DNA from: an uncultured Candidatus Poseidoniales archaeon
GTDB taxonomy: Archaea > Thermoplasmatota > Poseidoniia > Poseidoniales > Thalassarchaeaceae
NCBI GenBank assembly: GCA_905182515.1
Contig: CAJJBW010000006.1
Span: 62,001-126,000, forward strand
DNA length: 64,000 nucleotides
Direction: 5' to 3'
Every line of letters starts with the position of its first letter. The stretch's first letter is position 1. The notes under the pieces are model-generated. The model did not search any database, had not been told where the DNA came from, and saw nothing but the letters and a program-made list of their open reading frames with translations. Below, piece after piece: positions 1 to 64,000 of this stretch. The position numbers and the translations under genes were made by a program.

Positions 1-155
1 GATGATAACGCCACTATCATCATTGCGAAAGAATATATTTTCCCGATGCGAGCGTGCCAAGCCCTACCTTTCTTGGTCATGAAAGCACCAGCCGCAGTAC
101 ATAATGCGATAGAACCTGCAAAAATGTGAATGATAAGAATGACCATTTGGAGCAT
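1..155 (-). CDS. DUF2306-like membrane protein, N-terminal fragment
   Basis: Partial gene: only the first 51 codons lie in the window and the reading frame runs off the left edge. Translation from the ATG at 155 begins MLQMVILIIHIFAGSIALCT and continues with a glycine/alanine-rich helix, a short basic loop (TKKGRAWHARIGK) and a second hydrophobic helix. A histidine and small residues in the first helix, then a loop of the form KKG-x3-H-x-R-x-GK, resemble DUF2306 family membrane proteins, whose function is unknown. Assignment rests on this short stretch only. Confidence 0.5.
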   Translation of the reverse strand, partial: MLQMVILIIHIFAGSIALCTAAGAFMTKKGRAWHARIGKIYSFAMMIVALS

Positions 156-312
156 CTTTCATGCCTACTAGTTGAACAATTTAAATGATGTGATGAAAGT
201 AATAAAAAGGCCCTCCCGTCGTATAACTGCCCTTACGAAGGGTACCCTTGTTATGGGCATCAGAGCAAAGGGGGACCCTCTGAATTATATCCGAATCCGT
301 CATGGGCCCTAT

Positions 313-825
313 ATGGCTGAAGAACGGCTAGTTATTCTCCATATTGCTACAAGCAAGGACGGTTTCATAGCCACTTTAGATGGTGGCCTTGATTGGTTAC
401 CTGGACCTACAGGGAATGAAGACTATGGATTAGGGGAATTTATGGAAACAATAGATTGCATTCTCATTGGAAGAAGAACATGGGACGTCATCAGTCAATT
501 TGAAGAGGAGCCATTCACAAATTTTGAACGACATATTCTTTCTCGGAAAACCCATAATGCTGTAGACTTAATCCATGATTTGAAGAGAAAATCTGGAGGG
601 CATATTTGGCTTCTTGGGGGAGGTGTTCTCAATGGGGAGTGTCTTCAAGCAGAAGTAATTGATGAAATAATAATTACACGGTTTCCAATTGAACTCGAGA
701 CAGGGATACCTGTTTTTGGTAAATACGGAATTCACTTGCCAGATTCATGGAAAAAAGAATCTGAAACCAAATTCGTTGGAGATATCACCCAAATCATATG
801 GAAGCCTTTTGCAGGTTTGAATTAA
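313..825 (+). CDS. DHFR / RibD C-terminal-like reductase
   Basis: A protein of about 170 residues of the dihydrofolate-reductase-like RibD C-terminal family, which are NADPH-dependent reductases; the substrate cannot be told. The N-terminus VILHIATSKDGFIA is the usual first strand with its SxDGFIA signature. LIGRRTWDVI matches the nucleotide-binding GRxTW/Y motif, and IWLLGGGVLNGECL matches the GGG-x-L loop. The frame is open upstream to a TTG at 172, but the family start aligns with the ATG at 313, just before the first strand, so that start is preferred. The 57 residues encoded upstream have no family counterpart. It lies alone between opposite-strand genes. Confidence 0.75.
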   Translation: MAEERLVILHIATSKDGFIATLDGGLDWLPGPTGNEDYGLGEFMETIDCILIGRRTWDVISQFEEEPFTNFERHILSRKTHNAVDLIHDLKRKSGGHIWLLGGGVLNGECLQAEVIDEIIITRFPIELETGIPVFGKYGIHLPDSWKKESETKFVGDITQIIWKPFAGLN

Positions 826-885
826 TGCTTGTATAGGTCTTACAAAGCAGAGTAATACAATCATCGCATCGGTGGCTTCTTCAAC

Positions 886-1257
886 CTAATCCCTGTATTG
901 ATCGAGAGATTTTCTGTAGGATATGATAGACGAAAAGAGACCGATCAGGAAGATAACTAATGCCGCCGGAATTGTTACGAAGAAGACGGCGATGTAGGCC
1001 CCTTGCCCTCCAGCTCCGCCTGGGTCTCCGAACTCAAACAACAATATTGGCCAGAATGCAATACCGGCAGAAATTATAGTAATAATCCCTATTCTGAGCA
1101 TGATATTTGGAGGTTCCATAAGATTCCTCTGTTGAAGAGTATTTGGAATCTCAATTTGATTTTCATCGAGAGAGTTGTCTGTATGGTTCAGACAATAACC
1201 AGCCGTCCTGAATTCCAATTGAATGCAATCTTCAAAAGCGCACTTCTTATCTCCCAT
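886..1257 (-). CDS. Small membrane protein with N-terminal CCCH zinc-type motif
   Basis: Unrecognised protein of 123 residues. The first 25 residues hold a C-x4-C-x10-C-x2-H pattern (from CAFEDC to YCLNH) that could bind one zinc ion. A polar stretch and then two membrane helices follow at about residues 52-72 and 82-110, with a short polar tail. The same motif with identical spacing occurs at the C-terminus of the next gene on this strand. A TATA-like ACTATACCATA lies about 25 nt upstream of the ATG, which suggests a leaderless transcript. No function can be assigned. Confidence 0.6.
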   Translation of the reverse strand: MGDKKCAFEDCIQLEFRTAGYCLNHTDNSLDENQIEIPNTLQQRNLMEPPNIMLRIGIITIISAGIAFWPILLFEFGDPGGAGGQGAYIAVFFVTIPAALVIFLIGLFSSIISYRKSLDQYRD

Positions 1258-1501
1258 ATATTTTCAAAGAGTATGGTATAGTAGTATAGTTTGCCCCGGA
1301 TATAAATTTAAGGGTAGAGATTAACTGACTCCTTTGCTGACCCTATAGTGTACTTGTGGTCGGTTATTCAGAGGATAATGGCCTAATGCCGTAACAATAC
1401 TAATGTGTTACAATCAGTTTGATAGCATCTCATGAGTAAACTAAGTGGGCATGACTACTATCGGTGTAATCTAGAATTATACATAGAAACTAGTGAACAG
1501 G

Positions 1502-2188
1502 CTAAAGGAGTGGATTTATTGACAAGTCCTGATGTTTTTGACAATATTTACTTTTTTGCATTGACTCGTTTTTACAATCTAATTCAGAACATTCAAAGAG
1601 ATTAGACGATCTGCTTTTTTTTTCAGTCATTCTATCTCTGTTTAATTTTGTTGAAGACGCAACATAATCCATTTCTGCTGAGTCAAACCAAATCATACTA
1701 CAATCATGGCATCCGTCTAGTTCTATCTTCTTATTACCAGATGGTATAGGTATAGGAAATGTCAAATCAAAATAAATGGTCGAGTATTTCAGAGGTATAA
1801 TCTTCATTTTTTCTTCACAAATAGGACATTTCTTTTCTCCGAAATCAGCCTTCTTCAAAGAACACTCTATGAGTCCTGCATTATGCTTGCCAAATTTTTC
1901 AATTAATGACTTAGAGTCAAGCATACCTCCTTTACAAACTTCACAAATAAAATATGGAACTTCCCTGCGTTTGCCGTCTCCAAAAATACCAACGAAAATT
2001 GCTATAACGAACCCAATACTGCCAAGAAATGAGTCAATGCCAAAGTTATAATTCAATAGGTATAATAGGCCCAGAATACCACCCACCACAAGAGCAATTC
2101 TCTGATTAACAGTTAATTTATTATGGGAATCATGAGTTAGGTTACCGCAGCCATTCACGCATTGAATACTCTCTGATGATGATTCCAC
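1502..2188 (-). CDS. Membrane protein with TFIIB-type zinc ribbon and C-terminal CCCH motif
   Basis: Protein of 228 residues, probably GTG-started. Residues 29-70 hold two hydrophobic segments (ALVVGGILGLLYLLNY and FLGSIGFVIAIFVGIFG). The middle carries CxxC pairs (CEVCKGG, CPICEEKM) and then LDGCHDCSMIWFDSAEMD, which matches the zf-TFIIB type zinc ribbon (CPxC ... DxCxxCxGxWFDxxEL). The last 30 residues hold C-x4-C-x10-C-x2-H, the same spacing as in the downstream neighbour 245 nt away. The protein therefore looks like a membrane-anchored multi-zinc protein. Its role is unknown. Confidence 0.6.
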   Translation of the reverse strand: MESSSESIQCVNGCGNLTHDSHNKLTVNQRIALVVGGILGLLYLLNYNFGIDSFLGSIGFVIAIFVGIFGDGKRREVPYFICEVCKGGMLDSKSLIEKFGKHNAGLIECSLKKADFGEKKCPICEEKMKIIPLKYSTIYFDLTFPIPIPSGNKKIELDGCHDCSMIWFDSAEMDYVASSTKLNRDRMTEKKSRSSNLFECSELDCKNESMQKSKYCQKHQDLSINPLL

Positions 2189-2658
2189 AAATATTAGTAA
2201 TTTTCAACTATTGATAATACTTTTTACGGCATTTGATAATGATTGATTATTTAGTCCGTGTATAATATAGTTATAGTCAAATTAATGGCATCAAATAGCC
2301 TACCTATTATTATATGGATGTAATAAGGGGCACCCAAGTAGATGGGATGTAAAAATACTAACTTCTATTTACATAATTTTTAGATAACAAATCACGATTA
2401 AGTCTGGGGTGTGGCTCTATCTTTGTATTATCTAAGCCTCTATTTTCCTTAGAATTAATGCTATCAGAAACTTTTACCATGAAATCTTGATAGATTTTTA
2501 CCAAATTTCAATCAAACTAAATATCGGCTCTTAGCAAAAGGCCATTGAACATTGAATTATAATGACTAACGGAATATTGAACTATGTGACATCCATCAAG
2601 TACTTCTACATAAATACAGTCAGTTATCATGCAACTACCATATAATGAAACAAACGCA
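2189..2658. other. AT-rich intergenic stretch, no gene seen
   Basis: About 470 nt between the GTG start of the zinc-ribbon protein and the 3' end of copZ. I see no open frame of convincing composition, no tRNA and no strong repeat. It should contain the promoter of the zinc-ribbon gene and the end of the copper operon transcript. Confidence 0.5.
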
Positions 2659-2871
2659 TCAAGCCGATGCTTCAAAACCGATTGAATTTATCAATTCGAT
2701 CACCTGAGACATTGAGACTTCAGGTGATGTGGTCACAAATCCAGAATTGTTTTCATGAGAGATATCTGCTTTGAGAACCCCTTGAGTCGCTTCTAAAACG
2801 TGAGTGACGCGGTCAGAACATCCTCCACAGGTCATACCAGTGATGTTGAGGGTGTGCACTTGTTCGCTCAT
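2659..2871 (-). CDS. copZ: Copper chaperone, HMA domain (CopZ-like)
   Basis: A stand-alone heavy-metal-associated domain of 70 residues, the normal size for CopZ. The metal-binding loop GMTCGGCSDRV places the two cysteines at residues 15 and 18, as in Cu(I) chaperones that dock on P-type copper ATPases. It is the last gene of the copper operon, 30 nt after the ATPase gene. A role in carrying Cu(I) to CopA follows from family knowledge and position. The metal itself is not shown by sequence. Confidence 0.85.
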   Translation of the reverse strand: MSEQVHTLNITGMTCGGCSDRVTHVLEATQGVLKADISHENNSGFVTTSPEVSMSQVIELINSIGFEASA

Positions 2872-2901
2872 GACTACAGCGCGAGGTGCAAGACTTTGAA
2901 C

Positions 2902-5181
2902 TCATTCACGAATCGGACTCCATCCTTTCAGCAGAAGAGAGTTACCAACTACACTCACCGATGACAATGACATTGCCGCTGCTGCAAACGCAGGAGGGAG
3001 AAGGAAACCTGTGAATGGGAGCATAACGCCCATTGCAAGAGGTATGCCAACTATATTGTAGACAAACGCCCAACCGAGGTTTCCTCGAATTCGACGCATG
3101 GTACTTCTGCCCAGGCTCAGTGAAGAGACCGCATCGATCAAATCATTTCGTAACAAGACAAAATCCGCCGCATCCAGGGCAATATCTGAGCCTGCACCCA
3201 TAGCAATACCGACATCAGCAGCCGAAAGGGCAGCAGCATCGTTGATGCCATCGCCGACCATCGCGACCGACCGGCCTTCACCTTGTAATCGCATGATGTG
3301 CTGCGCTTTTTCATGAGGTTTGACTCCAGCGAGCACCGTACCAATTCCGATTTTTTCTGCTAAAGTATCAGCGGCTTCTTGTCGGTCACCTGTGAGCATG
3401 ATGACATCATAACCCATTTGCTTGGCATGACGGATTGCCTTTTCTGAAGATCCTCGAACTCGGTCTTTCACCTCAATCCAACCGAGCAGACGTAGGCCTT
3501 GACTGACCAAAACAAGTGTCACACCTTTCGCAGCTGACAAAGCCAGTTTGGCTTCGACTTCTTCATCGATTTCCACACCGAATTCATCCATGAGTTCGGC
3601 GTTTCCAATAGCAACGACAGCTTCTCTGTATTTTCCAATCATCCCGAGTCCAGGAATGGTTTCAATTCCACTAATTTCAGGTCTTGAAGAGGATACATTG
3701 GCCCATGAAGTCTTAATGGCAGTTGCCAATGGGTGTGTCGATTCTTGCTCAAGAGCCGCAGCAATGTCAAGTATCTCGTTGACTTCACAATCAAACATTT
3801 CAATATGGCTCACCCTTGGTTTTCCAGAGGTAAGCGTTCCTGTTTTATCGACGACCAAAGTGTTGGTTTTGTGTGCATTTTCTAATGCTTCGATGCCTTT
3901 GATGAGTAAACCATTCTTTGCGCCAACACCGGTGCCAACAATGAGGGCAGTTGGCGTTGCAAGACCTAATGCGCAAGGACAAGCAATAACCAAGGTGGAA
4001 ACAAGAACCATCATTGCCAATTCGGCATTGGTCGACATCGGATTATACGCAGATGAGTCGGGATACATCCACCAAAACAGGGCTGCAAGAAGGGCCATGA
4101 CCACAACAACAGGCACGAATACTGCAGCAATCCGATCGACGAGTCTCTGAATGGGTGCTTTACCCATTTGTGCTTCTTCAACCAGTGTGATGATACTTGC
4201 AAGCAAGGTATCTTCCGAGGGTCGTGTGGTTCGAATGAAGATTGTACCATCGAGGACCAGAGTCCCCGCTGAAACACTCTCACCCTCGTCTTTTCGAACT
4301 GGATAGGGTTCACCCGTCATCATCGATTCATCGATGCTCGCTTTGCTGTGAAATAGAAAGCCGTCTAAGGGTATTGTTTCTCCGATCAAGACCTTGATCA
4401 GTGAGGCAACAGCGACCGTCTCAACGTCTCGAGTCTCTGTATACCCGTTTGATTCATCGGTAACCACTCTCGCTTGTTTCGGTTGCATTTCCATCAGCGA
4501 ATGAATCGCATCGGTTGCTTTGAGTTTCGCAGCAGCCTCCATCCAATTGCCGAGTAAAACAAAACCAATGATGAATACAACACTGTCAAAAAACACATGC
4601 GTGGCGGTATGAAACACCGAAGGAAGGAATGGTAAAGATTGCTCGAAGGTAATCAACAAAGACCAGATAAACGCCACTGTTGTTCCCAAATGAACTAGTA
4701 CATCCATGTTGGCAGTACCACTTCGTAATGATTTCCAAGCTCTGATATGAAATTCTCGACCGGACCAAAGATAGACAGGAAGTGTTGTGAAGAAGGCCAA
4801 AAGTAATCGCTTGTTGATGTCATTTACACTCCCTATATCATCTGCAAACATGGTGAGGTAGAGCGTTGGTAGGGCTAAGAGTAAGGCCAAGGATACTTTT
4901 TGCCCTTGTCTGCGTAAATCTGATTTTGCTTCATCAATGAGTGCAGGCTTTCCCCTTGATTCCTTTGCACCAAAACCGCTCCGTTCAATCGAAGTGATCA
5001 CTTTGGTTTTCGTCGAATGGAATTGTGCAGTGGGCTGAAGACGAACTACGGCGCGATTGAGCGGTAAATTCACTGAAACTTCTGTGACACCGTCAATTTT
5101 AGAGGCTACTTTCTCAACAGAAGCAACGCATGCACCGCAAGTCATACCCGAGATGCTGAGTGTAAACGATTCCTCTGTCAT
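2902..5181 (-). CDS. copA: Copper-translocating P-type ATPase (P1B-1)
   Basis: Cu(I)-exporting P1B ATPase of 759 residues, normal for the family. One N-terminal HMA domain carries GMTCGACV with cysteines at 15 and 18. The TGEP actuator motif, the intramembrane CPC (about residue 400, in IACPCALG), the phosphorylated aspartate in DKTGT (about 444), the N-domain HP motif in STHPLATA and the hinge GDGIND (about 642) are all present. The C-terminal helices carry the YN and MSxSS elements typical of Cu(I) pumps (FVYNIVG, AMSLSSVSVV). A GAGGTC ribosome-binding site lies 6 nt before the ATG. It follows the Cys-rich gene by 9 nt and precedes copZ. The region is richer in GC than most of the window, so acquisition by transfer is possible. 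Confidence 0.95.
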   Translation of the reverse strand: MTEESFTLSISGMTCGACVASVEKVASKIDGVTEVSVNLPLNRAVVRLQPTAQFHSTKTKVITSIERSGFGAKESRGKPALIDEAKSDLRRQGQKVSLALLLALPTLYLTMFADDIGSVNDINKRLLLAFFTTLPVYLWSGREFHIRAWKSLRSGTANMDVLVHLGTTVAFIWSLLITFEQSLPFLPSVFHTATHVFFDSVVFIIGFVLLGNWMEAAAKLKATDAIHSLMEMQPKQARVVTDESNGYTETRDVETVAVASLIKVLIGETIPLDGFLFHSKASIDESMMTGEPYPVRKDEGESVSAGTLVLDGTIFIRTTRPSEDTLLASIITLVEEAQMGKAPIQRLVDRIAAVFVPVVVVMALLAALFWWMYPDSSAYNPMSTNAELAMMVLVSTLVIACPCALGLATPTALIVGTGVGAKNGLLIKGIEALENAHKTNTLVVDKTGTLTSGKPRVSHIEMFDCEVNEILDIAAALEQESTHPLATAIKTSWANVSSSRPEISGIETIPGLGMIGKYREAVVAIGNAELMDEFGVEIDEEVEAKLALSAAKGVTLVLVSQGLRLLGWIEVKDRVRGSSEKAIRHAKQMGYDVIMLTGDRQEAADTLAEKIGIGTVLAGVKPHEKAQHIMRLQGEGRSVAMVGDGINDAAALSAADVGIAMGAGSDIALDAADFVLLRNDLIDAVSSLSLGRSTMRRIRGNLGWAFVYNIVGIPLAMGVMLPFTGFLLPPAFAAAAMSLSSVSVVGNSLLLKGWSPIRE

Positions 5182-5190
5182 ACTGCGACC

Positions 5191-5385
5191 TCATTCATCT
5201 AAGGGAATACATGTTTCATTTTTACAAGGCATGAGGTTCCAATGGCCTTGGTCCATCGTGATACATCCGCAACCACAGGTGCACATCCAGCCGATTTGGT
5301 CCCAGCCTTTTCCGCCTTCTGCACGCGTATAGAGTCGTTTCATCTTACACTGACAATCGCACATATGTGCCTTAACTCTCACCAT
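5191..5385 (-). CDS. Small cysteine-rich protein heading the copper operon
   Basis: A 64-residue soluble protein with nine cysteines arranged as CDCQC near the N-terminus, CTCGCGC in the middle and C-x4-C near the end, plus histidines and methionines that could serve as copper ligands. I do not recognise the family. It is the first gene of the operon, 9 nt before copA, and its ATG lies about 25 nt from a TATA box. The most likely role is metal binding (a metallothionein-like buffer or a copper sensor or scavenger). This is inference from composition and position. No DNA-binding fold is apparent. Confidence 0.7.
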   Translation of the reverse strand: MVRVKAHMCDCQCKMKRLYTRAEGGKGWDQIGWMCTCGCGCITMDQGHWNLMPCKNETCIPLDE

Positions 5386-5400
5386 GGTCTTGGCTTTTAT

Positions 5401-5431
5401 GTAGTCAATATAAACCCTTTGTTTTGACTAC
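5401..5431 (-). promoter_or_regulatory. Copper operon promoter with palindrome around the TATA box
   Basis: A perfect 8-bp inverted repeat, GTAGTCAA (5401-5408) and TTGACTAC (5424-5431), is separated by 15 bp. Read on the minus strand, the space between the arms contains AAAGGG followed by TTTATATT, a good archaeal BRE/TATA element ending in the proximal arm. The TATA centre is about 25 nt from the ATG at 5385, so the transcript should be leaderless. A dimeric regulator bound here would cover the TATA box. No regulator gene is adjacent. Confidence 0.65.
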
Positions 5432-5762
5432 AATACTAATGAGGGGCGATATCGAGTGAACCAGCCCAAACATCGATGCCAAAAAATTATTTCCCACCAT
5501 TCTGATCAAGTTCATGCATAATCATATTTAGTAAGAGTTCTCGGAATTCTTCATTCAAACCAACTGCTTAACCTTAACCCACTAGTGAGTTATACTGAAG
5601 GAACTCTTGCATATGTGGGCATCAATTAGGGCACACTTTGATTCACATACAATAATGCGTTCAGTAGTATAAAACGTAGCCTCTAATTTTATGCATAATA
5701 GATAATTTCTTTCGATTAATCATCTCCAATAATATCTTTTAGTATTAGTATTTGCATAGATT
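5432..5762. other. Divergent intergenic region, no gene seen
   Basis: About 330 nt between the copper operon and the divergent esterase gene. No convincing open frame or RNA gene. TATA-like AT-rich sequence in the last 60 nt probably serves the esterase gene. Confidence 0.45.
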
Positions 5763-6758
5763 ATGAATCAGAGACTCGGAGCATTGATGCTATCTTTAAT
5801 GATAGTCACTATGACCCTAAGTGGATGTATTTCATCAGAGGAAACAGAAGGTAAAGAAATAGTCCATTCCCCTCCTGAAGAACCAGAATATTTCGAAAAA
5901 GGTGAGTATAATTGTATCGATTATGATGATATGGACAGATGTTGGCAGACACATGTTCCTGAGAATCTTAGTTCAGATTTACCTGTTCCATTGATAGTCG
6001 ATATTCATGGCTGGGGAGGTACTGCAGGGGGGCAGATGTTTGTATCAGATTTCAACACCATAGCAGATGAATATGGTGCAGTAGTGATATACCCAGCGGC
6101 AGTGGAGCCAGTTAGAGGGTGGAATGCTGGTTGGTGCTGTGAGTCACATGACGATCTTGGATTCTTACTCAGATTAGTTGATATTGCCATTCAAATTCAC
6201 GATATTGATACTGATCGGATATATGCCACTGGTTGGTCGAATGGATGCGCCATGTCTCAAATGTTAGCAATGAAGGCAAGTGACATCTTTGCCGCAATAG
6301 GTTGCATGGCACAGTACCTGAATACAGATTATGACTCAACATACTCGCCGATTCCTGTTATTGAAGTACATGGTATGTTAGATCAGATTATCGTCTATGC
6401 TTCTTCGGCTAGTAATTCAATACAGAATCCAAATTCGCCATCTCAGGCGTTTGAAACCGGAGCCATCCAGAACATGTATGACTGGGGCGAATATAACGGA
6501 TGTTCTGGATCACCAGAAACTTTTGAAGTAAATGGCCTATACTCTATTCATGGTTTCAACGATTGTCAGAATGGAGCTGAAGTCCGATTAATGTCGATAT
6601 ATGCTGCTCAACACAACCCTTATGCAAAGGACGCTGAATCAGATGGGACTATTATTGCCGATGTTCTAATAGGGACCCAGGGTTTAGTCCAATCAAGCTA
6701 CATAGTTTGGGATTTCATAAGTCAGTATTCGAAGACAGTAGATGAGGTAGAGATTTAA
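5763..6758 (+). CDS. Secreted lipoprotein esterase, PHB depolymerase/feruloyl esterase-like
   Basis: An alpha/beta-hydrolase of 331 residues with a lipoprotein signal peptide. A hydrophobic N-terminus ends in the lipobox LSGC, so the mature protein should be lipid-anchored outside the cell. The oxyanion-hole strand VDIHGWGGTAGG, the nucleophile elbow YATGWSNGCAMS (GWSNG, a G-x-S-x-G motif) and the later IEVHGMLDQII and YSIHGFNDC segments follow the layout of LpqC/feruloyl-esterase and poly-hydroxybutyrate depolymerase-like enzymes. Several cysteine pairs suggest disulfides, as expected for an exported enzyme. The substrate is not certain; an ester of a polysaccharide or a polyester is likely. 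Confidence 0.8.
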   Translation: MNQRLGALMLSLMIVTMTLSGCISSEETEGKEIVHSPPEEPEYFEKGEYNCIDYDDMDRCWQTHVPENLSSDLPVPLIVDIHGWGGTAGGQMFVSDFNTIADEYGAVVIYPAAVEPVRGWNAGWCCESHDDLGFLLRLVDIAIQIHDIDTDRIYATGWSNGCAMSQMLAMKASDIFAAIGCMAQYLNTDYDSTYSPIPVIEVHGMLDQIIVYASSASNSIQNPNSPSQAFETGAIQNMYDWGEYNGCSGSPETFEVNGLYSIHGFNDCQNGAEVRLMSIYAAQHNPYAKDAESDGTIIADVLIGTQGLVQSSYIVWDFISQYSKTVDEVEI

Positions 6759-6828
6759 TTTCCACATTACTAGAACAGAGCATGATATAATCAATAAACA
6801 TAAAATTAATGAGTTTAATATGCCCTAA

Positions 6829-7577
6829 TTATGTATGCTGCATCTCTCTGATATTAAATCTCTCGCCGGACTTTTCCATTGTATGTTCAAGAATTGAGGG
6901 TACACCTTTTTCTGCTACAAAATCTGGTGCGAGAAGTTTGTTATTCTCATAGAATTCGAGGAAAATTGGAAGTGAGGGGAAATTCTCTGGAGGAGTTGAG
7001 CAAATAGTCTCCTGAGCATCTGTACTAACCGATCCTGGATCTAACATTATTGCGTTAATTCCCTCATTTCTGCCTTCTTTGGCTAGACATCGTGCCCACA
7101 TGTCAAGAGTCCTGCCTTAGTCACACAGGAAGACGCTCAGGACGCTTTAGGTTGGACTGATCCAAGATTAGAAATCGTAGTCACACGACTTCGACCTGTT
7201 GCTTGCATAAGGGAATAGAGTCCGCGTGTTAAATATTGTACTGAATTAAGATTCACTCGTAATGTATAGAACCAATCATCCATATCCAGTTCACCAATAG
7301 GCTTGATTGGGCTAACGACTGCTGCATTGTGAACAATGCCGTCTAAGGAATAAATATTATTCGTATAGTTTTCACAAATTCTTGAATATCTGATGGCTTA
7401 GAGAGGTCACAAGGAACAGTGAATGAGTTAGGTGATTTGGCCTGAATTATAGATTCAGATTCATACAATTCTTTAGTATCTAGAGCGAGTAGTATCACTA
7501 ATACCTTGTTGTGACATTGATTTAGCAATTGCTTTCCCGATACCCTGAGGCCCATGTTAATAGAAACGTCCTTTAAT
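6829..7577 (-). pseudogene. Decayed short-chain dehydrogenase/reductase (SDR)
   Basis: Pieces of one SDR enzyme are found in order on the minus strand but in different frames. They are LLTWAS and then GIGKAIAKSMSQQG (the glycine-rich cofactor loop), a strand-helix piece with VPCDLSKPSDIQEFV, then LDGIVHNAAVVSP (the NNAG-type motif) and NLGSVQPKAS interrupted by TGA. After that come CVTKAGLLT (where YxxxK should be; the tyrosine is a cysteine) and MWARCLAKEG with the C-terminal region. At least four frameshifts and one in-frame stop are needed to read through, and no start codon fits. The gene is inactivated but still recognisable, so the decay is recent or these are sequencing errors. Confidence 0.8.
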
Positions 7578-7645
7578 ACATGAATTACAATTAGCAGAGT
7601 ACTCTATGAATATTACCACGAATTAAACAATTCCCTCTGATTAGA

Positions 7646-8212
7646 TTAGTAATCAGGAACCCATTGCTCGTGTTTACTCATGCATTCGGAGAATTCTTCT
7701 GATTCCAGATTTGCTGCTAACCATTGATGTACATTAGGCCAATTCTGTCCATCAAACCACTCACGATTATGATTGGCGAACTGTCTGACGAAGGGGAAAA
7801 TCGCATCACTCAGGTTACCGTCAGGAATCTCTTCCTCAATTGATTCTATGAATTTACAAGCTGCTGTTCTATGTTCCAATTCATCTATGTCATCGTAGCG
7901 ATTTGGATATTTATAACGATCGAGATGGAATTTGAATTCGGCATCGTTGCGTTTTACCCATTCTTCCTCATATTGCGTTAAATCCCACGGGAGCACATGC
8001 TCCATGATCTCTAAGCTCTCTTCGATTACGGTTCCATCGGATAAGAGTAATACTGGGACTGTTCCTTTTGGTGAGATTTTCATCATATGAGCTGGGCGCT
8101 CTCGCAATATGACCTCTCGGTGCTCAACTTTGAATCTAGATCGAACTATGGACATACGAGCACGCATGGCGTATGGACATCGCCTAAAGGAATACAGAAT
8201 AGGTAGGTTCAT
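7646..8212 (-). CDS. Glutathione S-transferase N-terminal-like (thioredoxin-fold) protein
   Basis: A protein of 188 residues beginning MNLPILYSFRRCPYAMRARM, the thioredoxin-fold start of bacterial GST-like proteins with a CPYA motif. Next comes the conserved KGTVPVLLLSDGTVIEES, where the cis-proline TVPVL and the ES pair bind glutathione in GSTs, and then a helical C-terminal domain. The open frame extends 25 codons upstream to 8287, but GGAGGG lies 8 nt before the ATG at 8212 and the fold begins there. Most archaea do not make glutathione, so the thiol substrate is unknown and a bacterial origin is likely. Confidence 0.8.
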   Translation of the reverse strand: MNLPILYSFRRCPYAMRARMSIVRSRFKVEHREVILRERPAHMMKISPKGTVPVLLLSDGTVIEESLEIMEHVLPWDLTQYEEEWVKRNDAEFKFHLDRYKYPNRYDDIDELEHRTAACKFIESIEEEIPDGNLSDAIFPFVRQFANHNREWFDGQNWPNVHQWLAANLESEEFSECMSKHEQWVPDY

Positions 8213-8442
8213 GTCTCGCCCTCCGAGACAAACGAGATAAAGTAATAGCATTTTCAGGTATTTCAAAGAATACCATGAGGGCATCATTTTATTTCTGATA
8301 ACTAAGGCAGAAATTGAATACTAAGAAATCTTCCCGCACGACCAGTAGAAAGTCCACCCGTTCAAGTCCTAAACGGAATGAACAATATAGGCGATAATGT
8401 TTGGACTAATGACGCTATTTTACAGACTAGCAAATATTGATT

Positions 8443-8790
8443 TTACTCGCTACCAACTAACTTGTAATCATCAGAAAGTGGAGTTGCCCCAGTTTCCATT
8501 GAAATAATCTTGCCATTCTTGAATTTTAGGAATGACAATACGGCTTCTGAAGTAGAACCATTGGTAAAGTGAATTACAGAGTGAGCTACTCCGACATCGT
8601 TATTTTCAAACAGTATTCTATCGTTTTCAGGGCGAATAGTATCATTGCCGGCAAATCCCATCATATCAGACTTACTCATCGTAACGCCGCCAACATGAGG
8701 ATTGAAGACAAAATCGTCATGAATTATTTCTGCGAGTGTTTCTTTGTTCCCTTTTTTCCATGCTTCGTTGTATTTTGTTATTATTGACAT
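8443..8790 (-). CDS. SnoaL/NTF2-like fold protein
   Basis: A small protein of 115 residues with the usual NTF2-like plan: an N-terminal helix (ITKYNEAWKKGNKETLAEI), the HDDFVFNPH strand, a middle helix and alternating beta strands ending in FKNGKIISMETG. Such proteins are either small enzymes or ligand-binding modules. No catalytic residues allow a specific assignment. It stands alone between two minus-strand genes with its own upstream AT-rich region. Confidence 0.6.
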   Translation of the reverse strand: MSIITKYNEAWKKGNKETLAEIIHDDFVFNPHVGGVTMSKSDMMGFAGNDTIRPENDRILFENNDVGVAHSVIHFTNGSTSEAVLSFLKFKNGKIISMETGATPLSDDYKLVGSE

Positions 8791-8847
8791 GTTTGCATGC
8801 CGTAATCATAGTTATTAAAAATTTCGTTTTAAATTTTAAAAAATAAA

Positions 8848-9456
8848 TTAACCCTTTTTCCTTCTTGATGGTGATTTCTTTTTAGCAGTGTAAGGCTTAT
8901 CCTTTAATGAAAGTGGTTTTTTATTTATGGCATTTAATTTCCTCTCATGGAAGGATTTTTTCTTCTCAAAAGGTGCCTTGATTTCATTTTTGATATCAAT
9001 ATTGGCTGATTTGAGATCTATTGCATCATTCCTAGTTAACATTCCATTTTCATCATATTTCCATCCCTTTGCAAATAAATTTTCATTGATTGATGGTTTG
9101 TTTGATTTATTAGTATTTTTTGATTTAGAAGTTGGTTTTTCCATATTTTTTCCAATTAATTTATTTAATTCATTTACAAGGTAGTTAGGCATTTTTACCA
9201 TACTCCATTTACTTCCTCTAACATTTAACATTCCATATTTTCTCATAAACTCGAGTGTTAATTTATATTCATCTTTTCTAGTATATCCAAATTCCGAGAC
9301 ATAATGCAAGTATTCTTTTTCCAAAGGTGGATATTTAGTTATCCATTTTATTGCATTATTATCAACATGTTCCAATATTTTTTCAATTGAATCGCGCTCA
9401 GTATAGCCAATGTACCACTTTCTAGCCTTTAATTGGAGAACGTATACTAAGCCCAT
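8848..9456 (-). CDS. GIY-YIG nuclease-like protein with basic tail
   Basis: A protein of 202 residues. The N-terminal 90 residues fit the GIY-YIG fold: VYVLQL (GIY strand), KWYIGYT (YIG strand), EHVDNNAIKWITKYPP, a glutamate-bearing helix (KDEYKLTLEFMRKYG) and NVRGSKW, which is common in the phage and marine microbial subtype. The arginine usually found in the helix after YIG seems replaced (SIEKILEH), so cleavage activity is uncertain. The C-terminal half is lysine-rich and disordered, ending KKKSPSRRKKG, and probably binds nucleic acid. It is AT-rich compared with the ABC genes upstream. Confidence 0.65.
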   Translation of the reverse strand: MGLVYVLQLKARKWYIGYTERDSIEKILEHVDNNAIKWITKYPPLEKEYLHYVSEFGYTRKDEYKLTLEFMRKYGMLNVRGSKWSMVKMPNYLVNELNKLIGKNMEKPTSKSKNTNKSNKPSINENLFAKGWKYDENGMLTRNDAIDLKSANIDIKNEIKAPFEKKKSFHERKLNAINKKPLSLKDKPYTAKKKSPSRRKKG

Positions 9457-9521
9457 TTAACTCGGGCTAGGTATTATTAAATTAACTCGACCTAACATAT
9501 TTGATAGAGAAATAGTTTGCC

Positions 9522-11969
9522 TCATTGAGATATGTCTTTTACTTTCTCTATCAAATCCATATGTCTTAATCTCCAAACTCCAAATGGAGTCATGGCTACC
9601 GCGATAAGAATTACGCCGAACATCAACTGCCAAGCGACACTTGGGATTATCGTAACAGGTACAATGAACTGCCAAGATGAAAAAGAGGCAGCTAAACCTA
9701 CAGCTCCACCGTAGGCAAACAGGACACCGATAATTCCTCCAATTATGCCAATGAGAAGATTCTCAAACAAAAGCATCAGGCCGAGACTTCGTGTAGATGC
9801 CCCTAAAACCCGTAGTGTGGCCAGTTCTAAATCACGTTCTGCAACATTCATGATCATCGTGTTGAACATCACCACGATAGTGAACAGGAGGCCTAGATAC
9901 ATCATGGCCTGGAAGATTTTAGTTTGTTGATCGAGTAAACTGTTAATGCCGTCAAGAAGGTTTTGTCGTTTTACGACCCCCGTAGATACTTCTCCTAAAG
10001 CAGAGTCAACCTCTATTCCTTCTGGAAGTTGTAGATAAATCGAAGTTGCATTAACACCAAGAATCTCACTCAAATCACCACGTAGAAAATACATGGTGCG
10101 AGCCAATTCAGCATTTGAAGTTCCAACAATCTCAACATCCTGTTGCACACCATTAATACTCACTGTATGCTTTTCCCCTACATTCCATCCAAGAAATTTC
10201 ATACTTCCTTCATCCATCATCACTTGGATCAAAAGTTCGTTGGCTGTTGGCACCTCACCCTCGACCACTGAAATCGAACGCATTCCGTTTTTGAATAAAT
10301 CAAGGCCTACAAGAGTAAAAATACGGTCAATATCTTCGGAATCTGTGACCGACCCTAGTGGCATTTCGATAATCATCTCATAATAGGCTGAGTTACTATC
10401 TGCCCAATCTAAAACAGGACCTTCTGCGTCCGGCATAATGTAGACCTGTGCATCCCATGTCTGATCATCTTCAAGGCTACCAACAAAAGTTTCTTGCAGC
10501 CCTGCAGACATCATTTGAATTGAGCCAAAGAGCATTAGTGAGATTCCTACTGCAACAAAAGTCATAGTAAGGCGAACGGGTTTGCGAACGCTTGAACGTA
10601 TTGAAAGTCCGAGTGTTGTTGGCATCCATGATGTGAGTCGCCTTAGAAGATTTGAACCTACACGCATTTCGTTTTTACCGCTTAAAACTAATAAAGGATC
10701 AAGGCGACTAGCTTTCCATGCGGGGAATGCTCCCGAAAGAAATACAATTAACATAGTGGAACTAATTACCGTTAGGAACACTGAGATAGGGATTGTTCGT
10801 ATGATAATCGGCACTCCGACGAGGGTTTGATAGAAGTCTAACATCCAATTCATACCATAAGGCCCGAATAAAGCTCCAAGGGCGCAGCCAATACCTCCAA
10901 TTACGATAGGAGATGCAATATAGCCAATCATCAACGATGAGCGTTTGACACCGAGTGTGCGCAACACTGCGATTTCTTTGGCCTGACTTTGTACTAAACG
11001 CTGCAGACTCAATACGATAGTGATGGCAGCTATTGAGGCAATCATCATGGTGAAGGGGATTGTTGTTCGCTTCGTACCTTCCAAATCCTGCCGCATTACC
11101 TCTACCGGTTCATTTTGGCCTCTATCTCGTACACGTGCATCTAATTCGGTTGAATTTAGAGAAATGTGAATCAGTTCCTTTATCGCATCAATTTCTTCAC
11201 CTTCATACTCTTGAGTATTTGGAAAATCATACGAAGGGGTACCCTCGATATCTAAAACAATAGTGTTGCTGGTGCCAAGCACATTACCTGTAAGATGCGC
11301 CATCCCAGTATCGGAAAGGTAGCCAACGACATATTGGCCTGATTCTGGAGGGAACACAGTTCCTTCAGGCGCCATGAGGACATGTAATGGATGGTAACCT
11401 ATTCCTACAAGCGTGAAGTCTGCAGTCGCATTTCCAGCCCCAATAGTTACGATATCTCCGAGACTTAGATTAAGGGCATCGATAACGTGGGCATCGAAGA
11501 CAATCTCATTTGCTGCAACGGCAGTTCGGCCTTCAGAATTTCCTGATGGTAGCCATACACGATCAGCGTTTGCATCAGCAGGAATGCCGTGCCAAAGAGA
11601 GTTGATTATTTGCTGTCCGTTGTCATTACTGTGGAACATTGTCCCTTGTGTAATGGTGCGGCCTTCGCATGAGTCAAGAGAAGTTTTGACAGTTGAAGAA
11701 ATCCAAGCCAATTCTAGGGCATCACAGAAAGTATTCACTTGATCCGGTGACCAAGTTGTACTGCGGTTATCAACCCAAAGGTCTGCAAGATTTGCACCTT
11801 TATTATCGTCAGCCTGCATTGTATCATACATGCCTCCAAGATTGTGAGAATAACCTCCAAATGTGATACCAGCAAAGACTCCGACAAATACCATAAGAAC
11901 CACTGCAAAAAGCCTTATTTTACTCCTCCACAGACTTCGAGCCAATCTTATGTTAAGTAGAGCCGACAT
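9522..11969 (-). CDS. ABC transporter permease, double FtsX/MacB type
   Basis: Permease of 815 residues with two FtsX-like halves. An N-terminal helix at about residues 18-38 is followed by a large extracytoplasmic domain, then helices at about 310-330, 350-375 and 395-415. The second half repeats the plan: a helix near 470-490, another outer domain (about 500-690), and three C-terminal helices (LLFTIVVMFN, LLIGIIGGIIGVLFAYG, LMFGVILIAVAMTP). This is the layout of LolE/MacB-like exporters that work mechanically on lipoproteins, peptides or drugs. A GAGGTT ribosome-binding site lies 6 nt before the ATG. It is 9 nt downstream of its ATPase gene. The substrate is unknown. Confidence 0.85.
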   Translation of the reverse strand: MSALLNIRLARSLWRSKIRLFAVVLMVFVGVFAGITFGGYSHNLGGMYDTMQADDNKGANLADLWVDNRSTTWSPDQVNTFCDALELAWISSTVKTSLDSCEGRTITQGTMFHSNDNGQQIINSLWHGIPADANADRVWLPSGNSEGRTAVAANEIVFDAHVIDALNLSLGDIVTIGAGNATADFTLVGIGYHPLHVLMAPEGTVFPPESGQYVVGYLSDTGMAHLTGNVLGTSNTIVLDIEGTPSYDFPNTQEYEGEEIDAIKELIHISLNSTELDARVRDRGQNEPVEVMRQDLEGTKRTTIPFTMMIASIAAITIVLSLQRLVQSQAKEIAVLRTLGVKRSSLMIGYIASPIVIGGIGCALGALFGPYGMNWMLDFYQTLVGVPIIIRTIPISVFLTVISSTMLIVFLSGAFPAWKASRLDPLLVLSGKNEMRVGSNLLRRLTSWMPTTLGLSIRSSVRKPVRLTMTFVAVGISLMLFGSIQMMSAGLQETFVGSLEDDQTWDAQVYIMPDAEGPVLDWADSNSAYYEMIIEMPLGSVTDSEDIDRIFTLVGLDLFKNGMRSISVVEGEVPTANELLIQVMMDEGSMKFLGWNVGEKHTVSINGVQQDVEIVGTSNAELARTMYFLRGDLSEILGVNATSIYLQLPEGIEVDSALGEVSTGVVKRQNLLDGINSLLDQQTKIFQAMMYLGLLFTIVVMFNTMIMNVAERDLELATLRVLGASTRSLGLMLLFENLLIGIIGGIIGVLFAYGGAVGLAASFSSWQFIVPVTIIPSVAWQLMFGVILIAVAMTPFGVWRLRHMDLIEKVKDISQ

Positions 11970-11978
11970 AGGAAAACC

Positions 11979-12674
11979 TCATTCCTTTAAATCATTATCG
12001 AGGGATTTATCAGAAACTATCTTGCCACTGTCGATACGGATAACTCGAGTGGCATACCTGACCAATCCTTCATCATGAGTCACAAACACTGAGGTAATTT
12101 TTTCTTGCTTACACGCACTCACCAATACCTCCATAACTTTGTTTGATGTCTCTGTGTCGAGGTTTCCCGTCAACTCGTCTCCAAGTAATAGAGTAGGGTG
12201 CTTGGCGATACTGCGAGCGATTGCAACACGTTGTTGCTGCCCACCACTAATTTCACCGGGAAACCGATCAATTTCAGCCTCCAAGCCTACAAGTTTGAGC
12301 AGTTCTTTAGCTCGTTGAGGATCTTTTTTTCCTGCCAATTCTTGAATCAATAAAATATTTTCCAGAACGGTGAGGTCTTGGAGCAAATTGAAAAATTGGA
12401 ACACATATCCAATGTTTTCTCTTCTGAACGAAGTCATTTGTTCTGAATTATTACGTGGGACTACTTGGTCAATGAACATGTAGCTGCCAGCGGTAGGGCT
12501 GTCGAGTGCCGAAAGACAGTTGAGTAATGTTGTTTTTCCCGAACCCGAAGGGCCCAAAAGAATAACTCGTTCGCCTTCCATTATTTCAAAAGTTACTCCG
12601 TCAAGAGCTTTTACCGCGCCAGCCGGGGTTTCATAATGCCGCTCAATGTTTTCCATTTGTAATAATTTTTTCAT
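11979..12674 (-). CDS. ABC transporter ATP-binding protein, LolD/MacB family
   Basis: ATPase of 231 residues that powers the permease encoded 9 nt downstream. Walker A is GPSGSGKTT, the Q-loop is in FQFFNLL, the signature is [12 protein letters not shown], Walker B with the catalytic glutamate is [12 protein letters not shown], and the switch histidine is in VTHDEG. The motif set and the Asn-Leu-Asp D-loop are those of the LolD/MacB/FtsE group. GAAGGTGA lies 4 nt before the ATG. The operon may include the membrane regulator gene 56 nt upstream on the same strand. Confidence 0.93.
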
Positions 12675-12730
12675 CTTTTCACCTTCTATCAGCCAGGTAG
12701 TGGCAAAAGAAATGACTGGCCATACACTAT

Positions 12731-13861
12731 TTAACTAGTCGGCATTCTTTCGTGGCCTATTCCAGTCAATGCCTCAATTCCTAACTCTGTTATTGAAAGA
12801 GAGACTTTCAATAATGAACGTTTTCTTTCGACCATTTTCCAGTCGATTAGAGAGCGGACATGATAGGAAAGAACTTGAGAAGAAACTCCAATTTCTTCAG
12901 CTAAGTTGGCTCCGCTAGGGCCAGCTAAATTCATCAATTCTGCCTGATTCAAGTGCATAAGAATGGAGCTTTTAATGGAATTTTTACTGAAATTAATATC
13001 TAGCAATTGGCTTGAATAAGTTGTATTAGAAGGCATTGAATCTGCAAAGAAAATAAGCAACCTTCCATCTCTTCTGGACCAAATTCTACTTTCCTTCTCC
13101 AATCTGTCTAAATGGTATGTGGCTTGATTATTCCCTAGATTAGAAAGTCTAGTTAGGGCTGAAAGATGAATCCCTGGGTTGCTCTCAATGAATCCATATA
13201 GACGACCCCGTGTAAACTCGCCATCTCGGGTTTTGCGTACCGTACCAATTAGGAGTAGGAAACTCAACCATGTTTTTTTCGAAACTGTCCACCTTATTGG
13301 CTCGACGGAATAAATTACTCCAGTGACGAGGACTGCTGCTGACCCTCCGGCAGCAATTCGAATCGTGCTTGGTTGCAGAACAACCCCTTGGTGAATTGGT
13401 TCGTGTGTTGTCGGAAGAGGAATTGGCAGCAACTCGCACCTGCCATCTCCATCGATATCCAGAGGAACGCTGCTATTGTTTATTGGAGAGGATTGACATA
13501 GAATTTCATCTAAATCACTCCATCCGTCTTCGTCCGTGTCTTTGTCTAATATGTCGCAGGTTCCGTCCCCATCTAAGTCATTGGGCACTGAACCTGCGTC
13601 AAGTTGGTCAGAGCCGCATAATAGTTCGATATTGTCCCACCAACCATCATTGTCATCATCAGGATCTAGTGAATCACAAATTCCTGATGAATCGGTATCT
13701 TCAGGGACAGATAGTGAGTTCTGCGGATCAGTCCCACAGGATTCTTCATGGTAATCTGACCAACCATCTTCATCGCTATCTTCACCTTCTGCTGAGACAT
13801 TGAAGCTCGCCACGCTCAGCAATATTGCCATGATAAACAGAAATGGAATTGTTCGAGCCAT
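12731..13861 (-). CDS. Membrane-anchored winged-helix regulator with external Ca-binding-type repeats
   Basis: A 376-residue protein of unusual layout. Residues 1-24 are a signal or anchor helix. Residues 28-145 hold thrombospondin-type-3-like acidic repeats (DSDEDGWSDYHE, DPDDDNDGWWDN, DLDGDGTCD, DTDEDGWSDLDE, DIDGDGRCE) with paired cysteines, which normally bind calcium outside the cell. Membrane helices follow at about 168-186 and perhaps 197-208. Two winged-helix domains come last, at about 217-272 (with NNQATYHLDRLEKE) and 295-365 (with SSQVLSYHVRSLID). It reads as a one-component transmembrane transcription regulator. Its position 56 nt upstream of the ABC ATPase gene, on the same strand, suggests it controls that exporter. 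This is inference. Confidence 0.75.
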   Translation of the reverse strand: MARTIPFLFIMAILLSVASFNVSAEGEDSDEDGWSDYHEESCGTDPQNSLSVPEDTDSSGICDSLDPDDDNDGWWDNIELLCGSDQLDAGSVPNDLDGDGTCDILDKDTDEDGWSDLDEILCQSSPINNSSVPLDIDGDGRCELLPIPLPTTHEPIHQGVVLQPSTIRIAAGGSAAVLVTGVIYSVEPIRWTVSKKTWLSFLLLIGTVRKTRDGEFTRGRLYGFIESNPGIHLSALTRLSNLGNNQATYHLDRLEKESRIWSRRDGRLLIFFADSMPSNTTYSSQLLDINFSKNSIKSSILMHLNQAELMNLAGPSGANLAEEIGVSSQVLSYHVRSLIDWKMVERKRSLLKVSLSITELGIEALTGIGHERMPTS

Positions 13862-13886
13862 ATGATTATGCGACCTGTGATTAGGT

Positions 13887-15047
13887 TCAAAGGTTATTCA
13901 CACAAGTTTGTCCATGATAGTATGCTGCTGTACCATCTGGACAAGTAGCCCAATCCCATATGACGCCATCCAATATGGCATCTCCATAGACGCTGTTTAA
14001 TTCAACAAGTCTTGCACCTGTTAAATCAGCACCAGTTAGGTTAGAATATCTTAGATCTAAGTCCCACATCATTGCGTTTGTTAGGTCGGCATTTGAAAGG
14101 TCCACACTCATCCAATTCCCACCACCATATATCGACGCGCCAGTTAGGTTAACATCGGATAAATTGCTCCATCTAAAATCAGTATATGCCAATCCAGTGT
14201 TTACCATTTCTGCACCGCTAAAATCACTGTTTCTATACACACCATAAGCCATCTGAGCACTAGTGAAATCTGCGTTTTGGAAATCGCTAAACAAGCCATC
14301 TGAACCCGCCATATTAGCATTAACAAAACTAGAATTAGAAAAATTAGAATATGTCAGTGTTGCGTTTCTTAAATCTGCGAAGTCCCAAATAGCTGGCCCG
14401 GTTACAGCGCCTAAACCGTTATTGAAATTTAAAAGTTCCGCATTTTCAAAATTTAGATAAGAAAAATCATTAATCGCTCTAGTCGTATTCAGTCTCGCAT
14501 CAAGATTCGCAATTGATGATTCTAAATCTAACTGTAGATCTTGTAAAGCTTGTTGTATTAGTAAAATTTGAGCTAAGGAGTTTCCTGAATCATCATCATC
14601 CATATCATCAATAGTCAGTATGATCGCATTTATTGAATCCTGACTAACTTGAAGATTTGTTTGAATGGCATTCATAGATAATAATAAATTACCAAATGAA
14701 GCAGCATTTGTTGTATTGATTTTATCCAGAGATTGATTATTCACAATTGCTGCTGCTTCCATAGCGACCAGATAACTTGTTTCCAATTGATTTAGAGATT
14801 CTAGATAATCTGATTCCAGTGTTTGGATTGCCTGCATATTAGCAGACTCTATCTGAGAAATCGAAGCCAATAGGTCAGAATTTGTTTGTTCTTGTTTGAC
14901 TAATACCAAAGTCAACTCAAGTTGTGATGATTCTAACTCTATGATTCTAGAATCGTGGTTACTAATATCAGTAGTATCTGAAGTTATACATCCTGCGAGG
15001 CTGAATGAGATTATTAACAAGGTTATGACCGTGGCTCTGGTTTTCAT
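13887..15047 (-). CDS. Lipoprotein with coiled coil and pentapeptide repeats
   Basis: A 386-residue exported protein. The signal peptide ends in lipobox LAGC. Residues of about 35-190 are predicted helical, with heptad-like leucine/isoleucine spacing (many LESSQ, LETSY and NAIQTNLQ segments), so a coiled-coil stalk is likely. From about residue 195 the sequence turns into pentapeptide repeats of the A(D/N)LxN/F type (SYLNFENAEL, ADLRNATL, SNFSNSSFVNANM, LSDVNLTGAS, ADLTGARL) that form a right-handed beta helix. A final pair of cysteines lies in WATCPDGTAAYYHGQTC. It looks like a surface stalk with a beta-helix head. No enzymatic role is visible. Confidence 0.75.
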   Translation of the reverse strand: MKTRATVITLLIISFSLAGCITSDTTDISNHDSRIIELESSQLELTLVLVKQEQTNSDLLASISQIESANMQAIQTLESDYLESLNQLETSYLVAMEAAAIVNNQSLDKINTTNAASFGNLLLSMNAIQTNLQVSQDSINAIILTIDDMDDDDSGNSLAQILLIQQALQDLQLDLESSIANLDARLNTTRAINDFSYLNFENAELLNFNNGLGAVTGPAIWDFADLRNATLTYSNFSNSSFVNANMAGSDGLFSDFQNADFTSAQMAYGVYRNSDFSGAEMVNTGLAYTDFRWSNLSDVNLTGASIYGGGNWMSVDLSNADLTNAMMWDLDLRYSNLTGADLTGARLVELNSVYGDAILDGVIWDWATCPDGTAAYYHGQTCVNNL

Positions 15048-15329
15048 GGATAACGGATTGGGCTTCTTAACATAAGTAGATTGGGTGGATTTCTTGATAT
15101 AGATTCTAAGGTTTATTCCTGCGCTTACGCTCCCTAATAATCACCAAGGAGGTCGTTCCGATTGGATGATTGAAACACTAGTTAATATTATTGGGAATGT
15201 ATTGATTTTCAATTCTTGCCAATGCCACTGATAAAGAATCGCCCGGTCGTATGTCCATGTACAAAAGCGGACAATATAATAATGCCCTGGGAATTAATAT
15301 AATAATTTGATTATTAACGATATCGGGGA

Positions 15330-16634
15330 ATGAACTTGCAGATTGGTGAATTAGAGAAATCTCCTCGTCGCTATGACGTGGACTGGCTCCGAGTCATTCT
15401 CTTCGGTCTGCTCATTTGGTTCCATTACGTTGTCTTCTCACTTGTCCAAATTGAGGAAAATGATGGCAACATGAGGATTGTCAATTCCTCACTATTAATC
15501 GTCATAGAAGTCATGCACCAGTGGAGGCTTGCAGCCTTGTTCGTGATTTCAGGCATGGGTACATCATTTGCCTTTCGTCGTAGAACATGGAAGACATATG
15601 TTGCAGAAAGAGGGGCACGTCTTGGCATTCCATTGCTGTTTGGCACCTACATTTTGTGGCTTGGAATCATTGACCCAATCAAAACTACTGCTCGTTTGTT
15701 CACTATATTTATTGGGGCAGATAATATACCATATGGGCACCTTTGGTTTATCTACAACCTACTAATCTATTCTTTCCTCTTGACGCCATTGTTCGCCCAT
15801 GTACGGAACAATCCAGAAGGCAAAGTTGTTCATTTTGTACGTTCCGTGTTCCGTATACGCCACGGACTTGGAATAATGCTGATCCCGCCCCTTATTCTAG
15901 CTGTCAATGGAATTTTGTTCAAGCCATGGGAATTCGGAGAAGTTGGTATGTGGTGGGAATTCCCTCGTTACCTTTTGTACTTCTTATTTGGTTATCTGAT
16001 GATTACAGCGAAAGATGAATACTTCCAAGTGATAGATCAAATCAGAATTCCAGTGACCATTCTGATGCCAATCTTAACAATTAGCTGGTTTCTCTTCAGT
16101 TCCTTGAGTGGCGTCCCTGCTGTAATGGAAGGTGGTTGGGTGCGCGATGGACATCCAGCATTCTCTATCGATGCCACAATTGCCTCTCTCCTCCAGTCAT
16201 TCCATGCATGGTTCTGGTGCCTCTTTATCTTTAGTTGGGCTTCAAAATTATTAAACCGGTCGAGTATATGGTTGACATATTTGAATGAAGCAGTATATCC
16301 CGCCTATATCGTCCACCTGCATTTGACATTCTTTTCAATTGCAGTCTTTGAGATAATTGGCACAGGATACTATGTTGGTTTGACATTTGGAGCAATATTC
16401 GTTATGGTCGGAGTTATGATTTGTTTCGAAATTTCAAGACGAGCGAGATTTGTGCGGCCTTTATTTGGAATCAATAGGGGAACTAATGAGGTGGAGAAGT
16501 TGTTTCCATACAATCAAACAGAGAATCCTAGTGTTCGAATTTTATTCTCCATATTATTCCATATATTATCAATTGGCATGACCACAGGGCTACTGATATT
16601 GCTTATTAGTGCATCAATTTTGGGTGCAATATAA
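15330..16634 (+). CDS. Acyltransferase 3 family membrane protein (OpgC/MdoC-like)
   Basis: A 434-residue integral membrane protein with about ten helices. The N-terminal RRYDVDWLRVILFGLLIW and following FHYVVFS carry the D-x-L-R and histidine features of acyltransferase-3 enzymes. HQWRLAALFVISGMGTSF and the basic loop RRRTWKTYVAERGARLGIP are typical of the OpgC/MdoC-like group that transfers acyl or succinyl groups to extracytoplasmic glycans. The acceptor here is unknown. A hairpin followed by T residues lies 70 nt after the stop. Confidence 0.8.
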   Translation: MNLQIGELEKSPRRYDVDWLRVILFGLLIWFHYVVFSLVQIEENDGNMRIVNSSLLIVIEVMHQWRLAALFVISGMGTSFAFRRRTWKTYVAERGARLGIPLLFGTYILWLGIIDPIKTTARLFTIFIGADNIPYGHLWFIYNLLIYSFLLTPLFAHVRNNPEGKVVHFVRSVFRIRHGLGIMLIPPLILAVNGILFKPWEFGEVGMWWEFPRYLLYFLFGYLMITAKDEYFQVIDQIRIPVTILMPILTISWFLFSSLSGVPAVMEGGWVRDGHPAFSIDATIASLLQSFHAWFWCLFIFSWASKLLNRSSIWLTYLNEAVYPAYIVHLHLTFFSIAVFEIIGTGYYVGLTFGAIFVMVGVMICFEISRRARFVRPLFGINRGTNEVEKLFPYNQTENPSVRILFSILFHILSIGMTTGLLILLISASILGAI

Positions 16635-16703
16635 TAATTACAAACATTGTTTTTTACTATCTCTAAGGTAAATTTAATAAAGCCGGAATTTTTTCTTCTG
16701 GTT

Positions 16704-16726
16704 ACACAAATTCAATTTGTGTTTTT
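16704..16726 (+). terminator. Hairpin with T-tract after the acyltransferase gene
   Basis: A perfect 8-bp stem, ACACAAAT (16704-16711) and ATTTGTGT (16715-16722), has a 3-nt loop and runs into a short T-tract. Its position between two same-strand genes fits transcription termination, although archaeal termination often needs only the T-tract. Confidence 0.5.
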
Positions 16727-16799
16727 GGTATAAGCGACCTGTGTAATGATAGGACTTTACTATGTGCCCAACATTATAAACAATTGACACAACCAACTT

Positions 16800-17882
16800 A
16801 TGATGATGAAAGTTAATACAATAATATTTACTTTGATGATGTTAACAGTCCCTCTTGCAGGATGCAGTAGTGATGATAGTACTGCTGAAGTTCCTGGATG
16901 TACAAATGCAGATGCTAATAATTACAATGAAAATTCAACTATAGATGATGGATCATGTGATTATGATTTAGATGATGATGGAGTAAAAGATAGGTATGAA
17001 GTAGATGGGTGTACTGATAATACAGCTAATAATTATATGATTTCTGCTACTGATGAAGATGGATCATGTGATTATGATTTGGATGATGATGGGGTATTGG
17101 ATTTCAATGAGGTGCTTGGATGTACGGATTCTAATGCTAATAATCACAATTCAGACGCTACTGATGAAGACAATACATGTGATTATGATTTGGATGATGA
17201 TGGTATTTTGGATACCGACGAGATTCTAGGGTGTATGAATTCAACAGCTAATAATTACAATTCATATGCTACTGATGATGATGGATCATGTGATTATGAT
17301 TTAGATGATGATGGAGCCTCGGATTGGTTATTTATTGGAGATTCTGATATCGAAGGATGGGATACTTCACAATTTATAGATTCATCAAATATTGGATACG
17401 GCGGATCCATGTGTAGCGATACTCTTTCTTCTATCGATGAAGTATTAGAACAATATACTCCGACTCATGTTGTCATAGTTTGTGGAGAAAATGATTTATC
17501 AGAAGAAAGGACTGTTGAAGAAACTTTTGAAGACTTTCAAGCCATAATCAACAAAATAATCGGAAGTGGAGCCTCAGTGACTTATATGGGCACTAAACCA
17601 GAACCAGGAACTACAGAACTTCATGCTCAATACAGAGATTATGATAACCGTATTCAAGATTTTGCAGTAAACCTTGCAAATGATTCTTATGCTCCACTAA
17701 ATGTTGTCGATGTATCCCAAGGGTTTGAGGACATTGGAAATCCTAATTCATTGTACCAAGAAGATGAATTACACCTTTCTTTAGAGGGTTATGAATATTG
17801 GAATCAATGGCTTGTCCAAGTATCGAATGATTCAGAATGTATCATTTGGCAAAGTCAAGAATGCCGAGTAAGTATTGAATAA
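16800..17882 (+). CDS. Lipoprotein with acidic Cys repeats and C-terminal SGNH hydrolase
   Basis: A 360-residue exported protein. The signal peptide ends in lipobox LAGC. Residues 33-175 are four repeats of 37 residues, each combining the GC-T-x-A-x-NYN-x4-T-x-DGSC module with DLDDDG, a calcium-binding-type loop. The remainder is an SGNH/GDSL hydrolase: FIGDSDIEGW (block I serine), a glycine in NIGYGGS (block II), VCGENDL (block III asparagine) and DELHLSLEGY (block V Asp-His). Substrates of such enzymes include acetylated glycans and lipids. A TATA-like TTATAAAC lies about 25 nt before the ATG, so the message may be leaderless. Confidence 0.8.
   Translation: MMMKVNTIIFTLMMLTVPLAGCSSDDSTAEVPGCTNADANNYNENSTIDDGSCDYDLDDDGVKDRYEVDGCTDNTANNYMISATDEDGSCDYDLDDDGVLDFNEVLGCTDSNANNHNSDATDEDNTCDYDLDDDGILDTDEILGCMNSTANNYNSYATDDDGSCDYDLDDDGASDWLFIGDSDIEGWDTSQFIDSSNIGYGGSMCSDTLSSIDEVLEQYTPTHVVIVCGENDLSEERTVEETFEDFQAIINKIIGSGASVTYMGTKPEPGTTELHAQYRDYDNRIQDFAVNLANDSYAPLNVVDVSQGFEDIGNPNSLYQEDELHLSLEGYEYWNQWLVQVSNDSECIIWQSQECRVSIE
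16896..17324 (+). repeat. Four 111-bp in-frame tandem repeats
   Basis: Units begin at 16896, 17007, 17118 and 17229. Each encodes 37 residues, the last being cut short where the hydrolase domain starts. The segment encoding DGSCDYDLDDDG is nearly identical at DNA level in all copies and is dominated by GAT codons, so copy number may vary by slippage or recombination. Confidence 0.85.
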
Positions 17883-17915
17883 TTAATTATAATATTATAC
17901 TATGTTACAAGGTTT

Positions 17916-18065
17916 TTGGATTGGCATCCATTAAAAATAGGAGAGGAAAGATACAAATTAGTTCGTAATTGTGGATTGAAGATTAAGAGTGAAAATTGTC
18001 CAAATGTGGCAGTCGGGATTTGGCAGAAAGGAGGCCTTTTCGACATCAAGGCTAAGGCATCATGA
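17916..18065 (+). CDS. Possible small protein, TTG start, 49 residues
   Basis: An open frame of 50 codons with protein-like composition (it contains WHPLKIGEERYKLVRN and PNVAVGIWQKGGLFDIKAK). There is no ATG. A TTG at 17916 lies about 25 nt after a TATA-like run (TAATATTATAC), as for a leaderless start. Its stop overlaps the ATG of the next small frame by 4 nt. It could instead be a remnant of a longer lost gene. I do not recognise a family. Confidence 0.3.
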   Translation: MDWHPLKIGEERYKLVRNCGLKIKSENCPNVAVGIWQKGGLFDIKAKAS

Positions 18066-18223
18066 TTACAGCGTGTAATCAGTTTAGGTACGTAGAATTG
18101 TATACATTAGATGACATAAAAAAAACTAGAAGGATGTGGTTCTTCGTTACTCTCGGAATAACAGTTACAACCATTTTCTTCATTGCGCTATCAATTTATC
18201 TTGTGGTTATCTTCGCTAATTGA
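18062..18223 (+). CDS. Possible small single-helix membrane protein, 53 residues
   Basis: An ATG-started frame whose start overlaps the stop of the preceding small frame (ATGA), a coupling arrangement common in this genome. The first 24 residues are polar and end in KKTRR. The rest is one membrane helix (about residues 26-51) rich in T, I, F and V. The basic residues before the helix would keep the N-terminus inside. No family is recognised, and the gene is too short to be sure. Confidence 0.35.
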   Translation: MITACNQFRYVELYTLDDIKKTRRMWFFVTLGITVTTIFFIALSIYLVVIFAN

Positions 18224-18548
18224 AATGGTTTGTAGTGAGTCGTTACAGACGCTAGGGAATATTTCAGAAAAAGAATGGGTCTGCAAATAAAATATTCTTA
18301 TCAACGTGCCGCCAATGATATTTATCTGAAATATCTGTGGATATTCCTTCTTTGGCCTTCATGAAAATGTTTTACGAATCCATACTTTCTGATTGAGCAA
18401 ACATTTGTCCACATACATCATAATAGTTACACCGATGGCAATACGGATGAGGTTAAGGGTTGTTAATTCCATGCACTTCGTAACTCGAGGCGCTTTAGTA
18501 TATCTGCGTCATCTGCCCTACAGAATAATACCTACTATCTTATTCCGT
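18224..18548. other. Intergenic stretch, no gene seen
   Basis: About 325 nt between the small membrane frame and the convergent protease-like lipoprotein gene. I see no open frame, RNA gene or strong hairpin. Confidence 0.45.
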
Positions 18549-19664
18549 TTACCCTTCTTCACTATTGTTTGAGTGCTCAGGAATTATCATCAGCACGTCT
18601 TCAGCATGCTGCTGGAAGAATGTATCAAATTCTGATAGATATTCATTCTTGGTCTTGTTGAAATTCTTCTCAAATGCGGCATCAAAGCCTAATTCATCAA
18701 GTTCCTCATAGAATCCATCAAGGAATACCTCTACTCCTTCATTGTGGACTAAATATGCAATGAACCAAGCTCCAACATCATACGCATTTACTTGTGATGA
18801 ATATTCAAGTTGGTCTAATGAAACGTTTTGTGAATTGTAGTCATCCTGGGAAATTTCTAACTTGTGCTTCATTACATCTCTGAGATAGTTATCTCTTACG
18901 CCGTCCTGTGTAGAATACAATGACTGGGCCATGAACTCGGCTCCTCCTTCTGCGAACCAAGGTTTGTCTTTTCCACCCATTTTTGAATCTCTTTCACAAG
19001 TATCTCTGCTGTTTTCACTACATTCATCACTGATATGTGAATGTTGAAAAATATGGAAGTATTCGTGTAATGTTACTGGTTTGTAATCATCTTCTTCTGG
19101 ACTAGGGTACTTGGCAGACATAGTCATCATCATGAAATCATATTCGAGATAACTTCGCTTGAAAGTACTAATCGCAGCACCGCCATCATCGACATAATGG
19201 GTAAATATCTGGTAGTTTTCATTTGCACAATCCCATTCTTCATTCCAATTGGAATCGAGATCTTTGTGGCGTTCACAGTAAAAATCCTCCAATTCCTTAG
19301 CTGCATCTACGTCTTCACCTATGATATAGATTTCAACTGGCCCGTAGTTGCCCCATTCTGCAGCCCCTATGCTGTACCATTCGATTGTTAAGTTGAAGGT
19401 CTCATTAGAAACATCTGAAGTTTTGAAAATTTTCGGTTCAGCGCAAGTAACCACTCTCCACTCGAGTGTGCCCGTGGTCCCATCGGGACAGGTAATTGCA
19501 TTAGGTGAGATTTCAGGTTCGGAAGTAGAGCCTCCTGGATCTGAATTCGAGTTATCTCCGACATCATCAGGTTGAGAATCCGAGTCGTTACCATTACCGA
19601 CACATCCCGCAAGGAAACTGATAAGTAAGGTCATACAGAGTAGGGCGGCCAAGGGTTTCTTCAT
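18549..19664 (-). CDS. Lipoprotein with HExxH zinc-metalloprotease-like domain
   Basis: A 371-residue exported lipoprotein with lipobox LAGC, followed by an acidic, serine/asparagine-rich linker (about residues 22-55). The C-terminal domain contains LHEYFHIFQH with HExxH at residues 200-204, and about 35 residues later WFAEGGAEF, which supplies a glutamate as in gluzincin and peptidase-MA-like enzymes. Cysteine pairs around the active site (DECSENSRDTC) suggest a disulfide. It is likely a secreted zinc peptidase of unknown specificity. A sequence profile search would be needed to name the clan. Confidence 0.7.
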   Translation of the reverse strand: MKKPLAALLCMTLLISFLAGCVGNGNDSDSQPDDVGDNSNSDPGGSTSEPEISPNAITCPDGTTGTLEWRVVTCAEPKIFKTSDVSNETFNLTIEWYSIGAAEWGNYGPVEIYIIGEDVDAAKELEDFYCERHKDLDSNWNEEWDCANENYQIFTHYVDDGGAAISTFKRSYLEYDFMMMTMSAKYPSPEEDDYKPVTLHEYFHIFQHSHISDECSENSRDTCERDSKMGGKDKPWFAEGGAEFMAQSLYSTQDGVRDNYLRDVMKHKLEISQDDYNSQNVSLDQLEYSSQVNAYDVGAWFIAYLVHNEGVEVFLDGFYEELDELGFDAAFEKNFNKTKNEYLSEFDTFFQQHAEDVLMIIPEHSNNSEEG

Positions 19665-19929
19665 GGAATAGCCAAGAGGTTGATATTAATGAGCATTACA
19701 GATAACCCTCTCAATGTCTCCTTCTTCCGCATCTTCTTTGATTTCCATTAGACTCGGAAAAATACAAAAAGAATTCAGATGAATAATTCTCTATCTTCTA
19801 GACTTGTAAGAAACTGAATCAAACCATCTCTTCTCTTCTGGGGTTAATATTAACTCGATGAATTGCCATCTTATCTTCAAGTATCTCACGCAATATAGAG
19901 AATTTGAGATCAGTATACTAGAAACGCTT

Positions 19930-20592
19930 TCAATATGGAATTACTTTAAGTAAAACTGCAAAATAATGACACATATTCCCTCCAAGTACGAACAGGTGCC
20001 AGATAGCATGATTGAAAGGAATTCTCTCAGACAAGTAGAATACTACCCCAATTGAGTAGATTAAACCCCCTAGAATAATCAGACTCACGCCGTCCCACCC
20101 TACGGAATCAAACAAAGGTTTGATTGCAAAAATTGCAAGCCACCCCATTATGAGATATGGCGTTGCTGAGACGTAGTTAGGTACCTGACTATTCGTTATT
20201 CTGAGCGCGATCCCTGACACAGCACATCCCCAAATAAGAACAAAGAATACCCAACTGATCCATCCATTGAGACATATGATTATGAATGGCGTGTAAGAAC
20301 CCGCGATCAGCAAAAAAATTCCAATATGATCTGCAACTCTCATTTTATGTTTTAATTCTAAATTTGTAACGGCGTGATACAAGGTTGAACAAAGGTAGCA
20401 AGCGATCATACAAAGGCCGAAAGTCACGCTCGACCATAATTTCCACGGGTCCGCAGTTAGCAGTGCTTCTGAGGCAAGAAAGTACAGGCCCACTCCTGCG
20501 AGAATGACCCCGAATCCATGAGTAATGACATTCGCAAACTCTTCCCTAGGTGGGTAGTATGATGCGTGTAACATCTGAGATGAACCATCCAT
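19930..20592 (-). CDS. Hemolysin III / AdipoR-family membrane protein (TrhA-like)
   Basis: A seven-helix protein of 220 residues. PPREEFANVITHGFGVIL is the family's N-terminal EE-x-xN-x2-THG motif. STLYHAV, the following DHIGIFLLIAGSYTPF and, near the end, NHAIWHLFVLGGNMCHYFAV carry the conserved S-x3-H, D and H-x3-H residues that bind zinc in AdipoR-like proteins. These members of the CREST superfamily are implicated in membrane-energy or lipid homeostasis in bacteria. The frame can start at a TTG at 20595 but the ATG at 20592 is more likely. Confidence 0.88.
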   Translation of the reverse strand: MDGSSQMLHASYYPPREEFANVITHGFGVILAGVGLYFLASEALLTADPWKLWSSVTFGLCMIACYLCSTLYHAVTNLELKHKMRVADHIGIFLLIAGSYTPFIIICLNGWISWVFFVLIWGCAVSGIALRITNSQVPNYVSATPYLIMGWLAIFAIKPLFDSVGWDGVSLIILGGLIYSIGVVFYLSERIPFNHAIWHLFVLGGNMCHYFAVLLKVIPY

Positions 20593-20712
20593 CAATAGAA
20601 CCTTGATGGGCGGAAATAACTAGAGTATATAATTTTTAAGAAATTCCCCTTAATTAGGGTAATCTAAGTTTTTATCAAAATAGTCATAAGGAGATTTGAT
20701 TAGGTATGAAAC

Positions 20713-21621
20713 ATGAAGGTTGCAGTTATTCAGATGGCACCAGTTTTTCTCAATAAAATGGCAACTTGGGATAAATTAAAAAAAATGATTTCTGAAGCTG
20801 CTGAAAATGGAGCAAAAGTAATCACATGGGGAGAAACACTAATTCCAGGATATCCAGCTTGGTTGGATTTAACAGATTCCGCTGCGTGGAATAATCCTGC
20901 CCAAAAAAGAGCTTACTCAACATACGTTAGAGAATCTGTAAGCATGGAAGGCCCGATTGTAGCTGAAATGTGCGAGGTTGCTAAAAATTTCGGTTTGATT
21001 TTGATGGGCGGTATACTTGAAGGCGATGGAGGCGGGAGCGTATATTGCACTTTGATTACTATTGGTTCGTATGGCGAGGTATTAGGGCGTCATAGAAAGA
21101 TTAAGACTACATTTAACGAACGATTGGTTTGGGCTGATGCTACTGATGTGAATGATTTGAAAACTTATGATACACCAGAGGGTAAAATTGGTGGATTGAA
21201 CTGTTGGGAAAATTGGATACCATTAGCTAGAGCAGCCTTACATAAACAGGGAGAAATGATTCATGTAGCAGTTTGGCCTGGTTCTTACAGTTTAACAAAA
21301 GATCTCTCGAGATTCATGGCTTTAGAAGGCCGAAGTTGGATTTTATCTGCATGTGGAACTTTAATGGGTGAAGATTTTGAGAAATTAACGGAGGAGGATT
21401 TTCCCATGCGAGATACCATGGTAGGAGCAGGTAATTTACACACAGGTGGCTCAATAATTGTTAATCCCAAAGGAGAGGTCGTAGCTGGCCCGTTACCGGA
21501 TTATGAAGAAGGAATATTATATGCTGATATTGACAAAAGAACTGTATTAGAAGAGCGTCAAAATTTTGATTATAGTGGCCATTATGGTAGACCTGATCTT
21601 CTTAGATTAGAATGGGATTAA
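20713..21621 (+). CDS. Carbon-nitrogen hydrolase (nitrilase family)
   Basis: A nitrilase-superfamily enzyme of 302 residues. The catalytic triad is visible: Glu41 (WGETLIPGYP), Lys129 (HRKIKTTFNER) and Cys164 (GLNCWENW). The GYPAW and CWENW contexts are those of true nitrilases or cyanide hydratase-like members rather than amidases, although this is a judgement from short motifs. AAGGAG lies about 20 nt upstream and a TATA-like GTATATAATT about 90 nt upstream. An out-of-frame ATG lies at 20706. The substrate is likely an organic nitrile or a similar C-N compound. Confidence 0.85.
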   Translation: MKVAVIQMAPVFLNKMATWDKLKKMISEAAENGAKVITWGETLIPGYPAWLDLTDSAAWNNPAQKRAYSTYVRESVSMEGPIVAEMCEVAKNFGLILMGGILEGDGGGSVYCTLITIGSYGEVLGRHRKIKTTFNERLVWADATDVNDLKTYDTPEGKIGGLNCWENWIPLARAALHKQGEMIHVAVWPGSYSLTKDLSRFMALEGRSWILSACGTLMGEDFEKLTEEDFPMRDTMVGAGNLHTGGSIIVNPKGEVVAGPLPDYEEGILYADIDKRTVLEERQNFDYSGHYGRPDLLRLEWD

Positions 21622-21823
21622 CCAGACGTGGACACATGGACGTCCGTAAAATCATACTTGACTAAAACCAAATTGAGAATATAACGAATTGGAACTATCA
21701 TAATTCACTGGTTTCACCGCCACTTCTTGGCCATCCATCCATTCATCCTTTATTGAATTGATATAATATGGCGTTATTCCTAAGTACAAATAATATAGAA
21801 TGGAATATATCTGAAGGCTTTTT

Positions 21824-23620
21824 ATGAGTACAGGTTATACGCCGATAGTATGCCCGCCAAACATGTCTCTTGCACCCACTGATTACAACTTCGGAATATC
21901 AACAAACTATTCGTTCGCCAGCACAATTTCGTGTTCCGACGAAGAAGCTCGGAAAATGTATGTACGCGCCTTTGGCCACATGTTGAACTACAACCATGAA
22001 GAAGCGATCGCATGTTTCAGCAAGTGCACTGAACTAGACCCAACTTGCGCCATGGCATGGTGGGGCATAGCGTATTGTGTTTCTTCTAACTATAATTGGA
22101 CTCCAGGATTTGCATCAGGATACGACCCAATACAGCAAGCTATTTCACTAAAAGATGGTTGTACGGAACTGGAACAAGATCTCATAGATGCACTTGCTGA
22201 GCGCCACTCAGAAGCTGCTCGAGATGCAGCTAACCCTGCAGAACTCAACATGGGAAACTCGCCGGAGCTAAATATTGCATTTGCACATGCTATGGCCCCT
22301 CTTTATGAAAAATACAATGGTAACTTAGACGTTGCAGCAATCTATGTAGAAGCTTTGATGAATCTTAATGCTTGGCAATTATGGAATAAAGATACAAAAA
22401 CTGGCGTAATTACTCCTCTAGATGATAATACACTACTATGTATTCAGGTTATGGAAGAGGCTTTTGAAACTGTAGAAGGAGCCAGAGAACACGTAGCGCT
22501 TTGTCATTTGTACTGTCACGCATTAGAACTCTCCCCGTATCCTGAGAAAGCTTTGCCGGCTGCTGACGTGCTCCGTACGCTTATGCCTGGAATGGGCCAC
22601 CTAGTACACATGCCCTCTCATATCGATGCATGGGTTGGCCAATGGAAAGAAGCAATAGAATGTAATATTGCTGCCGTAGAGGCAGATGATAGATATGTCG
22701 AGCTCAGTGGTAATGAATCTCAGTTCTACAAGTTTTATCGTATGCATAATCACCATTTTATAGTCTGGTGCGCCATGTTCGAAGGGCAGTATGAAACAGC
22801 ACTCAAATATGCACGAAAAGCAGTGGCAACACTTCCTGCTGGAGATAAGGACTCAGGAGTACAATTCATGCTTGCTGGGATCATTCCAATGGGTGCTATC
22901 TTCCTTGAATCCTATGTCACCATGCCGTGGCATGTCATGATTCGATTTGGAAAGTGGGATGAAATAATAAATGAGCCATTGCATACAGACAAAGATGTTT
23001 TTCCTGCAGCCATCGCAACACAACACTATGCACGTGGAGTAGCTTTTGCATCAAAGGGAATGGTCGCAGAAGCGGAAAATGAACAGATTTTATTTACCGA
23101 TTCGCTTCAGAACCCAGCTCTTGCGGGCCGCGTGTTGCACAATAATTTGATGTATCAAGATCCAAAGGATGGCCCTTGTATTTTATTAGTTAATTCGGCT
23201 GTTTTGGCTGGAGAAATAGAATATCGCAAACAGTTCCAATCTAAGGCAAGAGGAGATGGTGCTGATTTTACAGTAGCCTTTAACCATCTACGCAATGGTG
23301 TGGATCTCTCTCTCAATCTCGCCTATAACGAACCTTGGGGGCAGATGCAGCCTGTCCGCCACATCCTTGGTGCATTGCTACACGAACAAGGAGAATTTGA
23401 AGAAGCAGAAGCCGTCTATCGTGCTGACATCAAACTATGGAAGGACAACATGTGGGGCTTGTTAGGCCTCAAACTATGCCTAGAAGCGCGCGGCGATTCC
23501 CCAACGGAACTTGCTGAAGTTACTGCATTATTCAAAAAGCGTAGTTCACGTGCAGACATCGTCCCAGCAAAAACTTGTTTCTGTGCACAAGATAGTATTG
23601 ACAATAGTTGCTGTGATTGA
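21824..23620 (+). CDS. Tetratricopeptide repeat protein, TTC38-like
   Basis: A 598-residue soluble, mostly helical protein. The clear TPR-like unit is AFGHMLNYNHEEAIACFSKCTELDPTC (residues of about 49-75), followed by AMAWWGIAYCVSSNYN. Later helices show HMPSHIDAWVGQWKEAIECN and EQGEFEEAEAVYRADIKLWKDN. The MPSHI element and the overall length resemble bacterial TPR proteins related to TTC38. The C-terminus ends in a cysteine cluster (TCFCAQDSIDNSCCD). It follows the nitrilase gene by about 200 nt, but nothing ties their functions. The role is unknown. Confidence 0.7.
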   Translation: MSTGYTPIVCPPNMSLAPTDYNFGISTNYSFASTISCSDEEARKMYVRAFGHMLNYNHEEAIACFSKCTELDPTCAMAWWGIAYCVSSNYNWTPGFASGYDPIQQAISLKDGCTELEQDLIDALAERHSEAARDAANPAELNMGNSPELNIAFAHAMAPLYEKYNGNLDVAAIYVEALMNLNAWQLWNKDTKTGVITPLDDNTLLCIQVMEEAFETVEGAREHVALCHLYCHALELSPYPEKALPAADVLRTLMPGMGHLVHMPSHIDAWVGQWKEAIECNIAAVEADDRYVELSGNESQFYKFYRMHNHHFIVWCAMFEGQYETALKYARKAVATLPAGDKDSGVQFMLAGIIPMGAIFLESYVTMPWHVMIRFGKWDEIINEPLHTDKDVFPAAIATQHYARGVAFASKGMVAEAENEQILFTDSLQNPALAGRVLHNNLMYQDPKDGPCILLVNSAVLAGEIEYRKQFQSKARGDGADFTVAFNHLRNGVDLSLNLAYNEPWGQMQPVRHILGALLHEQGEFEEAEAVYRADIKLWKDNMWGLLGLKLCLEARGDSPTELAEVTALFKKRSSRADIVPAKTCFCAQDSIDNSCCD

Positions 23621-23875
23621 GTCAGATACAGTCATACGATTAAGTATCATTTGATTTTTTAGTAACTCAATATAGTTATAATAAAACTAAAAGATATCTT
23701 ATAAGAAGCATATTATTGATAATTTATATTTGTATTTGATTATCACGGGAAACTTCTACATTTGACAAGTATATTATTGGCAAGGTCAAGGGTTGAATTT
23801 TTTTTTTATTTTAAATAATTGTTTCCAAATATCATTTTATCAATAAGCATTCTAATCATAACCATAAAGTTAGTT

Positions 23876-24076
23876 TTATTGTGTTTCGATGTGTTCTTCG
23901 TACCATTGATAGCAGGGGATTAGCCAAAATATTGAGCAGAGCGCTAGAGGTAGTGCTACACCTTGATAGTAATACATCGGGTCGTCTGTGAATAAATATA
24001 GGAAACTCAATACCAATGGTTGGTTTACTACCCATCCAAATAACGGGCGCAGGGCTACCTTTGATGTCAGTAGCAT
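23876..24076 (-). CDS. Possible small two-helix membrane protein, 66 residues
   Basis: An ATG-started frame encoding two hydrophobic helices: PLFGWVVNQPLVLSFLYLF and GVALPLALCSIFWLIPCYQW. They are joined by an acidic loop, TDDPMYYYQ, with a polar tail. Composition is that of a genuine membrane protein, and a competing frame on the same strand (23856-24092) is less protein-like. The flanking 255 nt and 235 nt hold no other gene. No family is recognised. Confidence 0.45.
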   Translation of the reverse strand: MLLTSKVALRPLFGWVVNQPLVLSFLYLFTDDPMYYYQGVALPLALCSIFWLIPCYQWYEEHIETQ

Positions 24077-24311
24077 AACGGGCCCGCGCCAATTATACTG
24101 CTTAAGAATCTATCTTGACATTGAAGGACCTATTCTCAAGGTTTGGTAGGGAGATTATTATCGCCTATTCATTCTAAAAACAAGATGTGCGCCTCATGTT
24201 CTCACCATATCTCATTGAAGTAATTTTGCAATACTGTCATGCGCTTTGGATTGTAATATAGTAGTTATTTTAATATTAAACATATATGATAATTTTAAAA
24301 TTACTATGAAA

Positions 24312-25565
24312 TCAAAATGAGTCCAATCTTGTTTGTTCCTGGTGCTTGACAAACCAAGAATTTTTCAATTCGTTAGGGGATGATATAATTTTTGATAAAT
24401 GATCTACTGCAAAATTTAATGAATCAAAGATTTTAGGTTGTTGGTTCATTGCATCTCGTACTGTTTCTCTAATGAGCCACACTCCAACGGGAGCCCAATA
24501 ACCTGGACCTATGTCTCTCCAAACAAGACACGATGCCGACTTTCTGACTTTATTTAATGACTCCAATACCCCAAGTTTTGCTGCATAATATGCACCAGTC
24601 ACATTACTGGCATAGTCAGTTCGCGGAAAAACATCCTCCCAATCGGTCTTGACTTCAACAAATTGTTGTAATGTTTTTGATGGTTGATTGGATTCAGACC
24701 ATAGTGACCCCTCAGTCCAATTTTCGATCATCTGATATGCCCAAATTCCTGGTGTTAATATAATATAGAATGAATTATCTAAATATGTTGACGTATAAAC
24801 AAGGGTCTTATCTATAGAGTTATAATCTCTTATTTTTTCCCATAAATTCTTGCTTATCATATCATCAGTAGCTGTAATACTCCATCTTGTAGGGACTAGT
24901 TTTCTATCCTCTTTTTTCCCCAATAAACCAGTAGATAGCAGTCTCGAAATATGTGATTCCCCAATAGATGATATTCCTAATTCTTTGATGGCGTCATTAG
25001 TTAAGAGGTCAGTCTCTTCGACTATTGAATCCACTTTCCGTGGAATGTGTGAATTACCAATAATTTCTGCCCTAAGTACCTCTCCAGTTTGACCTAAGGG
25101 TGTACTCATTGTATCAAAACTAGGGGTTCCATTTAATTTCACTTTCTTCGCAAAATTCATTTCGATGTCAACAGATTTACTAGCCATTGCAATTTCTTGA
25201 GTTGTCTGTAGAATTTTGGTAGGGGTCAGGGGACTAGAAATTTTTGCTTTACTACTTCCAGTTATAAGATTAGAATGCCTAATAGCGACTTCTTCAATAT
25301 TTCTTCCAAACAAATCTGCAGGATCACCAGTTATATGATTATTGAACTCTTCATTTTTCAGAGACCAAAATGCACTAGGGCCCACCCTTACATCTGGGTA
25401 TCCATATCGTCCGATAAATACAGAAGGAGGGCTCGGGCCAACCATTTCATCAAAAGCACTTATTTCATAAGTAGGGAGTTTTTTACTCACTTGAGATAAT
25501 AATGGGCAGGGATTAATTCCACACATACTGCGAACACCCCTACAATCTATACACTCGGGGAACAT
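24312..25565 (-). CDS. nreA: Archaeal DNA repair protein NreA
   Basis: A 417-residue protein that fits the archaeal Nre family. The N-terminus is a four-cysteine zinc motif at residues 5, 8, 15 and 20 (CIDC ... C ... C). FIGRYGYPDVRVGP and the later YFG-like ILTPGIWAYQM and WRDIGPGYWAPVGVWLIRE segments are typical. The last seven residues are QTRLDSF, a PCNA-interacting (PIP) motif of the form QxxLxxF, as known for NreA. The role is protection from DNA damage together with the sliding clamp. It is transcribed alone, with AT-rich DNA on both sides. Confidence 0.9.
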   Translation of the reverse strand: MFPECIDCRGVRSMCGINPCPLLSQVSKKLPTYEISAFDEMVGPSPPSVFIGRYGYPDVRVGPSAFWSLKNEEFNNHITGDPADLFGRNIEEVAIRHSNLITGSSKAKISSPLTPTKILQTTQEIAMASKSVDIEMNFAKKVKLNGTPSFDTMSTPLGQTGEVLRAEIIGNSHIPRKVDSIVEETDLLTNDAIKELGISSIGESHISRLLSTGLLGKKEDRKLVPTRWSITATDDMISKNLWEKIRDYNSIDKTLVYTSTYLDNSFYIILTPGIWAYQMIENWTEGSLWSESNQPSKTLQQFVEVKTDWEDVFPRTDYASNVTGAYYAAKLGVLESLNKVRKSASCLVWRDIGPGYWAPVGVWLIRETVRDAMNQQPKIFDSLNFAVDHLSKIISSPNELKNSWFVKHQEQTRLDSF

Positions 25566-25813
25566 TAGACAGAGGATAGAATTGATTGCACTTTAGTATA
25601 CTGGAAGTCTTACATCGATATTTACGTTTTTTATCAAAAAAATGTCTGGCTAAACCACAAGTAATTCTCATGGCCCTAAATCTATAAAAAATATCTAATT
25701 GAAAGTGAAATTAATATAAGATTTAGACATATTCCTTATTAAATTAAATTGGTTAAGTGCCAAATATTTCCGGTAATTTTTACTTAGAAATATACCTTTT
25801 GTACAATGATACT

Positions 25814-26419
25814 ATGCAGTGTACTAGTTTTCGAATGATTATGGAACTCCTAGCCGCCTCACTAATGATTGCTGATTTTGTATTGGCCATATTTTTTGTA
25901 GTTTTGTTTCATTGGTTATATAATACAGAAAAGATTTCTCTTGCATATTTGTATGCATTCTGGTTTGGCACACTGATTGGATCAACGTGGGAATTCACAT
26001 TTCTCTTACTTGGCCCTGACTTTCTTCATGGAGCAGTGGAATGGCCATGGGGCTTAGATGGGTGGCCACGCAAGGTTTCACACTCAATTTGGGATGGTGC
26101 AATTTTTATGTTTGGAGTATACTTATGCCATCAATTTTTAGACGGGGACTTGTTTGAACGGTTTAACTATAAAGAACTTGGAATAATGTCATCTTGGGGT
26201 ATTTTTCAAGAATTATTGGTTGAATATCTGTTCAATGGGCGTGTTTGGATTTATGAACCATTATCTTGGAATCCAGTAATTATTCCTACTGTTCCTGGGT
26301 CAGCACCAATGTCCCCTGGGTACACATTGATTCCACAGGCAGTCTGGGTAATTGCACCTGTCGTATTCTATCTTGGGTTCCTGTGGCTAATTAGGCAATA
26401 TAATAAATCTGAATCATAA
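25814..26419 (+). CDS. Multi-pass membrane protein of unknown function
   Basis: About 201 residues if started at the ATG at 25814. The frame is open from a GTG at 25757, but a TATA-like AAATATACC lies about 25 nt before 25814, so a leaderless start there is preferred. Five or so hydrophobic helices are seen, with conserved-looking Trp, His and Glu residues inside them (STWEFTF, HSIWDGAIFMFG, SWGIFQELLVEYLF, QAVWVIAPVVFYLG). Polar residues within helices suggest binding of a cofactor or substrate. I do not recognise the family. Confidence 0.55.
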   Translation: MQCTSFRMIMELLAASLMIADFVLAIFFVVLFHWLYNTEKISLAYLYAFWFGTLIGSTWEFTFLLLGPDFLHGAVEWPWGLDGWPRKVSHSIWDGAIFMFGVYLCHQFLDGDLFERFNYKELGIMSSWGIFQELLVEYLFNGRVWIYEPLSWNPVIIPTVPGSAPMSPGYTLIPQAVWVIAPVVFYLGFLWLIRQYNKSES

Positions 26420-26468
26420 AGTATTGAATTATATGAAATTCATCATATTGGGATCATTGGTAAAATAA

Positions 26469-27266
26469 TTAGCGTGATTTTCGCTTGCGACCGGTTCTTC
26501 TTCTTACACTATTTGAATTTCTATTCCCAGTACCCCTTCTAGAAGCTCTCATACTTCTCCTACGGTGGAACCAGGGGCGTCTATGCCACGCACTACCATG
26601 ATAAACGCCTCCAAGGACTCCCCCTCCAAGGCGGTGATGAGAGGCGTTACTAGCATCAGAATTAGCACTATGATATTGGTCATTGTTTCCCTCACTCTTC
26701 ATAAACAATATCATGCATAGGAGAATTATTAATCCACAACATGAAATCCCAAATAATAAGTAACCAACATCCAGAGGTTGATTAAGTTGGCTAATAGAAT
26801 TATCATTAATCTTATACCAAACCGTAATTATACTATTCACTGGTAATCGTTCAGTTTTAACTACTTCTAAGCAGGAATCTTCCCAATTTCCTAAAGATAA
26901 TCTATCTTGACTATAATAATTATTTGCTGATACTGTGTAATTATAGGAGACGTCTGCTTTACAATCATAACTGTATGAATATATGCAATCGTAATATTCA
27001 TCATATTCTTCATCATATAGGCAATTTTCTTCTTCTACTTCAAATTCTAACCATTCAGTACCTTCTAGGACAGTAGCATTAGTAGTATCCCAAACATCAT
27101 CCACATCAGGCGTCAAAATCGCACCAATTAATGATAATATTACTCCTATTGTTACTATGATTGAGATGAATAGATATCCTGGATCATCTGCAACCCATTT
27201 TGGCAGGAATCCCCTATTGTTACCTAGTACAGTAACTACCCCTTCTCTCCAATTATCTTCCTGCAT
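26469..27266 (-). CDS. Two-helix surface protein with acidic ectodomain and basic cytoplasmic tail
   Basis: Unrecognised protein of about 265 residues from the ATG at 27266, which lies about 28 nt after a TATA-like TTATACA; the frame extends to 27314. A helix near residues 32-52 is followed by a Tyr/Asp/Glu/Cys-rich domain of about 120 residues (acidic, at least five cysteines) and a second helix (LFGISCCGLIILLCMILFM). The tail of about 75 residues becomes very basic, with RRSMRASRRG and RRRTGRKRKSR at the end, and could contact nucleic acid or lipid head groups. The layout of helix, outside domain, helix recurs in the gene encoded at 27543. Confidence 0.6.
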   Translation of the reverse strand: MQEDNWREGVVTVLGNNRGFLPKWVADDPGYLFISIIVTIGVILSLIGAILTPDVDDVWDTTNATVLEGTEWLEFEVEEENCLYDEEYDEYYDCIYSYSYDCKADVSYNYTVSANNYYSQDRLSLGNWEDSCLEVVKTERLPVNSIITVWYKINDNSISQLNQPLDVGYLLFGISCCGLIILLCMILFMKSEGNNDQYHSANSDASNASHHRLGGGVLGGVYHGSAWHRRPWFHRRRSMRASRRGTGNRNSNSVRRRTGRKRKSR

Positions 27267-27542
27267 ACTGTAAAGCGCTAGAGGAAAACGTGTATAACAT
27301 TTATGAAAGTTCATAAATTTATTTTTAGAAATTTTAAGGTACCAAACAAAGATGGAACATTTTTATTAAGTTGTAGAAAGGAGTTGAGTCGGCATCCTGT
27401 TCAAATGGTATATTAACATTTATTTACATATTCTGTTCCCCTTGACAATACATCTATTTAACTGATTTCAAAGGATTAATATATACTTCATAAATTCATT
27501 ATACGGGCAAAAACTCATCACCCATAGCATATACCAGAATCC

Positions 27543-28376
27543 ATGGAGGAAGATTGGTGGAATGCGGAATCATCACAAAAATTCTCTTCTGACACTCCTC
27601 CTGCTATCGTCATAGTCGATGCCCAAAAAGGTTCTAATATTCTTTCAGGGGATGTGAATATGGTTTCAGAAAGTTTACAATCAGGTGTTTGGAATCAAAT
27701 TGATCATGATAAAAATAGTAAATTTCCATCTTGGGCTTGGTTCTTAACAGGCCTTATCTTAGTCCCAATAATACTCTTATTGACTACATCAATATTGATG
27801 GTATTTGCAGATTCTTCTTTCAATAATGAGTATTATTCAAATTACCCTAAGCAAGTTGATGACGTGACTTTTAATGGTAAAATTTTTGAAGTTCATACAT
27901 TCTCTATGACAACGGGTTTTGAAGATATCTTCGCAACACATAGTTACTGGGACATAGCAATCGAAGGTGAACATAATGGAGAATATTGGAACAGTTATAT
28001 TTCAGGAAATTATAATGCCCCTCATCAATTAACAACCACTGATAGCATTGATAATGAATGGTATGAATCGTTTGTGTATAAACAGAATCAAGATAATCAG
28101 TCATTATATGTAAAAGTAATTGTAGATGATATTTATGTTGCAACTAAGCCAGGAGAGCCTCCAAATTTTGTAAATTATTGGGGGGAAAGTACCCAAACAG
28201 GTACAGAATTAATCTCTTTTGTAACATGCCTAATTTGGCCAATTGTAATTATTGGTGGATCTATATGGGGTTTTGCAACGAACAGAAAACCATTCACATA
28301 TGGAATAATAACGATGGGGGCATTGGTTTTTTTAGCTTTCTTATTTTTAATTCTCGCTTTATTGGCTACCTTCTAA
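27543..28376 (+). CDS. Membrane protein with extracytoplasmic domain, unknown function
   Basis: A 277-residue protein, not recognised. The polar acidic N-terminus of about 55 residues is followed by a membrane helix (FLTGLILVPIILLLTTSILM) and a domain of about 110 residues rich in Tyr, Asn and Trp (SYWDIAIEGEHNGEYWNSY). Three helices close the C-terminus (ISFVTCLIWPIVIIGGSIWG, FTYGIITMGALVFLAFLFLI and the last few residues). It is divergent from the gene starting at 27266 and is separated from it by 276 nt of AT-rich DNA that must hold both promoters. Confidence 0.6.
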   Translation: MEEDWWNAESSQKFSSDTPPAIVIVDAQKGSNILSGDVNMVSESLQSGVWNQIDHDKNSKFPSWAWFLTGLILVPIILLLTTSILMVFADSSFNNEYYSNYPKQVDDVTFNGKIFEVHTFSMTTGFEDIFATHSYWDIAIEGEHNGEYWNSYISGNYNAPHQLTTTDSIDNEWYESFVYKQNQDNQSLYVKVIVDDIYVATKPGEPPNFVNYWGESTQTGTELISFVTCLIWPIVIIGGSIWGFATNRKPFTYGIITMGALVFLAFLFLILALLATF

Positions 28377-28413
28377 TTTAATTACAAATCCTTTTTCAAC
28401 TATAAGACATATA

Positions 28414-28905
28414 TTAATTCTTACTTGCTGTAGAAAGCAATCGTTCCACGATCACTGCATCGACCCATTTTCCATCTACTTTGCCATGTTTTTCATATAC
28501 TCCAACTTCCCGGAAACCATGCTTAGAAAGAAGGTTTCTAGAAGCCATATTTTCCGGAAAAACTCTAGATAGGATTTTCCAACATTGAGTATTATCCATT
28601 TTTGTTAAAAAATCAGATAGTAATAAATTTCCTATACCAGATCTCCTATATTCCTTATCAACGTAAACTGAAAACTGTGAGATGCCCGCATAACAATTTC
28701 TATCACTATACGGAAATGACCTGATGAATCCAATAACATTATCCTCCACTAATGCCACTAAGATTATACCTTTTTTAGACCACACTCTACTTTCTTCTAC
28801 GCTTACATGCTCCGTGTTAAGGGACGCTATTTTTTCATCTATCATTTTGTTATATATCTTTGTCATACACTCAAAATCAAATATTTCTGCGTTTCGAATA
28901 ATCAC
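28414..28905 (-). CDS. GNAT N-acetyltransferase, phosphinothricin acetyltransferase-like
   Basis: A 163-residue GNAT enzyme with a GTG start. The N-terminal strand and helix (IRNAEIFDFECMTKIYN) are usual. The acetyl-CoA loop is in VYVDKEYRRSGIGNLLLSDF (motif A, R-x-x-G-x-G), and NMASRNLLSKHGFREVG is the conserved C-terminal motif of the PAT/ArsN-like group. KHGKVDGKWVDAVIVER at the end also fits that group. It would acetylate an amine such as a xenobiotic or a modified amino acid. It converges on the gene ending at 28376. Confidence 0.85.
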   Translation of the reverse strand: MIIRNAEIFDFECMTKIYNKMIDEKIASLNTEHVSVEESRVWSKKGIILVALVEDNVIGFIRSFPYSDRNCYAGISQFSVYVDKEYRRSGIGNLLLSDFLTKMDNTQCWKILSRVFPENMASRNLLSKHGFREVGVYEKHGKVDGKWVDAVIVERLLSTASKN

Positions 28906-29142
28906 GTGACCTTCATCCGATTGAATACATCTAATTAGAGAATATAAAACAAACTCAGAACTGTTTCAAATTACCAATATTTTGCTATCTAATTCTTACA
29001 TAATCAAATGGAGATATACATAATATATTATAATTTTAGGTACGTTAAAATATATTATTATTTAAGGCATTAAACAATATATTGCTTGATAATTACATAA
29101 TCTAATAGATGAACTAAATAATTTAATACTGTCGCCTAAATT

Positions 29143-30003
29143 ATGGAATGGATACCTGCTCCCTTGCCTAATTCTATTGAAGAGGGAATTAAAGAGAATC
29201 TAATATCATGGGATCAGTTAGCAAATTCCCATGCTCAGGGAAAGGGATCTGAGTTCTACAGGATCGATAATTGGTTATCGGGAGAGACTACATTAGCCCC
29301 TTGGGAAATTAGAGAAATTGGGGCCATAAGTGGAAAAACTTTGCTTCATCTCCAGTGCCATATCGGAACAGATACTTTGTCATGGTCTCGAGAGGGAGCA
29401 ATAGTGACAGGATTGGATTTTTCTACTAATTCAATAAAAGAGGCAGAAAGGTTTGCTGAACTCATGGGCATCAGAAATAGTAGATTCGTTATCAGTAGAG
29501 TCCAAGATGCAGTAGAATCATTAGATGGTGAAAAATTTGATGTTCTCTATACAGGCAAAGGTGCTCTTTGTTGGCTGCCAGATATTGAAGAATGGGCTAC
29601 AGTTTGTAGTAAACTGGTCAAACAGGGGGGCATATTGTATCTTGAAGAATCCACACCTATGTTCAATGCTTTAACTCCTATGAAATTTCAAAAAGAAACA
29701 GTATTTGGACTAAAATATGACTTATTCAACAAAAATCCTGTATCTGAAATAGGACAAGGAAGTTATGCAGATCCAAACTGGCCTGGGAAGATGAGAATTC
29801 ATACATGGGAGTATACTTATGGAGGCATTATTAACGCTCTTGTGAGAAATGGTTTTCGAATAGAGCATCTTAACGAGCGAGATGAGGTATTCTTCAACCC
29901 TCATCCTGAGAATCTAGTCAAATCAAGATCAAATTACTGGTCATTAAAGGAGAATTCTTTGAAATTTCCATTATCTTTTTCCATCAAGGCAACCAGAATA
30001 TAA
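29143..30003 (+). CDS. Class I SAM-dependent methyltransferase
   Basis: A 286-residue enzyme. LLHLQCHIGTDTLSWSREGA is motif I as it appears in one well-marked methyltransferase group. VTGLDFSTNSIKEAERF supplies the acidic residue for the ribose of SAM, and FDVLYTGKGALCWLPDIEEW is motif IV with its neighbour helix. The C-terminal part (WPGKMRIHTWEYTYGGIINAL) is typical of the same group and probably forms the substrate lid. The substrate is unknown. A TATA-like TTTAATAC lies about 18-25 nt before the ATG, so the transcript may be leaderless. Confidence 0.88.
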   Translation: MEWIPAPLPNSIEEGIKENLISWDQLANSHAQGKGSEFYRIDNWLSGETTLAPWEIREIGAISGKTLLHLQCHIGTDTLSWSREGAIVTGLDFSTNSIKEAERFAELMGIRNSRFVISRVQDAVESLDGEKFDVLYTGKGALCWLPDIEEWATVCSKLVKQGGILYLEESTPMFNALTPMKFQKETVFGLKYDLFNKNPVSEIGQGSYADPNWPGKMRIHTWEYTYGGIINALVRNGFRIEHLNERDEVFFNPHPENLVKSRSNYWSLKENSLKFPLSFSIKATRI

Positions 30004-30066
30004 AGATCATGATTTACATAGGAACATCCAAAACAATTTTTAGTCCCATATCTTTGAAGATAATGT

Positions 30067-30336
30067 ATGAAAGATATAATCGCAATGCAGATAATTGGGG
30101 CATTCCTTTTCCTGTTAGCTTCTGTAAAAATAATTAAACCTAAAGAAATAAATGAAGGTGTTTTTGGAGAGATTCCTGATGCAGAAGTGGCTAAACTAGC
30201 ATCAATGAGAATGCTCCTTTGCGGTTCACTAATGGCTATATCTTTAATTAATTTAATTTTTAGTTTTATGGTAGAAGCCGGTGATGCAACAGAAGCAATA
30301 TTGATTTCAACCTCAATAGGAATCCTAGTATTCTAG
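30067..30336 (+). CDS. Small membrane protein, possibly truncated by TAG
   Basis: An 89-residue frame with a first helix (IIAMQIIGAFLFLLASVKII), a soluble loop, a second helix (LLCGSLMAISLINLIFSFMV) and the beginning of a third (AILISTSIGILVF). The stop TAG falls inside the third helix. The same frame continues for 19 protein-like codons (LCIIGSKLRGFIGFMGAYL) to a TAA at 30394, so the helix and a basic end would be complete without the TAG. Either this is the natural end or a nonsense mutation has shortened the protein. The function is unknown. Confidence 0.5.
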   Translation: MKDIIAMQIIGAFLFLLASVKIIKPKEINEGVFGEIPDAEVAKLASMRMLLCGSLMAISLINLIFSFMVEAGDATEAILISTSIGILVF

Positions 30337-30509
30337 CTTTGTATTATTGGCTCCAAATTGAGAGGATTTATTGGTTTTATGGGCGCATATTTGTAATGGC
30401 ATAGTAAAGTTCTTTAGCATTTAATCATTGATATACAATATTACATCTTTAAATTATTTTAATAAGGGATTAAGTATTTCCTGAAACCAAGTTTTCTTTT
30501 TTTAATTGA

Positions 30510-31436
30510 TTAGAAAGGAGTTTTTTTATTTAGCCGGGCCGTCATCTGTAGGTATCTATCGGAGTGTTCTGTATTCGGTAAATATATTACAAATTGCCAA
30601 TATCTCCATGCAGCAATTGAAAGAGTTGCTAGCCTATGTAAATCTGACAAAGAATCGATTTCATCATCGCTTAATTTTCTAATAGATTGATAACCATCCA
30701 ATAATGAACCCCATCGTTCAGGAACAGATTCACCATTTTCCCAGCCAAAGCCAACAAAGGTCATTACTAAATCAAATGCTAAAATACCATGACATACCTC
30801 TTCAAAATCAAGTATTGAATTTACTTGATTTTTAGACCCTAAAACATTATCAGGAAATAAGTCTCCATGAATCACACCTTTGGGTAGATTTCCAATTTTA
30901 TCTATTATTATTGAGGATTCAGTTTTTAACATTTTTATAAAATCAGTCCAATGATTATTTTCTTCTGCCACTGAAAATATTTTTTCAAATAACATAGATC
31001 CCATAGAAAAATTTTCTTTAAGTCCTTTTGGGGGTTTAATCAAGTGCATGCTAGCCTGAATCCTACCAAGGGAATATAATGAGGAGTGATTAGATTCTAA
31101 CCACTGACCCTCAATAAAGGGTAGTAGAGTCCATGCTAGTTCATTTTTTATTATTATATATTTACCATTATTGAATATTATTGGATGTGGCGTAGGTACA
31201 TCATTATTGGCTAAATAACAAGTCATCAAAAGTAGGTATTCAACTTCTTCTATAGATTGTTCATTCCATATCTTCAATACAAGTTTAGTACCATCATTTA
31301 GAAATAATACATAATTAGAATTAGCCCAACCTCCAGGTAATTTATCTATACTATCTAAATCAATAAATCCAGCTAATTCAATTATCTCTGAAGCTTCATC
31401 AAACGAGACTTCAGTATAAGTCATATGTATGTCCAA
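30510..31436 (-). CDS. APH-family phosphotransferase, homoserine kinase type II-like
   Basis: A 308-residue kinase-like protein. The N-lobe shows LPGGWANSNYVLFLNDG, with KLVLKIW supplying the ATP-binding lysine. The catalytic loop is VIHGDLFPDNVLG and the metal-binding aspartate is in SILDFEEVCHGILAFDL. HGDLFPDNVLF-type loops and the FDL follow-up are seen in homoserine kinase type II (ThrB2) and in choline/aminoglycoside kinases of the same fold. The small-molecule substrate cannot be fixed from sequence. It is divergent from the DEAD-box helicase gene. Confidence 0.75.
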   Translation of the reverse strand: MDIHMTYTEVSFDEASEIIELAGFIDLDSIDKLPGGWANSNYVLFLNDGTKLVLKIWNEQSIEEVEYLLLMTCYLANNDVPTPHPIIFNNGKYIIIKNELAWTLLPFIEGQWLESNHSSLYSLGRIQASMHLIKPPKGLKENFSMGSMLFEKIFSVAEENNHWTDFIKMLKTESSIIIDKIGNLPKGVIHGDLFPDNVLGSKNQVNSILDFEEVCHGILAFDLVMTFVGFGWENGESVPERWGSLLDGYQSIRKLSDDEIDSLSDLHRLATLSIAAWRYWQFVIYLPNTEHSDRYLQMTARLNKKTPF

Positions 31437-31524
31437 AAAGTAATTTCTATTTTGTACTATCTGTTACCACATTCATAAGTTTTAAAGGGATTAGTGCCAA
31501 TAGTACCTATTAGAGTTTTATCAG

Positions 31525-31596
31525 ATGCTTTGGACGAAAGGGCGTACTGACCCCTGCGCCATGTTATTTCGTCTTGTTCAGTTTGAGGTCAATTAA
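31525..31596 (+). CDS. Possible upstream ORF of the helicase, 23 residues
   Basis: A 24-codon frame starting ATG CTT TGG ends with a TAA placed directly before the helicase ATG (TAAATG). The end of the small frame also contains the likely ribosome-binding site of the helicase (GAGGTC, 7 nt before its ATG). It could be a coupled leader peptide or chance. The local sequence is GC-richer than its surroundings and might instead form structure in a 5' leader. Confidence 0.25.
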   Translation: MLWTKGRTDPCAMLFRLVQFEVN

Positions 31597-32844
31597 ATGT
31601 TAAATTTTGAATCACTGGGATTATCACAAAAATTACTTCGTGCCCTTAGCAATGAAGGTTATGATACTCCAACACCCGTGCAATCGCAAGCAATACCATT
31701 ATTGTTGAATGGAAAAGATGTGCTTGGAGTTGCACAAACTGGAACAGGGAAGACTGCTGCATTTGCATTACCTATATTACAAATATTAATTAAAAAACAT
31801 AATTCAAATAAACGTAATATAAGAGCCCTTGTTCTTTCTCCAACTCGTGAGTTGGCAGCACAAATTGATGAAAGATTTTCAGTATATAGTCAATATACTG
31901 ATATACGGCATAATGTAATTTTTGGAGGAGTTAGTCAAAAACCGCAGGTTAACTCATTGAATCGAGGAATTGATATTTTAGTAGCTACACCAGGAAGACT
32001 TTTAGATTTAATACAACAGGGGCACGTAGATCTAAGAAGTGTTGAATTTTTCGTGTTAGATGAGGCAGATAGAATGCTAGATATGGGATTTATAAGAGAT
32101 ATTAAAAAAGTTTTAAAAATTCTTCCTAAGAAGCGGCAAAATTTACTTTTTAGTGCTACAATGCCATCTTCAATAGCAAACTTAGCTAATTCATTTTTGA
32201 ATAATGCTGAAATGATAGATTTGAGTCCGAAAGAAATAACTGTCGATAGGATTGAACAATCAGTTTTATTTGTCCGGAAAGCAGATAAACGCAAATTACT
32301 CGTAGACATCATTAATGAAAATATGGTCAAAAGAGGAATAATATTCACTAGAACTAAGCATGGTGCCAATAGATTAGTGAAGCAACTTGATAAAGCAGGA
32401 ATAGAGGCACTCGCAATACATGGGAATAAGAGTCAAGGTGCACGAACTAGAGCCCTTGAACAATTCAAAAGGGGCAGCGTCCCATTATTAGTTGCAACTG
32501 ATATTGCTAGCCGTGGCATAGACGTAGAAGGTGTGACTCATGTCTTCAATTTTGACTTACCTAACGAGCCAGAGAGTTATGTCCACAGAATTGGAAGAAC
32601 AGCACGAGCAGGGAAAAGTGGCGTAGCATATGCATTTTGTGATGAAAGTGAAAGCGGGTATTTAGTAGGCATTCAGATACTAATTGGGAATGAAATACGC
32701 GTTATTGAAAACCATGGGTATCATTTTTCGGAAGCCATCCCAAAAGCCAATCAAAAACCCGGTAAAATAAAAATAAAACAAAATAAAAATAATAATAGGA
32801 ATAATAATAGGAATAATAATAATAATAATTCATATAGGAATTGA
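31597..32844 (+). CDS. DEAD-box RNA helicase (RhlE/DeaD-like)
   Basis: A 415-residue ATP-dependent RNA helicase. In order it carries the Q motif (TPVQSQAIP), motif I AQTGTGKT (46-53), Ia PTRELAAQ, Ib TPGR, II DEAD, III SAT, IV IIFTRTKH, V ATDIASRGIDV and VI HRIGRTARAG. The C-terminal tail of about 40 residues is basic and asparagine-rich (NKNNNRNNNRNNNN), a type that aids RNA binding. It probably unwinds structured RNA in ribosome assembly or cold adaptation. A GAGGTC site lies 7 nt upstream of the ATG. Confidence 0.95.
   Translation: MLNFESLGLSQKLLRALSNEGYDTPTPVQSQAIPLLLNGKDVLGVAQTGTGKTAAFALPILQILIKKHNSNKRNIRALVLSPTRELAAQIDERFSVYSQYTDIRHNVIFGGVSQKPQVNSLNRGIDILVATPGRLLDLIQQGHVDLRSVEFFVLDEADRMLDMGFIRDIKKVLKILPKKRQNLLFSATMPSSIANLANSFLNNAEMIDLSPKEITVDRIEQSVLFVRKADKRKLLVDIINENMVKRGIIFTRTKHGANRLVKQLDKAGIEALAIHGNKSQGARTRALEQFKRGSVPLLVATDIASRGIDVEGVTHVFNFDLPNEPESYVHRIGRTARAGKSGVAYAFCDESESGYLVGIQILIGNEIRVIENHGYHFSEAIPKANQKPGKIKIKQNKNNNRNNNRNNNNNNSYRN
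32776..32831 (+). repeat. AAT/GGA triplet-rich low-complexity run in the helicase tail
   Basis: The end of the helicase gene is built from AAAAT, AATAAT and AGGAAT units that encode Asn runs with interspersed Arg. Such runs can change length by slippage and are likely to vary between strains without loss of the core helicase. Confidence 0.7.
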
Positions 32845-33098
32845 GAGGACTGTAAAATTATTCTTAGTGATTAGATTAATTATTAATATCATTAATTTTC
32901 TTAACAATATGAACATTAGTACTATATTTAACATGATTTCAAAAACCCTAACAGTATCTAATTACATAGGCAAGAATAATTTTTGGATACGATATTAATT
33001 AATCAACACGGAAGCACCTTTGAAGAGAAGAATACGCCTATAATGTAAGGTTTTCCTATATTAATAAGCATTAGATATAAATGATAAATTATGACATA

Positions 33099-33740
33099 CT
33101 ACTCCTGTAATATAGTCAAATTGTAAATAATTGTTGCTAAAAATGAGCCGGATAATTGAGGCAATATATGCATCCACGAATGAGTAATGCTTAATTTACC
33201 AGTCAATATTAATGACCCCGTTACGGCTGGATTAAATGATGCAAGAGAAATATCCCCTACTAAAATGATACCTAAAAAAACAACTAAACTTATAGCAAAA
33301 CCATAATATAAATTACCTGCAATAGATTTGGTAGTTGCTACAATCAAAATCACATATGCTAAAGCGAAAGTAAAAATTAATTCAGCCAGAATAGCTTCAT
33401 TTCCTAAATCTACAGAGTCTTGAGGAAGCGAATTCGGAAATAGGAAGTTTTTAGTAATTAATGCTGCACAACATCCAGCAGTAATTTGAGTAATGACATA
33501 TGGCAATAATTCCCTTTTTTCGCAGTATCCTCTAATATAAAATACCAATGATATAACTGGATTGTAATGAGCCCCTGAAATATTTCCGCCAGCATAAATC
33601 AATATCATAAGTGTAGTTGCAACTACAATCGAAGTATATTCTCCAACTACGCCGTATACCCCAACAATACAAATAGAAAGACAAAGGATAAACGTTCCAA
33701 TAAATTCTGTAGTCAACTTAACTTTTAGTGAGTGACTCAT
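33099..33740 (-). CDS. Aquaporin-like channel (MIP family)
   Basis: A 213-residue protein with six helices and the two half-helix loops of MIP channels: SGAHYNPVISL (NPV instead of NPA) and ASFNPAVTGSL (NPA). The arginine that normally follows the second NPA and forms the selectivity filter is replaced by valine, so permeability may differ from that of classic water or glycerol channels. It is slightly short for the family. The gene stands alone. Confidence 0.85.
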   Translation of the reverse strand: MSHSLKVKLTTEFIGTFILCLSICIVGVYGVVGEYTSIVVATTLMILIYAGGNISGAHYNPVISLVFYIRGYCEKRELLPYVITQITAGCCAALITKNFLFPNSLPQDSVDLGNEAILAELIFTFALAYVILIVATTKSIAGNLYYGFAISLVVFLGIILVGDISLASFNPAVTGSLILTGKLSITHSWMHILPQLSGSFLATIIYNLTILQE

Positions 33741-33936
33741 GCCCCCAATACTTGGCCGAGTAATTTAAATTAATAGGATGATATTTTTTATATAATAAGA
33801 TTATAAATGATAATATGAGGATATATCCTAAGGCGGGTATATTTAGCCATTATATCAAAGATTTGAATTATTTTTACAATCTATAAACCATAAAATATTT
33901 TTTAAAAAAAATAGTTCTGCAATATATGTGTTTAAA

Positions 33937-35259
33937 TCAAGTATTAATCCAACGGCCTTGCCATTCATTTCCAGTATTATCAATGTGGACAAATAAATTA
34001 AATGAAATCCATACTAAAGTATTGAAGCCTTTACCTAATTCTTGTTCCCCCCCGGCTTTAGTAACCATAAAATCTAAATTATCACTACCTGAATGCCATT
34101 CTTGCCAAAATGAAACATCTCCTCCTGCTGAAAAAAAGTTAAAAGTCGCGTAGTCATTGGTAAAAAATGAACAGTGATCTGATGCACACGATTCTTCAGA
34201 TTGCCAGTATATCATATTGTCATCTATATAATTCATAGATAATTCGTCATCAACAGAAAGGCGTATCCATTCATTCATTATAGATAGATTCTCTTCAAAT
34301 GCCCCTGCAGTTGCAATTGAAAGATCAAATGGACCATATCCATTTGGGGGCATAATAGGATAATTAAGTGAGACCATATCAAAATTCATGTAAGCTTTAA
34401 CGGAATGCCCTTCAGGTAAATGGTTTACAAAGGCTGCACTCCCCAACAGTCCCTCTTCTTCGCATGCCCATAGCGCTGCTACAACTGTGTGGTCCCATTC
34501 TCTACTTCCTAATGCTTGAGCCAATTCCATGCTTACTGTAGAGCCGCTAGTATCATCATTGGCTCCTTCGCTGGTTCCACCCCCCGGAGGGGTAAAGGCA
34601 TAAGCGACATCAAAATGGCCTCCAATGACAATATATTGTTCGGGATAAACGAGTCCATACTTGTAACCAACTACATTTAATTGATCTGGATCATCATCAT
34701 ATCGAGTTACTTCAACTAGATCAAAACCATATTCTTCCCATTTGACTTTCATGGCTTCAGCAGCTGATTCATAACTAGAACCACCTTCGTGAATTGATGC
34801 AGATGCGCACCACCGATTATTGTAGCTAGTTGTCAACATATCAATAGTATCAAATGCCCGGCGCCCATCAATTAACATCATCTCCTGACTATCTTCCAGT
34901 GTCAAAGTAAAGTTTAACATTTGATTACCAGCCTCTATAGACAAATCTATAAAATCTAATTCGGTGTCAAGAATTAATAACTCTAATGAAGTAGTTTTCG
35001 ATCCCAATGTCATATTCATTGTATCTCTGAAAACACCAAATTCATCTACAAAAAAAGCACCTTCAGTACGGTGAATAGTCCAATCCGTATTTGATTGTAC
35101 ATTCAAAGTATAAATTTGACCTCTTGTAGCGAATGGCGGATTATCTTCTTCATTAATTATTAGACTCGCCTCCATCAAAGATGAGTTATTGCCAAAACAT
35201 CCCGAAAGAGGAGTTAGCAATAAAATTAAAATAAAAAGAAATACACTGCACCGGGCCAC
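33937..35259 (-). CDS. Secreted M28-family zinc peptidase lipoprotein
   Basis: A 440-residue exported protein with a GTG start and lipobox LSGC. The peptidase domain shows the M28 co-catalytic zinc ligands in order: His-Asp in VIGGHFDVAY, Asp in GANDDTSGS, Glu-Glu in WACEEEGLLGS, Asp in NFDMVS and His in ASDHCSFF. M28 enzymes are aminopeptidases or carboxypeptidases. The N-terminal 130 residues form a separate beta-rich domain (after the lipobox) without recognised function. It probably degrades peptides outside the cell. Confidence 0.88.
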   Translation of the reverse strand: MARCSVFLFILILLLTPLSGCFGNNSSLMEASLIINEEDNPPFATRGQIYTLNVQSNTDWTIHRTEGAFFVDEFGVFRDTMNMTLGSKTTSLELLILDTELDFIDLSIEAGNQMLNFTLTLEDSQEMMLIDGRRAFDTIDMLTTSYNNRWCASASIHEGGSSYESAAEAMKVKWEEYGFDLVEVTRYDDDPDQLNVVGYKYGLVYPEQYIVIGGHFDVAYAFTPPGGGTSEGANDDTSGSTVSMELAQALGSREWDHTVVAALWACEEEGLLGSAAFVNHLPEGHSVKAYMNFDMVSLNYPIMPPNGYGPFDLSIATAGAFEENLSIMNEWIRLSVDDELSMNYIDDNMIYWQSEESCASDHCSFFTNDYATFNFFSAGGDVSFWQEWHSGSDNLDFMVTKAGGEQELGKGFNTLVWISFNLFVHIDNTGNEWQGRWINT

Positions 35260-35429
35260 ATCATTCTGTAACCCTTTAGGTATTTGGAAATAATGGTTAA
35301 ACCGTAATACTATATTACATAAAATAATGATTAGGTTTGAATAACGACAGCTTTCATAATATATTTCGTGCGATGATAAGTTATCAATATTACATTAGTG
35401 CTGTCTTAAATATTTAAAACAAGACGATA

Positions 35430-36239
35430 TTACTCTTCCTTATCGCTAAGAAGTCCTCGAGACTCAGCGTAATCTCCGAGGGATTCTAATCTCTTCAACC
35501 ACCCCTTTGCTTCCGCACTTTTATTTGTTCTAACAATCCAAACCCGGCCGAATAATGTATCCCAAAGACCTAATTTAGAATCCTTACGGAACCTGTACAT
35601 GGCGTAGTCAATTAAAGGAGGTAATATCATCAGTAAACCTACTATACTGAATACCTTAGAAATAGTAGTATCTCCTAGTCCAGAACCAGATATGTTCAAT
35701 ATAGCATATAGTCCAATTAATACAAAAACAGTAGTTAGTCCTTTCAAAAATACATATCCCCAAAGCGGAGGATCACCACTAGTGTTCACATAACGTGTCC
35801 TACTTACCCAATTGCCCAAAGATCTGCCAGTTTGGGAAGGAAGTACAAGTAAATTTAGAATAACTAAAAGGATACCTCCAATATAAAGATATGTTGGATC
35901 GGAGTTTCCACCACTCAAACCAAGTCCAATGACAGGGATGCTCCAGCCATAACTAGCTGAAAAATCTACAAATCTGCGAGTTAATATTTGACCTCGGGTT
36001 GCATGTTCAAACCCTACTGGTAATTCTTTGACTACACGGGTTCTATTTGATCTAGGTTGTTTGGCTTTCTTTGGGACTCTCTCTTTTCTCTGTTTTTTAG
36101 ACTTCTTAGCTATTTTAACCGGATTAGGATCTAAAACTACCGGCTCTGGGGTGACAACTTGAGCTTTTAGGCCCGCAGATTTAGAATTTTCTTCAGTTTG
36201 AATTTTTCCTGCTTTTTCAAGTAAACCCATATATATCAT
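35430..36239 (-). CDS. RDD-family membrane protein
   Basis: A 269-residue protein with a highly basic N-terminal tail (KKSKKQRKERVPKKAKQ) and four helices. The RDD pattern is visible as LTRRFVDFSASYG in helix 1, QTGRSLGNWVSRTRYVNTSGDPP after helix 2 and GLWDTLFGRVWIVR near the C-terminus. RDD proteins are often transporters or stress proteins of uncertain substrate. Its ATG overlaps the stop of the EF-hand gene by 4 nt, so the two are co-translated. A second in-frame ATG lies 9 nt downstream. Confidence 0.7.
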   Translation of the reverse strand: MIYMGLLEKAGKIQTEENSKSAGLKAQVVTPEPVVLDPNPVKIAKKSKKQRKERVPKKAKQPRSNRTRVVKELPVGFEHATRGQILTRRFVDFSASYGWSIPVIGLGLSGGNSDPTYLYIGGILLVILNLLVLPSQTGRSLGNWVSRTRYVNTSGDPPLWGYVFLKGLTTVFVLIGLYAILNISGSGLGDTTISKVFSIVGLLMILPPLIDYAMYRFRKDSKLGLWDTLFGRVWIVRTNKSAEAKGWLKRLESLGDYAESRGLLSDKEE

Positions 36240-37183
36240 TCCCCGTATAGTTCGCCCATTCTCGTAAATATATCAAAATCAGGCGAGTTGACAAAATCAT
36301 TAATAGAATCAGGTGGTAGGTCCCCTAATACTTTGTTAATCATTATGAAAAAGGAATTGCGATCTTCATTAGATGACGATTGAGGGTTTGCCCCTATTTG
36401 CTCAAATAATTTGAAATCGGTAGACCCTACAAAGGAATTAATAAAATCTTCAGATGCATCGCCAAGTAAATCATTAACGATATTAAAGAATTTTTGGAAT
36501 TCATCTTTCGAATCGTCCAATTCAAGTATAGCCTCTACAAATTCATTAAAATCAACAGTACCAGAATTATTATTATCTGCAGATTTAAAAAAATTCTTTA
36601 ATTCATTGTTACTGAGATTAGATAAGTTATCTACTGGGATATTAGTAACTTCAGAAACTTTTGAAAGGAAGCCATCATCTTTCATTGACTCCATAAATTC
36701 ACTTAAGGTCATTGAATCATCTTTTTCAGGTACAGAAATTAATTCCACCGTAGGTTTTATTGATCGCATCTCTTGTTGTTCTTTCTTACGCAGCACGATT
36801 ATTTCTCGGTCTAGTTCTGAGCCAAATCTATCTTGAAATCTATCTAATAAAGTCCCTACTTCGCCTTTGGCTATTCTATCAATATGCCCGTACATACTTT
36901 GTTTGTTATCCGATCGAATTGTAGGGTCATTCGCTTTTCTTTTTTCCCATATTGATTTAAAATCTGTATTTGTTTGTAGTGAATTAGAAAAATCAAGGGC
37001 ATTTGCTGCATCGAGCAAAGTTTGATCCATGGCACCTAAAGGTTCAGTGCTATCAGAATTTAAAAAAATAGGAGGCGGCGCTGGCATTCCAGGAGGTGTG
37101 GGCAGAGTTATTCCAGGAGGAGGAGGAGGGAGAGGGAAGGGGAAATTTTTTAGTTGCTCTTCAATATCTTCATCCCCAGACAT
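36236..37183 (-). CDS. Cytosolic EF-hand protein with proline-rich N-terminus
   Basis: A 315-residue protein from the ATG at 37183, chosen because GTGAGG lies 4-10 nt upstream; the frame extends to a GTG at 37249. A proline-rich stretch (FPLPPPPPGITLPTPPGMP) near residues 13-33 is followed by helical sequence. At about residue 205 there is a canonical EF-hand calcium loop, DNNNSGTVDFNE, followed by FVEAILELDD. The last 90 residues have two repeated helical units (NSFVGSTDFKLFEQIG and NDFVNSPDFDIFTRMG). There is no signal peptide, so calcium would be sensed in the cytoplasm. It lies between priS and the RDD gene. Confidence 0.7.
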   Translation of the reverse strand: MSGDEDIEEQLKNFPFPLPPPPPGITLPTPPGMPAPPPIFLNSDSTEPLGAMDQTLLDAANALDFSNSLQTNTDFKSIWEKRKANDPTIRSDNKQSMYGHIDRIAKGEVGTLLDRFQDRFGSELDREIIVLRKKEQQEMRSIKPTVELISVPEKDDSMTLSEFMESMKDDGFLSKVSEVTNIPVDNLSNLSNNELKNFFKSADNNNSGTVDFNEFVEAILELDDSKDEFQKFFNIVNDLLGDASEDFINSFVGSTDFKLFEQIGANPQSSSNEDRNSFFIMINKVLGDLPPDSINDFVNSPDFDIFTRMGELYGE

Positions 37184-37252
37184 TGGCCTCACGAGTGTAG
37201 TGTGTAAATCTACATTATTGAAGGTTCTCCGAGTATGGGCTAATAACACGCA

Positions 37253-38476
37253 TTATTGCCGTTCAACTTCAGCCCATCCCTTCAAAATTAAGAACATTGC
37301 TAATGACTCATTGACGTTGACAATATCACCTGCATTACCAGTTACTTCGACGCCATCAAGGGCAGCCGTAACCTCGTCTGAGATTATTTTGAGTTTACTC
37401 ATTTTTGGTCCTTTGAATACTATTGATTCAGAAAGAGGATCAAATTTTTCCGGAGTATAGGGATTCAATCGATTAATAGGGAAATCTGTTACTTTTAATC
37501 CACATTTTCCATGTAAGCTACCCACACACCTTATCACTCTCTTTACGTCTACGGTTACTGCTTCGTCCGTTTCACCAGCATTTCCCAATACGACTGAAGA
37601 ATCGCCCTTAACTAATTCCCAAAAAAGAGGAGTTAATTTTTCACCAAATACCAATAACGTTTGATCAGATTTTAATCTCTCTATACGTCTATTATCTGTA
37701 GCTAATTCAGCTAATGTAGTAATTTTTTTGGATATTGTAGAAGGAGAATAGGATTTAACTTTGTTATCTGAGAAATTAGATCTAACAGATAAAATTTCAG
37801 AAAAGTTTTTCATTTCAGGATTTTTTATTGAGTTGTCGTCTGCAATATTTACTAATTTATTAATAACCGTGGAAATTCCATTTTCAACTCTATTTTTCCA
37901 ACTGCTATCAACTCCTGATAATGTAGTTTGTACATTTATCCCTTCCCCTCTTATGTGATTAACTAGTTCCCTTCGAGCATTAGAATCAAGATGGAATAAA
38001 TTAGGATCTCTTACATGGATATGAAAACCCCTATGACCCGAGAAAGATGTTTGCACATGTTCCTCTTTAAATCCAAATTCAGGCTCTAGAAAATCTGACC
38101 ATAAACTCCAGGCTTGTTCTTGAATAAGGCCTATCATACTAGGGAAATCTTTGTCTGAGACGCCAGGAAGATGATCCCCATCCAGGTCAAAGATTAAGTC
38201 TGCACCTAACCAATCTTTATCCAACATCTTTCTCTCAGAAGGATATTTGTAATACGCAGTACTATGAAAGCATGAATGAGGAGAACGGTTCTGTAAATAC
38301 TTTAATACTTGAGATTTGTCATTAAATCCTCTATGTCTATCGGGAGGACGTGAATCCCAGGGTATAAACATCCATTCCCTTCTCTTTAGTCTTGGAGGCG
38401 TCCATAAATTGCTTGCGCTAAGTGAGTTATAATACTCAGAAAAACGGAGAGCGTGTCTGCTCCAGCCTTCGGCCAT
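37253..38476 (-). CDS. priS: DNA primase small (catalytic) subunit
   Basis: A 407-residue archaeal/eukaryal primase catalytic subunit. ADLIFDLDGDHLPG holds the two catalytic aspartates (D-x-D), and SFSGHRGFHIHVRD is the SGxRGxH motif of the active site. REWMFIPWDSRP near the N-terminus is also typical. The ATG at 38476 is preferred over the TTG at 38488. It starts replication with the large subunit, which is not in this window. A small gene lies 25 nt upstream on the same strand. Confidence 0.93.
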   Translation of the reverse strand: MAEGWSRHALRFSEYYNSLSASNLWTPPRLKRREWMFIPWDSRPPDRHRGFNDKSQVLKYLQNRSPHSCFHSTAYYKYPSERKMLDKDWLGADLIFDLDGDHLPGVSDKDFPSMIGLIQEQAWSLWSDFLEPEFGFKEEHVQTSFSGHRGFHIHVRDPNLFHLDSNARRELVNHIRGEGINVQTTLSGVDSSWKNRVENGISTVINKLVNIADDNSIKNPEMKNFSEILSVRSNFSDNKVKSYSPSTISKKITTLAELATDNRRIERLKSDQTLLVFGEKLTPLFWELVKGDSSVVLGNAGETDEAVTVDVKRVIRCVGSLHGKCGLKVTDFPINRLNPYTPEKFDPLSESIVFKGPKMSKLKIISDEVTAALDGVEVTGNAGDIVNVNESLAMFLILKGWAEVERQ

Positions 38477-38513
38477 GCTGCCTAGCAAGAAGATTAGTGA
38501 ATTAAGTTTTCAA

Positions 38514-38708
38514 TTAATCAAGCCTAAGACCCTTGATATCTTTACCGTCCGTAGACGGTTTCGCACCAGTAATTTCTACATAAGCTTCCCAGCAGACATA
38601 TTGATTATCTAAGACTAAAGCTTCAGAGAAAGTCAAAGGTTTTCCAGTGATTGCACATATTGGACCTAATTGCCCTGTCGCAGTTGATAATTTAGATGGG
38701 TCAGGCAT
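38514..38708 (-). CDS. Small conserved-looking protein, 64 residues
   Basis: A 64-residue soluble protein encoded 25 nt upstream of priS. It has two cysteines (PICAITGK and QYVCWEAY), glycines and a LDNQYVCWEAY segment, with no repeat or membrane helix. The size and spacing suggest a co-transcribed partner. I recognise no family. Confidence 0.55.
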   Translation of the reverse strand: MPDPSKLSTATGQLGPICAITGKPLTFSEALVLDNQYVCWEAYVEITGAKPSTDGKDIKGLRLD

Positions 38709-38798
38709 GTACTTAGCAAGCGATAGACATTATTTATCCTTGCTAAAGACGAGACTAAATAAAAAAATATTCATATCCTATAACTAATCGCGAGTCAT

Positions 38799-39659
38799 AT
38801 GGATGAAAGTAATTCAACATACAGAATAGGCCACTCTCCCGATCCTGATGATGCATTCATGTTTTATGCACTTACTGAAGGTGGAATGAAAACTGAAGAA
38901 AGAGAATACAAACATGTTCTCCTTGATATTGAAACTTTGAATAAACACGCCATGAAAGGAGAGTACGAGGTTTCAGCAGTTAGCATTCACTCTTATCCAT
39001 TGATAGCAGATAAATATCATTTGATGAATTGTGGAGCATCAATGGGTGAGGGTTATGGCCCAATGTTGATATCTAAAAATGAATTAACAGAAGAAGAGGC
39101 TAAAAAGGAAGTTATTGCAATACCTGGCCTAGGAACTAGTGCTTATCTCGCCCTTAGACTAGCTTGGGGTGATGTTAATGTAGAAGTTGTACCATTTGAT
39201 GAAATCCTCCCTAGAGTTAACTCAGGAGAGTTTGCTGTAGGACTAATAATCCATGAAGGACAATTAACTTGGAAAGATGAGGGAGTAAAATTAGTGTTAG
39301 ATCTTGGAATTTGGTGGAATAACAAAACAGGATTACCGCTTCCACTAGGAGGTAATGTTGTAAGAAAGGATTTAGGCAAAGATTTATGCGAAAAAATTAC
39401 AACTGATGTTAAAAATAGTATTATTTGGTCTATTGAAAATCCTGAAGCATCCCTAAAATTTGCGAAAAAATGGGGGAGAGGGATAGATGATGAAACCAAT
39501 AAAAACTTTGTAGAAATGTATGTAAATAAAAGAACTATAGATTATGAAAAAGAAGGCAGAGAAGCAATAAGAGAATTCCTTAGACAAGGCATCGAAATAG
39601 GATTAGTTAATAAAGACTTAAAAATTGATGAAATAGAATTTATAGGATCCGGTGAGTAA
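38799..39659 (+). CDS. mqnD: 1,4-dihydroxy-6-naphthoate synthase (MqnD)
   Basis: A 286-residue periplasmic-binding-protein-like enzyme of the futalosine menaquinone pathway. The N-terminal GHSPDPDDAFMFYAL, the middle VSAVSIHSYP, the strand VGLIIHEGQLTWKDEG (with the catalytic histidine) and LPLPLGGNVVRKDLG are the MqnD signature segments. MqnD converts cyclic de-hypoxanthine futalosine to dihydroxynaphthoate. It is encoded directly before the HEAT-repeat gene, which begins at the next base, and faces mqnA-mqnE. Confidence 0.9.
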   Translation: MDESNSTYRIGHSPDPDDAFMFYALTEGGMKTEEREYKHVLLDIETLNKHAMKGEYEVSAVSIHSYPLIADKYHLMNCGASMGEGYGPMLISKNELTEEEAKKEVIAIPGLGTSAYLALRLAWGDVNVEVVPFDEILPRVNSGEFAVGLIIHEGQLTWKDEGVKLVLDLGIWWNNKTGLPLPLGGNVVRKDLGKDLCEKITTDVKNSIIWSIENPEASLKFAKKWGRGIDDETNKNFVEMYVNKRTIDYEKEGREAIREFLRQGIEIGLVNKDLKIDEIEFIGSGE

Positions 39660-40139
39660 GTGGAAAAAAATAAGCCAGAAATTAGTGATTTTGATTCTGT
39701 AGATCCTGCTCCACCGAGTAAAGAAAAAAATGTTCCTAATTTAAGGAGAATTTTGACAAATGAAAACGAAAGGATGTTTCAACGTATGAGGGCGTTATTC
39801 TCCCTACGAGGAATAGGTGGTGTCCATTCAGTAGAAGCATTGGCGGCTGCTTTTGATTCAAAATCTGCATTATTGAAACATGAGGTAGCATATGTCATGG
39901 GGCAAATGCAAGATCCACATGCCATCCCATTCCTTATTTCCAGGTTAGAAGATATTGAAGAAGATCTCATGGTGAGGCATGAGGCTGCAGAAGCATTGGG
40001 GGCAATCGGAGATAGGACTGCATTATTAGTACTTAGAAAATTTGAAACTGATTCAGAACCGGTTATATCAGAATCTTGCGAGGTTGCCTTAGATTTATTA
40101 GAATGGGTGGCCAGCAAGCGTTTGGACTATACAGATTAA
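39660..40139 (+). CDS. Half-size deoxyhypusine hydroxylase-like HEAT-repeat protein
   Basis: A 159-residue HEAT-repeat protein. KHEVAYVMGQMQDPHAIPFL and MVRHEAAEALGAIGD contain His-Glu pairs at 74-75 and 107-108, 33 residues apart, and SCEVALDLLEW follows. This closely matches one half of eukaryotic deoxyhypusine hydroxylase (DOHH), in which four HE pairs in two such halves hold a di-iron centre. A homodimer of this short form would give four HE pairs. DOHH makes hypusine on initiation factor 5A. The start is a GTG adjoining the mqnD stop (TAAGTG), with GGTGAG just upstream, so translation is coupled. It could instead be another metal-binding HEAT protein. Confidence 0.75.
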   Translation: MEKNKPEISDFDSVDPAPPSKEKNVPNLRRILTNENERMFQRMRALFSLRGIGGVHSVEALAAAFDSKSALLKHEVAYVMGQMQDPHAIPFLISRLEDIEEDLMVRHEAAEALGAIGDRTALLVLRKFETDSEPVISESCEVALDLLEWVASKRLDYTD

Positions 40140-40933
40140 TTCAAATTTAACCATGTAGGACTTTTATCCATTCCGCAAACTTCTGATAAAAATAATTCCA
40201 AGCCTTTTATTCCATCTTCATCCAACAAGTTACTTACCTCTTCTTCAAAATAATTAGAAATCCTAGCTTCAGAAAATACTAGTTTATCAGATGATTCTAA
40301 TATTACTTTTTCTCTAAAGATATTATCTGACTGGAATTTAATATATTGATTAACCATATCTTCTCTTGCAGATTTTAGAATTTCAATTGGTGAATCTTTA
40401 CGGGCTGCGAATACACCAAAAACCATTGGTAAGTTAGTAATTGTTGTCCATTCTGCGCCCAAATCTAGTCGAACTAAACTAGGAAAATTATGAGCAGCAA
40501 CTAAGGCTCTATCGCCAATTAATAAGGCGCCATCACACTTGGAAAGCATAATTTCCATATCTGGGCCGGTTTCTACAAATTTAGGATCTAGGCCTTTTTG
40601 TTTTAATAGCCATTTAAGGAGTACTACTGAAGTAGATGAATCTGAGGGCAGCGCGATATCTCTCATTTCTTCAATCGTTCTTGAGCCAAAAAGTAATACA
40701 GAACCTACTTTACCTTTGCTGACAATAGCCAGATCAGGAATAAGAGCCAGTTCATCAGAATGTTTTGCATAGTCCGCAGCAGGAATGGGTGCACATAGGC
40801 AGTCTTTCCTTAGAAGGTGCCCTGTAAGCCAAGATGGAGGTGCAGGAAGTATTTTCCACTTGGGGTCCATAGAGGTAAAAATTGGATCACAATTAGAAAA
40901 AGATACTCGGCCAAGAACTTGTTTCCAACTCAT
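40136..40933 (-). CDS. mqnA: Chorismate dehydratase (MqnA)
   Basis: A 265-residue enzyme of the futalosine pathway that removes water from chorismate to give 3-enolpyruvyl-benzoate. GRVSFSNCDPI at the N-terminus, CAPIPAADYAKHSDEL, LIPDLAIVSKGKVGSVLLF and SSTSVVLLKWLL are the MqnA blocks in order, and the later DGALLIGDRAL is also family-like. It converges on the DOHH-like gene with a 4-nt overlap and its ATG overlaps the stop of mqnE by 4 nt. Confidence 0.88.
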   Translation of the reverse strand: MSWKQVLGRVSFSNCDPIFTSMDPKWKILPAPPSWLTGHLLRKDCLCAPIPAADYAKHSDELALIPDLAIVSKGKVGSVLLFGSRTIEEMRDIALPSDSSTSVVLLKWLLKQKGLDPKFVETGPDMEIMLSKCDGALLIGDRALVAAHNFPSLVRLDLGAEWTTITNLPMVFGVFAARKDSPIEILKSAREDMVNQYIKFQSDNIFREKVILESSDKLVFSEARISNYFEEEVSNLLDEDGIKGLELFLSEVCGMDKSPTWLNLN

Positions 40934-42171
40934 TGTGACATCTCTTGATTTAGCAAAGGCATTGTTATTGAATTACTTTGAAGTGGAAATATTTCCTCAA
41001 ATTTGGTATAGATGGAATTCCTTTTAATTGGTTTTAAATTACAAGATTTTACTAAATTAGAAAGTTCATTTTTATTGAAATCTAATCTAGTTTTACTTCC
41101 TGCTTCATGCATAATTTCCTCATGTCCTACAGTTCCATCGATGTCATCGGCCCCTGATTTTATTGATAAGGTAGCAACATAATCTCCTATGTTCATCCTA
41201 TATGCCTTAATATGAGAGATATTATCTAGCATAATTCTCGAAATTGCTATTACGCGTACTATCTCAGAAGTAGTCGCTAATTGGGCTTCTGGTAACCTGG
41301 TTTTATCAGGTAAAAACGGATATGGGACGAAGCATTGGAAGCCGGAAGTTTCATCTTGTATTTTTCGTAATTTATCTAAATGTATTAGTCTTTCTCCTAC
41401 TGTCTCTACCGTTCCAAATAACATTGTACAATTAGATGGGATATCTAATGAGTGGGCTATGCCATGGATTTCTAAGTATTCAGCAGAATTTTCTTTCCCT
41501 CTGCAAATCCTGTCTCTGACTGAGTCGACTAGTATTTCAGCCCCGCCTCCGGGTATTGAATTTAATCCTGCTTCTTTTAGTGACTTTAGTGTATCATAAA
41601 CGGATAATCCAGACCGAGATGAAATATGTTTTATTTCCACTGCAGTTAAAGATTTGACATGTATATGAGGATATTTATCTTTTATTTCTTTATATAAATT
41701 AACATAATGTTCAACTGTCCATCGGGGATGTAATCCCCCTACAGAATGCACTTCGTCTATTATATCTGCATATGGTGCGATTCGGTGTAAGAATTCTGCG
41801 ATACTTAATTCATAGGCATCTGCATGCCTTGGGCCTTTGCGAAAGGCACAAAAGCGGCATGCAAGTACACAAATATTAGTAGTATTTACATGTAAATTTT
41901 CATTAAAAAATATATTTTTACTAAACCTGGACTGTTTAATTAAATCTGCTAGTGCACAAAGACCTGGAAAGTTTGGAGAATTATATATTTTTAAGCCATC
42001 AGAAATTCCAATCCTCCCTCCTGATTTCAAAATTTCTAAACAGTGTAAAAATAATGGATCATTTTCAACAGAAATAGGTATTTCTAATTCAGATAACTTT
42101 TCACGCCAGTCCAAATTTTCAATAAATAGCATACTCACCCGCACCTCTGATATGTTATCTGAATGAACCAT
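40930..42171 (-). CDS. mqnE: Aminofutalosine synthase (MqnE), radical SAM
   Basis: A 413-residue radical-SAM enzyme. The CxxxCxxC cluster motif is CVLACRFCAF, in the typical NTTNICVLACRFCAF context. EVHSVGGLHPRWTVEHY is characteristic of MqnE rather than MqnC, which lacks the GGLHP element. IPSNCTMLFGTVET and FQCFVPYPFLPDKTRL complete the family pattern. It joins 3-enolpyruvyl-benzoate to SAM-derived adenosine. The start at 42171 could be moved to the ATG at 42132, which has AGAGGTG 9 nt upstream. mqnA follows with a 4-nt overlap. Confidence 0.88.
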   Translation of the reverse strand: MVHSDNISEVRVSMLFIENLDWREKLSELEIPISVENDPLFLHCLEILKSGGRIGISDGLKIYNSPNFPGLCALADLIKQSRFSKNIFFNENLHVNTTNICVLACRFCAFRKGPRHADAYELSIAEFLHRIAPYADIIDEVHSVGGLHPRWTVEHYVNLYKEIKDKYPHIHVKSLTAVEIKHISSRSGLSVYDTLKSLKEAGLNSIPGGGAEILVDSVRDRICRGKENSAEYLEIHGIAHSLDIPSNCTMLFGTVETVGERLIHLDKLRKIQDETSGFQCFVPYPFLPDKTRLPEAQLATTSEIVRVIAISRIMLDNISHIKAYRMNIGDYVATLSIKSGADDIDGTVGHEEIMHEAGSKTRLDFNKNELSNLVKSCNLKPIKRNSIYTKFEEIFPLQSNSITMPLLNQEMSQ

Positions 42172-42271
42172 ATAATTTGAATGTGCGTCTATAGAAACTC
42201 CAAAAAAATATTATATTAAATTGCAAACCATCAATAGCCAACTTTTGTGCGTACTAATTGGGGCCGCACAT

Positions 42272-43093
42272 ATGTCGATGAATCTTGAAAAAGAAGAGTT
42301 AATAAAAATGGCAAAAAGATGTAGAATAAACATTATTAAAATGGTTCATAAAGCACAATCTGGACATCCCGGTGGATCTTTATCCGCAATAGACATCATT
42401 GTTGGATTGTACGGTAGTAAACTTAGAATTGATCCTGAGAATTCAAATTGGGAAGATAGGGATCGATTTATTATGAGTAAAGGACATGCAAGCCCAGCAA
42501 TATATTCAATACTTCATGAAATAGGATACATTGAAGAAAGTGATTTCATGAGTTTTCGTACTCTTGGTTCGATCTGCCAAGGGCATGTGGATATGAAATG
42601 GACAAATGGGGTAGATTTTTCTGCTGGAAGTTTAGGAATGGGACTTTCATTCGGACTTGGGTGTTCCTTTGCTGCTAAATTAGATAATAGCGATAGGAAT
42701 ATTTGGGTAATGGTAGGAGATGGAGAAACTCAAGAAGGACAAGTGTGGGAGGCAATAATGGCTGCTGATTTTCATAATTCAGGTAATTTAAAAATGATAA
42801 TCGATAGAAATGGCATTCAAAATGATGATTTTGTCTCCAAACAGATGGAAATAGGAGATATAACGTCTAAATTAGTTTCATTTGGATGGGAAGTTAAGGA
42901 AATTAATGGACACGACATGGATGAAATAATGGATTCACTAAATTGGGCAGAATTAAATAATGGACGGCCTAAAGCAATTGTAGCAAATACAATAAAAGGC
43001 AAGGGAGTATCATTTATGGAAAATAACCCTGCATTCCATGGAATGGCGCCAAATGATGATGAATTGGTTATTGCATTGGAGGAATTATCATGA
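42272..43093 (+). CDS. Transketolase, N-terminal subunit
   Basis: A 273-residue thiamine-diphosphate-binding half of a split transketolase. HKAQSGHPGGSLSAIDI is the N-terminal signature, SKGHASPAIYS follows, and MVGDGETQEGQVWEA with the downstream DRNGIQND is the GDG...N ThDP motif. The frame opens at a TTG at 42221, but the ATG at 42272 begins the conserved region. The next gene overlaps by 4 nt and encodes the second half. Together they transfer two-carbon units in the non-oxidative pentose pathway. Confidence 0.93.
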   Translation: MSMNLEKEELIKMAKRCRINIIKMVHKAQSGHPGGSLSAIDIIVGLYGSKLRIDPENSNWEDRDRFIMSKGHASPAIYSILHEIGYIEESDFMSFRTLGSICQGHVDMKWTNGVDFSAGSLGMGLSFGLGCSFAAKLDNSDRNIWVMVGDGETQEGQVWEAIMAADFHNSGNLKMIIDRNGIQNDDFVSKQMEIGDITSKLVSFGWEVKEINGHDMDEIMDSLNWAELNNGRPKAIVANTIKGKGVSFMENNPAFHGMAPNDDELVIALEELS

Positions 43094-44037
43094 GTTCTCC
43101 CTCTGGCAGTGGCGCTTCAAGAGATGGTTATGGTAACGCACTTTTACGATTAGCATCAAACCCTGACGTTGTAGTCCTAGAAGCAGATTTAGGAAAATCT
43201 ACAAAATCTTGTCATTTTAGATCACAATACCCTGAAAGAACTTTTTCATTAGGTATAGCTGAACAAAACATGATGCTAGTGGCTGCTGGATTAGCATCGT
43301 CAGGTAAAATCCCATTTGCCAGTACGTTTGCAATATTTACAGAGAGGGCATTTGAACAGGTTAGAAATGGGATAGCTAGGCCAGGACTTAACGCCCATAT
43401 TTGCGGAAGCCATGGAGGGATACATACTGGGAGTGACGGCAGTAGTGCGCAAACAATAGAAGATCTAGCAATATACCGAACATTACCAAATATGACTGTA
43501 ATTCATCCTGCCGATGATATATCTGCTGAAGAATTAACTATGCAGTTAGTAAATCTAAATGGCCCTTCATATATGAGAACCATAAGAAATAAAGTTACTA
43601 GAACATATGATGAAAATTCAATAAATGACCTAGAAATAGGTAAAGGACATATTGTATTGGAAGGAAAAGACGTGGCAATAATTTCGTGTGGTGTAATGGT
43701 ATCTAAGTCCATTGAGGCTGCTAAAATTTTAGAGAAGGAAGGAATATTCGCAACTGTTATAGATATGCATACAATTAAACCTTTAGATACTGAATTAATA
43801 GACATAGTTTCCAATAACTGTAATTGTATTGTCGCTGTTGAAGACCATTCGATAATCGGAGGCCTAGGGGGAGCTGTTTGTGAGCATAACTCAAGAACCA
43901 ATTTAGTCCCTATAGAAATGATTGGCGTAAAAGATAGGTTTGGAGAAAGTGGCAGTTCAGAAGAGTTATTTAAAATTATGAATATGACAGAACATGACAT
44001 AGTTACTGCGGCGAAGCTTGCTATCGCTCGTAAATGA
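43090..44037 (+). CDS. Transketolase, C-terminal subunit
   Basis: A 315-residue second half of the split transketolase. VVLEADLGKSTKSCHFRSQYPERTFSLGIAEQNM has the acidic residue and the GIAEQNM element that contacts thiamine diphosphate, followed by PFASTFAIFTERAFEQVRNGI and CGSHGGIHTGSDGSSAQTIED. VAVEDHSIIGGLG near the C-terminus is the usual last motif. The overlap with the N-terminal subunit (ATGA) indicates coupled translation of a heteromer. Split transketolase genes are the normal archaeal arrangement. Confidence 0.94.
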   Translation: MSSPSGSGASRDGYGNALLRLASNPDVVVLEADLGKSTKSCHFRSQYPERTFSLGIAEQNMMLVAAGLASSGKIPFASTFAIFTERAFEQVRNGIARPGLNAHICGSHGGIHTGSDGSSAQTIEDLAIYRTLPNMTVIHPADDISAEELTMQLVNLNGPSYMRTIRNKVTRTYDENSINDLEIGKGHIVLEGKDVAIISCGVMVSKSIEAAKILEKEGIFATVIDMHTIKPLDTELIDIVSNNCNCIVAVEDHSIIGGLGGAVCEHNSRTNLVPIEMIGVKDRFGESGSSEELFKIMNMTEHDIVTAAKLAIARK

Positions 44038-44097
44038 AATAGAATGACTTTTTAAAGCGTTCATTTCATGAAGGTAGAGTCTTGAGAACGTATTATC

Positions 44098-44646
44098 ATG
44101 AGTGACACAGAGCTAATGAAGAAACTTTTAGATGGAACTCTAGATCCTGTAGAATTAGAAAATAATCCTCACCTCTACACATTGGCTGAAAGAATATATG
44201 GAAGAGAGGCTTTAGAAGAAATGGGAGTTTCAGGACCTAGTATAGATTTATATGGCCTTGTAGAAAATAATGGCCTAGACATAGGCGATGTAGAAATTCC
44301 TGATTTTATCCCCGATATGAGCAAAATATCAAAAAATCTAATTAATAAAGATAAAACGAAAAGAAGGAAATTTATTCTCCTGATAGGCATTATCGGATTT
44401 GGCACGATATTGAGCAATATATTAATTGGAATTGGACAAATATTATGCTCATTAGGGTTGGCCAATATGGTAGAGATATGTGTTGAAAAAAATACACAGG
44501 TAATGTGGATAAATGCAAGGAATTGGGAAGGCCTTCATGAAATAAGCACATGGAAAGCAACTGGGCATATTGAAATATTTGATATGATGTTACTTGCAAT
44601 ATTTTCCATAATGATAATCATCGGATTGTTTGTAAAAAAAGATTAA
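44098..44646 (+). CDS. Two-helix membrane protein, unknown
   Basis: A 182-residue protein. The N-terminal 80 residues are acidic and soluble, rich in Leu/Glu helices (KKLLDGTLDPVELENNPHLY). A basic stretch, KDKTKRRK, is then followed by the first membrane helix (FILLIGIIGFGTILSNILIG), an outside loop with Cys and Trp, and a C-terminal helix (MMLLAIFSIMIIIGLFV). It is encoded 60 nt after transketolase and overlaps the convergent proS by 4 nt. I do not recognise the family. Confidence 0.6.
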   Translation: MSDTELMKKLLDGTLDPVELENNPHLYTLAERIYGREALEEMGVSGPSIDLYGLVENNGLDIGDVEIPDFIPDMSKISKNLINKDKTKRRKFILLIGIIGFGTILSNILIGIGQILCSLGLANMVEICVEKNTQVMWINARNWEGLHEISTWKATGHIEIFDMMLLAIFSIMIIIGLFVKKD

Positions 44647-46163
44647 TACATTTTTGCTAAGTGTTGCTTTTTAGTAGTTAAATTACCAGTAATAACACAT
44701 GGTTTAGCAACGTCATAAATTATTTCACAGTCACCTAATAGAGTTAATCCTGTTGATTTTTCTAAAAGTTCTGCATCCGCATCATTACCATCAAACGCTA
44801 ATTCATAGACCAAATTATCTTGAATTTTAGAAGTAAAAATTAGATTACCATCTTCCATAGATGAATCAGGTAATTTATGAACCATATTTTTATGAATCTC
44901 GTTAGCATTGTCCCTGAGATTATCAGAAACTAAATCAAGATATTTGTTTATAGATATTTCTAAATTATCCAGAGATAAATTTTCTTTTCCCCCGGTCCTG
45001 AGTGAAATTACACATTGATTATTTGCTAAATCTCTAGGGCCAACTTCTAATCTAATAGGAACTCCTTTTATCTCCCAATCATAATGTTTGGTTCCAGATC
45101 GTATATCTCTATCGTCAATCTTAGTTCGTATACCTGAATCGGCTAAAATATTTTTTATATTTTTGGCCATTACGATAACATCTGGGCTGATGTGAGTGGC
45201 GACAGGCATTATTATAACCTGAATAGGAGATATGGAAGGAGGAAAAATTAACCCGCGATCATCCCCGTGTAATCCCACTATTGCCCCTAAAAGTCTTTCA
45301 GACATTCCAAAAGTAGTTTGGTGGCAAAAGTTGGCATCTCCATTTTCATCCTCATAAGTTAGATCAAATGACTTTGCCCATTGATCGCGGTAGTGGTGAT
45401 AAGTTCCAACCTGAAGGGTTCGGCCATTGGGCATGACGACATCTGCAGCTGTAGTGTACCAGGCTCCAGGAAATGTATCCCATATTGGCCTTTTAGATAT
45501 AATGTTCGGCAAACACAATTCATGTAATATATTTTGAATCATATTTGCATCCTCTTCTATCTGCATTGTGGCTTCTTCTTCGTTTCTATGTACTGTGTGG
45601 GCTTCAAAAAAGTGGATTTCTCTAACTCTAATAAAGGATCTAGTTTGTTTAGTTTCATATCTAAAAGTGTTAACTATTTGAAATGTTTTAAGTGGAAGAT
45701 CTGCATGACTCCTAATCCAAAGAGAGAACATTGTGTACATAGGAGTTTCAGAAGTAGGCCTTAGAAACATAGGTACATCTAATTCATTTTCACCACCATG
45801 CTTAACCCAGTAAACTTCTTTTTTGAATCCTGCATCATCTTCATCTAACCGCAATTCAGATGGATTAACTCCTGCATCCCTTGCAGCTTTTAATCTAGCC
45901 ACTAATCGGTTTTCTTTGTCAAGTAAATCCTCTGGGACCAATAAAGGGAATCTGTACTCATCATGATAGGTTCTTTCCATTTCAGATCTAGTAATTTTAT
46001 CAATCAAAGACATTGCCTTCCATCCATATGGCTTCCATACATCCATTCCTTTTATTGGATAGCGCTTATCTACAAGGTCAGCAATTTCGACAATTGCCGG
46101 GTACCAAGAATTGAACTCGGATTTTGGAGGAATTCCTCTTTTCGCCTTACCTTGGTCAACCAT
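44643..46163 (-). CDS. proS: Prolyl-tRNA synthetase, archaeal/eukaryal type
   Basis: A class II synthetase of 506 residues. SEFNSWYPAIVEIADLVDKRYPIKG is the typical N-terminus; FLRPTSETPMYTMFSLWIRSHADLPLK and RYETKQTRSFIRVREI are motif 2 regions; GLHGDDRGLIFPPSISPIQV is motif 3. An anticodon-binding domain and a C-terminal zinc-binding-like domain ending in Tyr follow, as in ProS of archaea and eukaryotes. The frame extends upstream to a TTG at 46193, but the ATG at 46163 is a better start. It charges tRNA-Pro. Confidence 0.93.
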   Translation of the reverse strand: MVDQGKAKRGIPPKSEFNSWYPAIVEIADLVDKRYPIKGMDVWKPYGWKAMSLIDKITRSEMERTYHDEYRFPLLVPEDLLDKENRLVARLKAARDAGVNPSELRLDEDDAGFKKEVYWVKHGGENELDVPMFLRPTSETPMYTMFSLWIRSHADLPLKTFQIVNTFRYETKQTRSFIRVREIHFFEAHTVHRNEEEATMQIEEDANMIQNILHELCLPNIISKRPIWDTFPGAWYTTAADVVMPNGRTLQVGTYHHYRDQWAKSFDLTYEDENGDANFCHQTTFGMSERLLGAIVGLHGDDRGLIFPPSISPIQVIIMPVATHISPDVIVMAKNIKNILADSGIRTKIDDRDIRSGTKHYDWEIKGVPIRLEVGPRDLANNQCVISLRTGGKENLSLDNLEISINKYLDLVSDNLRDNANEIHKNMVHKLPDSSMEDGNLIFTSKIQDNLVYELAFDGNDADAELLEKSTGLTLLGDCEIIYDVAKPCVITGNLTTKKQHLAKMY

Positions 46164-46210
46164 GATATCAGTCGATGGAGAGTTGAATTTCAATGTAATG
46201 GATTATTTAA

Positions 46211-47404
46211 TTATGAATTGCTGATTATTGAATCTACTTCTGCACAAAGAATTTCGTAAGTCTCTAGTAATTTCACAGAACCATCTGGCCTAACTACTCT
46301 TCCTCTTGGGAAATTTGGATCGTGCACTTGTTCTTTCATATTGGCTATAACTGCATCTAATCCATACTTTGATATTTGTTCAAATGCTTTATCGATCAAA
46401 TCTTGATCAGATACCCCAGTTTCTAATTTAAATCCTATCCTAATACTGCCCTTAACCAAAGGTGATAGTTCCAAAATATGTTTAGGGCCGGGAGAAAGGG
46501 TAATTTCCCAATTTTCGGACCCACTTGACTTTTTTCCATCTTCTGGATGCATATAATAATCTAAAACTGCAGCGGCATGTATCCAGGCTTCTGGAGGGAT
46601 TTTATCTGATGCAACACCAAAACACGTAGATAGCATGGATTCGGGAGAACCTCCGAACCTTACATCAGGTAATGGGAAGTTAGGATGAACAGTAGTTTTT
46701 CCCACTATACAAACAATATCGTGCCCTTGCCGATACAGATATTCCGAAATAATCCACCCCGTTTGACCTGAAGATGCGTTTTGAATGGCTCTTACTGCAT
46801 CTATTGGTGCGCGATTTGCACCAAGGGTAATTGCTACTTTCTTTCTATTTGGAAGTTTCTTATTTACCATATTACATAATTTTGCTACAATGTGTAATGG
46901 ACTAGGTTGTTTAATTTTATTTTCATTTTCCTCTTCTAACAATACTTCACTACCTTGAGATATCAGAATAGAAATTAAATCTTGAGTTACTGGGTCATCA
47001 AAAAGATCTTTATGCATAGATGGAATAAACAATATCGGAGTATCTTTTCCTCTTGCTGCTGAAAGAGCCATCATTATTGGAGAGTCCATTATCCCATGAA
47101 TATGTTTTGAAATTGTATTTCTTGTTGCAGGGGCTACGATAACCGCATCATAACTATCTAATTGGTGCATTTTAGAGTTCCAATCTGTAACTACTTCATT
47201 ATCTGAAGCCCATGAAACTGCCAAAGGAGTGATGATTTTCTCAGCTTCTTTTGACATCATTATAGTAACATCTGCTTGGTAACGACGTAGTTCACGAGAT
47301 AATTTTACTGATTCAGTTGCTGCGATTCCTCCAGAAATAGCCAAAAGAATATTACGGTTTTTAAGTGAAGATCCAAGGATCTTTACACCTGTGTCTTTGA
47401 CCAT
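46211..47404 (-). CDS. coaBC: Bifunctional CoaBC (PPC decarboxylase / PPC synthetase)
   Basis: A 397-residue fusion making 4'-phosphopantetheine for coenzyme A. The N-terminal flavoprotein decarboxylase domain shows ILLAISGGIAATESVKL, IVAPATRNTISKHIHG and FIPSMHKDLFDDP. The C-terminal synthetase domain starts near residue 195 with VAITLGANRAPIDAVRAIQNASSG and contains the VAND-like ANMKEQVHD region. The frame opens at a GTG at 47446, but the ATG at 47404 is closer to the conserved start. It sits 57 nt after the thiolase gene on the same strand. Confidence 0.92.
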   Translation of the reverse strand: MVKDTGVKILGSSLKNRNILLAISGGIAATESVKLSRELRRYQADVTIMMSKEAEKIITPLAVSWASDNEVVTDWNSKMHQLDSYDAVIVAPATRNTISKHIHGIMDSPIMMALSAARGKDTPILFIPSMHKDLFDDPVTQDLISILISQGSEVLLEEENENKIKQPSPLHIVAKLCNMVNKKLPNRKKVAITLGANRAPIDAVRAIQNASSGQTGWIISEYLYRQGHDIVCIVGKTTVHPNFPLPDVRFGGSPESMLSTCFGVASDKIPPEAWIHAAAVLDYYMHPEDGKKSSGSENWEITLSPGPKHILELSPLVKGSIRIGFKLETGVSDQDLIDKAFEQISKYGLDAVIANMKEQVHDPNFPRGRVVRPDGSVKLLETYEILCAEVDSIISNS

Positions 47405-47461
47405 ATATATATTCGGACATAGTTTTACTTCAAGAGGTCGTCGCACAAAAAATATTGATAT

Positions 47462-48595
47462 CTAATATTTTTCTAAAGCAATAGCTATCCCCATTCCTCC
47501 TCCTATGCACATGGAAACTATGGCTTTTTCAGAATTAGTTCTTTGGAGAATAGACGCAGCCTTTCCTGTAATTCTTACACCAGAAGCCCCTAGAGGGTGA
47601 CCTATTGCCAATGAACCTCCATCAATATTGACTTTTGAAATATCAATTTCTAATTCCTTTATTACTGCAAGACTTTGAGAGGAAAAGGCTTCATTTAATT
47701 CAAAAACATCTACATCTTTTAAGTTCCAATTAGTACGATTAAGAATAAGTCTTGTAGCTTCAATTGGGCCGATTCCCATAATATCAGGAGAACACCCAAT
47801 AACTGCACCAGAGACAATCCTTGCCATGGGTGTTAAATTATGTTCTTTAGCAAAATCCTCACTACAAACTAACATGAATGCGGCGCCATCAGTAAGAGGA
47901 GATGATGTAGCGGCTGTAACAGAATTATTTTTCCCAAGTACAGGAGTCAGTTTAGCCATTGACTCTAAAGTAGAGTTAGCCCTTATACATCCATCATTAT
48001 TTACATATCCTGACTTAGATTTAATAGGAAATATTTCATCTTCAAAGTATCCAGAATTTAAAGCATGCGTAGCTTTATTATGTGAAGATAGCGCAAATTG
48101 TTCCTGCTCTAAACGAGAAATATTATATTTTGTTGATACATTTTCTGCAGTTTCGACCATGCCGACATAAGCCGCAGGGAATTCTAATTCTAATTTTGGA
48201 CTTGGGCTCCAATTGAATCCTCTTCTTTGAATGCGGCTCATAGATTCCACCCCCCCACATAAAAAACAACTTCCCCAACCAACTTCTATACTAGCAGCAG
48301 CAGTAAGAATAGATTGCATAGATGATCCGCATAATCGATTTATAGTTGCACCTGGAACAGAATTCGGCATACCACCAAGATAAGAGACAAGTCTTCCAAT
48401 ATTGTATCCCTGTTCTCCTTCTGGATATGCACACCCCAGCAGGATATCATCGATCAGTTCGGGGTTGATATTATTTCGATCCAAAATTGCTTTCGCTAAT
48501 TGGCCTGCCATTTCATCTGGCCTTATTTCTTGCAACTCTCCTTTGTGCGCCCTATGAAAGGGAGATCGGAGCCAGTCTACTATTACGGACTTCAT
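47462..48595 (-). CDS. Thiolase (acetyl-CoA acetyltransferase family)
   Basis: A 377-residue thiolase of degradative FadA/PcaF-like type. The acylated cysteine is in INRLCGSSMQS, with NEAFSSQ (NEAF motif), GHPLGASGVR (catalytic His) and the C-terminal CIGGGMG (proton-relay cysteine). The ATG at 48595 is preferred, since the 26 codons upstream (to 48673) do not match the family and GGAGGGG lies just before it. It may cleave 3-ketoacyl-CoA in beta-oxidation or condense acetyl-CoA for the mevalonate route. No beta-oxidation partners lie nearby. Confidence 0.92.
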   Translation of the reverse strand: MKSVIVDWLRSPFHRAHKGELQEIRPDEMAGQLAKAILDRNNINPELIDDILLGCAYPEGEQGYNIGRLVSYLGGMPNSVPGATINRLCGSSMQSILTAAASIEVGWGSCFLCGGVESMSRIQRRGFNWSPSPKLELEFPAAYVGMVETAENVSTKYNISRLEQEQFALSSHNKATHALNSGYFEDEIFPIKSKSGYVNNDGCIRANSTLESMAKLTPVLGKNNSVTAATSSPLTDGAAFMLVCSEDFAKEHNLTPMARIVSGAVIGCSPDIMGIGPIEATRLILNRTNWNLKDVDVFELNEAFSSQSLAVIKELEIDISKVNIDGGSLAIGHPLGASGVRITGKAASILQRTNSEKAIVSMCIGGGMGIAIALEKY

Positions 48596-48671
48596 ACCCC
48601 TCCGAGGTATAGGATATGCATAATAATTATTGGATGAGAGTGCGGAATTTATCCCCCCTACCGAGAGGTTC

Positions 48672-49394
48672 ATGAAAGAATGGCATGTGGGCTCAAATAA
48701 TATGATTAGAGAATGTCAAAACCATGGATATTATGCTGATGATCATTTGTGCCCTGCATGTAATGCAGAAGGAAAATTCATCATGCGAACTGGAGAACGA
48801 AATAGTATGGCCAGAAGGTTGGCATTGATATTAAGGCATGCACCGGAAAAATTTGACTTGGAAATGGATATAAATGGATGGGTAGATGTTAAAGATATTA
48901 TTAGACAATTTAAAAAATCTGATGAAAAACGATACCATTGGCTTCGACCACATCACTTTAATGCTATTTCAGAAACAGACCCAAAGGGCAGATATGAAGT
49001 AAGAGGGATAATGATAAGAGCTACATATGGACATACTCTTGAGATAGAATTAGATCTACCGACAGAAAATATCCCTGACTCTTTGTATTTCCCCTGTAAT
49101 CCTGAAGAAACTGAAAATTTACTAAAAATTGGTTTATCTCCTGGAAATAGGGCCCATGTCCATCTTTCTGCATCAATAAGATCCGCTGCAGAAGCGGGAA
49201 AGGTACATTTTTCATTACCAACTATACTAGAAGTTGATACGGCCAGGATGGTTGCTTCCGGAGATATAATTTGGCATGCAGGAGTAACTGTTTACCTTAC
49301 AGAGAATGTAGATGGTGAATATATATCTGTAATTGATAATGAACATCCTGAGTATGTCCTTGCTAGAGCAAAATGGATAGATGAAGAAGAATAG
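48672..49394 (+). CDS. kptA: RNA 2'-phosphotransferase (KptA/Tpt1) with zinc motif
   Basis: A 240-residue protein with the KptA fold. An N-terminal zinc-type CQNHGYYADDHLCPAC segment precedes RRLALILRHAPEKFDLEMDINGWV, the usual start of Tpt1 domains, and then YHWLRPHHFNAI, RATYGHTLEIELDL and NRAHVHLSASI. The family transfers a splice-junction 2'-phosphate to NAD. In archaea, where splicing does not leave that phosphate, its task is unclear. Start at 48672 is favoured over 48630 and 48702 because GAGAGG lies just upstream. It is divergent from the thiolase gene. Confidence 0.85.
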   Translation: MKEWHVGSNNMIRECQNHGYYADDHLCPACNAEGKFIMRTGERNSMARRLALILRHAPEKFDLEMDINGWVDVKDIIRQFKKSDEKRYHWLRPHHFNAISETDPKGRYEVRGIMIRATYGHTLEIELDLPTENIPDSLYFPCNPEETENLLKIGLSPGNRAHVHLSASIRSAAEAGKVHFSLPTILEVDTARMVASGDIIWHAGVTVYLTENVDGEYISVIDNEHPEYVLARAKWIDEEE

Positions 49395-49718
49395 TTAATA
49401 TTCACCGCAAAGTAAACAAAATCCTAATTCTTGATCAATTTGGCCGCTACATTTACTACATGTAGTTAAATCAGTTTTTTCAGGCTTGATCTGCGCATTT
49501 GATGAAACTCTTACGGGGTCCTCCCTAATAACAAATGGTGACTCAATGACATCTCCTAAGTTTTCAATTAATTCTCGAAAAAGTATTGTTTCAGAAAGGG
49601 CTGAATCTAATCGTAGTGTTCTCCTTTCTTTTTCTTTAGAATCTTCGATGTTGGCTGCTTCAGATAGTTGGGCTTGCAGCCATCTTTGGAATTTTACAAT
49701 ATCACTAGTTTCTGCCAT
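49395..49718 (-). CDS. Small zinc-ribbon protein
   Basis: A 107-residue protein with helical N-terminal 60 residues (KFQRWLQAQLSEAANIEDSKEKERR), then a linker and a C-terminal zinc ribbon, CSKCSGQIDQELGFCLLC. It ends back-to-back with kptA, with no intergenic base. The ATG at 49718 is used instead of the one at 49733. The role is unknown; such proteins often assist nucleic-acid or ribosome-associated complexes. Confidence 0.6.
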   Translation of the reverse strand: MAETSDIVKFQRWLQAQLSEAANIEDSKEKERRTLRLDSALSETILFRELIENLGDVIESPFVIREDPVRVSSNAQIKPEKTDLTTCSKCSGQIDQELGFCLLCGEY

Positions 49719-49805
49719 ATTGGTCCCAAGCAATCATATGACATTAAGTTGTCCAATGCATATATAATTGGAAATATTGAATACCCACACCTCTTGGTTT
49801 AGATA

Positions 49806-50606
49806 GTGGATAAGAAAGGGAGAGTCTTGATAAAACTCGGAGGGGGGTTGATAACAAACAAAAGAAAATTGAAAACTCTCGATAAAGCAGCGATTGATAA
49901 GGTTTGTAAAACTATCTTTGAGATAAAAAATGAAGGTTATATCCCTATTTTAGTACATGGGGCAGGCTCCTATGGCCATATCCTAGCTAAAGACCTTGAT
50001 ATTGCTGGCGGAATAAATAAAAGTAGAGTTGAAGAACAATTAATGGCAGTTAAAGAAATTAGAAAGAATATGTTAGAACTAAATAGAGAAATAATAAGTT
50101 CATTAAAGGATAATAGTATTGATGCGAAAGGATTTGCTCCTTCCAAATGGGCTACTGGGGCAGGAATGGATTTTTCAGGAGATATGACGATATTTGAGAG
50201 AGGCATTGATGACCCAATTCCCATATGCTTTGGAGATGTTGTAGATAGAAAGGACAGCTTCCAATTTGGCATCCTTTCGGGAGATGACTTGATGTGCAGG
50301 ATTTCTATAGAAATCCCCAACATAGATTACTCAATATTTTTATTAGGAGATGTAGGAGGAGTATTAGATCTGCCACCTAATAATAAGGATGCCCGAATTA
50401 TGGAAACTTGGTCTAACGATGATCCTATAATTACATATCATGAAACTAAAATAGATGTTACAGGAGGAATAAATCTCAAATTAAATAGAGCATCGATAAT
50501 TTCAAAATTTGTTGAAGAAGTTTGGTTCATAGATGGGAGAAAACCTGATAGAATATTAGAATTGATACGTAAGGGCACTACAATAGGGACAAAAATAATT
50601 CCTTAA
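49806..50606 (+). CDS. Isopentenyl phosphate kinase
   Basis: A 266-residue amino-acid-kinase-fold enzyme. VLIKLGGGLITNKRKLKTL is the N-terminal glycine-rich and lysine motif, ILVHGAGSYGHILAKDLDIAGG carries the catalytic histidine typical of IPK, and LLGDVGGVLDLPP and DVTGGINLKL follow. IPK turns isopentenyl phosphate into IPP, the last step of the archaeal mevalonate route. The GTG at 49806 is the likely start. Its stop overlaps the start of the Idi-GGPPS gene by one base, so the two are co-translated. Confidence 0.92.
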   Translation: MDKKGRVLIKLGGGLITNKRKLKTLDKAAIDKVCKTIFEIKNEGYIPILVHGAGSYGHILAKDLDIAGGINKSRVEEQLMAVKEIRKNMLELNREIISSLKDNSIDAKGFAPSKWATGAGMDFSGDMTIFERGIDDPIPICFGDVVDRKDSFQFGILSGDDLMCRISIEIPNIDYSIFLLGDVGGVLDLPPNNKDARIMETWSNDDPIITYHETKIDVTGGINLKLNRASIISKFVEEVWFIDGRKPDRILELIRKGTTIGTKIIP

Positions 50607-52339
50607 TGATGAATTTGATTATATGCGACTACTCGGTGCGTCATTTGAGCAATATGGTAGACGGTGACAACCCACTTGGGAAACATAACTTCACTCAAGA
50701 AGAAATGATGAGTGAGATGTGCCTGTTAGTAAATAAAAAAGATGAAGTTATTGGGACAAAGAGCAAATTGCACTGTCACCATGGTAAAGGAGATAGACAT
50801 AGGGCATTTAGTGTAGTTCTATTCGATATGGAAGGAAGGATGTTGGTGCAACAACGTTCAAAACAAAAAATAACTTTTCCAGGAGTTTGGGCAAATGCGT
50901 GTTGTAGCCACCCATTAGATACTAATGATGAAAATATTGAGGGTTCAGAAGGAATTATTAATGCTGCGAAGAGAAAATTAGAACAAGAATTAGGAATACC
51001 AATTCTAATAACTAATAAATGGAATTTTAATTTTATTGGCCGATTTGAATACAGTTGCAGATGGGACGATGAATGGATAGAACGAGAAATTGATCATGTA
51101 TTAATTGTTCAAGCTAACACTGATGTAAACATAAATAAGAATGAAATAAATCGAATTACATGGTTAGATGAATCAGAGATTTGTGAAATGATTGAAAATA
51201 GAGGTGAATGGGCATCAGAACTTATAGCACCATGGTTTAGAATGATATGGAATCATTATTTAGAGCCCAAATACCCCAACATAGATTTAATATTAGACAT
51301 CAGAGATGATGAGATAATAAATTGTGGAGAGTTGATGATTAAAATGGAAAAACCAGGTTTGATGCTTATGGAAGCACTGAGTGAACACAAAATAAAAGTA
51401 GAGGAGGAAATAATGTTGAGCCTTAGTAAAATGGAACAAAAGAGGTTGCATGGCGCTATGGTTCATTTATTCACTGGAGGAGGCAAGAGATTGCGGGCCA
51501 TCCTGCCTAGATTGGTAGGAGAGGCAGTTGGAGTAGCTAATGATGGACACTATACACTTGGTGCATCAATAGAAATAATCCATAACTTTACGCTTATTCA
51601 TGACGATATAATAGATCAAGATCCAATAAGACGAGGATTAGATGCGGTTCATGTGGCTTACGATGATGCAACAGCAATTAATGCAGGAGATGCAATGCTC
51701 GCAGTTGGTTTTGAAATACTAGCAGAATCCCCAGATATTTCTGGAGATAATTTACGTTATTTAGTGACTGCCATAGGCGAAATGGTCAGAAGAGTAGCCG
51801 AAGGTCAACAAGAAGATATTGAATTTGAAAATAGAGAAATTGTAACTGAAGAAGATTATATATCCATGATTGCTGGTAAAACCAGTGCAATGTTTGAAAC
51901 ATGCGCCAGAACTGGAGCGATTCTATCTGAAGCTGATAAAGAAACTGAAAATAATATGGCAAAATGGGGATTAAATCTAGGACTATGTTTTCAATTAATG
52001 GATGATTTAATAGACATTACAGGAGATACTGTAACACTAGGGAAACCAGCTGGAAGTGACATAGTTCAGGGAAAAATGACGTTGATTGCAATTCATGCTA
52101 TGAAGAGTGGCTTAGATTTAGAGAATTTCAAAAAGGTGTTTGGCCATGGTTCCTGTCATGACACGGAACTTTTAGAAGCAGTAAAGGATTTAAGAAAATC
52201 TGGATCGATAGAATATGCAAGAAAGAAGGCAATGCACCATCATTCCATTGCACATGAATGTTTAGACAAGTTAATTCAAAGCCCTCAAGTAGATATATTG
52301 AGGGAGTTAACAGATTATCAATTAATTAGAATTAATTGA
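50606..52339 (+). CDS. Fused IPP isomerase (type I) and geranylgeranyl diphosphate synthase
   Basis: A 577-residue protein with two complete enzymes. Residues of about 35-225 form a type I IPP isomerase: HCHHGKGDRHRAFSVVLF and GVWANACCSHPL with the catalytic cysteine, then a C-terminal acidic region (DDEWIEREIDHV). Residues of about 250-577 form a trans-prenyl synthase, with GGGKRLRA, the first aspartate motif DDIIDQDPIRRG, GDAMLA and the second LMDDLID. Phe sits five residues before the first motif, as in archaeal GGPP synthases. The fusion would turn IPP into DMAPP and extend it to C20. It is co-translated with IPK. Confidence 0.93.
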   Translation: MMNLIICDYSVRHLSNMVDGDNPLGKHNFTQEEMMSEMCLLVNKKDEVIGTKSKLHCHHGKGDRHRAFSVVLFDMEGRMLVQQRSKQKITFPGVWANACCSHPLDTNDENIEGSEGIINAAKRKLEQELGIPILITNKWNFNFIGRFEYSCRWDDEWIEREIDHVLIVQANTDVNINKNEINRITWLDESEICEMIENRGEWASELIAPWFRMIWNHYLEPKYPNIDLILDIRDDEIINCGELMIKMEKPGLMLMEALSEHKIKVEEEIMLSLSKMEQKRLHGAMVHLFTGGGKRLRAILPRLVGEAVGVANDGHYTLGASIEIIHNFTLIHDDIIDQDPIRRGLDAVHVAYDDATAINAGDAMLAVGFEILAESPDISGDNLRYLVTAIGEMVRRVAEGQQEDIEFENREIVTEEDYISMIAGKTSAMFETCARTGAILSEADKETENNMAKWGLNLGLCFQLMDDLIDITGDTVTLGKPAGSDIVQGKMTLIAIHAMKSGLDLENFKKVFGHGSCHDTELLEAVKDLRKSGSIEYARKKAMHHHSIAHECLDKLIQSPQVDILRELTDYQLIRIN

Positions 52340-52360
52340 ATGATTTAACATCATTAAATA

Positions 52361-54568
52361 TTAATCCATATATTGATCTTCATCTGGTAGATCTAATTTG
52401 AGACCCTTTCTTTGTCTTATTTCAGTAATTACTTTGCTAAATAATTCACGAGGAAGGTGGACATAACCGGCGTTTTCAGTATTCCATATTGCTCGACCTT
52501 GGCTAGCAGCACGGACGCTATTGGAAAATCCGAATGATTCAGCCACTGGCATTTTACCTATTACACTTGCAGTGCCTCCATCTACAGGCATATCCTCTAT
52601 TATTCCTCGGCGCTTATTTAGTTCCCCTGTGACCCCTCCAATTACATCATTTGGGGCATCGATCCTTATATTCTGTATTGGTTCATAAATTACGGATCTA
52701 GCTCTGATTAAAGCGCCCTTTAGAGAGTTTCGAACTGCTGGAATAGTTTGTGCAGGCCCCCTGTGAATCGCATCTTCGTGCAATTTGGCATCAACTAACC
52801 TTACCATAACTCCCATTAATGGTTCTTCACAGATTGGTCCTTTTTTACAAACATCATTAAAACCTTCAATTATTAATTCTCTTGTTTCGTGTAGATTTTG
52901 GATCCCTTTTGTATCATTAATTAAAACATTAGTTCCATTAATAGCATATATCTTTCTCATTAAATCTTTATCCATACCAAATTCAGAAAATTTATTTCCG
53001 ATTTGTTTTGCATCTTTAGTCCTTACTGGCCCATCTCCAAATGTTCCATCTTTTAATTCCTTAATTATCTCATCCGGCAAAGGTTCAACTTCAATGTAAA
53101 ATCTATTATGCCTATTAGGTGACTTTCCTTCGAAAGGCCTTCCTTTGTTATCTCCCTCGATTGATTCACGATAAACAACAATAGGTTCACTGACTTTTAC
53201 CTTAATGCCTTGTTCTTCTTCAATCCTGTATGTTGTAATTTCAAGATGTAATTCACCCATGCCCGCTAATAGTGCTTCTCCTGTCTCTGCATTTGTAGAA
53301 ACTTGTAATGACGCATCAGATTTGGCCAGACTTCTTAATGCATCTACGAATTTTGGTAGATCCTTCATAGACTTTGGCTCAACTGCTACTGTGACTACCG
53401 GTTCGGAATAATGACGGATAGGTTCGAAACCAGTATCATCTTTATTTCTTGTAATAGTAACTCCCGCAGCTGCACTTTTGATTCCAGTTAATGCAGCGAT
53501 ATTTCCTGCAGTAACCTCAGTAACCGCAATTCTATCTCCTCCAACCATCATACTAACTTGTTGGACTCTTTCTGCTTTATGAGCTCCTAATGCCCAAACC
53601 GATTCACCATGTTTTATTGTACCAGAATATACTCTCCCTACTGCAACTTCACCAGCGTGAGGGTCCATCCATATTTTTACTATCATAAGAGATAATGGAC
53701 CTGCTGCGTCGCAACTCATCATTGACTTTGCAAAATCGGATTCTAAATCACCTTGCCATATATTTGGAATTCTGTATTTTTGAGCTATAAGCGGGGAAGG
53801 CAATTTATCCACTGCCATATCCAGAAGTACTCGGTGAACTGGAGCTAATTTAGACAACTCTTTTTGTTCATCATTTTTACAATATTCAAAAATTTGAGTA
53901 AAATTTATGCCACTTTTAGCCATATAGGGGATTGACATCCCCCAATTATAGTAAGCTGATCCAAAGGCTACTGTACCTTTTTTTACATCAACCTGCCATT
54001 CTTTCCTTAATTCTTCAGGCGCGAATGTTTCAATCAGTTTGTTGACCTTGACTATTATTTTCTCAAATCGTTTCATCATTTCTGGGCCATCAATTTGTAA
54101 TTCGTTAATTAGGCGGTCTACTTTATTGATAAATAAAACAGGCCTAACTTTTTCTTTCAGTGCTTGCCTTACAACTGTTTCAGTTTGAGGCATAGTTCCT
54201 TCGACTGCACATGCTAATATTATACAACCATCAACAGCCCTCATTGCACGAGTTACATCTCCTCCAAAATCAACGTGACCAGGGGTATCGATTAAATTGA
54301 TTAGGTAATCATCGCCCTCGACATCGTGGACCATCGAAGCACTAGCAGCATTAATGGTGATACCTCTTGCACTTTCTTGGTCATCGAAATCTAAAACTCT
54401 AGATTTGCCCGCTAATTCTTCGGACATCATTCCTGCTCCAGCTATTAGGTTATCAGAGAGTGTAGTTTTACCATGATCAATATGCGCTGCAATAGCTAGA
54501 TTTCTGATTTTCTCTCTAAAATGCATAACTTCTACTGCACGACCAATATTATCTTCTTTACGACCCAC
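52361..54568 (-). CDS. fusA: Translation elongation factor 2
   Basis: A 735-residue EF-2, the translocase GTPase. G1 is AHIDHGKTT, G3 DTPGHVDF and G4 NKVD. DAIHRGPAQTIPAV near residue 600 contains the histidine that becomes diphthamide in archaea and eukaryotes. The length is normal for aEF-2. It is the last gene of the S12-S7-EF-2 cluster, 102 nt after the S7 gene, and converges with the Idi-GGPPS gene. Confidence 0.97.
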   Translation of the reverse strand: MGRKEDNIGRAVEVMHFREKIRNLAIAAHIDHGKTTLSDNLIAGAGMMSEELAGKSRVLDFDDQESARGITINAASASMVHDVEGDDYLINLIDTPGHVDFGGDVTRAMRAVDGCIILACAVEGTMPQTETVVRQALKEKVRPVLFINKVDRLINELQIDGPEMMKRFEKIIVKVNKLIETFAPEELRKEWQVDVKKGTVAFGSAYYNWGMSIPYMAKSGINFTQIFEYCKNDEQKELSKLAPVHRVLLDMAVDKLPSPLIAQKYRIPNIWQGDLESDFAKSMMSCDAAGPLSLMIVKIWMDPHAGEVAVGRVYSGTIKHGESVWALGAHKAERVQQVSMMVGGDRIAVTEVTAGNIAALTGIKSAAAGVTITRNKDDTGFEPIRHYSEPVVTVAVEPKSMKDLPKFVDALRSLAKSDASLQVSTNAETGEALLAGMGELHLEITTYRIEEEQGIKVKVSEPIVVYRESIEGDNKGRPFEGKSPNRHNRFYIEVEPLPDEIIKELKDGTFGDGPVRTKDAKQIGNKFSEFGMDKDLMRKIYAINGTNVLINDTKGIQNLHETRELIIEGFNDVCKKGPICEEPLMGVMVRLVDAKLHEDAIHRGPAQTIPAVRNSLKGALIRARSVIYEPIQNIRIDAPNDVIGGVTGELNKRRGIIEDMPVDGGTASVIGKMPVAESFGFSNSVRAASQGRAIWNTENAGYVHLPRELFSKVITEIRQRKGLKLDLPDEDQYMD

Positions 54569-54670
54569 AAAATGACCTCAATTGTCTCGGCCACCTGACT
54601 ATGGTTGATAAAGACGATTGAACATAGCAATCAAAGGACCGCAGTAAAGCGAGTAAGGGAATAAAACAAA

Positions 54671-55294
54671 TCATCTTGCAGAGGAAGCTATTCGTTCTAC
54701 TTCATCTCTCTTTCCAACAGAGTATGCACTAACATCACCTTGTGCTGCTTTTGATATTTCAGAGATTATGCCTTCAGTTAATGACTTTTTACTCTTTGCA
54801 GTAGCCGATGTACATCCAACTGATAAGTTTCTTAATGCGATATCTATCCTTCTCATAGGTGACGAATCTACAGCCTTTGGCTGACTTACGGCACCCATTT
54901 TTATCCTAGTTATTTCTTCACAAGGGGCCGCTTCTTTTATTGCATCAATAAATTTCTGGAGAGGATTGTTTCCGCTTCTTTCATTTATTTTATCAAGGGC
55001 CGCTTCAAAAGCTTTTGCACAATGTTGTTTTTTACCAGAAAATTTACCTGATCTCATTAAATTATTAATGAATCTCTCAATAATAGATAATTTACCTTTT
55101 CCGAAGTATTCATTGGCATGCCTGCCTCCAGAATGCGGAGTTCCAATAGTTTGTAAATTGATGTAAGGTGCTAGCCCTGGATCGTCACAAGTTACATCAG
55201 TGGCATCCCATTTGCCAAAAACCATTGTACCAATCCCTGCTATAGGATCATTGGGTGTTTCCTCTTCTTCTTGTTCTTGTTCTACTTCTGACAT
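54671..55294 (-). CDS. rps7: Ribosomal protein uS7
   Basis: A 207-residue small-subunit protein. An acidic Glu-rich N-terminal extension (residues 1-12, SEVEQEQEEEET) precedes the conserved core: RFINNLMRSGKFSGKKQHCAKA, GNNPLQKFIDAI, MGAVSQPKAVDSSPMRRIDIALR and the C-terminal EISKAAQGDVSAYSVGKRDEVERIA. It binds 16S rRNA in the head. It follows S12 by 8 nt. Confidence 0.96.
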   Translation of the reverse strand: MSEVEQEQEEEETPNDPIAGIGTMVFGKWDATDVTCDDPGLAPYINLQTIGTPHSGGRHANEYFGKGKLSIIERFINNLMRSGKFSGKKQHCAKAFEAALDKINERSGNNPLQKFIDAIKEAAPCEEITRIKMGAVSQPKAVDSSPMRRIDIALRNLSVGCTSATAKSKKSLTEGIISEISKAAQGDVSAYSVGKRDEVERIASSAR

Positions 55295-55302
55295 ACAGAT
55301 AC

Positions 55303-55746
55303 CTACCTTATTGGTTTCTCTTTACGGCCTCTGACCATTTCATCTAATGAAACCCCATTTACCTTAATTACTTTGAATCTTACTCCAGGAAGGTCACCGT
55401 ATGAACGTCCTTTACTTCCTCCAATTCCCTCTACGAGAACTTCATCATGTTCATCGATAAAAGATATTGCTCCATCTCCTGGAGCGAAGGCAGTTAATTT
55501 ATTACCTGTTCTAATTAAACTGATTTTAACTGCTTTACGAATGGCTGAATTAGGTTGTTTAGCTTCGAAACCTACCTTTTCGATAACTATCCCCTTTCCT
55601 TGAGTACTACCTCTTAAAGGATCATGTTTCAGAACTCCACCTGATCTTCTTTTGAATTGGCGGGTTCTAAATTGGCGCTCTTTCCACCTAAATTTTTTAC
55701 GGTCACTTTTCATTTTAGAACCTGAGAATAAACCACGACCCAACAA
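55303..55746 (-). CDS. rps12: Ribosomal protein uS12
   Basis: A 147-residue decoding-site protein. [11 protein letters not shown] is the archaeal/eukaryal N-terminal block, and [24 protein letters not shown] carries the PNSAIRK loop. [18 protein letters not shown] ends the core. The start appears to be TTG (55746 or 55743), with AGAGGG just upstream; the first ATG at 55713 would cut off the conserved GLFSGSK element. It heads the S12-S7-EF-2 cluster. Confidence 0.96.
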
Positions 55747-55876
55747 TAACCCTCTAAATGATGTTCCGCCGACCCACCTGTGGTATAAGAAGTGAAGGGC
55801 TGAACATAATTAATATCCCCCCCAAATGACGATGTCTTTGCTAACATTCAAACAGATTGGACCGGTGGTGAGTAGC

Positions 55877-57148
55877 ATGGCATTCCGAGACCTGCTTCAT
55901 GATGTTCAAAGTATTGGTGAAAGAACTAGCTTAGTTCATGAGATGTTGAATTATTCTGTTGAAAGAGGAAATCCTCCTTTAATTTTCGATAACATAGTTG
56001 AATCTGACGGGCATAGTGCTGCAATAAATGTTTTAACAAGAGACAGGATTTGCAAAACATTTGATATCTCACCTGGTGATTTGATAGACATGATGGCATG
56101 GGCAATGGAAAATCCTTCAGAACCAACAATTATTAGAGAAGAAGATGCTCATGTTTTTGAGAATAAACAAGATCAAGTGGACTTAGAAAAGATTCCGATT
56201 CCATGGCATTACCCAGAGGATAAGGGAAGATATCAATCTGCTTCAGTGATTATAGCGCAATATGGAGGAATTAGAAATATGTCATTTCACAGGCAATATC
56301 TCAGAGACAAGAATCATACTGTGGCTCGTTTTGTACCTAGGCACTTAAGACAGATGATGGAATTAGCCCAAGAAAATGGAGATGAAGTACCTATAGCAGT
56401 AATTAACGGCCCTGATGCTGTGGTTCTATTGGCTGCTGCAATGTCATTCAACGAACCTTTGGATGAATTAAAAGTAGCCTCATCATTGCACCTCAAATTA
56501 CATGGAAAACCTCTTGAATTAGTAGAATTATCAAATGGCATTCAAATACCTGCAGATGCAGAATATGCTATGGAAGCTAGAATAACTATGGAAACTGATG
56601 ACGAGGGGCCATATGTAGACATAACAGGAACTGTTGATGGAGTAAGGCAAGAACCAGTAATAGTATATGATTCACTTTATCATCGTAATAATCCAGTTTT
56701 TCATGCATTGATTCAAGCAGAGATTGAACATAGGACTTTGATGGGGATGCCTAGGGCCCCTACGATTAAAGCAGCCGTTGCACAAGTAGTCCCTTGTACA
56801 GACGTTTATTTAACCGATGGTGGGTGCGGATGGTTGTCTTCCGTGGTGCAAATAATTCCTCAGAGAGAAGGAGATGGCGTTAGAGCAATTCATGCTGCAC
56901 TTAATGGACATAAGTCCATGAAACAAGTAATTATTGTAGATGCTGATATTGACATCTCCAATCCATCCAGAGTAGAATGGGCTTTAATGACTCGTTGGCA
57001 ACCTGATAAAGACACAATTATTTTATCTAACCAAAAGGGTTCGAGCCTTGACCCAAGTCGATCTAAAGACGGTTTAACAAGTAAAATTGGAATGGATGCA
57101 ACATTGGACCCTAATGACGACAGATCCGAATTCGAGTCAGTTTTGTGA
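55877..57148 (+). CDS. UbiD-family decarboxylase
   Basis: A 423-residue prenyl-FMN-dependent decarboxylase of the UbiD family. MAFRDLLHDVQ is the usual start, chosen because GGTGAG lies 4 nt before the ATG at 55877; the frame opens at 55826. Family-like segments include PPLIFDNI, IPIPWHYPEDKGRYQS, GGIRNMSFHRQYLRDKN and AIHAALNGHKSMKQVIIVDADIDI. In this genome it could be anhydromevalonate phosphate decarboxylase (archaeal mevalonate route, given IPK) or MqnL of the futalosine route. Sequence alone does not separate these. Confidence 0.85.
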   Translation: MAFRDLLHDVQSIGERTSLVHEMLNYSVERGNPPLIFDNIVESDGHSAAINVLTRDRICKTFDISPGDLIDMMAWAMENPSEPTIIREEDAHVFENKQDQVDLEKIPIPWHYPEDKGRYQSASVIIAQYGGIRNMSFHRQYLRDKNHTVARFVPRHLRQMMELAQENGDEVPIAVINGPDAVVLLAAAMSFNEPLDELKVASSLHLKLHGKPLELVELSNGIQIPADAEYAMEARITMETDDEGPYVDITGTVDGVRQEPVIVYDSLYHRNNPVFHALIQAEIEHRTLMGMPRAPTIKAAVAQVVPCTDVYLTDGGCGWLSSVVQIIPQREGDGVRAIHAALNGHKSMKQVIIVDADIDISNPSRVEWALMTRWQPDKDTIILSNQKGSSLDPSRSKDGLTSKIGMDATLDPNDDRSEFESVL

Positions 57149-57157
57149 GTTGCAACT

Positions 57158-58141
57158 ATGAACAGAGGACAGGGCAACTTCGGTAGTAAATTACAACACC
57201 CTCGGCGTAGTTTGGGCGATAGGCATAGAACTCAAGCTGAAAAATTCTTAAAATTAGGAATAGAGGGCGAAAATATAAGTTGGGCAGAACAGAATGCTAA
57301 GCAATCTGTATTATATGACTTTACTAACCCTAAAAATTGGCGTTTACTCATTAAAATAAAAATTATCAACACAGATAATCTTGGCATAAAAATGTTATTA
57401 GAAGACCTGTTTAATGTATTGGGAAGAGATAATGCATTATTAGAACAGTTACAAAATATAAATTTAGTGGATTCTGGAGAAAAATTATTAGATGCTACTT
57501 TTGAAATCGACCCACTAGATCCAGAATTATGGTGGGAAAGGATAAAAGGAAAAAAGATTGAAATTGAAAAATTTGCTAAACGGTTAAAGCAATTAGATAC
57601 GAGAGATTATAGATCTAATATTCTATTCTCAAGACGCATACAAATAATAAAAAATTCTGGATATGAAGAATTATTTTTAGAATTGTCCAGATATTTGTTA
57701 GCCCAAAGGCCTGCCAACCATGAAGTATGGAATGAATTAGGAAAATTACATGAGAGAAGGAAGGAATATGATCAAGCATGGTTTAGTTATGATCAGGCAC
57801 AAATACATTTTCCAAAATCTAAGGTTAGGGATGAATTTAAGATTAGAATGGAGAATTTACTAGAAGGTAGCGCAAACGAGCCATGGACTCGCCCGAAAAT
57901 AGATCATAGGATTCAATTTCTAAAAAGAATGGAGGAAATATCTTATCATACTAATACTAAAATTGAAGAAAAAACTATTGAAGATATAGTTAAGAATGAG
58001 AATATTGCAGATAAAATTGAAAATTTGATTAAAGATGATAGGATTTCTGAAGCGTTTTTCTTAGCCAGAAGGTTGGCTGCTGAAGGAGATGAAGAAGCTA
58101 AAGTGATGGTAAACAAAATATTGAAGGTGATGGAAAAATGA
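57158..58141 (+). CDS. TPR-like helical protein of unknown role
   Basis: A 327-residue soluble, AT-rich-coded protein. A basic N-terminus (LQHPRRSLGDRHRTQAEKF) is followed by helical repeats of TPR style (SWAEQNAKQSVLYDFTNPKNW, ELGKLHERRKEYDQAWFSYDQA) and a lysine-rich helical C-terminus with ISEAFFLARRLAAEGDEEA. It begins 9 nt after the UbiD gene and overlaps the Nudix gene by 4 nt, so the three form one transcript. I cannot name a function. Confidence 0.6.
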   Translation: MNRGQGNFGSKLQHPRRSLGDRHRTQAEKFLKLGIEGENISWAEQNAKQSVLYDFTNPKNWRLLIKIKIINTDNLGIKMLLEDLFNVLGRDNALLEQLQNINLVDSGEKLLDATFEIDPLDPELWWERIKGKKIEIEKFAKRLKQLDTRDYRSNILFSRRIQIIKNSGYEELFLELSRYLLAQRPANHEVWNELGKLHERRKEYDQAWFSYDQAQIHFPKSKVRDEFKIRMENLLEGSANEPWTRPKIDHRIQFLKRMEEISYHTNTKIEEKTIEDIVKNENIADKIENLIKDDRISEAFFLARRLAAEGDEEAKVMVNKILKVMEK

Positions 58142-58530
58142 AAAAACAATTTGTAATAACTTGGGTGACATCTAAATCTGACGAAGAATGTTGGTTGATG
58201 GTATTAAACAAAATTAGAGGATGGGAGTTCCCTGGAGGCAAGATAGAGGAAGGAGAAGAAGTCGAAGAGGCTGCATTGAGAGAACTCTTTGAAGAAACTG
58301 GTTTACTAGGTACTGCGATGGCTTATGATGAAAACTTAGTCCAAGGCGGATACATAGTATGGGTAGAAGTAGAACAAGAACCAACACCGATTGCTTGGGA
58401 ATCTGAAGATGAATCCATAGAAGAAGTTGGCTGGTGCATTGAAATTCCAGAAAGGATTGGGTGGAGCATTGAAGAGATTAATAGAATAAGAAATCATGAT
58501 TGGAGTGCTTCTAAAACCCTAGGATCCTGA
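58138..58530 (+). CDS. Nudix hydrolase
   Basis: A 130-residue Nudix enzyme. The box GGKIEEGEEVEEAALRELFE continues with ETGL to match G-x5-E-x7-REUxEExGU exactly. The FPGGKIEEGEE context and the small size fit MutT-like pyrophosphatases that clean nucleotides or cap-like compounds. The start overlaps the TPR gene (ATGA). Its last 37 bp overlap the convergent gene that ends at 58494. Confidence 0.9.
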   Translation: MKKQFVITWVTSKSDEECWLMVLNKIRGWEFPGGKIEEGEEVEEAALRELFEETGLLGTAMAYDENLVQGGYIVWVEVEQEPTPIAWESEDESIEEVGWCIEIPERIGWSIEEINRIRNHDWSASKTLGS

Positions 58531-59333
58531 ATTTCATCTAAACGCTGAATTAGAATATCTGTCCATGAATATATTTTTAACATCTCAGATGCATCAATTA
58601 TTAATCCGATGTCAGTTCTATTTTCTCCAGATAAATCTTGAAATACTATTGGCATGAGTTCTTCAACTACTAATTTAATATCTTCAGGATTTGATGAGAT
58701 TTGAGTATTTCCGGGAGTTTCCCTTGGCTTTGCATTTACAATTCTAGAGTCCATATTAGGTGCTTGAGCATTTACATCATCTAATGCCATATCTAGCCAT
58801 TCTAAATTACTAACTAAATTTTCCGGAACCATAGCCGATTTTATAAATTCTAAACGTGCTATCCACATATGCCTCATTGATGGTTCATAATCTCCCATGC
58901 TTGAAAGAATACGGGCTGATTCTAATCTCGATAGCCCCAATATTTCACTCGGGTGCCCTAGTTTTTCTGAAATATCTGCATGCGTAGCAAGTGCCATCAT
59001 TAATTCATTTTTGTTAGTGTGCCATGATGCTAAGTTGAGTAATGCTAGGCCGTGGGAAAATGAATAAGGATCTGAAGCATTTAATCTATCGGCACACCAA
59101 CGTAACTCTTTACCTATTTCTTCTGTATCAATTGCTCCTATCAAAGCCCTCTCCATTCTTATTTTAGCTTCATATAAATGGTTGCGTTCAGTAACGCCTC
59201 TCGAGCGTATCAATAGTTCATTTGATAGAGATATTGCTGCCTCTGTCTTTCCATCTTTTAATAGATGTTGAAGAATAGCAAAATCAGTAATTAAAGAAGG
59301 TGTATCTTGATCGATAACACTCATATTTATCAC
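58494..59333 (-). CDS. Helical repeat protein at the end of the exosome cluster
   Basis: A 279-residue protein rich in helices with TPR-like periodicity (HLLKDGKTEAAISLSNELLIRS, FSHGLALLNLASWHTNKNELMM, GYLSRLESARILSSMGDYEPS). A stretch PRETPGNTQISSNPEDI breaks the pattern at about residue 205, before a final helical part. Its ATG overlaps the stop of the prefoldin gene by 4 nt, so it belongs to the exosome/proteasome operon. I recognise no family. It may be a cochaperone or adaptor, but this is only guilt by association. Confidence 0.55.
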   Translation of the reverse strand: MINMSVIDQDTPSLITDFAILQHLLKDGKTEAAISLSNELLIRSRGVTERNHLYEAKIRMERALIGAIDTEEIGKELRWCADRLNASDPYSFSHGLALLNLASWHTNKNELMMALATHADISEKLGHPSEILGLSRLESARILSSMGDYEPSMRHMWIARLEFIKSAMVPENLVSNLEWLDMALDDVNAQAPNMDSRIVNAKPRETPGNTQISSNPEDIKLVVEELMPIVFQDLSGENRTDIGLIIDASEMLKIYSWTDILIQRLDEIQDPRVLEALQS

Positions 59334-59656
59334 TGCGATTCAAATATTGAGGCTAAATGTTCATATTTTTCTCTTAAACTTCCTTCTCTCTCAATTAATC
59401 TTTTAAGATGATTTTCAACATTTATTTTTGATTCTGATAATTCATTAGATAATTTTTCCCTATCTTCAACTTCAAGGAGAAGATTTCCCAATGATCGATA
59501 TACTGCTTTGTCTTTGTCTTGATTAGATAGAGCGTCAATTGTTAAACCATATTCAGAACTTTGAGAAGAAAATGATTGTATCTGCCCTCTGATAATTTGT
59601 AATTCTTGTACAATAGCTTTGATTTCTTCAGATGCATTATCTTCGGACATACTCAA
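59330..59656 (-). CDS. pfdB: Prefoldin beta subunit
   Basis: A 108-residue coiled-coil protein. Two long helices flank a beta-hairpin centre: EEIKAIVQELQIIRGQIQSF, then VYRSLGNLLLEVEDREKLSNEL (the usual VYxxxGxLLxExxx hairpin), then VENHLKRLIEREGSLREKYE. This is the prefoldin beta plan, and the position behind the exosome and Pcc1 genes is the conserved archaeal order. It forms a chaperone hexamer with alpha subunits. It overlaps the pcc1 stop by 4 nt. Confidence 0.88.
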   Translation of the reverse strand: MSMSEDNASEEIKAIVQELQIIRGQIQSFSSQSSEYGLTIDALSNQDKDKAVYRSLGNLLLEVEDREKLSNELSESKINVENHLKRLIEREGSLREKYEHLASIFESQ

Positions 59657-59889
59657 ACCTCTTCTTCTACTGACCTAAGTACTTGTTCAGACACTATAAG
59701 TCCTCTCATTATAGTATTCCATCTCGCCCTTAAGTCTACAAAACTATGTGCATTTTCATTGATAACAATATGTGTTCCTTCAACAATATATGATGCTTCT
59801 GTAGTTAAACTAGCAGCAAAAGAATCATTATAATCTGAGATTATCTTTAAAGATAAAGACAAACAGTTATTCTTCTTCTGATTTATCAT
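59653..59889 (-). CDS. KEOPS subunit Pcc1
   Basis: A 78-residue protein with the Pcc1 pattern: DYNDSFAASLTTEA, IVINENAHSFVDLRARWNTIMRGL and a C-terminal helix, IVSEQVLRSVEEE. Pcc1 is the small dimerisation subunit of the KEOPS complex that makes t6A in tRNA. The start overlaps the L37ae stop by 23 nt; an alternative TTG at 59862 would remove most of this overlap. The position in the exosome cluster is the usual archaeal one. Confidence 0.82.
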   Translation of the reverse strand: MINQKKNNCLSLSLKIISDYNDSFAASLTTEASYIVEGTHIVINENAHSFVDLRARWNTIMRGLIVSEQVLRSVEEEV

Positions 59890-60244
59890 TTACAACACTC
59901 TCAGACAGTTGTTTTTCATAATCCATTGCAGCTTGTTGTGCTATTATGGTCATGTCTGTTGCCGTTGCTCCTTCTACGGAACGACGGATGATCCTAGAAT
60001 TAGCATCTGTAGCACGAGTATATGGCTCCCATACCCCTCCAGAAAATACATGGTTGCACTTCTTGCACTCCCAAATTCCAGTAACTTTTCTAGTAACTTT
60101 TTGATATTGGCATACTGGGCAAGTATAATTCTTGGACTTCTTAATTAGTGCTGCACCAGCTCTTCGACGTACGCTAACACCATATCTTGCTCCATAACGT
60201 GCTGTAGCGCCAGCCTTCTGTGTTCTTTTTGCCACTTTACTCAC
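59867..60244 (-). CDS. rpl37ae: Ribosomal protein eL43 (L37Ae)
   Basis: A 125-residue protein. KAGATARYGARYGVSVRRR is the conserved N-terminal loop, and the zinc ribbon CPVC ... CKKC follows, with GIWECKKCNHVFSGGVWEP after it. The last 35 residues, ending in an acidic SEEE tail, are longer than in many archaeal L37ae proteins. The start overlaps the end of rrp42 by 8 nt. Confidence 0.93.
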   Translation of the reverse strand: MSKVAKRTQKAGATARYGARYGVSVRRRAGAALIKKSKNYTCPVCQYQKVTRKVTGIWECKKCNHVFSGGVWEPYTRATDANSRIIRRSVEGATATDMTIIAQQAAMDYEKQLSESVVNDKSEEE

Positions 60245-61025
60245 CTACTACTGAATTTACTAATTTACGAAGTTCCTTGGACGTGTCTTTGGCCTTCTCC
60301 ATTATTTCTACAAATTCTTCCGCCGAGAATATTCCCTTTAGACCCTTCTGAAGAGAGTGTACATGATCGTCCTCCCCTAGAGTAATGTGAATTCTTTCAT
60401 CTCCTCCCAATTCCTCTTTATAATTTGCATCATAAACAAACCTATTACCAACTTTATGATATGAGCACATTATTGGCAATGACGACAATTCAAGTTTTTG
60501 ATCCTGACCTACCTCAAATCTTTCACAAGGTAGCGTAGCTGTCTTTAAAGCAGCAATTCCGGCTAAAGCGAATGCATCAAATAAATTACCATCATCAGAA
60601 ATAGCAAATAAATCTAAAATAACTTGCCATGCTTTTTCTCCTGGAATTATACACAGACTTTTGACATCGATACATCCAGATTCTCTAATACCTCTATCCA
60701 CTACTCTTCCTAATTCTATAGATTCTGCACTTGGTGGACCTGGTTCCCAATTCCTGCCAGCCACAGGTCTAACCTCTGCACCACACATTAAACCGCCTTC
60801 ATTAGGCCTGTCAGGGTAAGGTTTCATTAGTTGAAATTTCACACCAGCATAAACTATAGTGTCCCCCATAGTCACCTTAGCAGAACCTTCTGCACGTGGT
60901 AAAATGTCAATTTCTAGATTGGTCTCTCTACCTTCCCATCTTCCTCTACCATCTAATCTTTCGTCTTTAGATGCTAATTCCAATAGATGAGCCCTCAGGA
61001 GCTTAGAAACTAATGGTATAGCCAT
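60237..61025 (-). CDS. rrp42: Exosome subunit Rrp42
   Basis: A 262-residue RNase PH-like subunit, the non-catalytic member of the archaeal exosome ring. LLELASKDERLDGRGRWEGRE, AEGSAKVTMGDTIVYAGVKFQL and ESIELGRVVDRGIRESGCID, with the later DLFAISDDGNLFDAFALAGIAALK, are typical Rrp42 segments. It assembles with Rrp41 into a hexameric ring that degrades RNA 3'-5'. Its ATG overlaps the rrp41 stop by one base (TAATG). Confidence 0.94.
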   Translation of the reverse strand: MAIPLVSKLLRAHLLELASKDERLDGRGRWEGRETNLEIDILPRAEGSAKVTMGDTIVYAGVKFQLMKPYPDRPNEGGLMCGAEVRPVAGRNWEPGPPSAESIELGRVVDRGIRESGCIDVKSLCIIPGEKAWQVILDLFAISDDGNLFDAFALAGIAALKTATLPCERFEVGQDQKLELSSLPIMCSYHKVGNRFVYDANYKEELGGDERIHITLGEDDHVHSLQKGLKGIFSAEEFVEIMEKAKDTSKELRKLVNSVVGE

Positions 61026-61744
61026 TAATTCACACCCCCATTTTTTAATGCTTCAATCATTATTTTATGCACTTCATACGCTGCTGCAACATTATAATCC
61101 CATGCAGTTTGGAATTCCTCTTGAGATAAGTCACCATCCATCTGTAGAAAAACAATTTCTCCTGAATTAGGCAATATCCCCATAGGGAGGTCCGCTTCAC
61201 CGTAATTGTCTTCTTCTTTATTTAAATCACATACAACAATATCATTAATTTTTCCAGATGCAACTGAAACTACCAAATCTGACATAGGTATTCCAGCATG
61301 TGCGAGTGCCACTGATGCTGCAGTCAATCCAACACATCTTGTTCCTGCTTCAGCACAAATAACTTCTATCTCTACACGGATTTTCGATCTTGGATACATT
61401 TCAAGAAGAACTACGCTTTCAAGTGCATCAGATGTTACTTTACTAATTTCTCTGCTTCTACGATTAAAGCCCGGTCTAATCCTATCAGTTGTTGAAAATG
61501 GTGCCATATTATATCTAACGTCCAATACTGCCCTGTCTTGGCGTTGTATTTTTCTTGGATGTGCTTCCATTGGGCCATAAACAGCAACAATAACGTCATT
61601 GGTGCCCCACGTCATCCTACATGAGCCATCTGCCACTGGGACAACTCCAGTTTCAATCGTTATAGGCCGTACATCGGTAGCTGTTCTACCATCCATGCGT
61701 AAACCATTTTCATCAATCATTTCTATATCTCCGTAACCACCCAT
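61025..61744 (-). CDS. rrp41: Exosome catalytic subunit Rrp41
   Basis: A 239-residue phosphorolytic RNase PH-like subunit. GLRMDGRTATDVRPI at the N-terminus, YNMAPFSTTDRIRPGFNRRSREIS (phosphate and RNA binding) and LEMYPRSKIRVEIEVICAEAGTR identify it. ICDLNKEEDNYGEADLPMGI-type sequence (here VCDLNKEEDNYGEADLPMG) carries the catalytic aspartate of the DxPxG pattern. It is translated from an ATG with a strong GGAGGAG site 7 nt upstream, inside the rrp4 gene, and overlaps rrp4 by one base. Confidence 0.96.
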   Translation of the reverse strand: MGGYGDIEMIDENGLRMDGRTATDVRPITIETGVVPVADGSCRMTWGTNDVIVAVYGPMEAHPRKIQRQDRAVLDVRYNMAPFSTTDRIRPGFNRRSREISKVTSDALESVVLLEMYPRSKIRVEIEVICAEAGTRCVGLTAASVALAHAGIPMSDLVVSVASGKINDIVVCDLNKEEDNYGEADLPMGILPNSGEIVFLQMDGDLSQEEFQTAWDYNVAAAYEVHKIMIEALKNGGVN

Positions 61745-62460
61745 TATGCGACTCCTCCTTGCTCTAATAAACGAGAATTATTTGATAATGAATTGAGACT
61801 GTTACGTACAGTAATTATTCCCTCTACCTCGCCATCTATCCATATTCTGCCATTATCAGCAGTTATTATCCTACAATCAGAATCTTCTTTCATATTCTTC
61901 AGATGTTCTTGGTTATTTTCTAAAAGTTGAATTATTAAATGAGGATCCACGTCGTCAATACTTCCAGATCTAATTTTCCTGAGGCCCATGCCTTTCATAG
62001 TTACAACGCTAGAATGAGTTTCTTCGACCTCCTGTACTCGACACAATATCGCTTCACCTATGTCTATTACTTGCCTCGTAGAACCAAAAGACGCTTTTGA
62101 TGGACCTAAACTCATTGGTAAAATAGCATTAAACGGGGCACCTATATCAATGAACCAAATATTGTTAGTACAACCTTCTACATATCCTATTACCAAATCA
62201 CTAGGCCTAGGAATATAGGTTGAATGTATGGGTTCTATTGAAACTGTCTTGCCATTTATCTTTATTTTACCATTTTTTGTTGCCACTAGATTATCATTTC
62301 GAATCATAATCCCGTGACCTGCTTCAAACTCGTTCGATTGGCCGAGATTTTCCCCCGGAACAACTGTTTGAGAATCTTGCGGACCGTCCGCATTATTGTT
62401 ACCACTCATGTTATCAAGCCGCGCGACTGGCCAATCATTGATAATCTTGATGAAGAACAT
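61744..62460 (-). CDS. rrp4: Exosome RNA-binding subunit Rrp4
   Basis: A 238-residue cap subunit. The N-terminal domain is followed by an S1-like domain (DLVIGYVEGCTNNIWFIDIGAPFNAILP, then GEAILCRVQEVEETHSSVVTMKG) and a KH-like region with DNGRIWIDGEVEGIITVRNSL. It guides RNA into the Rrp41-Rrp42 ring. The start at 62460 could be replaced by an internal ATG at 62409 (MSGNNNADG), where the protein is less hydrophobic. It follows SBDS by 13 nt. Confidence 0.94.
   Translation of the reverse strand: MFFIKIINDWPVARLDNMSGNNNADGPQDSQTVVPGENLGQSNEFEAGHGIMIRNDNLVATKNGKIKINGKTVSIEPIHSTYIPRPSDLVIGYVEGCTNNIWFIDIGAPFNAILPMSLGPSKASFGSTRQVIDIGEAILCRVQEVEETHSSVVTMKGMGLRKIRSGSIDDVDPHLIIQLLENNQEHLKNMKEDSDCRIITADNGRIWIDGEVEGIITVRNSLNSLSNNSRLLEQGGVA
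61752..61758 (-). promoter_or_regulatory. Shine-Dalgarno GGAGGAG of rrp41
   Basis: On the minus strand GGAGGAG lies 7 nt before the rrp41 ATG and within the 3' end of rrp4. It is the strongest ribosome-binding site in the cluster and fixes the start at 61744. This fits high translation of the catalytic subunit. Confidence 0.85.
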
Positions 62461-62473
62461 GTGTTCTATATCG

Positions 62474-63163
62474 CTAGTCTATTTCTTTAACATCTGCATC
62501 GGATGATCGTTGAGATACCCTGCTAATGATTTCATTTTTCATTCCTCCTGGTACTTCGACAACGCATACCCACGCCCCGTCACTCATCCATTCTTCTTTT
62601 ATTATGGAATTCCGTAAAAGTTGGTTTACCCCTCCATAATCCTTTCCTGAAATTCTAAAAGCGAGTTTTACTGTTGTGAATTGTAAAGGTATCAATGGCT
62701 TTAAGATTTTAATGGCATCTTGTACTTGCCGTTCAATAGACAAGAAAGGGTCTACAGAAAATCTGGCTTCTTCTAAAGCATTTTCAATTCTTACGGCAGG
62801 ATGAGGCAATTTTGTTTTTGGATCTGTGGCAGTAGTCGCTATTTCATTAATTATTTTCTTTTTCTTTTCTGCTACAATTTTTTTCCTTTGTGATGTAGTT
62901 AATTGGATTGATCCATCTTTAAGAATTTTACTAACGCAAGGGGCTAATTCTGTACTACCAAAAATTTTGATTAAAGCTTCAGATGTTGGCCTATCTCCAG
63001 AACTAGCATCTGACCAAATTTGTTCAGTAGCCAATAAATCAGAGAGATTAACAGAATCATTGTCATTTTTCCATTTTTGAACTAATTCAGGATCAACAAG
63101 AATTTCATACCTAGAACCACCTTTCTCAAGCCGGGCTAAGACTGCATCATCTAAACTAACCAT
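62474..63163 (-). CDS. Ribosome maturation protein SBDS (SDO1)
   Basis: A 229-residue SBDS protein. VSLDDAVLARLEKGGSRYEILVDPE is the N-terminal domain start; LATEQIWSDASSGDRPTSEALIKIFG is the conserved surface helix region; the helical middle and ferredoxin-like C-terminal domains follow. It helps release the anti-association factor eIF6 from the large subunit together with EF-2-like GTPases. The ATG at 63163 is preferred to the GTG at 63169. Its place between psmA and rrp4 is the conserved archaeal order. Confidence 0.95.
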   Translation of the reverse strand: MVSLDDAVLARLEKGGSRYEILVDPELVQKWKNDNDSVNLSDLLATEQIWSDASSGDRPTSEALIKIFGSTELAPCVSKILKDGSIQLTTSQRKKIVAEKKKKIINEIATTATDPKTKLPHPAVRIENALEEARFSVDPFLSIERQVQDAIKILKPLIPLQFTTVKLAFRISGKDYGGVNQLLRNSIIKEEWMSDGAWVCVVEVPGGMKNEIISRVSQRSSDADVKEID

Positions 63164-63208
63164 ATGCACGCTGAGGAGTATTAGCCCTTAATAAGTAGCC
63201 ACATATGT

Positions 63209-63922
63209 TCACTTAGAAACTTTGGAAAGATGTTTTAATGTTGTATCGTGATCCAGTTTTTGATAACCATTTGAATCAACTATAGATATTTCGACAGTAT
63301 CATAATTTAAATTATCTTCTAAAGACTCTTGGAGTGCTTCTAGACCTAATTTGATAGCTGCATTTTGAGTCATTCCTTTCTTCCATGATTTTTCAAAATG
63401 GTCAATTACGGTCGATCTTCCACGTCCAATTGCACCTGCTTGATATGATTGATAAGCTCCTGAAGGATCGGTTTCGAACAGATGGACTCCGTCATCGTCC
63501 ACCCCAGCAATCAATAAAGCCGTGCCGAACGGTCTAGCCCCTCCGTATTGTGTGAAAGATTGTTTATAATCGCACATCTTCTTTACTAATGTAATCATTG
63601 AAATCGCGCTGCCGAAAGTCATTCTATTTATTTGGCATTGTACACGCGCTTTGTCCACTAATTGCCTAGCATCTGCTACAAGCCCAGAAGTAGTCATCCC
63701 TATGTGATCATCAATTTGGTACATCTTTTCTATAGAATCGGTGATAACTAATTTATTTGCGATTCTTTTATCTACAATTAGTACTGCCCCATCTTTGTAC
63801 TTTAAACCGACAGTAGTCGTACCTCTCTTTACTGATTCTCTGGCATATTCTACTTGGTAAAGACGACCATCTGGTGAGAATGTGGAAACACCGTGATCAT
63901 ATCCGCGTCCGCTGGGCTGCAT
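63209..63922 (-). CDS. psmA: Proteasome alpha subunit
   Basis: A 237-residue 20S proteasome alpha subunit. RGYDHGVSTFSPDGRLYQVEYARESVKRGTTTVG is the classic N-terminal alpha signature with the gate-forming YDxxxxxFSPDGRLxQVEYA. KYKDGAVLIVDKRI and the later GVHLFETDPSGAYQSYQAGAIGRG complete the fold. The frame opens at a TTG at 63958, but the ATG at 63922 leads directly into the conserved start. It heads the exosome superoperon. Confidence 0.96.
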   Translation of the reverse strand: MQPSGRGYDHGVSTFSPDGRLYQVEYARESVKRGTTTVGLKYKDGAVLIVDKRIANKLVITDSIEKMYQIDDHIGMTTSGLVADARQLVDKARVQCQINRMTFGSAISMITLVKKMCDYKQSFTQYGGARPFGTALLIAGVDDDGVHLFETDPSGAYQSYQAGAIGRGRSTVIDHFEKSWKKGMTQNAAIKLGLEALQESLEDNLNYDTVEISIVDSNGYQKLDHDTTLKHLSKVSK

Positions 63923-64000
63923 AATTATCAAGCGAATGCCGGAACCCTCTCTTATCAATCTTAGTCGTGAACACTCTCATTAGGGGTGGCATTCATCTCT

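Follow-up and report, generated by a model that had tools for sequence, protein, structure and literature searches.

A half-size homologue of deoxyhypusine hydroxylase in oxygen-respiring archaea, a candidate homodimeric di-iron enzyme

Introduction

In eukaryotes, an iron enzyme, deoxyhypusine hydroxylase (DOHH), carries out the last step in forming hypusine on translation factor IF5A. According to papers of 2016, 2018 and 2020, a DOHH homologue had been found in no archaeal genome, and some archaea contain hypusine despite this (PMC5178350, PMC6105217, PMC7773846). A later report of an archaeal DOHH was not found in the openly licensed literature. The papers to 2020 leave hypusine formation in some archaea unexplained, and a conserved candidate in widespread marine archaea, a single small protein, now makes the question testable. 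We describe this candidate in a stretch of Poseidoniales DNA (the window, 64,000 nucleotides in all), where an initial annotation had proposed a single-half form of DOHH that dimerises. The locus raises the question of whether this protein belongs with DOHH or with other HEAT-repeat proteins, how half an enzyme might build an active site, and what it might act upon.

Results and discussion

Gene and locus

The gene begins with a GTG codon that abuts the TAA stop codon of the mqnD-like gene before it. The features of the locus are as follows.

38799..39659, + strand: mqnD-like gene (VitK2_biosynth), directly upstream of the half-size gene, the pair being conserved in Poseidoniales; context only
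39660..40139, + strand: coding sequence of the half-size DOHH homologue, 159 residues, four HEAT hairpins
39696..39716, + strand: SVDPAPP motif, residues 13-19, N-terminal in the archaeal protein and before the C-half in human DOHH
39879..39884, + strand: His74-Glu75, counterpart of human H56-E57 and H207-E208
39978..39983, + strand: His107-Glu108, counterpart of human H89-E90 and H240-E241
40136..40933, - strand: mqnA-like gene (VitK2_biosynth), convergent, with a 4-nt overlap with the end of the half-size coding sequence; context only

The translation contains the two His-Glu pairs annotated at residues 74-75 and 107-108, 33 residues apart, and the contexts quoted for them (HEVAYVMGQMQ, MVRHEAAEALGAI and SCEVALDLLE) were all found as given. 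Among the 91 stop-to-stop frames of at least 100 residues in the whole window, the arrangement HE-x31-HE occurs once. The annotation had overlooked SVDPAPP, which is common to the archaeal N-terminus and to the segment preceding the human C-half.

Comparison with DOHH and other HEAT-repeat proteins

We compared the protein with solved structures using phmmer. The closest relative by sequence is human DOHH (PDB 4d4z, E 3e-70), which was matched twice and without gaps: residues 22-151 align with the human N-half (115 bits) and residues 5-149 with the linker and the C-half (121 bits). The identity to the two human halves is 45% and 47%. Generic HEAT and alphaRep chains reached at most 43 bits for their best single stretch among the top-ranked matches with alignments listed, a gap too wide for the resemblance to DOHH to be accidental. 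Pfam gave only HEAT_PBS and HEAT_2 above cut-off, and no NCBIfam model reached its cut-off. Scores of 36.9 bits for NblB (cut-off 300) and 23.7 bits for a second model (cut-off 330) place the protein outside the PBS-lyase HEAT family (NblB, CpcE).

The predicted fold gave the same ranking. The AlphaFold2 monomer (pLDDT 91.8, pTM 0.83) has four hairpins, with predicted helices at 25-33/39-52, 54-66/70-83, 86-97/103-116 and 119-127/134-154. Its best Foldseek match is human DOHH 4d4z (E 2.4e-11, TM 0.83), followed by the alphaRep group (E 6e-5, TM 0.65) and by CpcE (E 0.008, 20% identity). We reject a PBS-lyase or a generic HEAT protein on the phmmer, Pfam/NCBIfam and Foldseek scores. DOHH outscored bilin lyases and generic HEAT proteins widely, which is the comparison on which the annotation had staked its reading, and the proposed half-size DOHH homologue was borne out by sequence and by fold.

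The residues that matter for function are also in place. In human DOHH, H56, H89 and E90 together with H207, H240 and E241 anchor the two irons, and E57, E208 and G214 are among the residues that bind the deoxyhypusine side chain (PMC9117371). Once the numbering of the 4d4z crystal chain was corrected by a 5-residue offset, their counterparts in the archaeal chain are H74, H107 and E108 for iron, and E75 and G81 for the substrate. All five align without gaps with the human halves and are invariant in 31 aligned Poseidoniales homologues.

The archaeal protein thus resembles eukaryotic DOHH (human 4d4z, yeast Lia1) in its HEAT hairpins, in the positions and context of its His-Glu pairs, in the substrate-binding Glu and Gly and in SVDPAPP. 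It differs in its archaeal host and in having one half, four hairpins and two pairs, where the eukaryotic enzyme has two fused halves, eight hairpins and four pairs, and it would need to dimerise. Since the two-domain chain with four His-Glu motifs is a defining feature of DOHH and is lacking in these 159 residues, we class the protein as a half-size DOHH homologue, which probably works like DOHH. With PBS-lyase proteins (CpcE/CpcF, NblB) it shares the HEAT_PBS repeats, and with alphaRep proteins, which are artificial and designed as binding scaffolds, the repeat fold. The bacterial enzyme YfcM (EpmC) is a functional analogue only, set beside the archaeal protein by function and not by sequence; it is described as hydroxylating the modified lysine of EF-P, the IF5A orthologue (PMC4231759).

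Conservation and distribution

We found 238 relatives in GTDB contigs. The best 80 of these 238 are Marine Group II records or archaeal MAGs, encode about 156-164 residues and nearly always show the same gene order. In the same 80 loci there is no second half, no N-half was matched and the frame rarely extends far upstream. Both His-Glu pairs are kept in all 97 homologues that were fetched (with a spacing of 33 in 90 and of 32 in seven), as are variants of SVDPAPP, whose residues 13-18 are invariant and whose P19 is often A in the 31 aligned homologues.

A genome-by-genome profile search covering 390 Thermoplasmatota genomes identified about 100 carriers in the two families of Poseidoniales (Marine Group II) and nine strong matches (>100 bits) in six other families. 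The sequences fetched from these nine are half-size as well, so that the gene has this size in every genome in which we saw it. Neither a two-half form nor a conserved second paralogue was seen in the 390 genomes. Two apparent fusions (G033, 666 residues; G054, 320 residues) have a single DOHH domain each, and we read them as GC-rich spurious frames. HEAT proteins of about 290 residues in family f16 gave weak matches in multiple stretches, and the two that were inspected (L139, L140) are without paired His-Glu motifs. A heterodimer of paralogues was rejected on the evidence of G013, a genome of one contig (96% complete) in which the gene is single.

Where a genome has two copies, which is the case in a few, these resemble strain duplicates, the product of mixed bins or copies specific to a lineage. 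Two Poseidoniales bins (G323 and G319; loci L131, L132, L137 and L138) have two distinct copies each, by lineage-specific duplication or mixed binning. Four genomes (G108, G151, G116 and G290) have homologues that are split or carry in-frame stops, which are MAG errors or decaying copies. A search for viral, phage or plasmid relatives found none.

A candidate homodimeric di-iron site

Each half of human DOHH holds the ligands of one iron, i.e. the six ligands split three and three, and a homodimer of the archaeal chain would rebuild the di-iron site with its four His-Glu pairs. With one ligand set per chain and no conserved second half, a symmetric homodimer is the simplest route to two irons, and we infer that the half-size protein builds its site in this manner. 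The conservation pattern is as expected if one face of the predicted fold lines the active site and contacts the partner half: in the 31 homologues, 43 of the 63 residues on the second helices of the hairpins are in invariant columns, against seven of 43 on the first helices. This crowding identifies the conserved face as the one that bears the His-Glu pairs.

In the mechanism that we propose, two identical four-hairpin HEAT subunits would pack face to face. In each of them, His74, His107 and Glu108 would hold one iron, and Glu75 would take part in binding the substrate. The dimer would thereby restore the di-iron peroxo site with four His-Glu pairs for which eukaryotic DOHH has its two halves fused in one chain. 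Its reaction would be the hydroxylation, with O2, of deoxyhypusine, the side chain that deoxyhypusine synthase (DHS) sets on the lysine of aIF5A, in the loop SKPGKHGSAKAR. We consider it likely that the protein is such a half-size, homodimeric di-iron DOHH acting on aIF5A, although we infer the homodimer, the di-iron content, the catalysis and the substrate. If the homodimer is true, it would show how a di-iron oxygenase could have arisen on a non-enzymatic HEAT scaffold.

Hypusine pathway and oxygen respiration

The annotation had suggested looking for the deoxyhypusine pathway in the same genome. An aIF5A with an intact lysine loop is encoded on the same contig, 49 kb from the half-size gene; it was found with the M. 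jannaschii protein as query and was missed by the PF01287 profile in a search of the source genome. The assembly itself, which is 70.7% complete, yielded no canonical DHS; its sole visible DHS-family protein is divergent, with its best score to homospermidine biosynthesis. A second DHS-family gene, of about 300 bits, is present in eight of nine congeners, and the corresponding genes of other Poseidoniales score above the NCBIfam equivalog cut-off for deoxyhypusine synthase. The pathway is thus present for aIF5A in the genome itself and for canonical DHS in its relatives. Archaea in general have both aIF5A and DHS, and finding them here consequently does not test the substrate of the half-size protein. 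The divergent DHS-family gene accompanies the canonical one in Poseidoniales (L002 and L142:3626-4579; G000:C1:209134-210030). It scores about 130-160 bits to PF01916, and its best NCBIfam model, homospermidine biosynthesis, stays below cut-off.

Carriers of the half-size gene are oxygen-respiring lineages. Outside Poseidoniales, each of the nine carriers has COX1, which is present in 75 of about 262 genomes, an association of about 1e-5 if genomes are taken as independent and kinship is ignored. Some COX1-positive families are without the half-size gene, which is therefore not required for the use of O2. One of them, in the search of the 390 genomes, is a Thermoplasmatales-like family (f27), which shares 72-81% identity with Thermoplasma in the alpha subunit of the proteasome. 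The absence of the gene from this family fits the deoxyhypusine with little or no hypusine reported in Thermoplasmatales (PMC5178350).

Alternative explanations

The half-size gene adjoins menaquinone genes and not those for aIF5A or DHS. A dimeric oxygenase of DOHH fold could act on another substrate, e.g. in menaquinone biosynthesis beside mqnD and mqnA, and the adjacency to mqnD is indeed kept in both Poseidoniales families, with local rearrangements. This neighbourhood is absent around all nine carriers outside Poseidoniales. The linkage noted in the initial annotation is conserved across the order and absent from the other Thermoplasmatota carriers, and a linkage limited to Poseidoniales argues little for a different substrate. 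The identity with human DOHH goes beyond the iron ligands (GQMQ, MVRHEAAEALGAI, ESCEVALD and the assigned substrate-binding residues), and the lineage has both DHS and aIF5A. We regard another substrate as unlikely, and for the pairing with mqnD we prefer a conserved place in an operon to a role in menaquinone synthesis.

The main mechanistic rival to the homodimer is a monomeric enzyme with a single iron, in which His74, His107 and Glu108 would make up a 2-His-1-carboxylate site, a single half being enough. Each half of human DOHH does give exactly two His and one Glu per iron (PMC9117371), and the archaeal chain has only one such set. The published mechanism of DOHH involves a di-iron peroxo species (PMC9117371), however, and hardly any variation is seen on the concave face, even at a distance from the local metal site, which suggests a partner subunit; we find the monomer somewhat less probable still than a change of substrate. 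That the protein is an inactive PBS-lyase-like HEAT adaptor, with its DOHH-like sequence kept by descent, would agree with Pfam and NCBIfam returning generic HEAT/PBS-lyase families only. It is very improbable given an NCBIfam score so far below cut-off, iron ligands kept in 97 of 97 homologues and the wide margins by which DOHH beats CpcE and generic HEAT proteins. The length, about half that of human DOHH, and SVDPAPP, the segment before the human C-half, might also point to a pseudogene or a C-terminal fragment of a full-length DOHH. This is refuted by the conservation of a standalone half-size gene: every relative that was fetched, whether from the two families of Poseidoniales or from several others of Thermoplasmatota, has an intact frame of the same length, and no N-half was matched in the best 80 of the 238 loci, as described above.

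Origin of the half-size form

In a tree of DOHH halves, which is unrooted and has no outgroup, the eukaryotic C-halves fall among those of archaea, at a weak support of 82/66, and the eukaryotic N-halves lie outside on long branches; the eukaryotic rows, those of yeast included, are few. That SVDPAPP stands both at the N-terminus of the archaeal protein and ahead of the C-half in eukaryotes suits a fusion without proving it. We tentatively suggest, as a possibility that we hold at somewhat less than even, that a homodimeric half-DOHH in oxygen-respiring archaea is ancestral and that the eukaryotic enzyme arose by its duplication and fusion, SVDPAPP being what is left of the N-terminus of the second gene copy. 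Alternatively, archaea may have lost the N-half. A homodimer, if true, would show a possible way of building a eukaryotic enzyme by gene fusion.

Other genes of the neighbourhood

The half-size gene lies within a futalosine-type menaquinone cluster (38799-42171 of the window; mqnD-like, mqnA-like and radical SAM genes) that is found order-wide in Poseidoniales. The radical SAM protein of this cluster is MqnE/MqnC-like and scores below both equivalog cut-offs. Two further genes stand beside the mqn and half-size genes in most Poseidoniales loci: one for a DNA primase small-subunit-like protein (37253-38488) and one for a conserved 64-residue protein of unknown function (38514-38708). Also conserved in the neighbourhood is a protein (36236-37249) that has an EF-hand motif and a stretch rich in proline.
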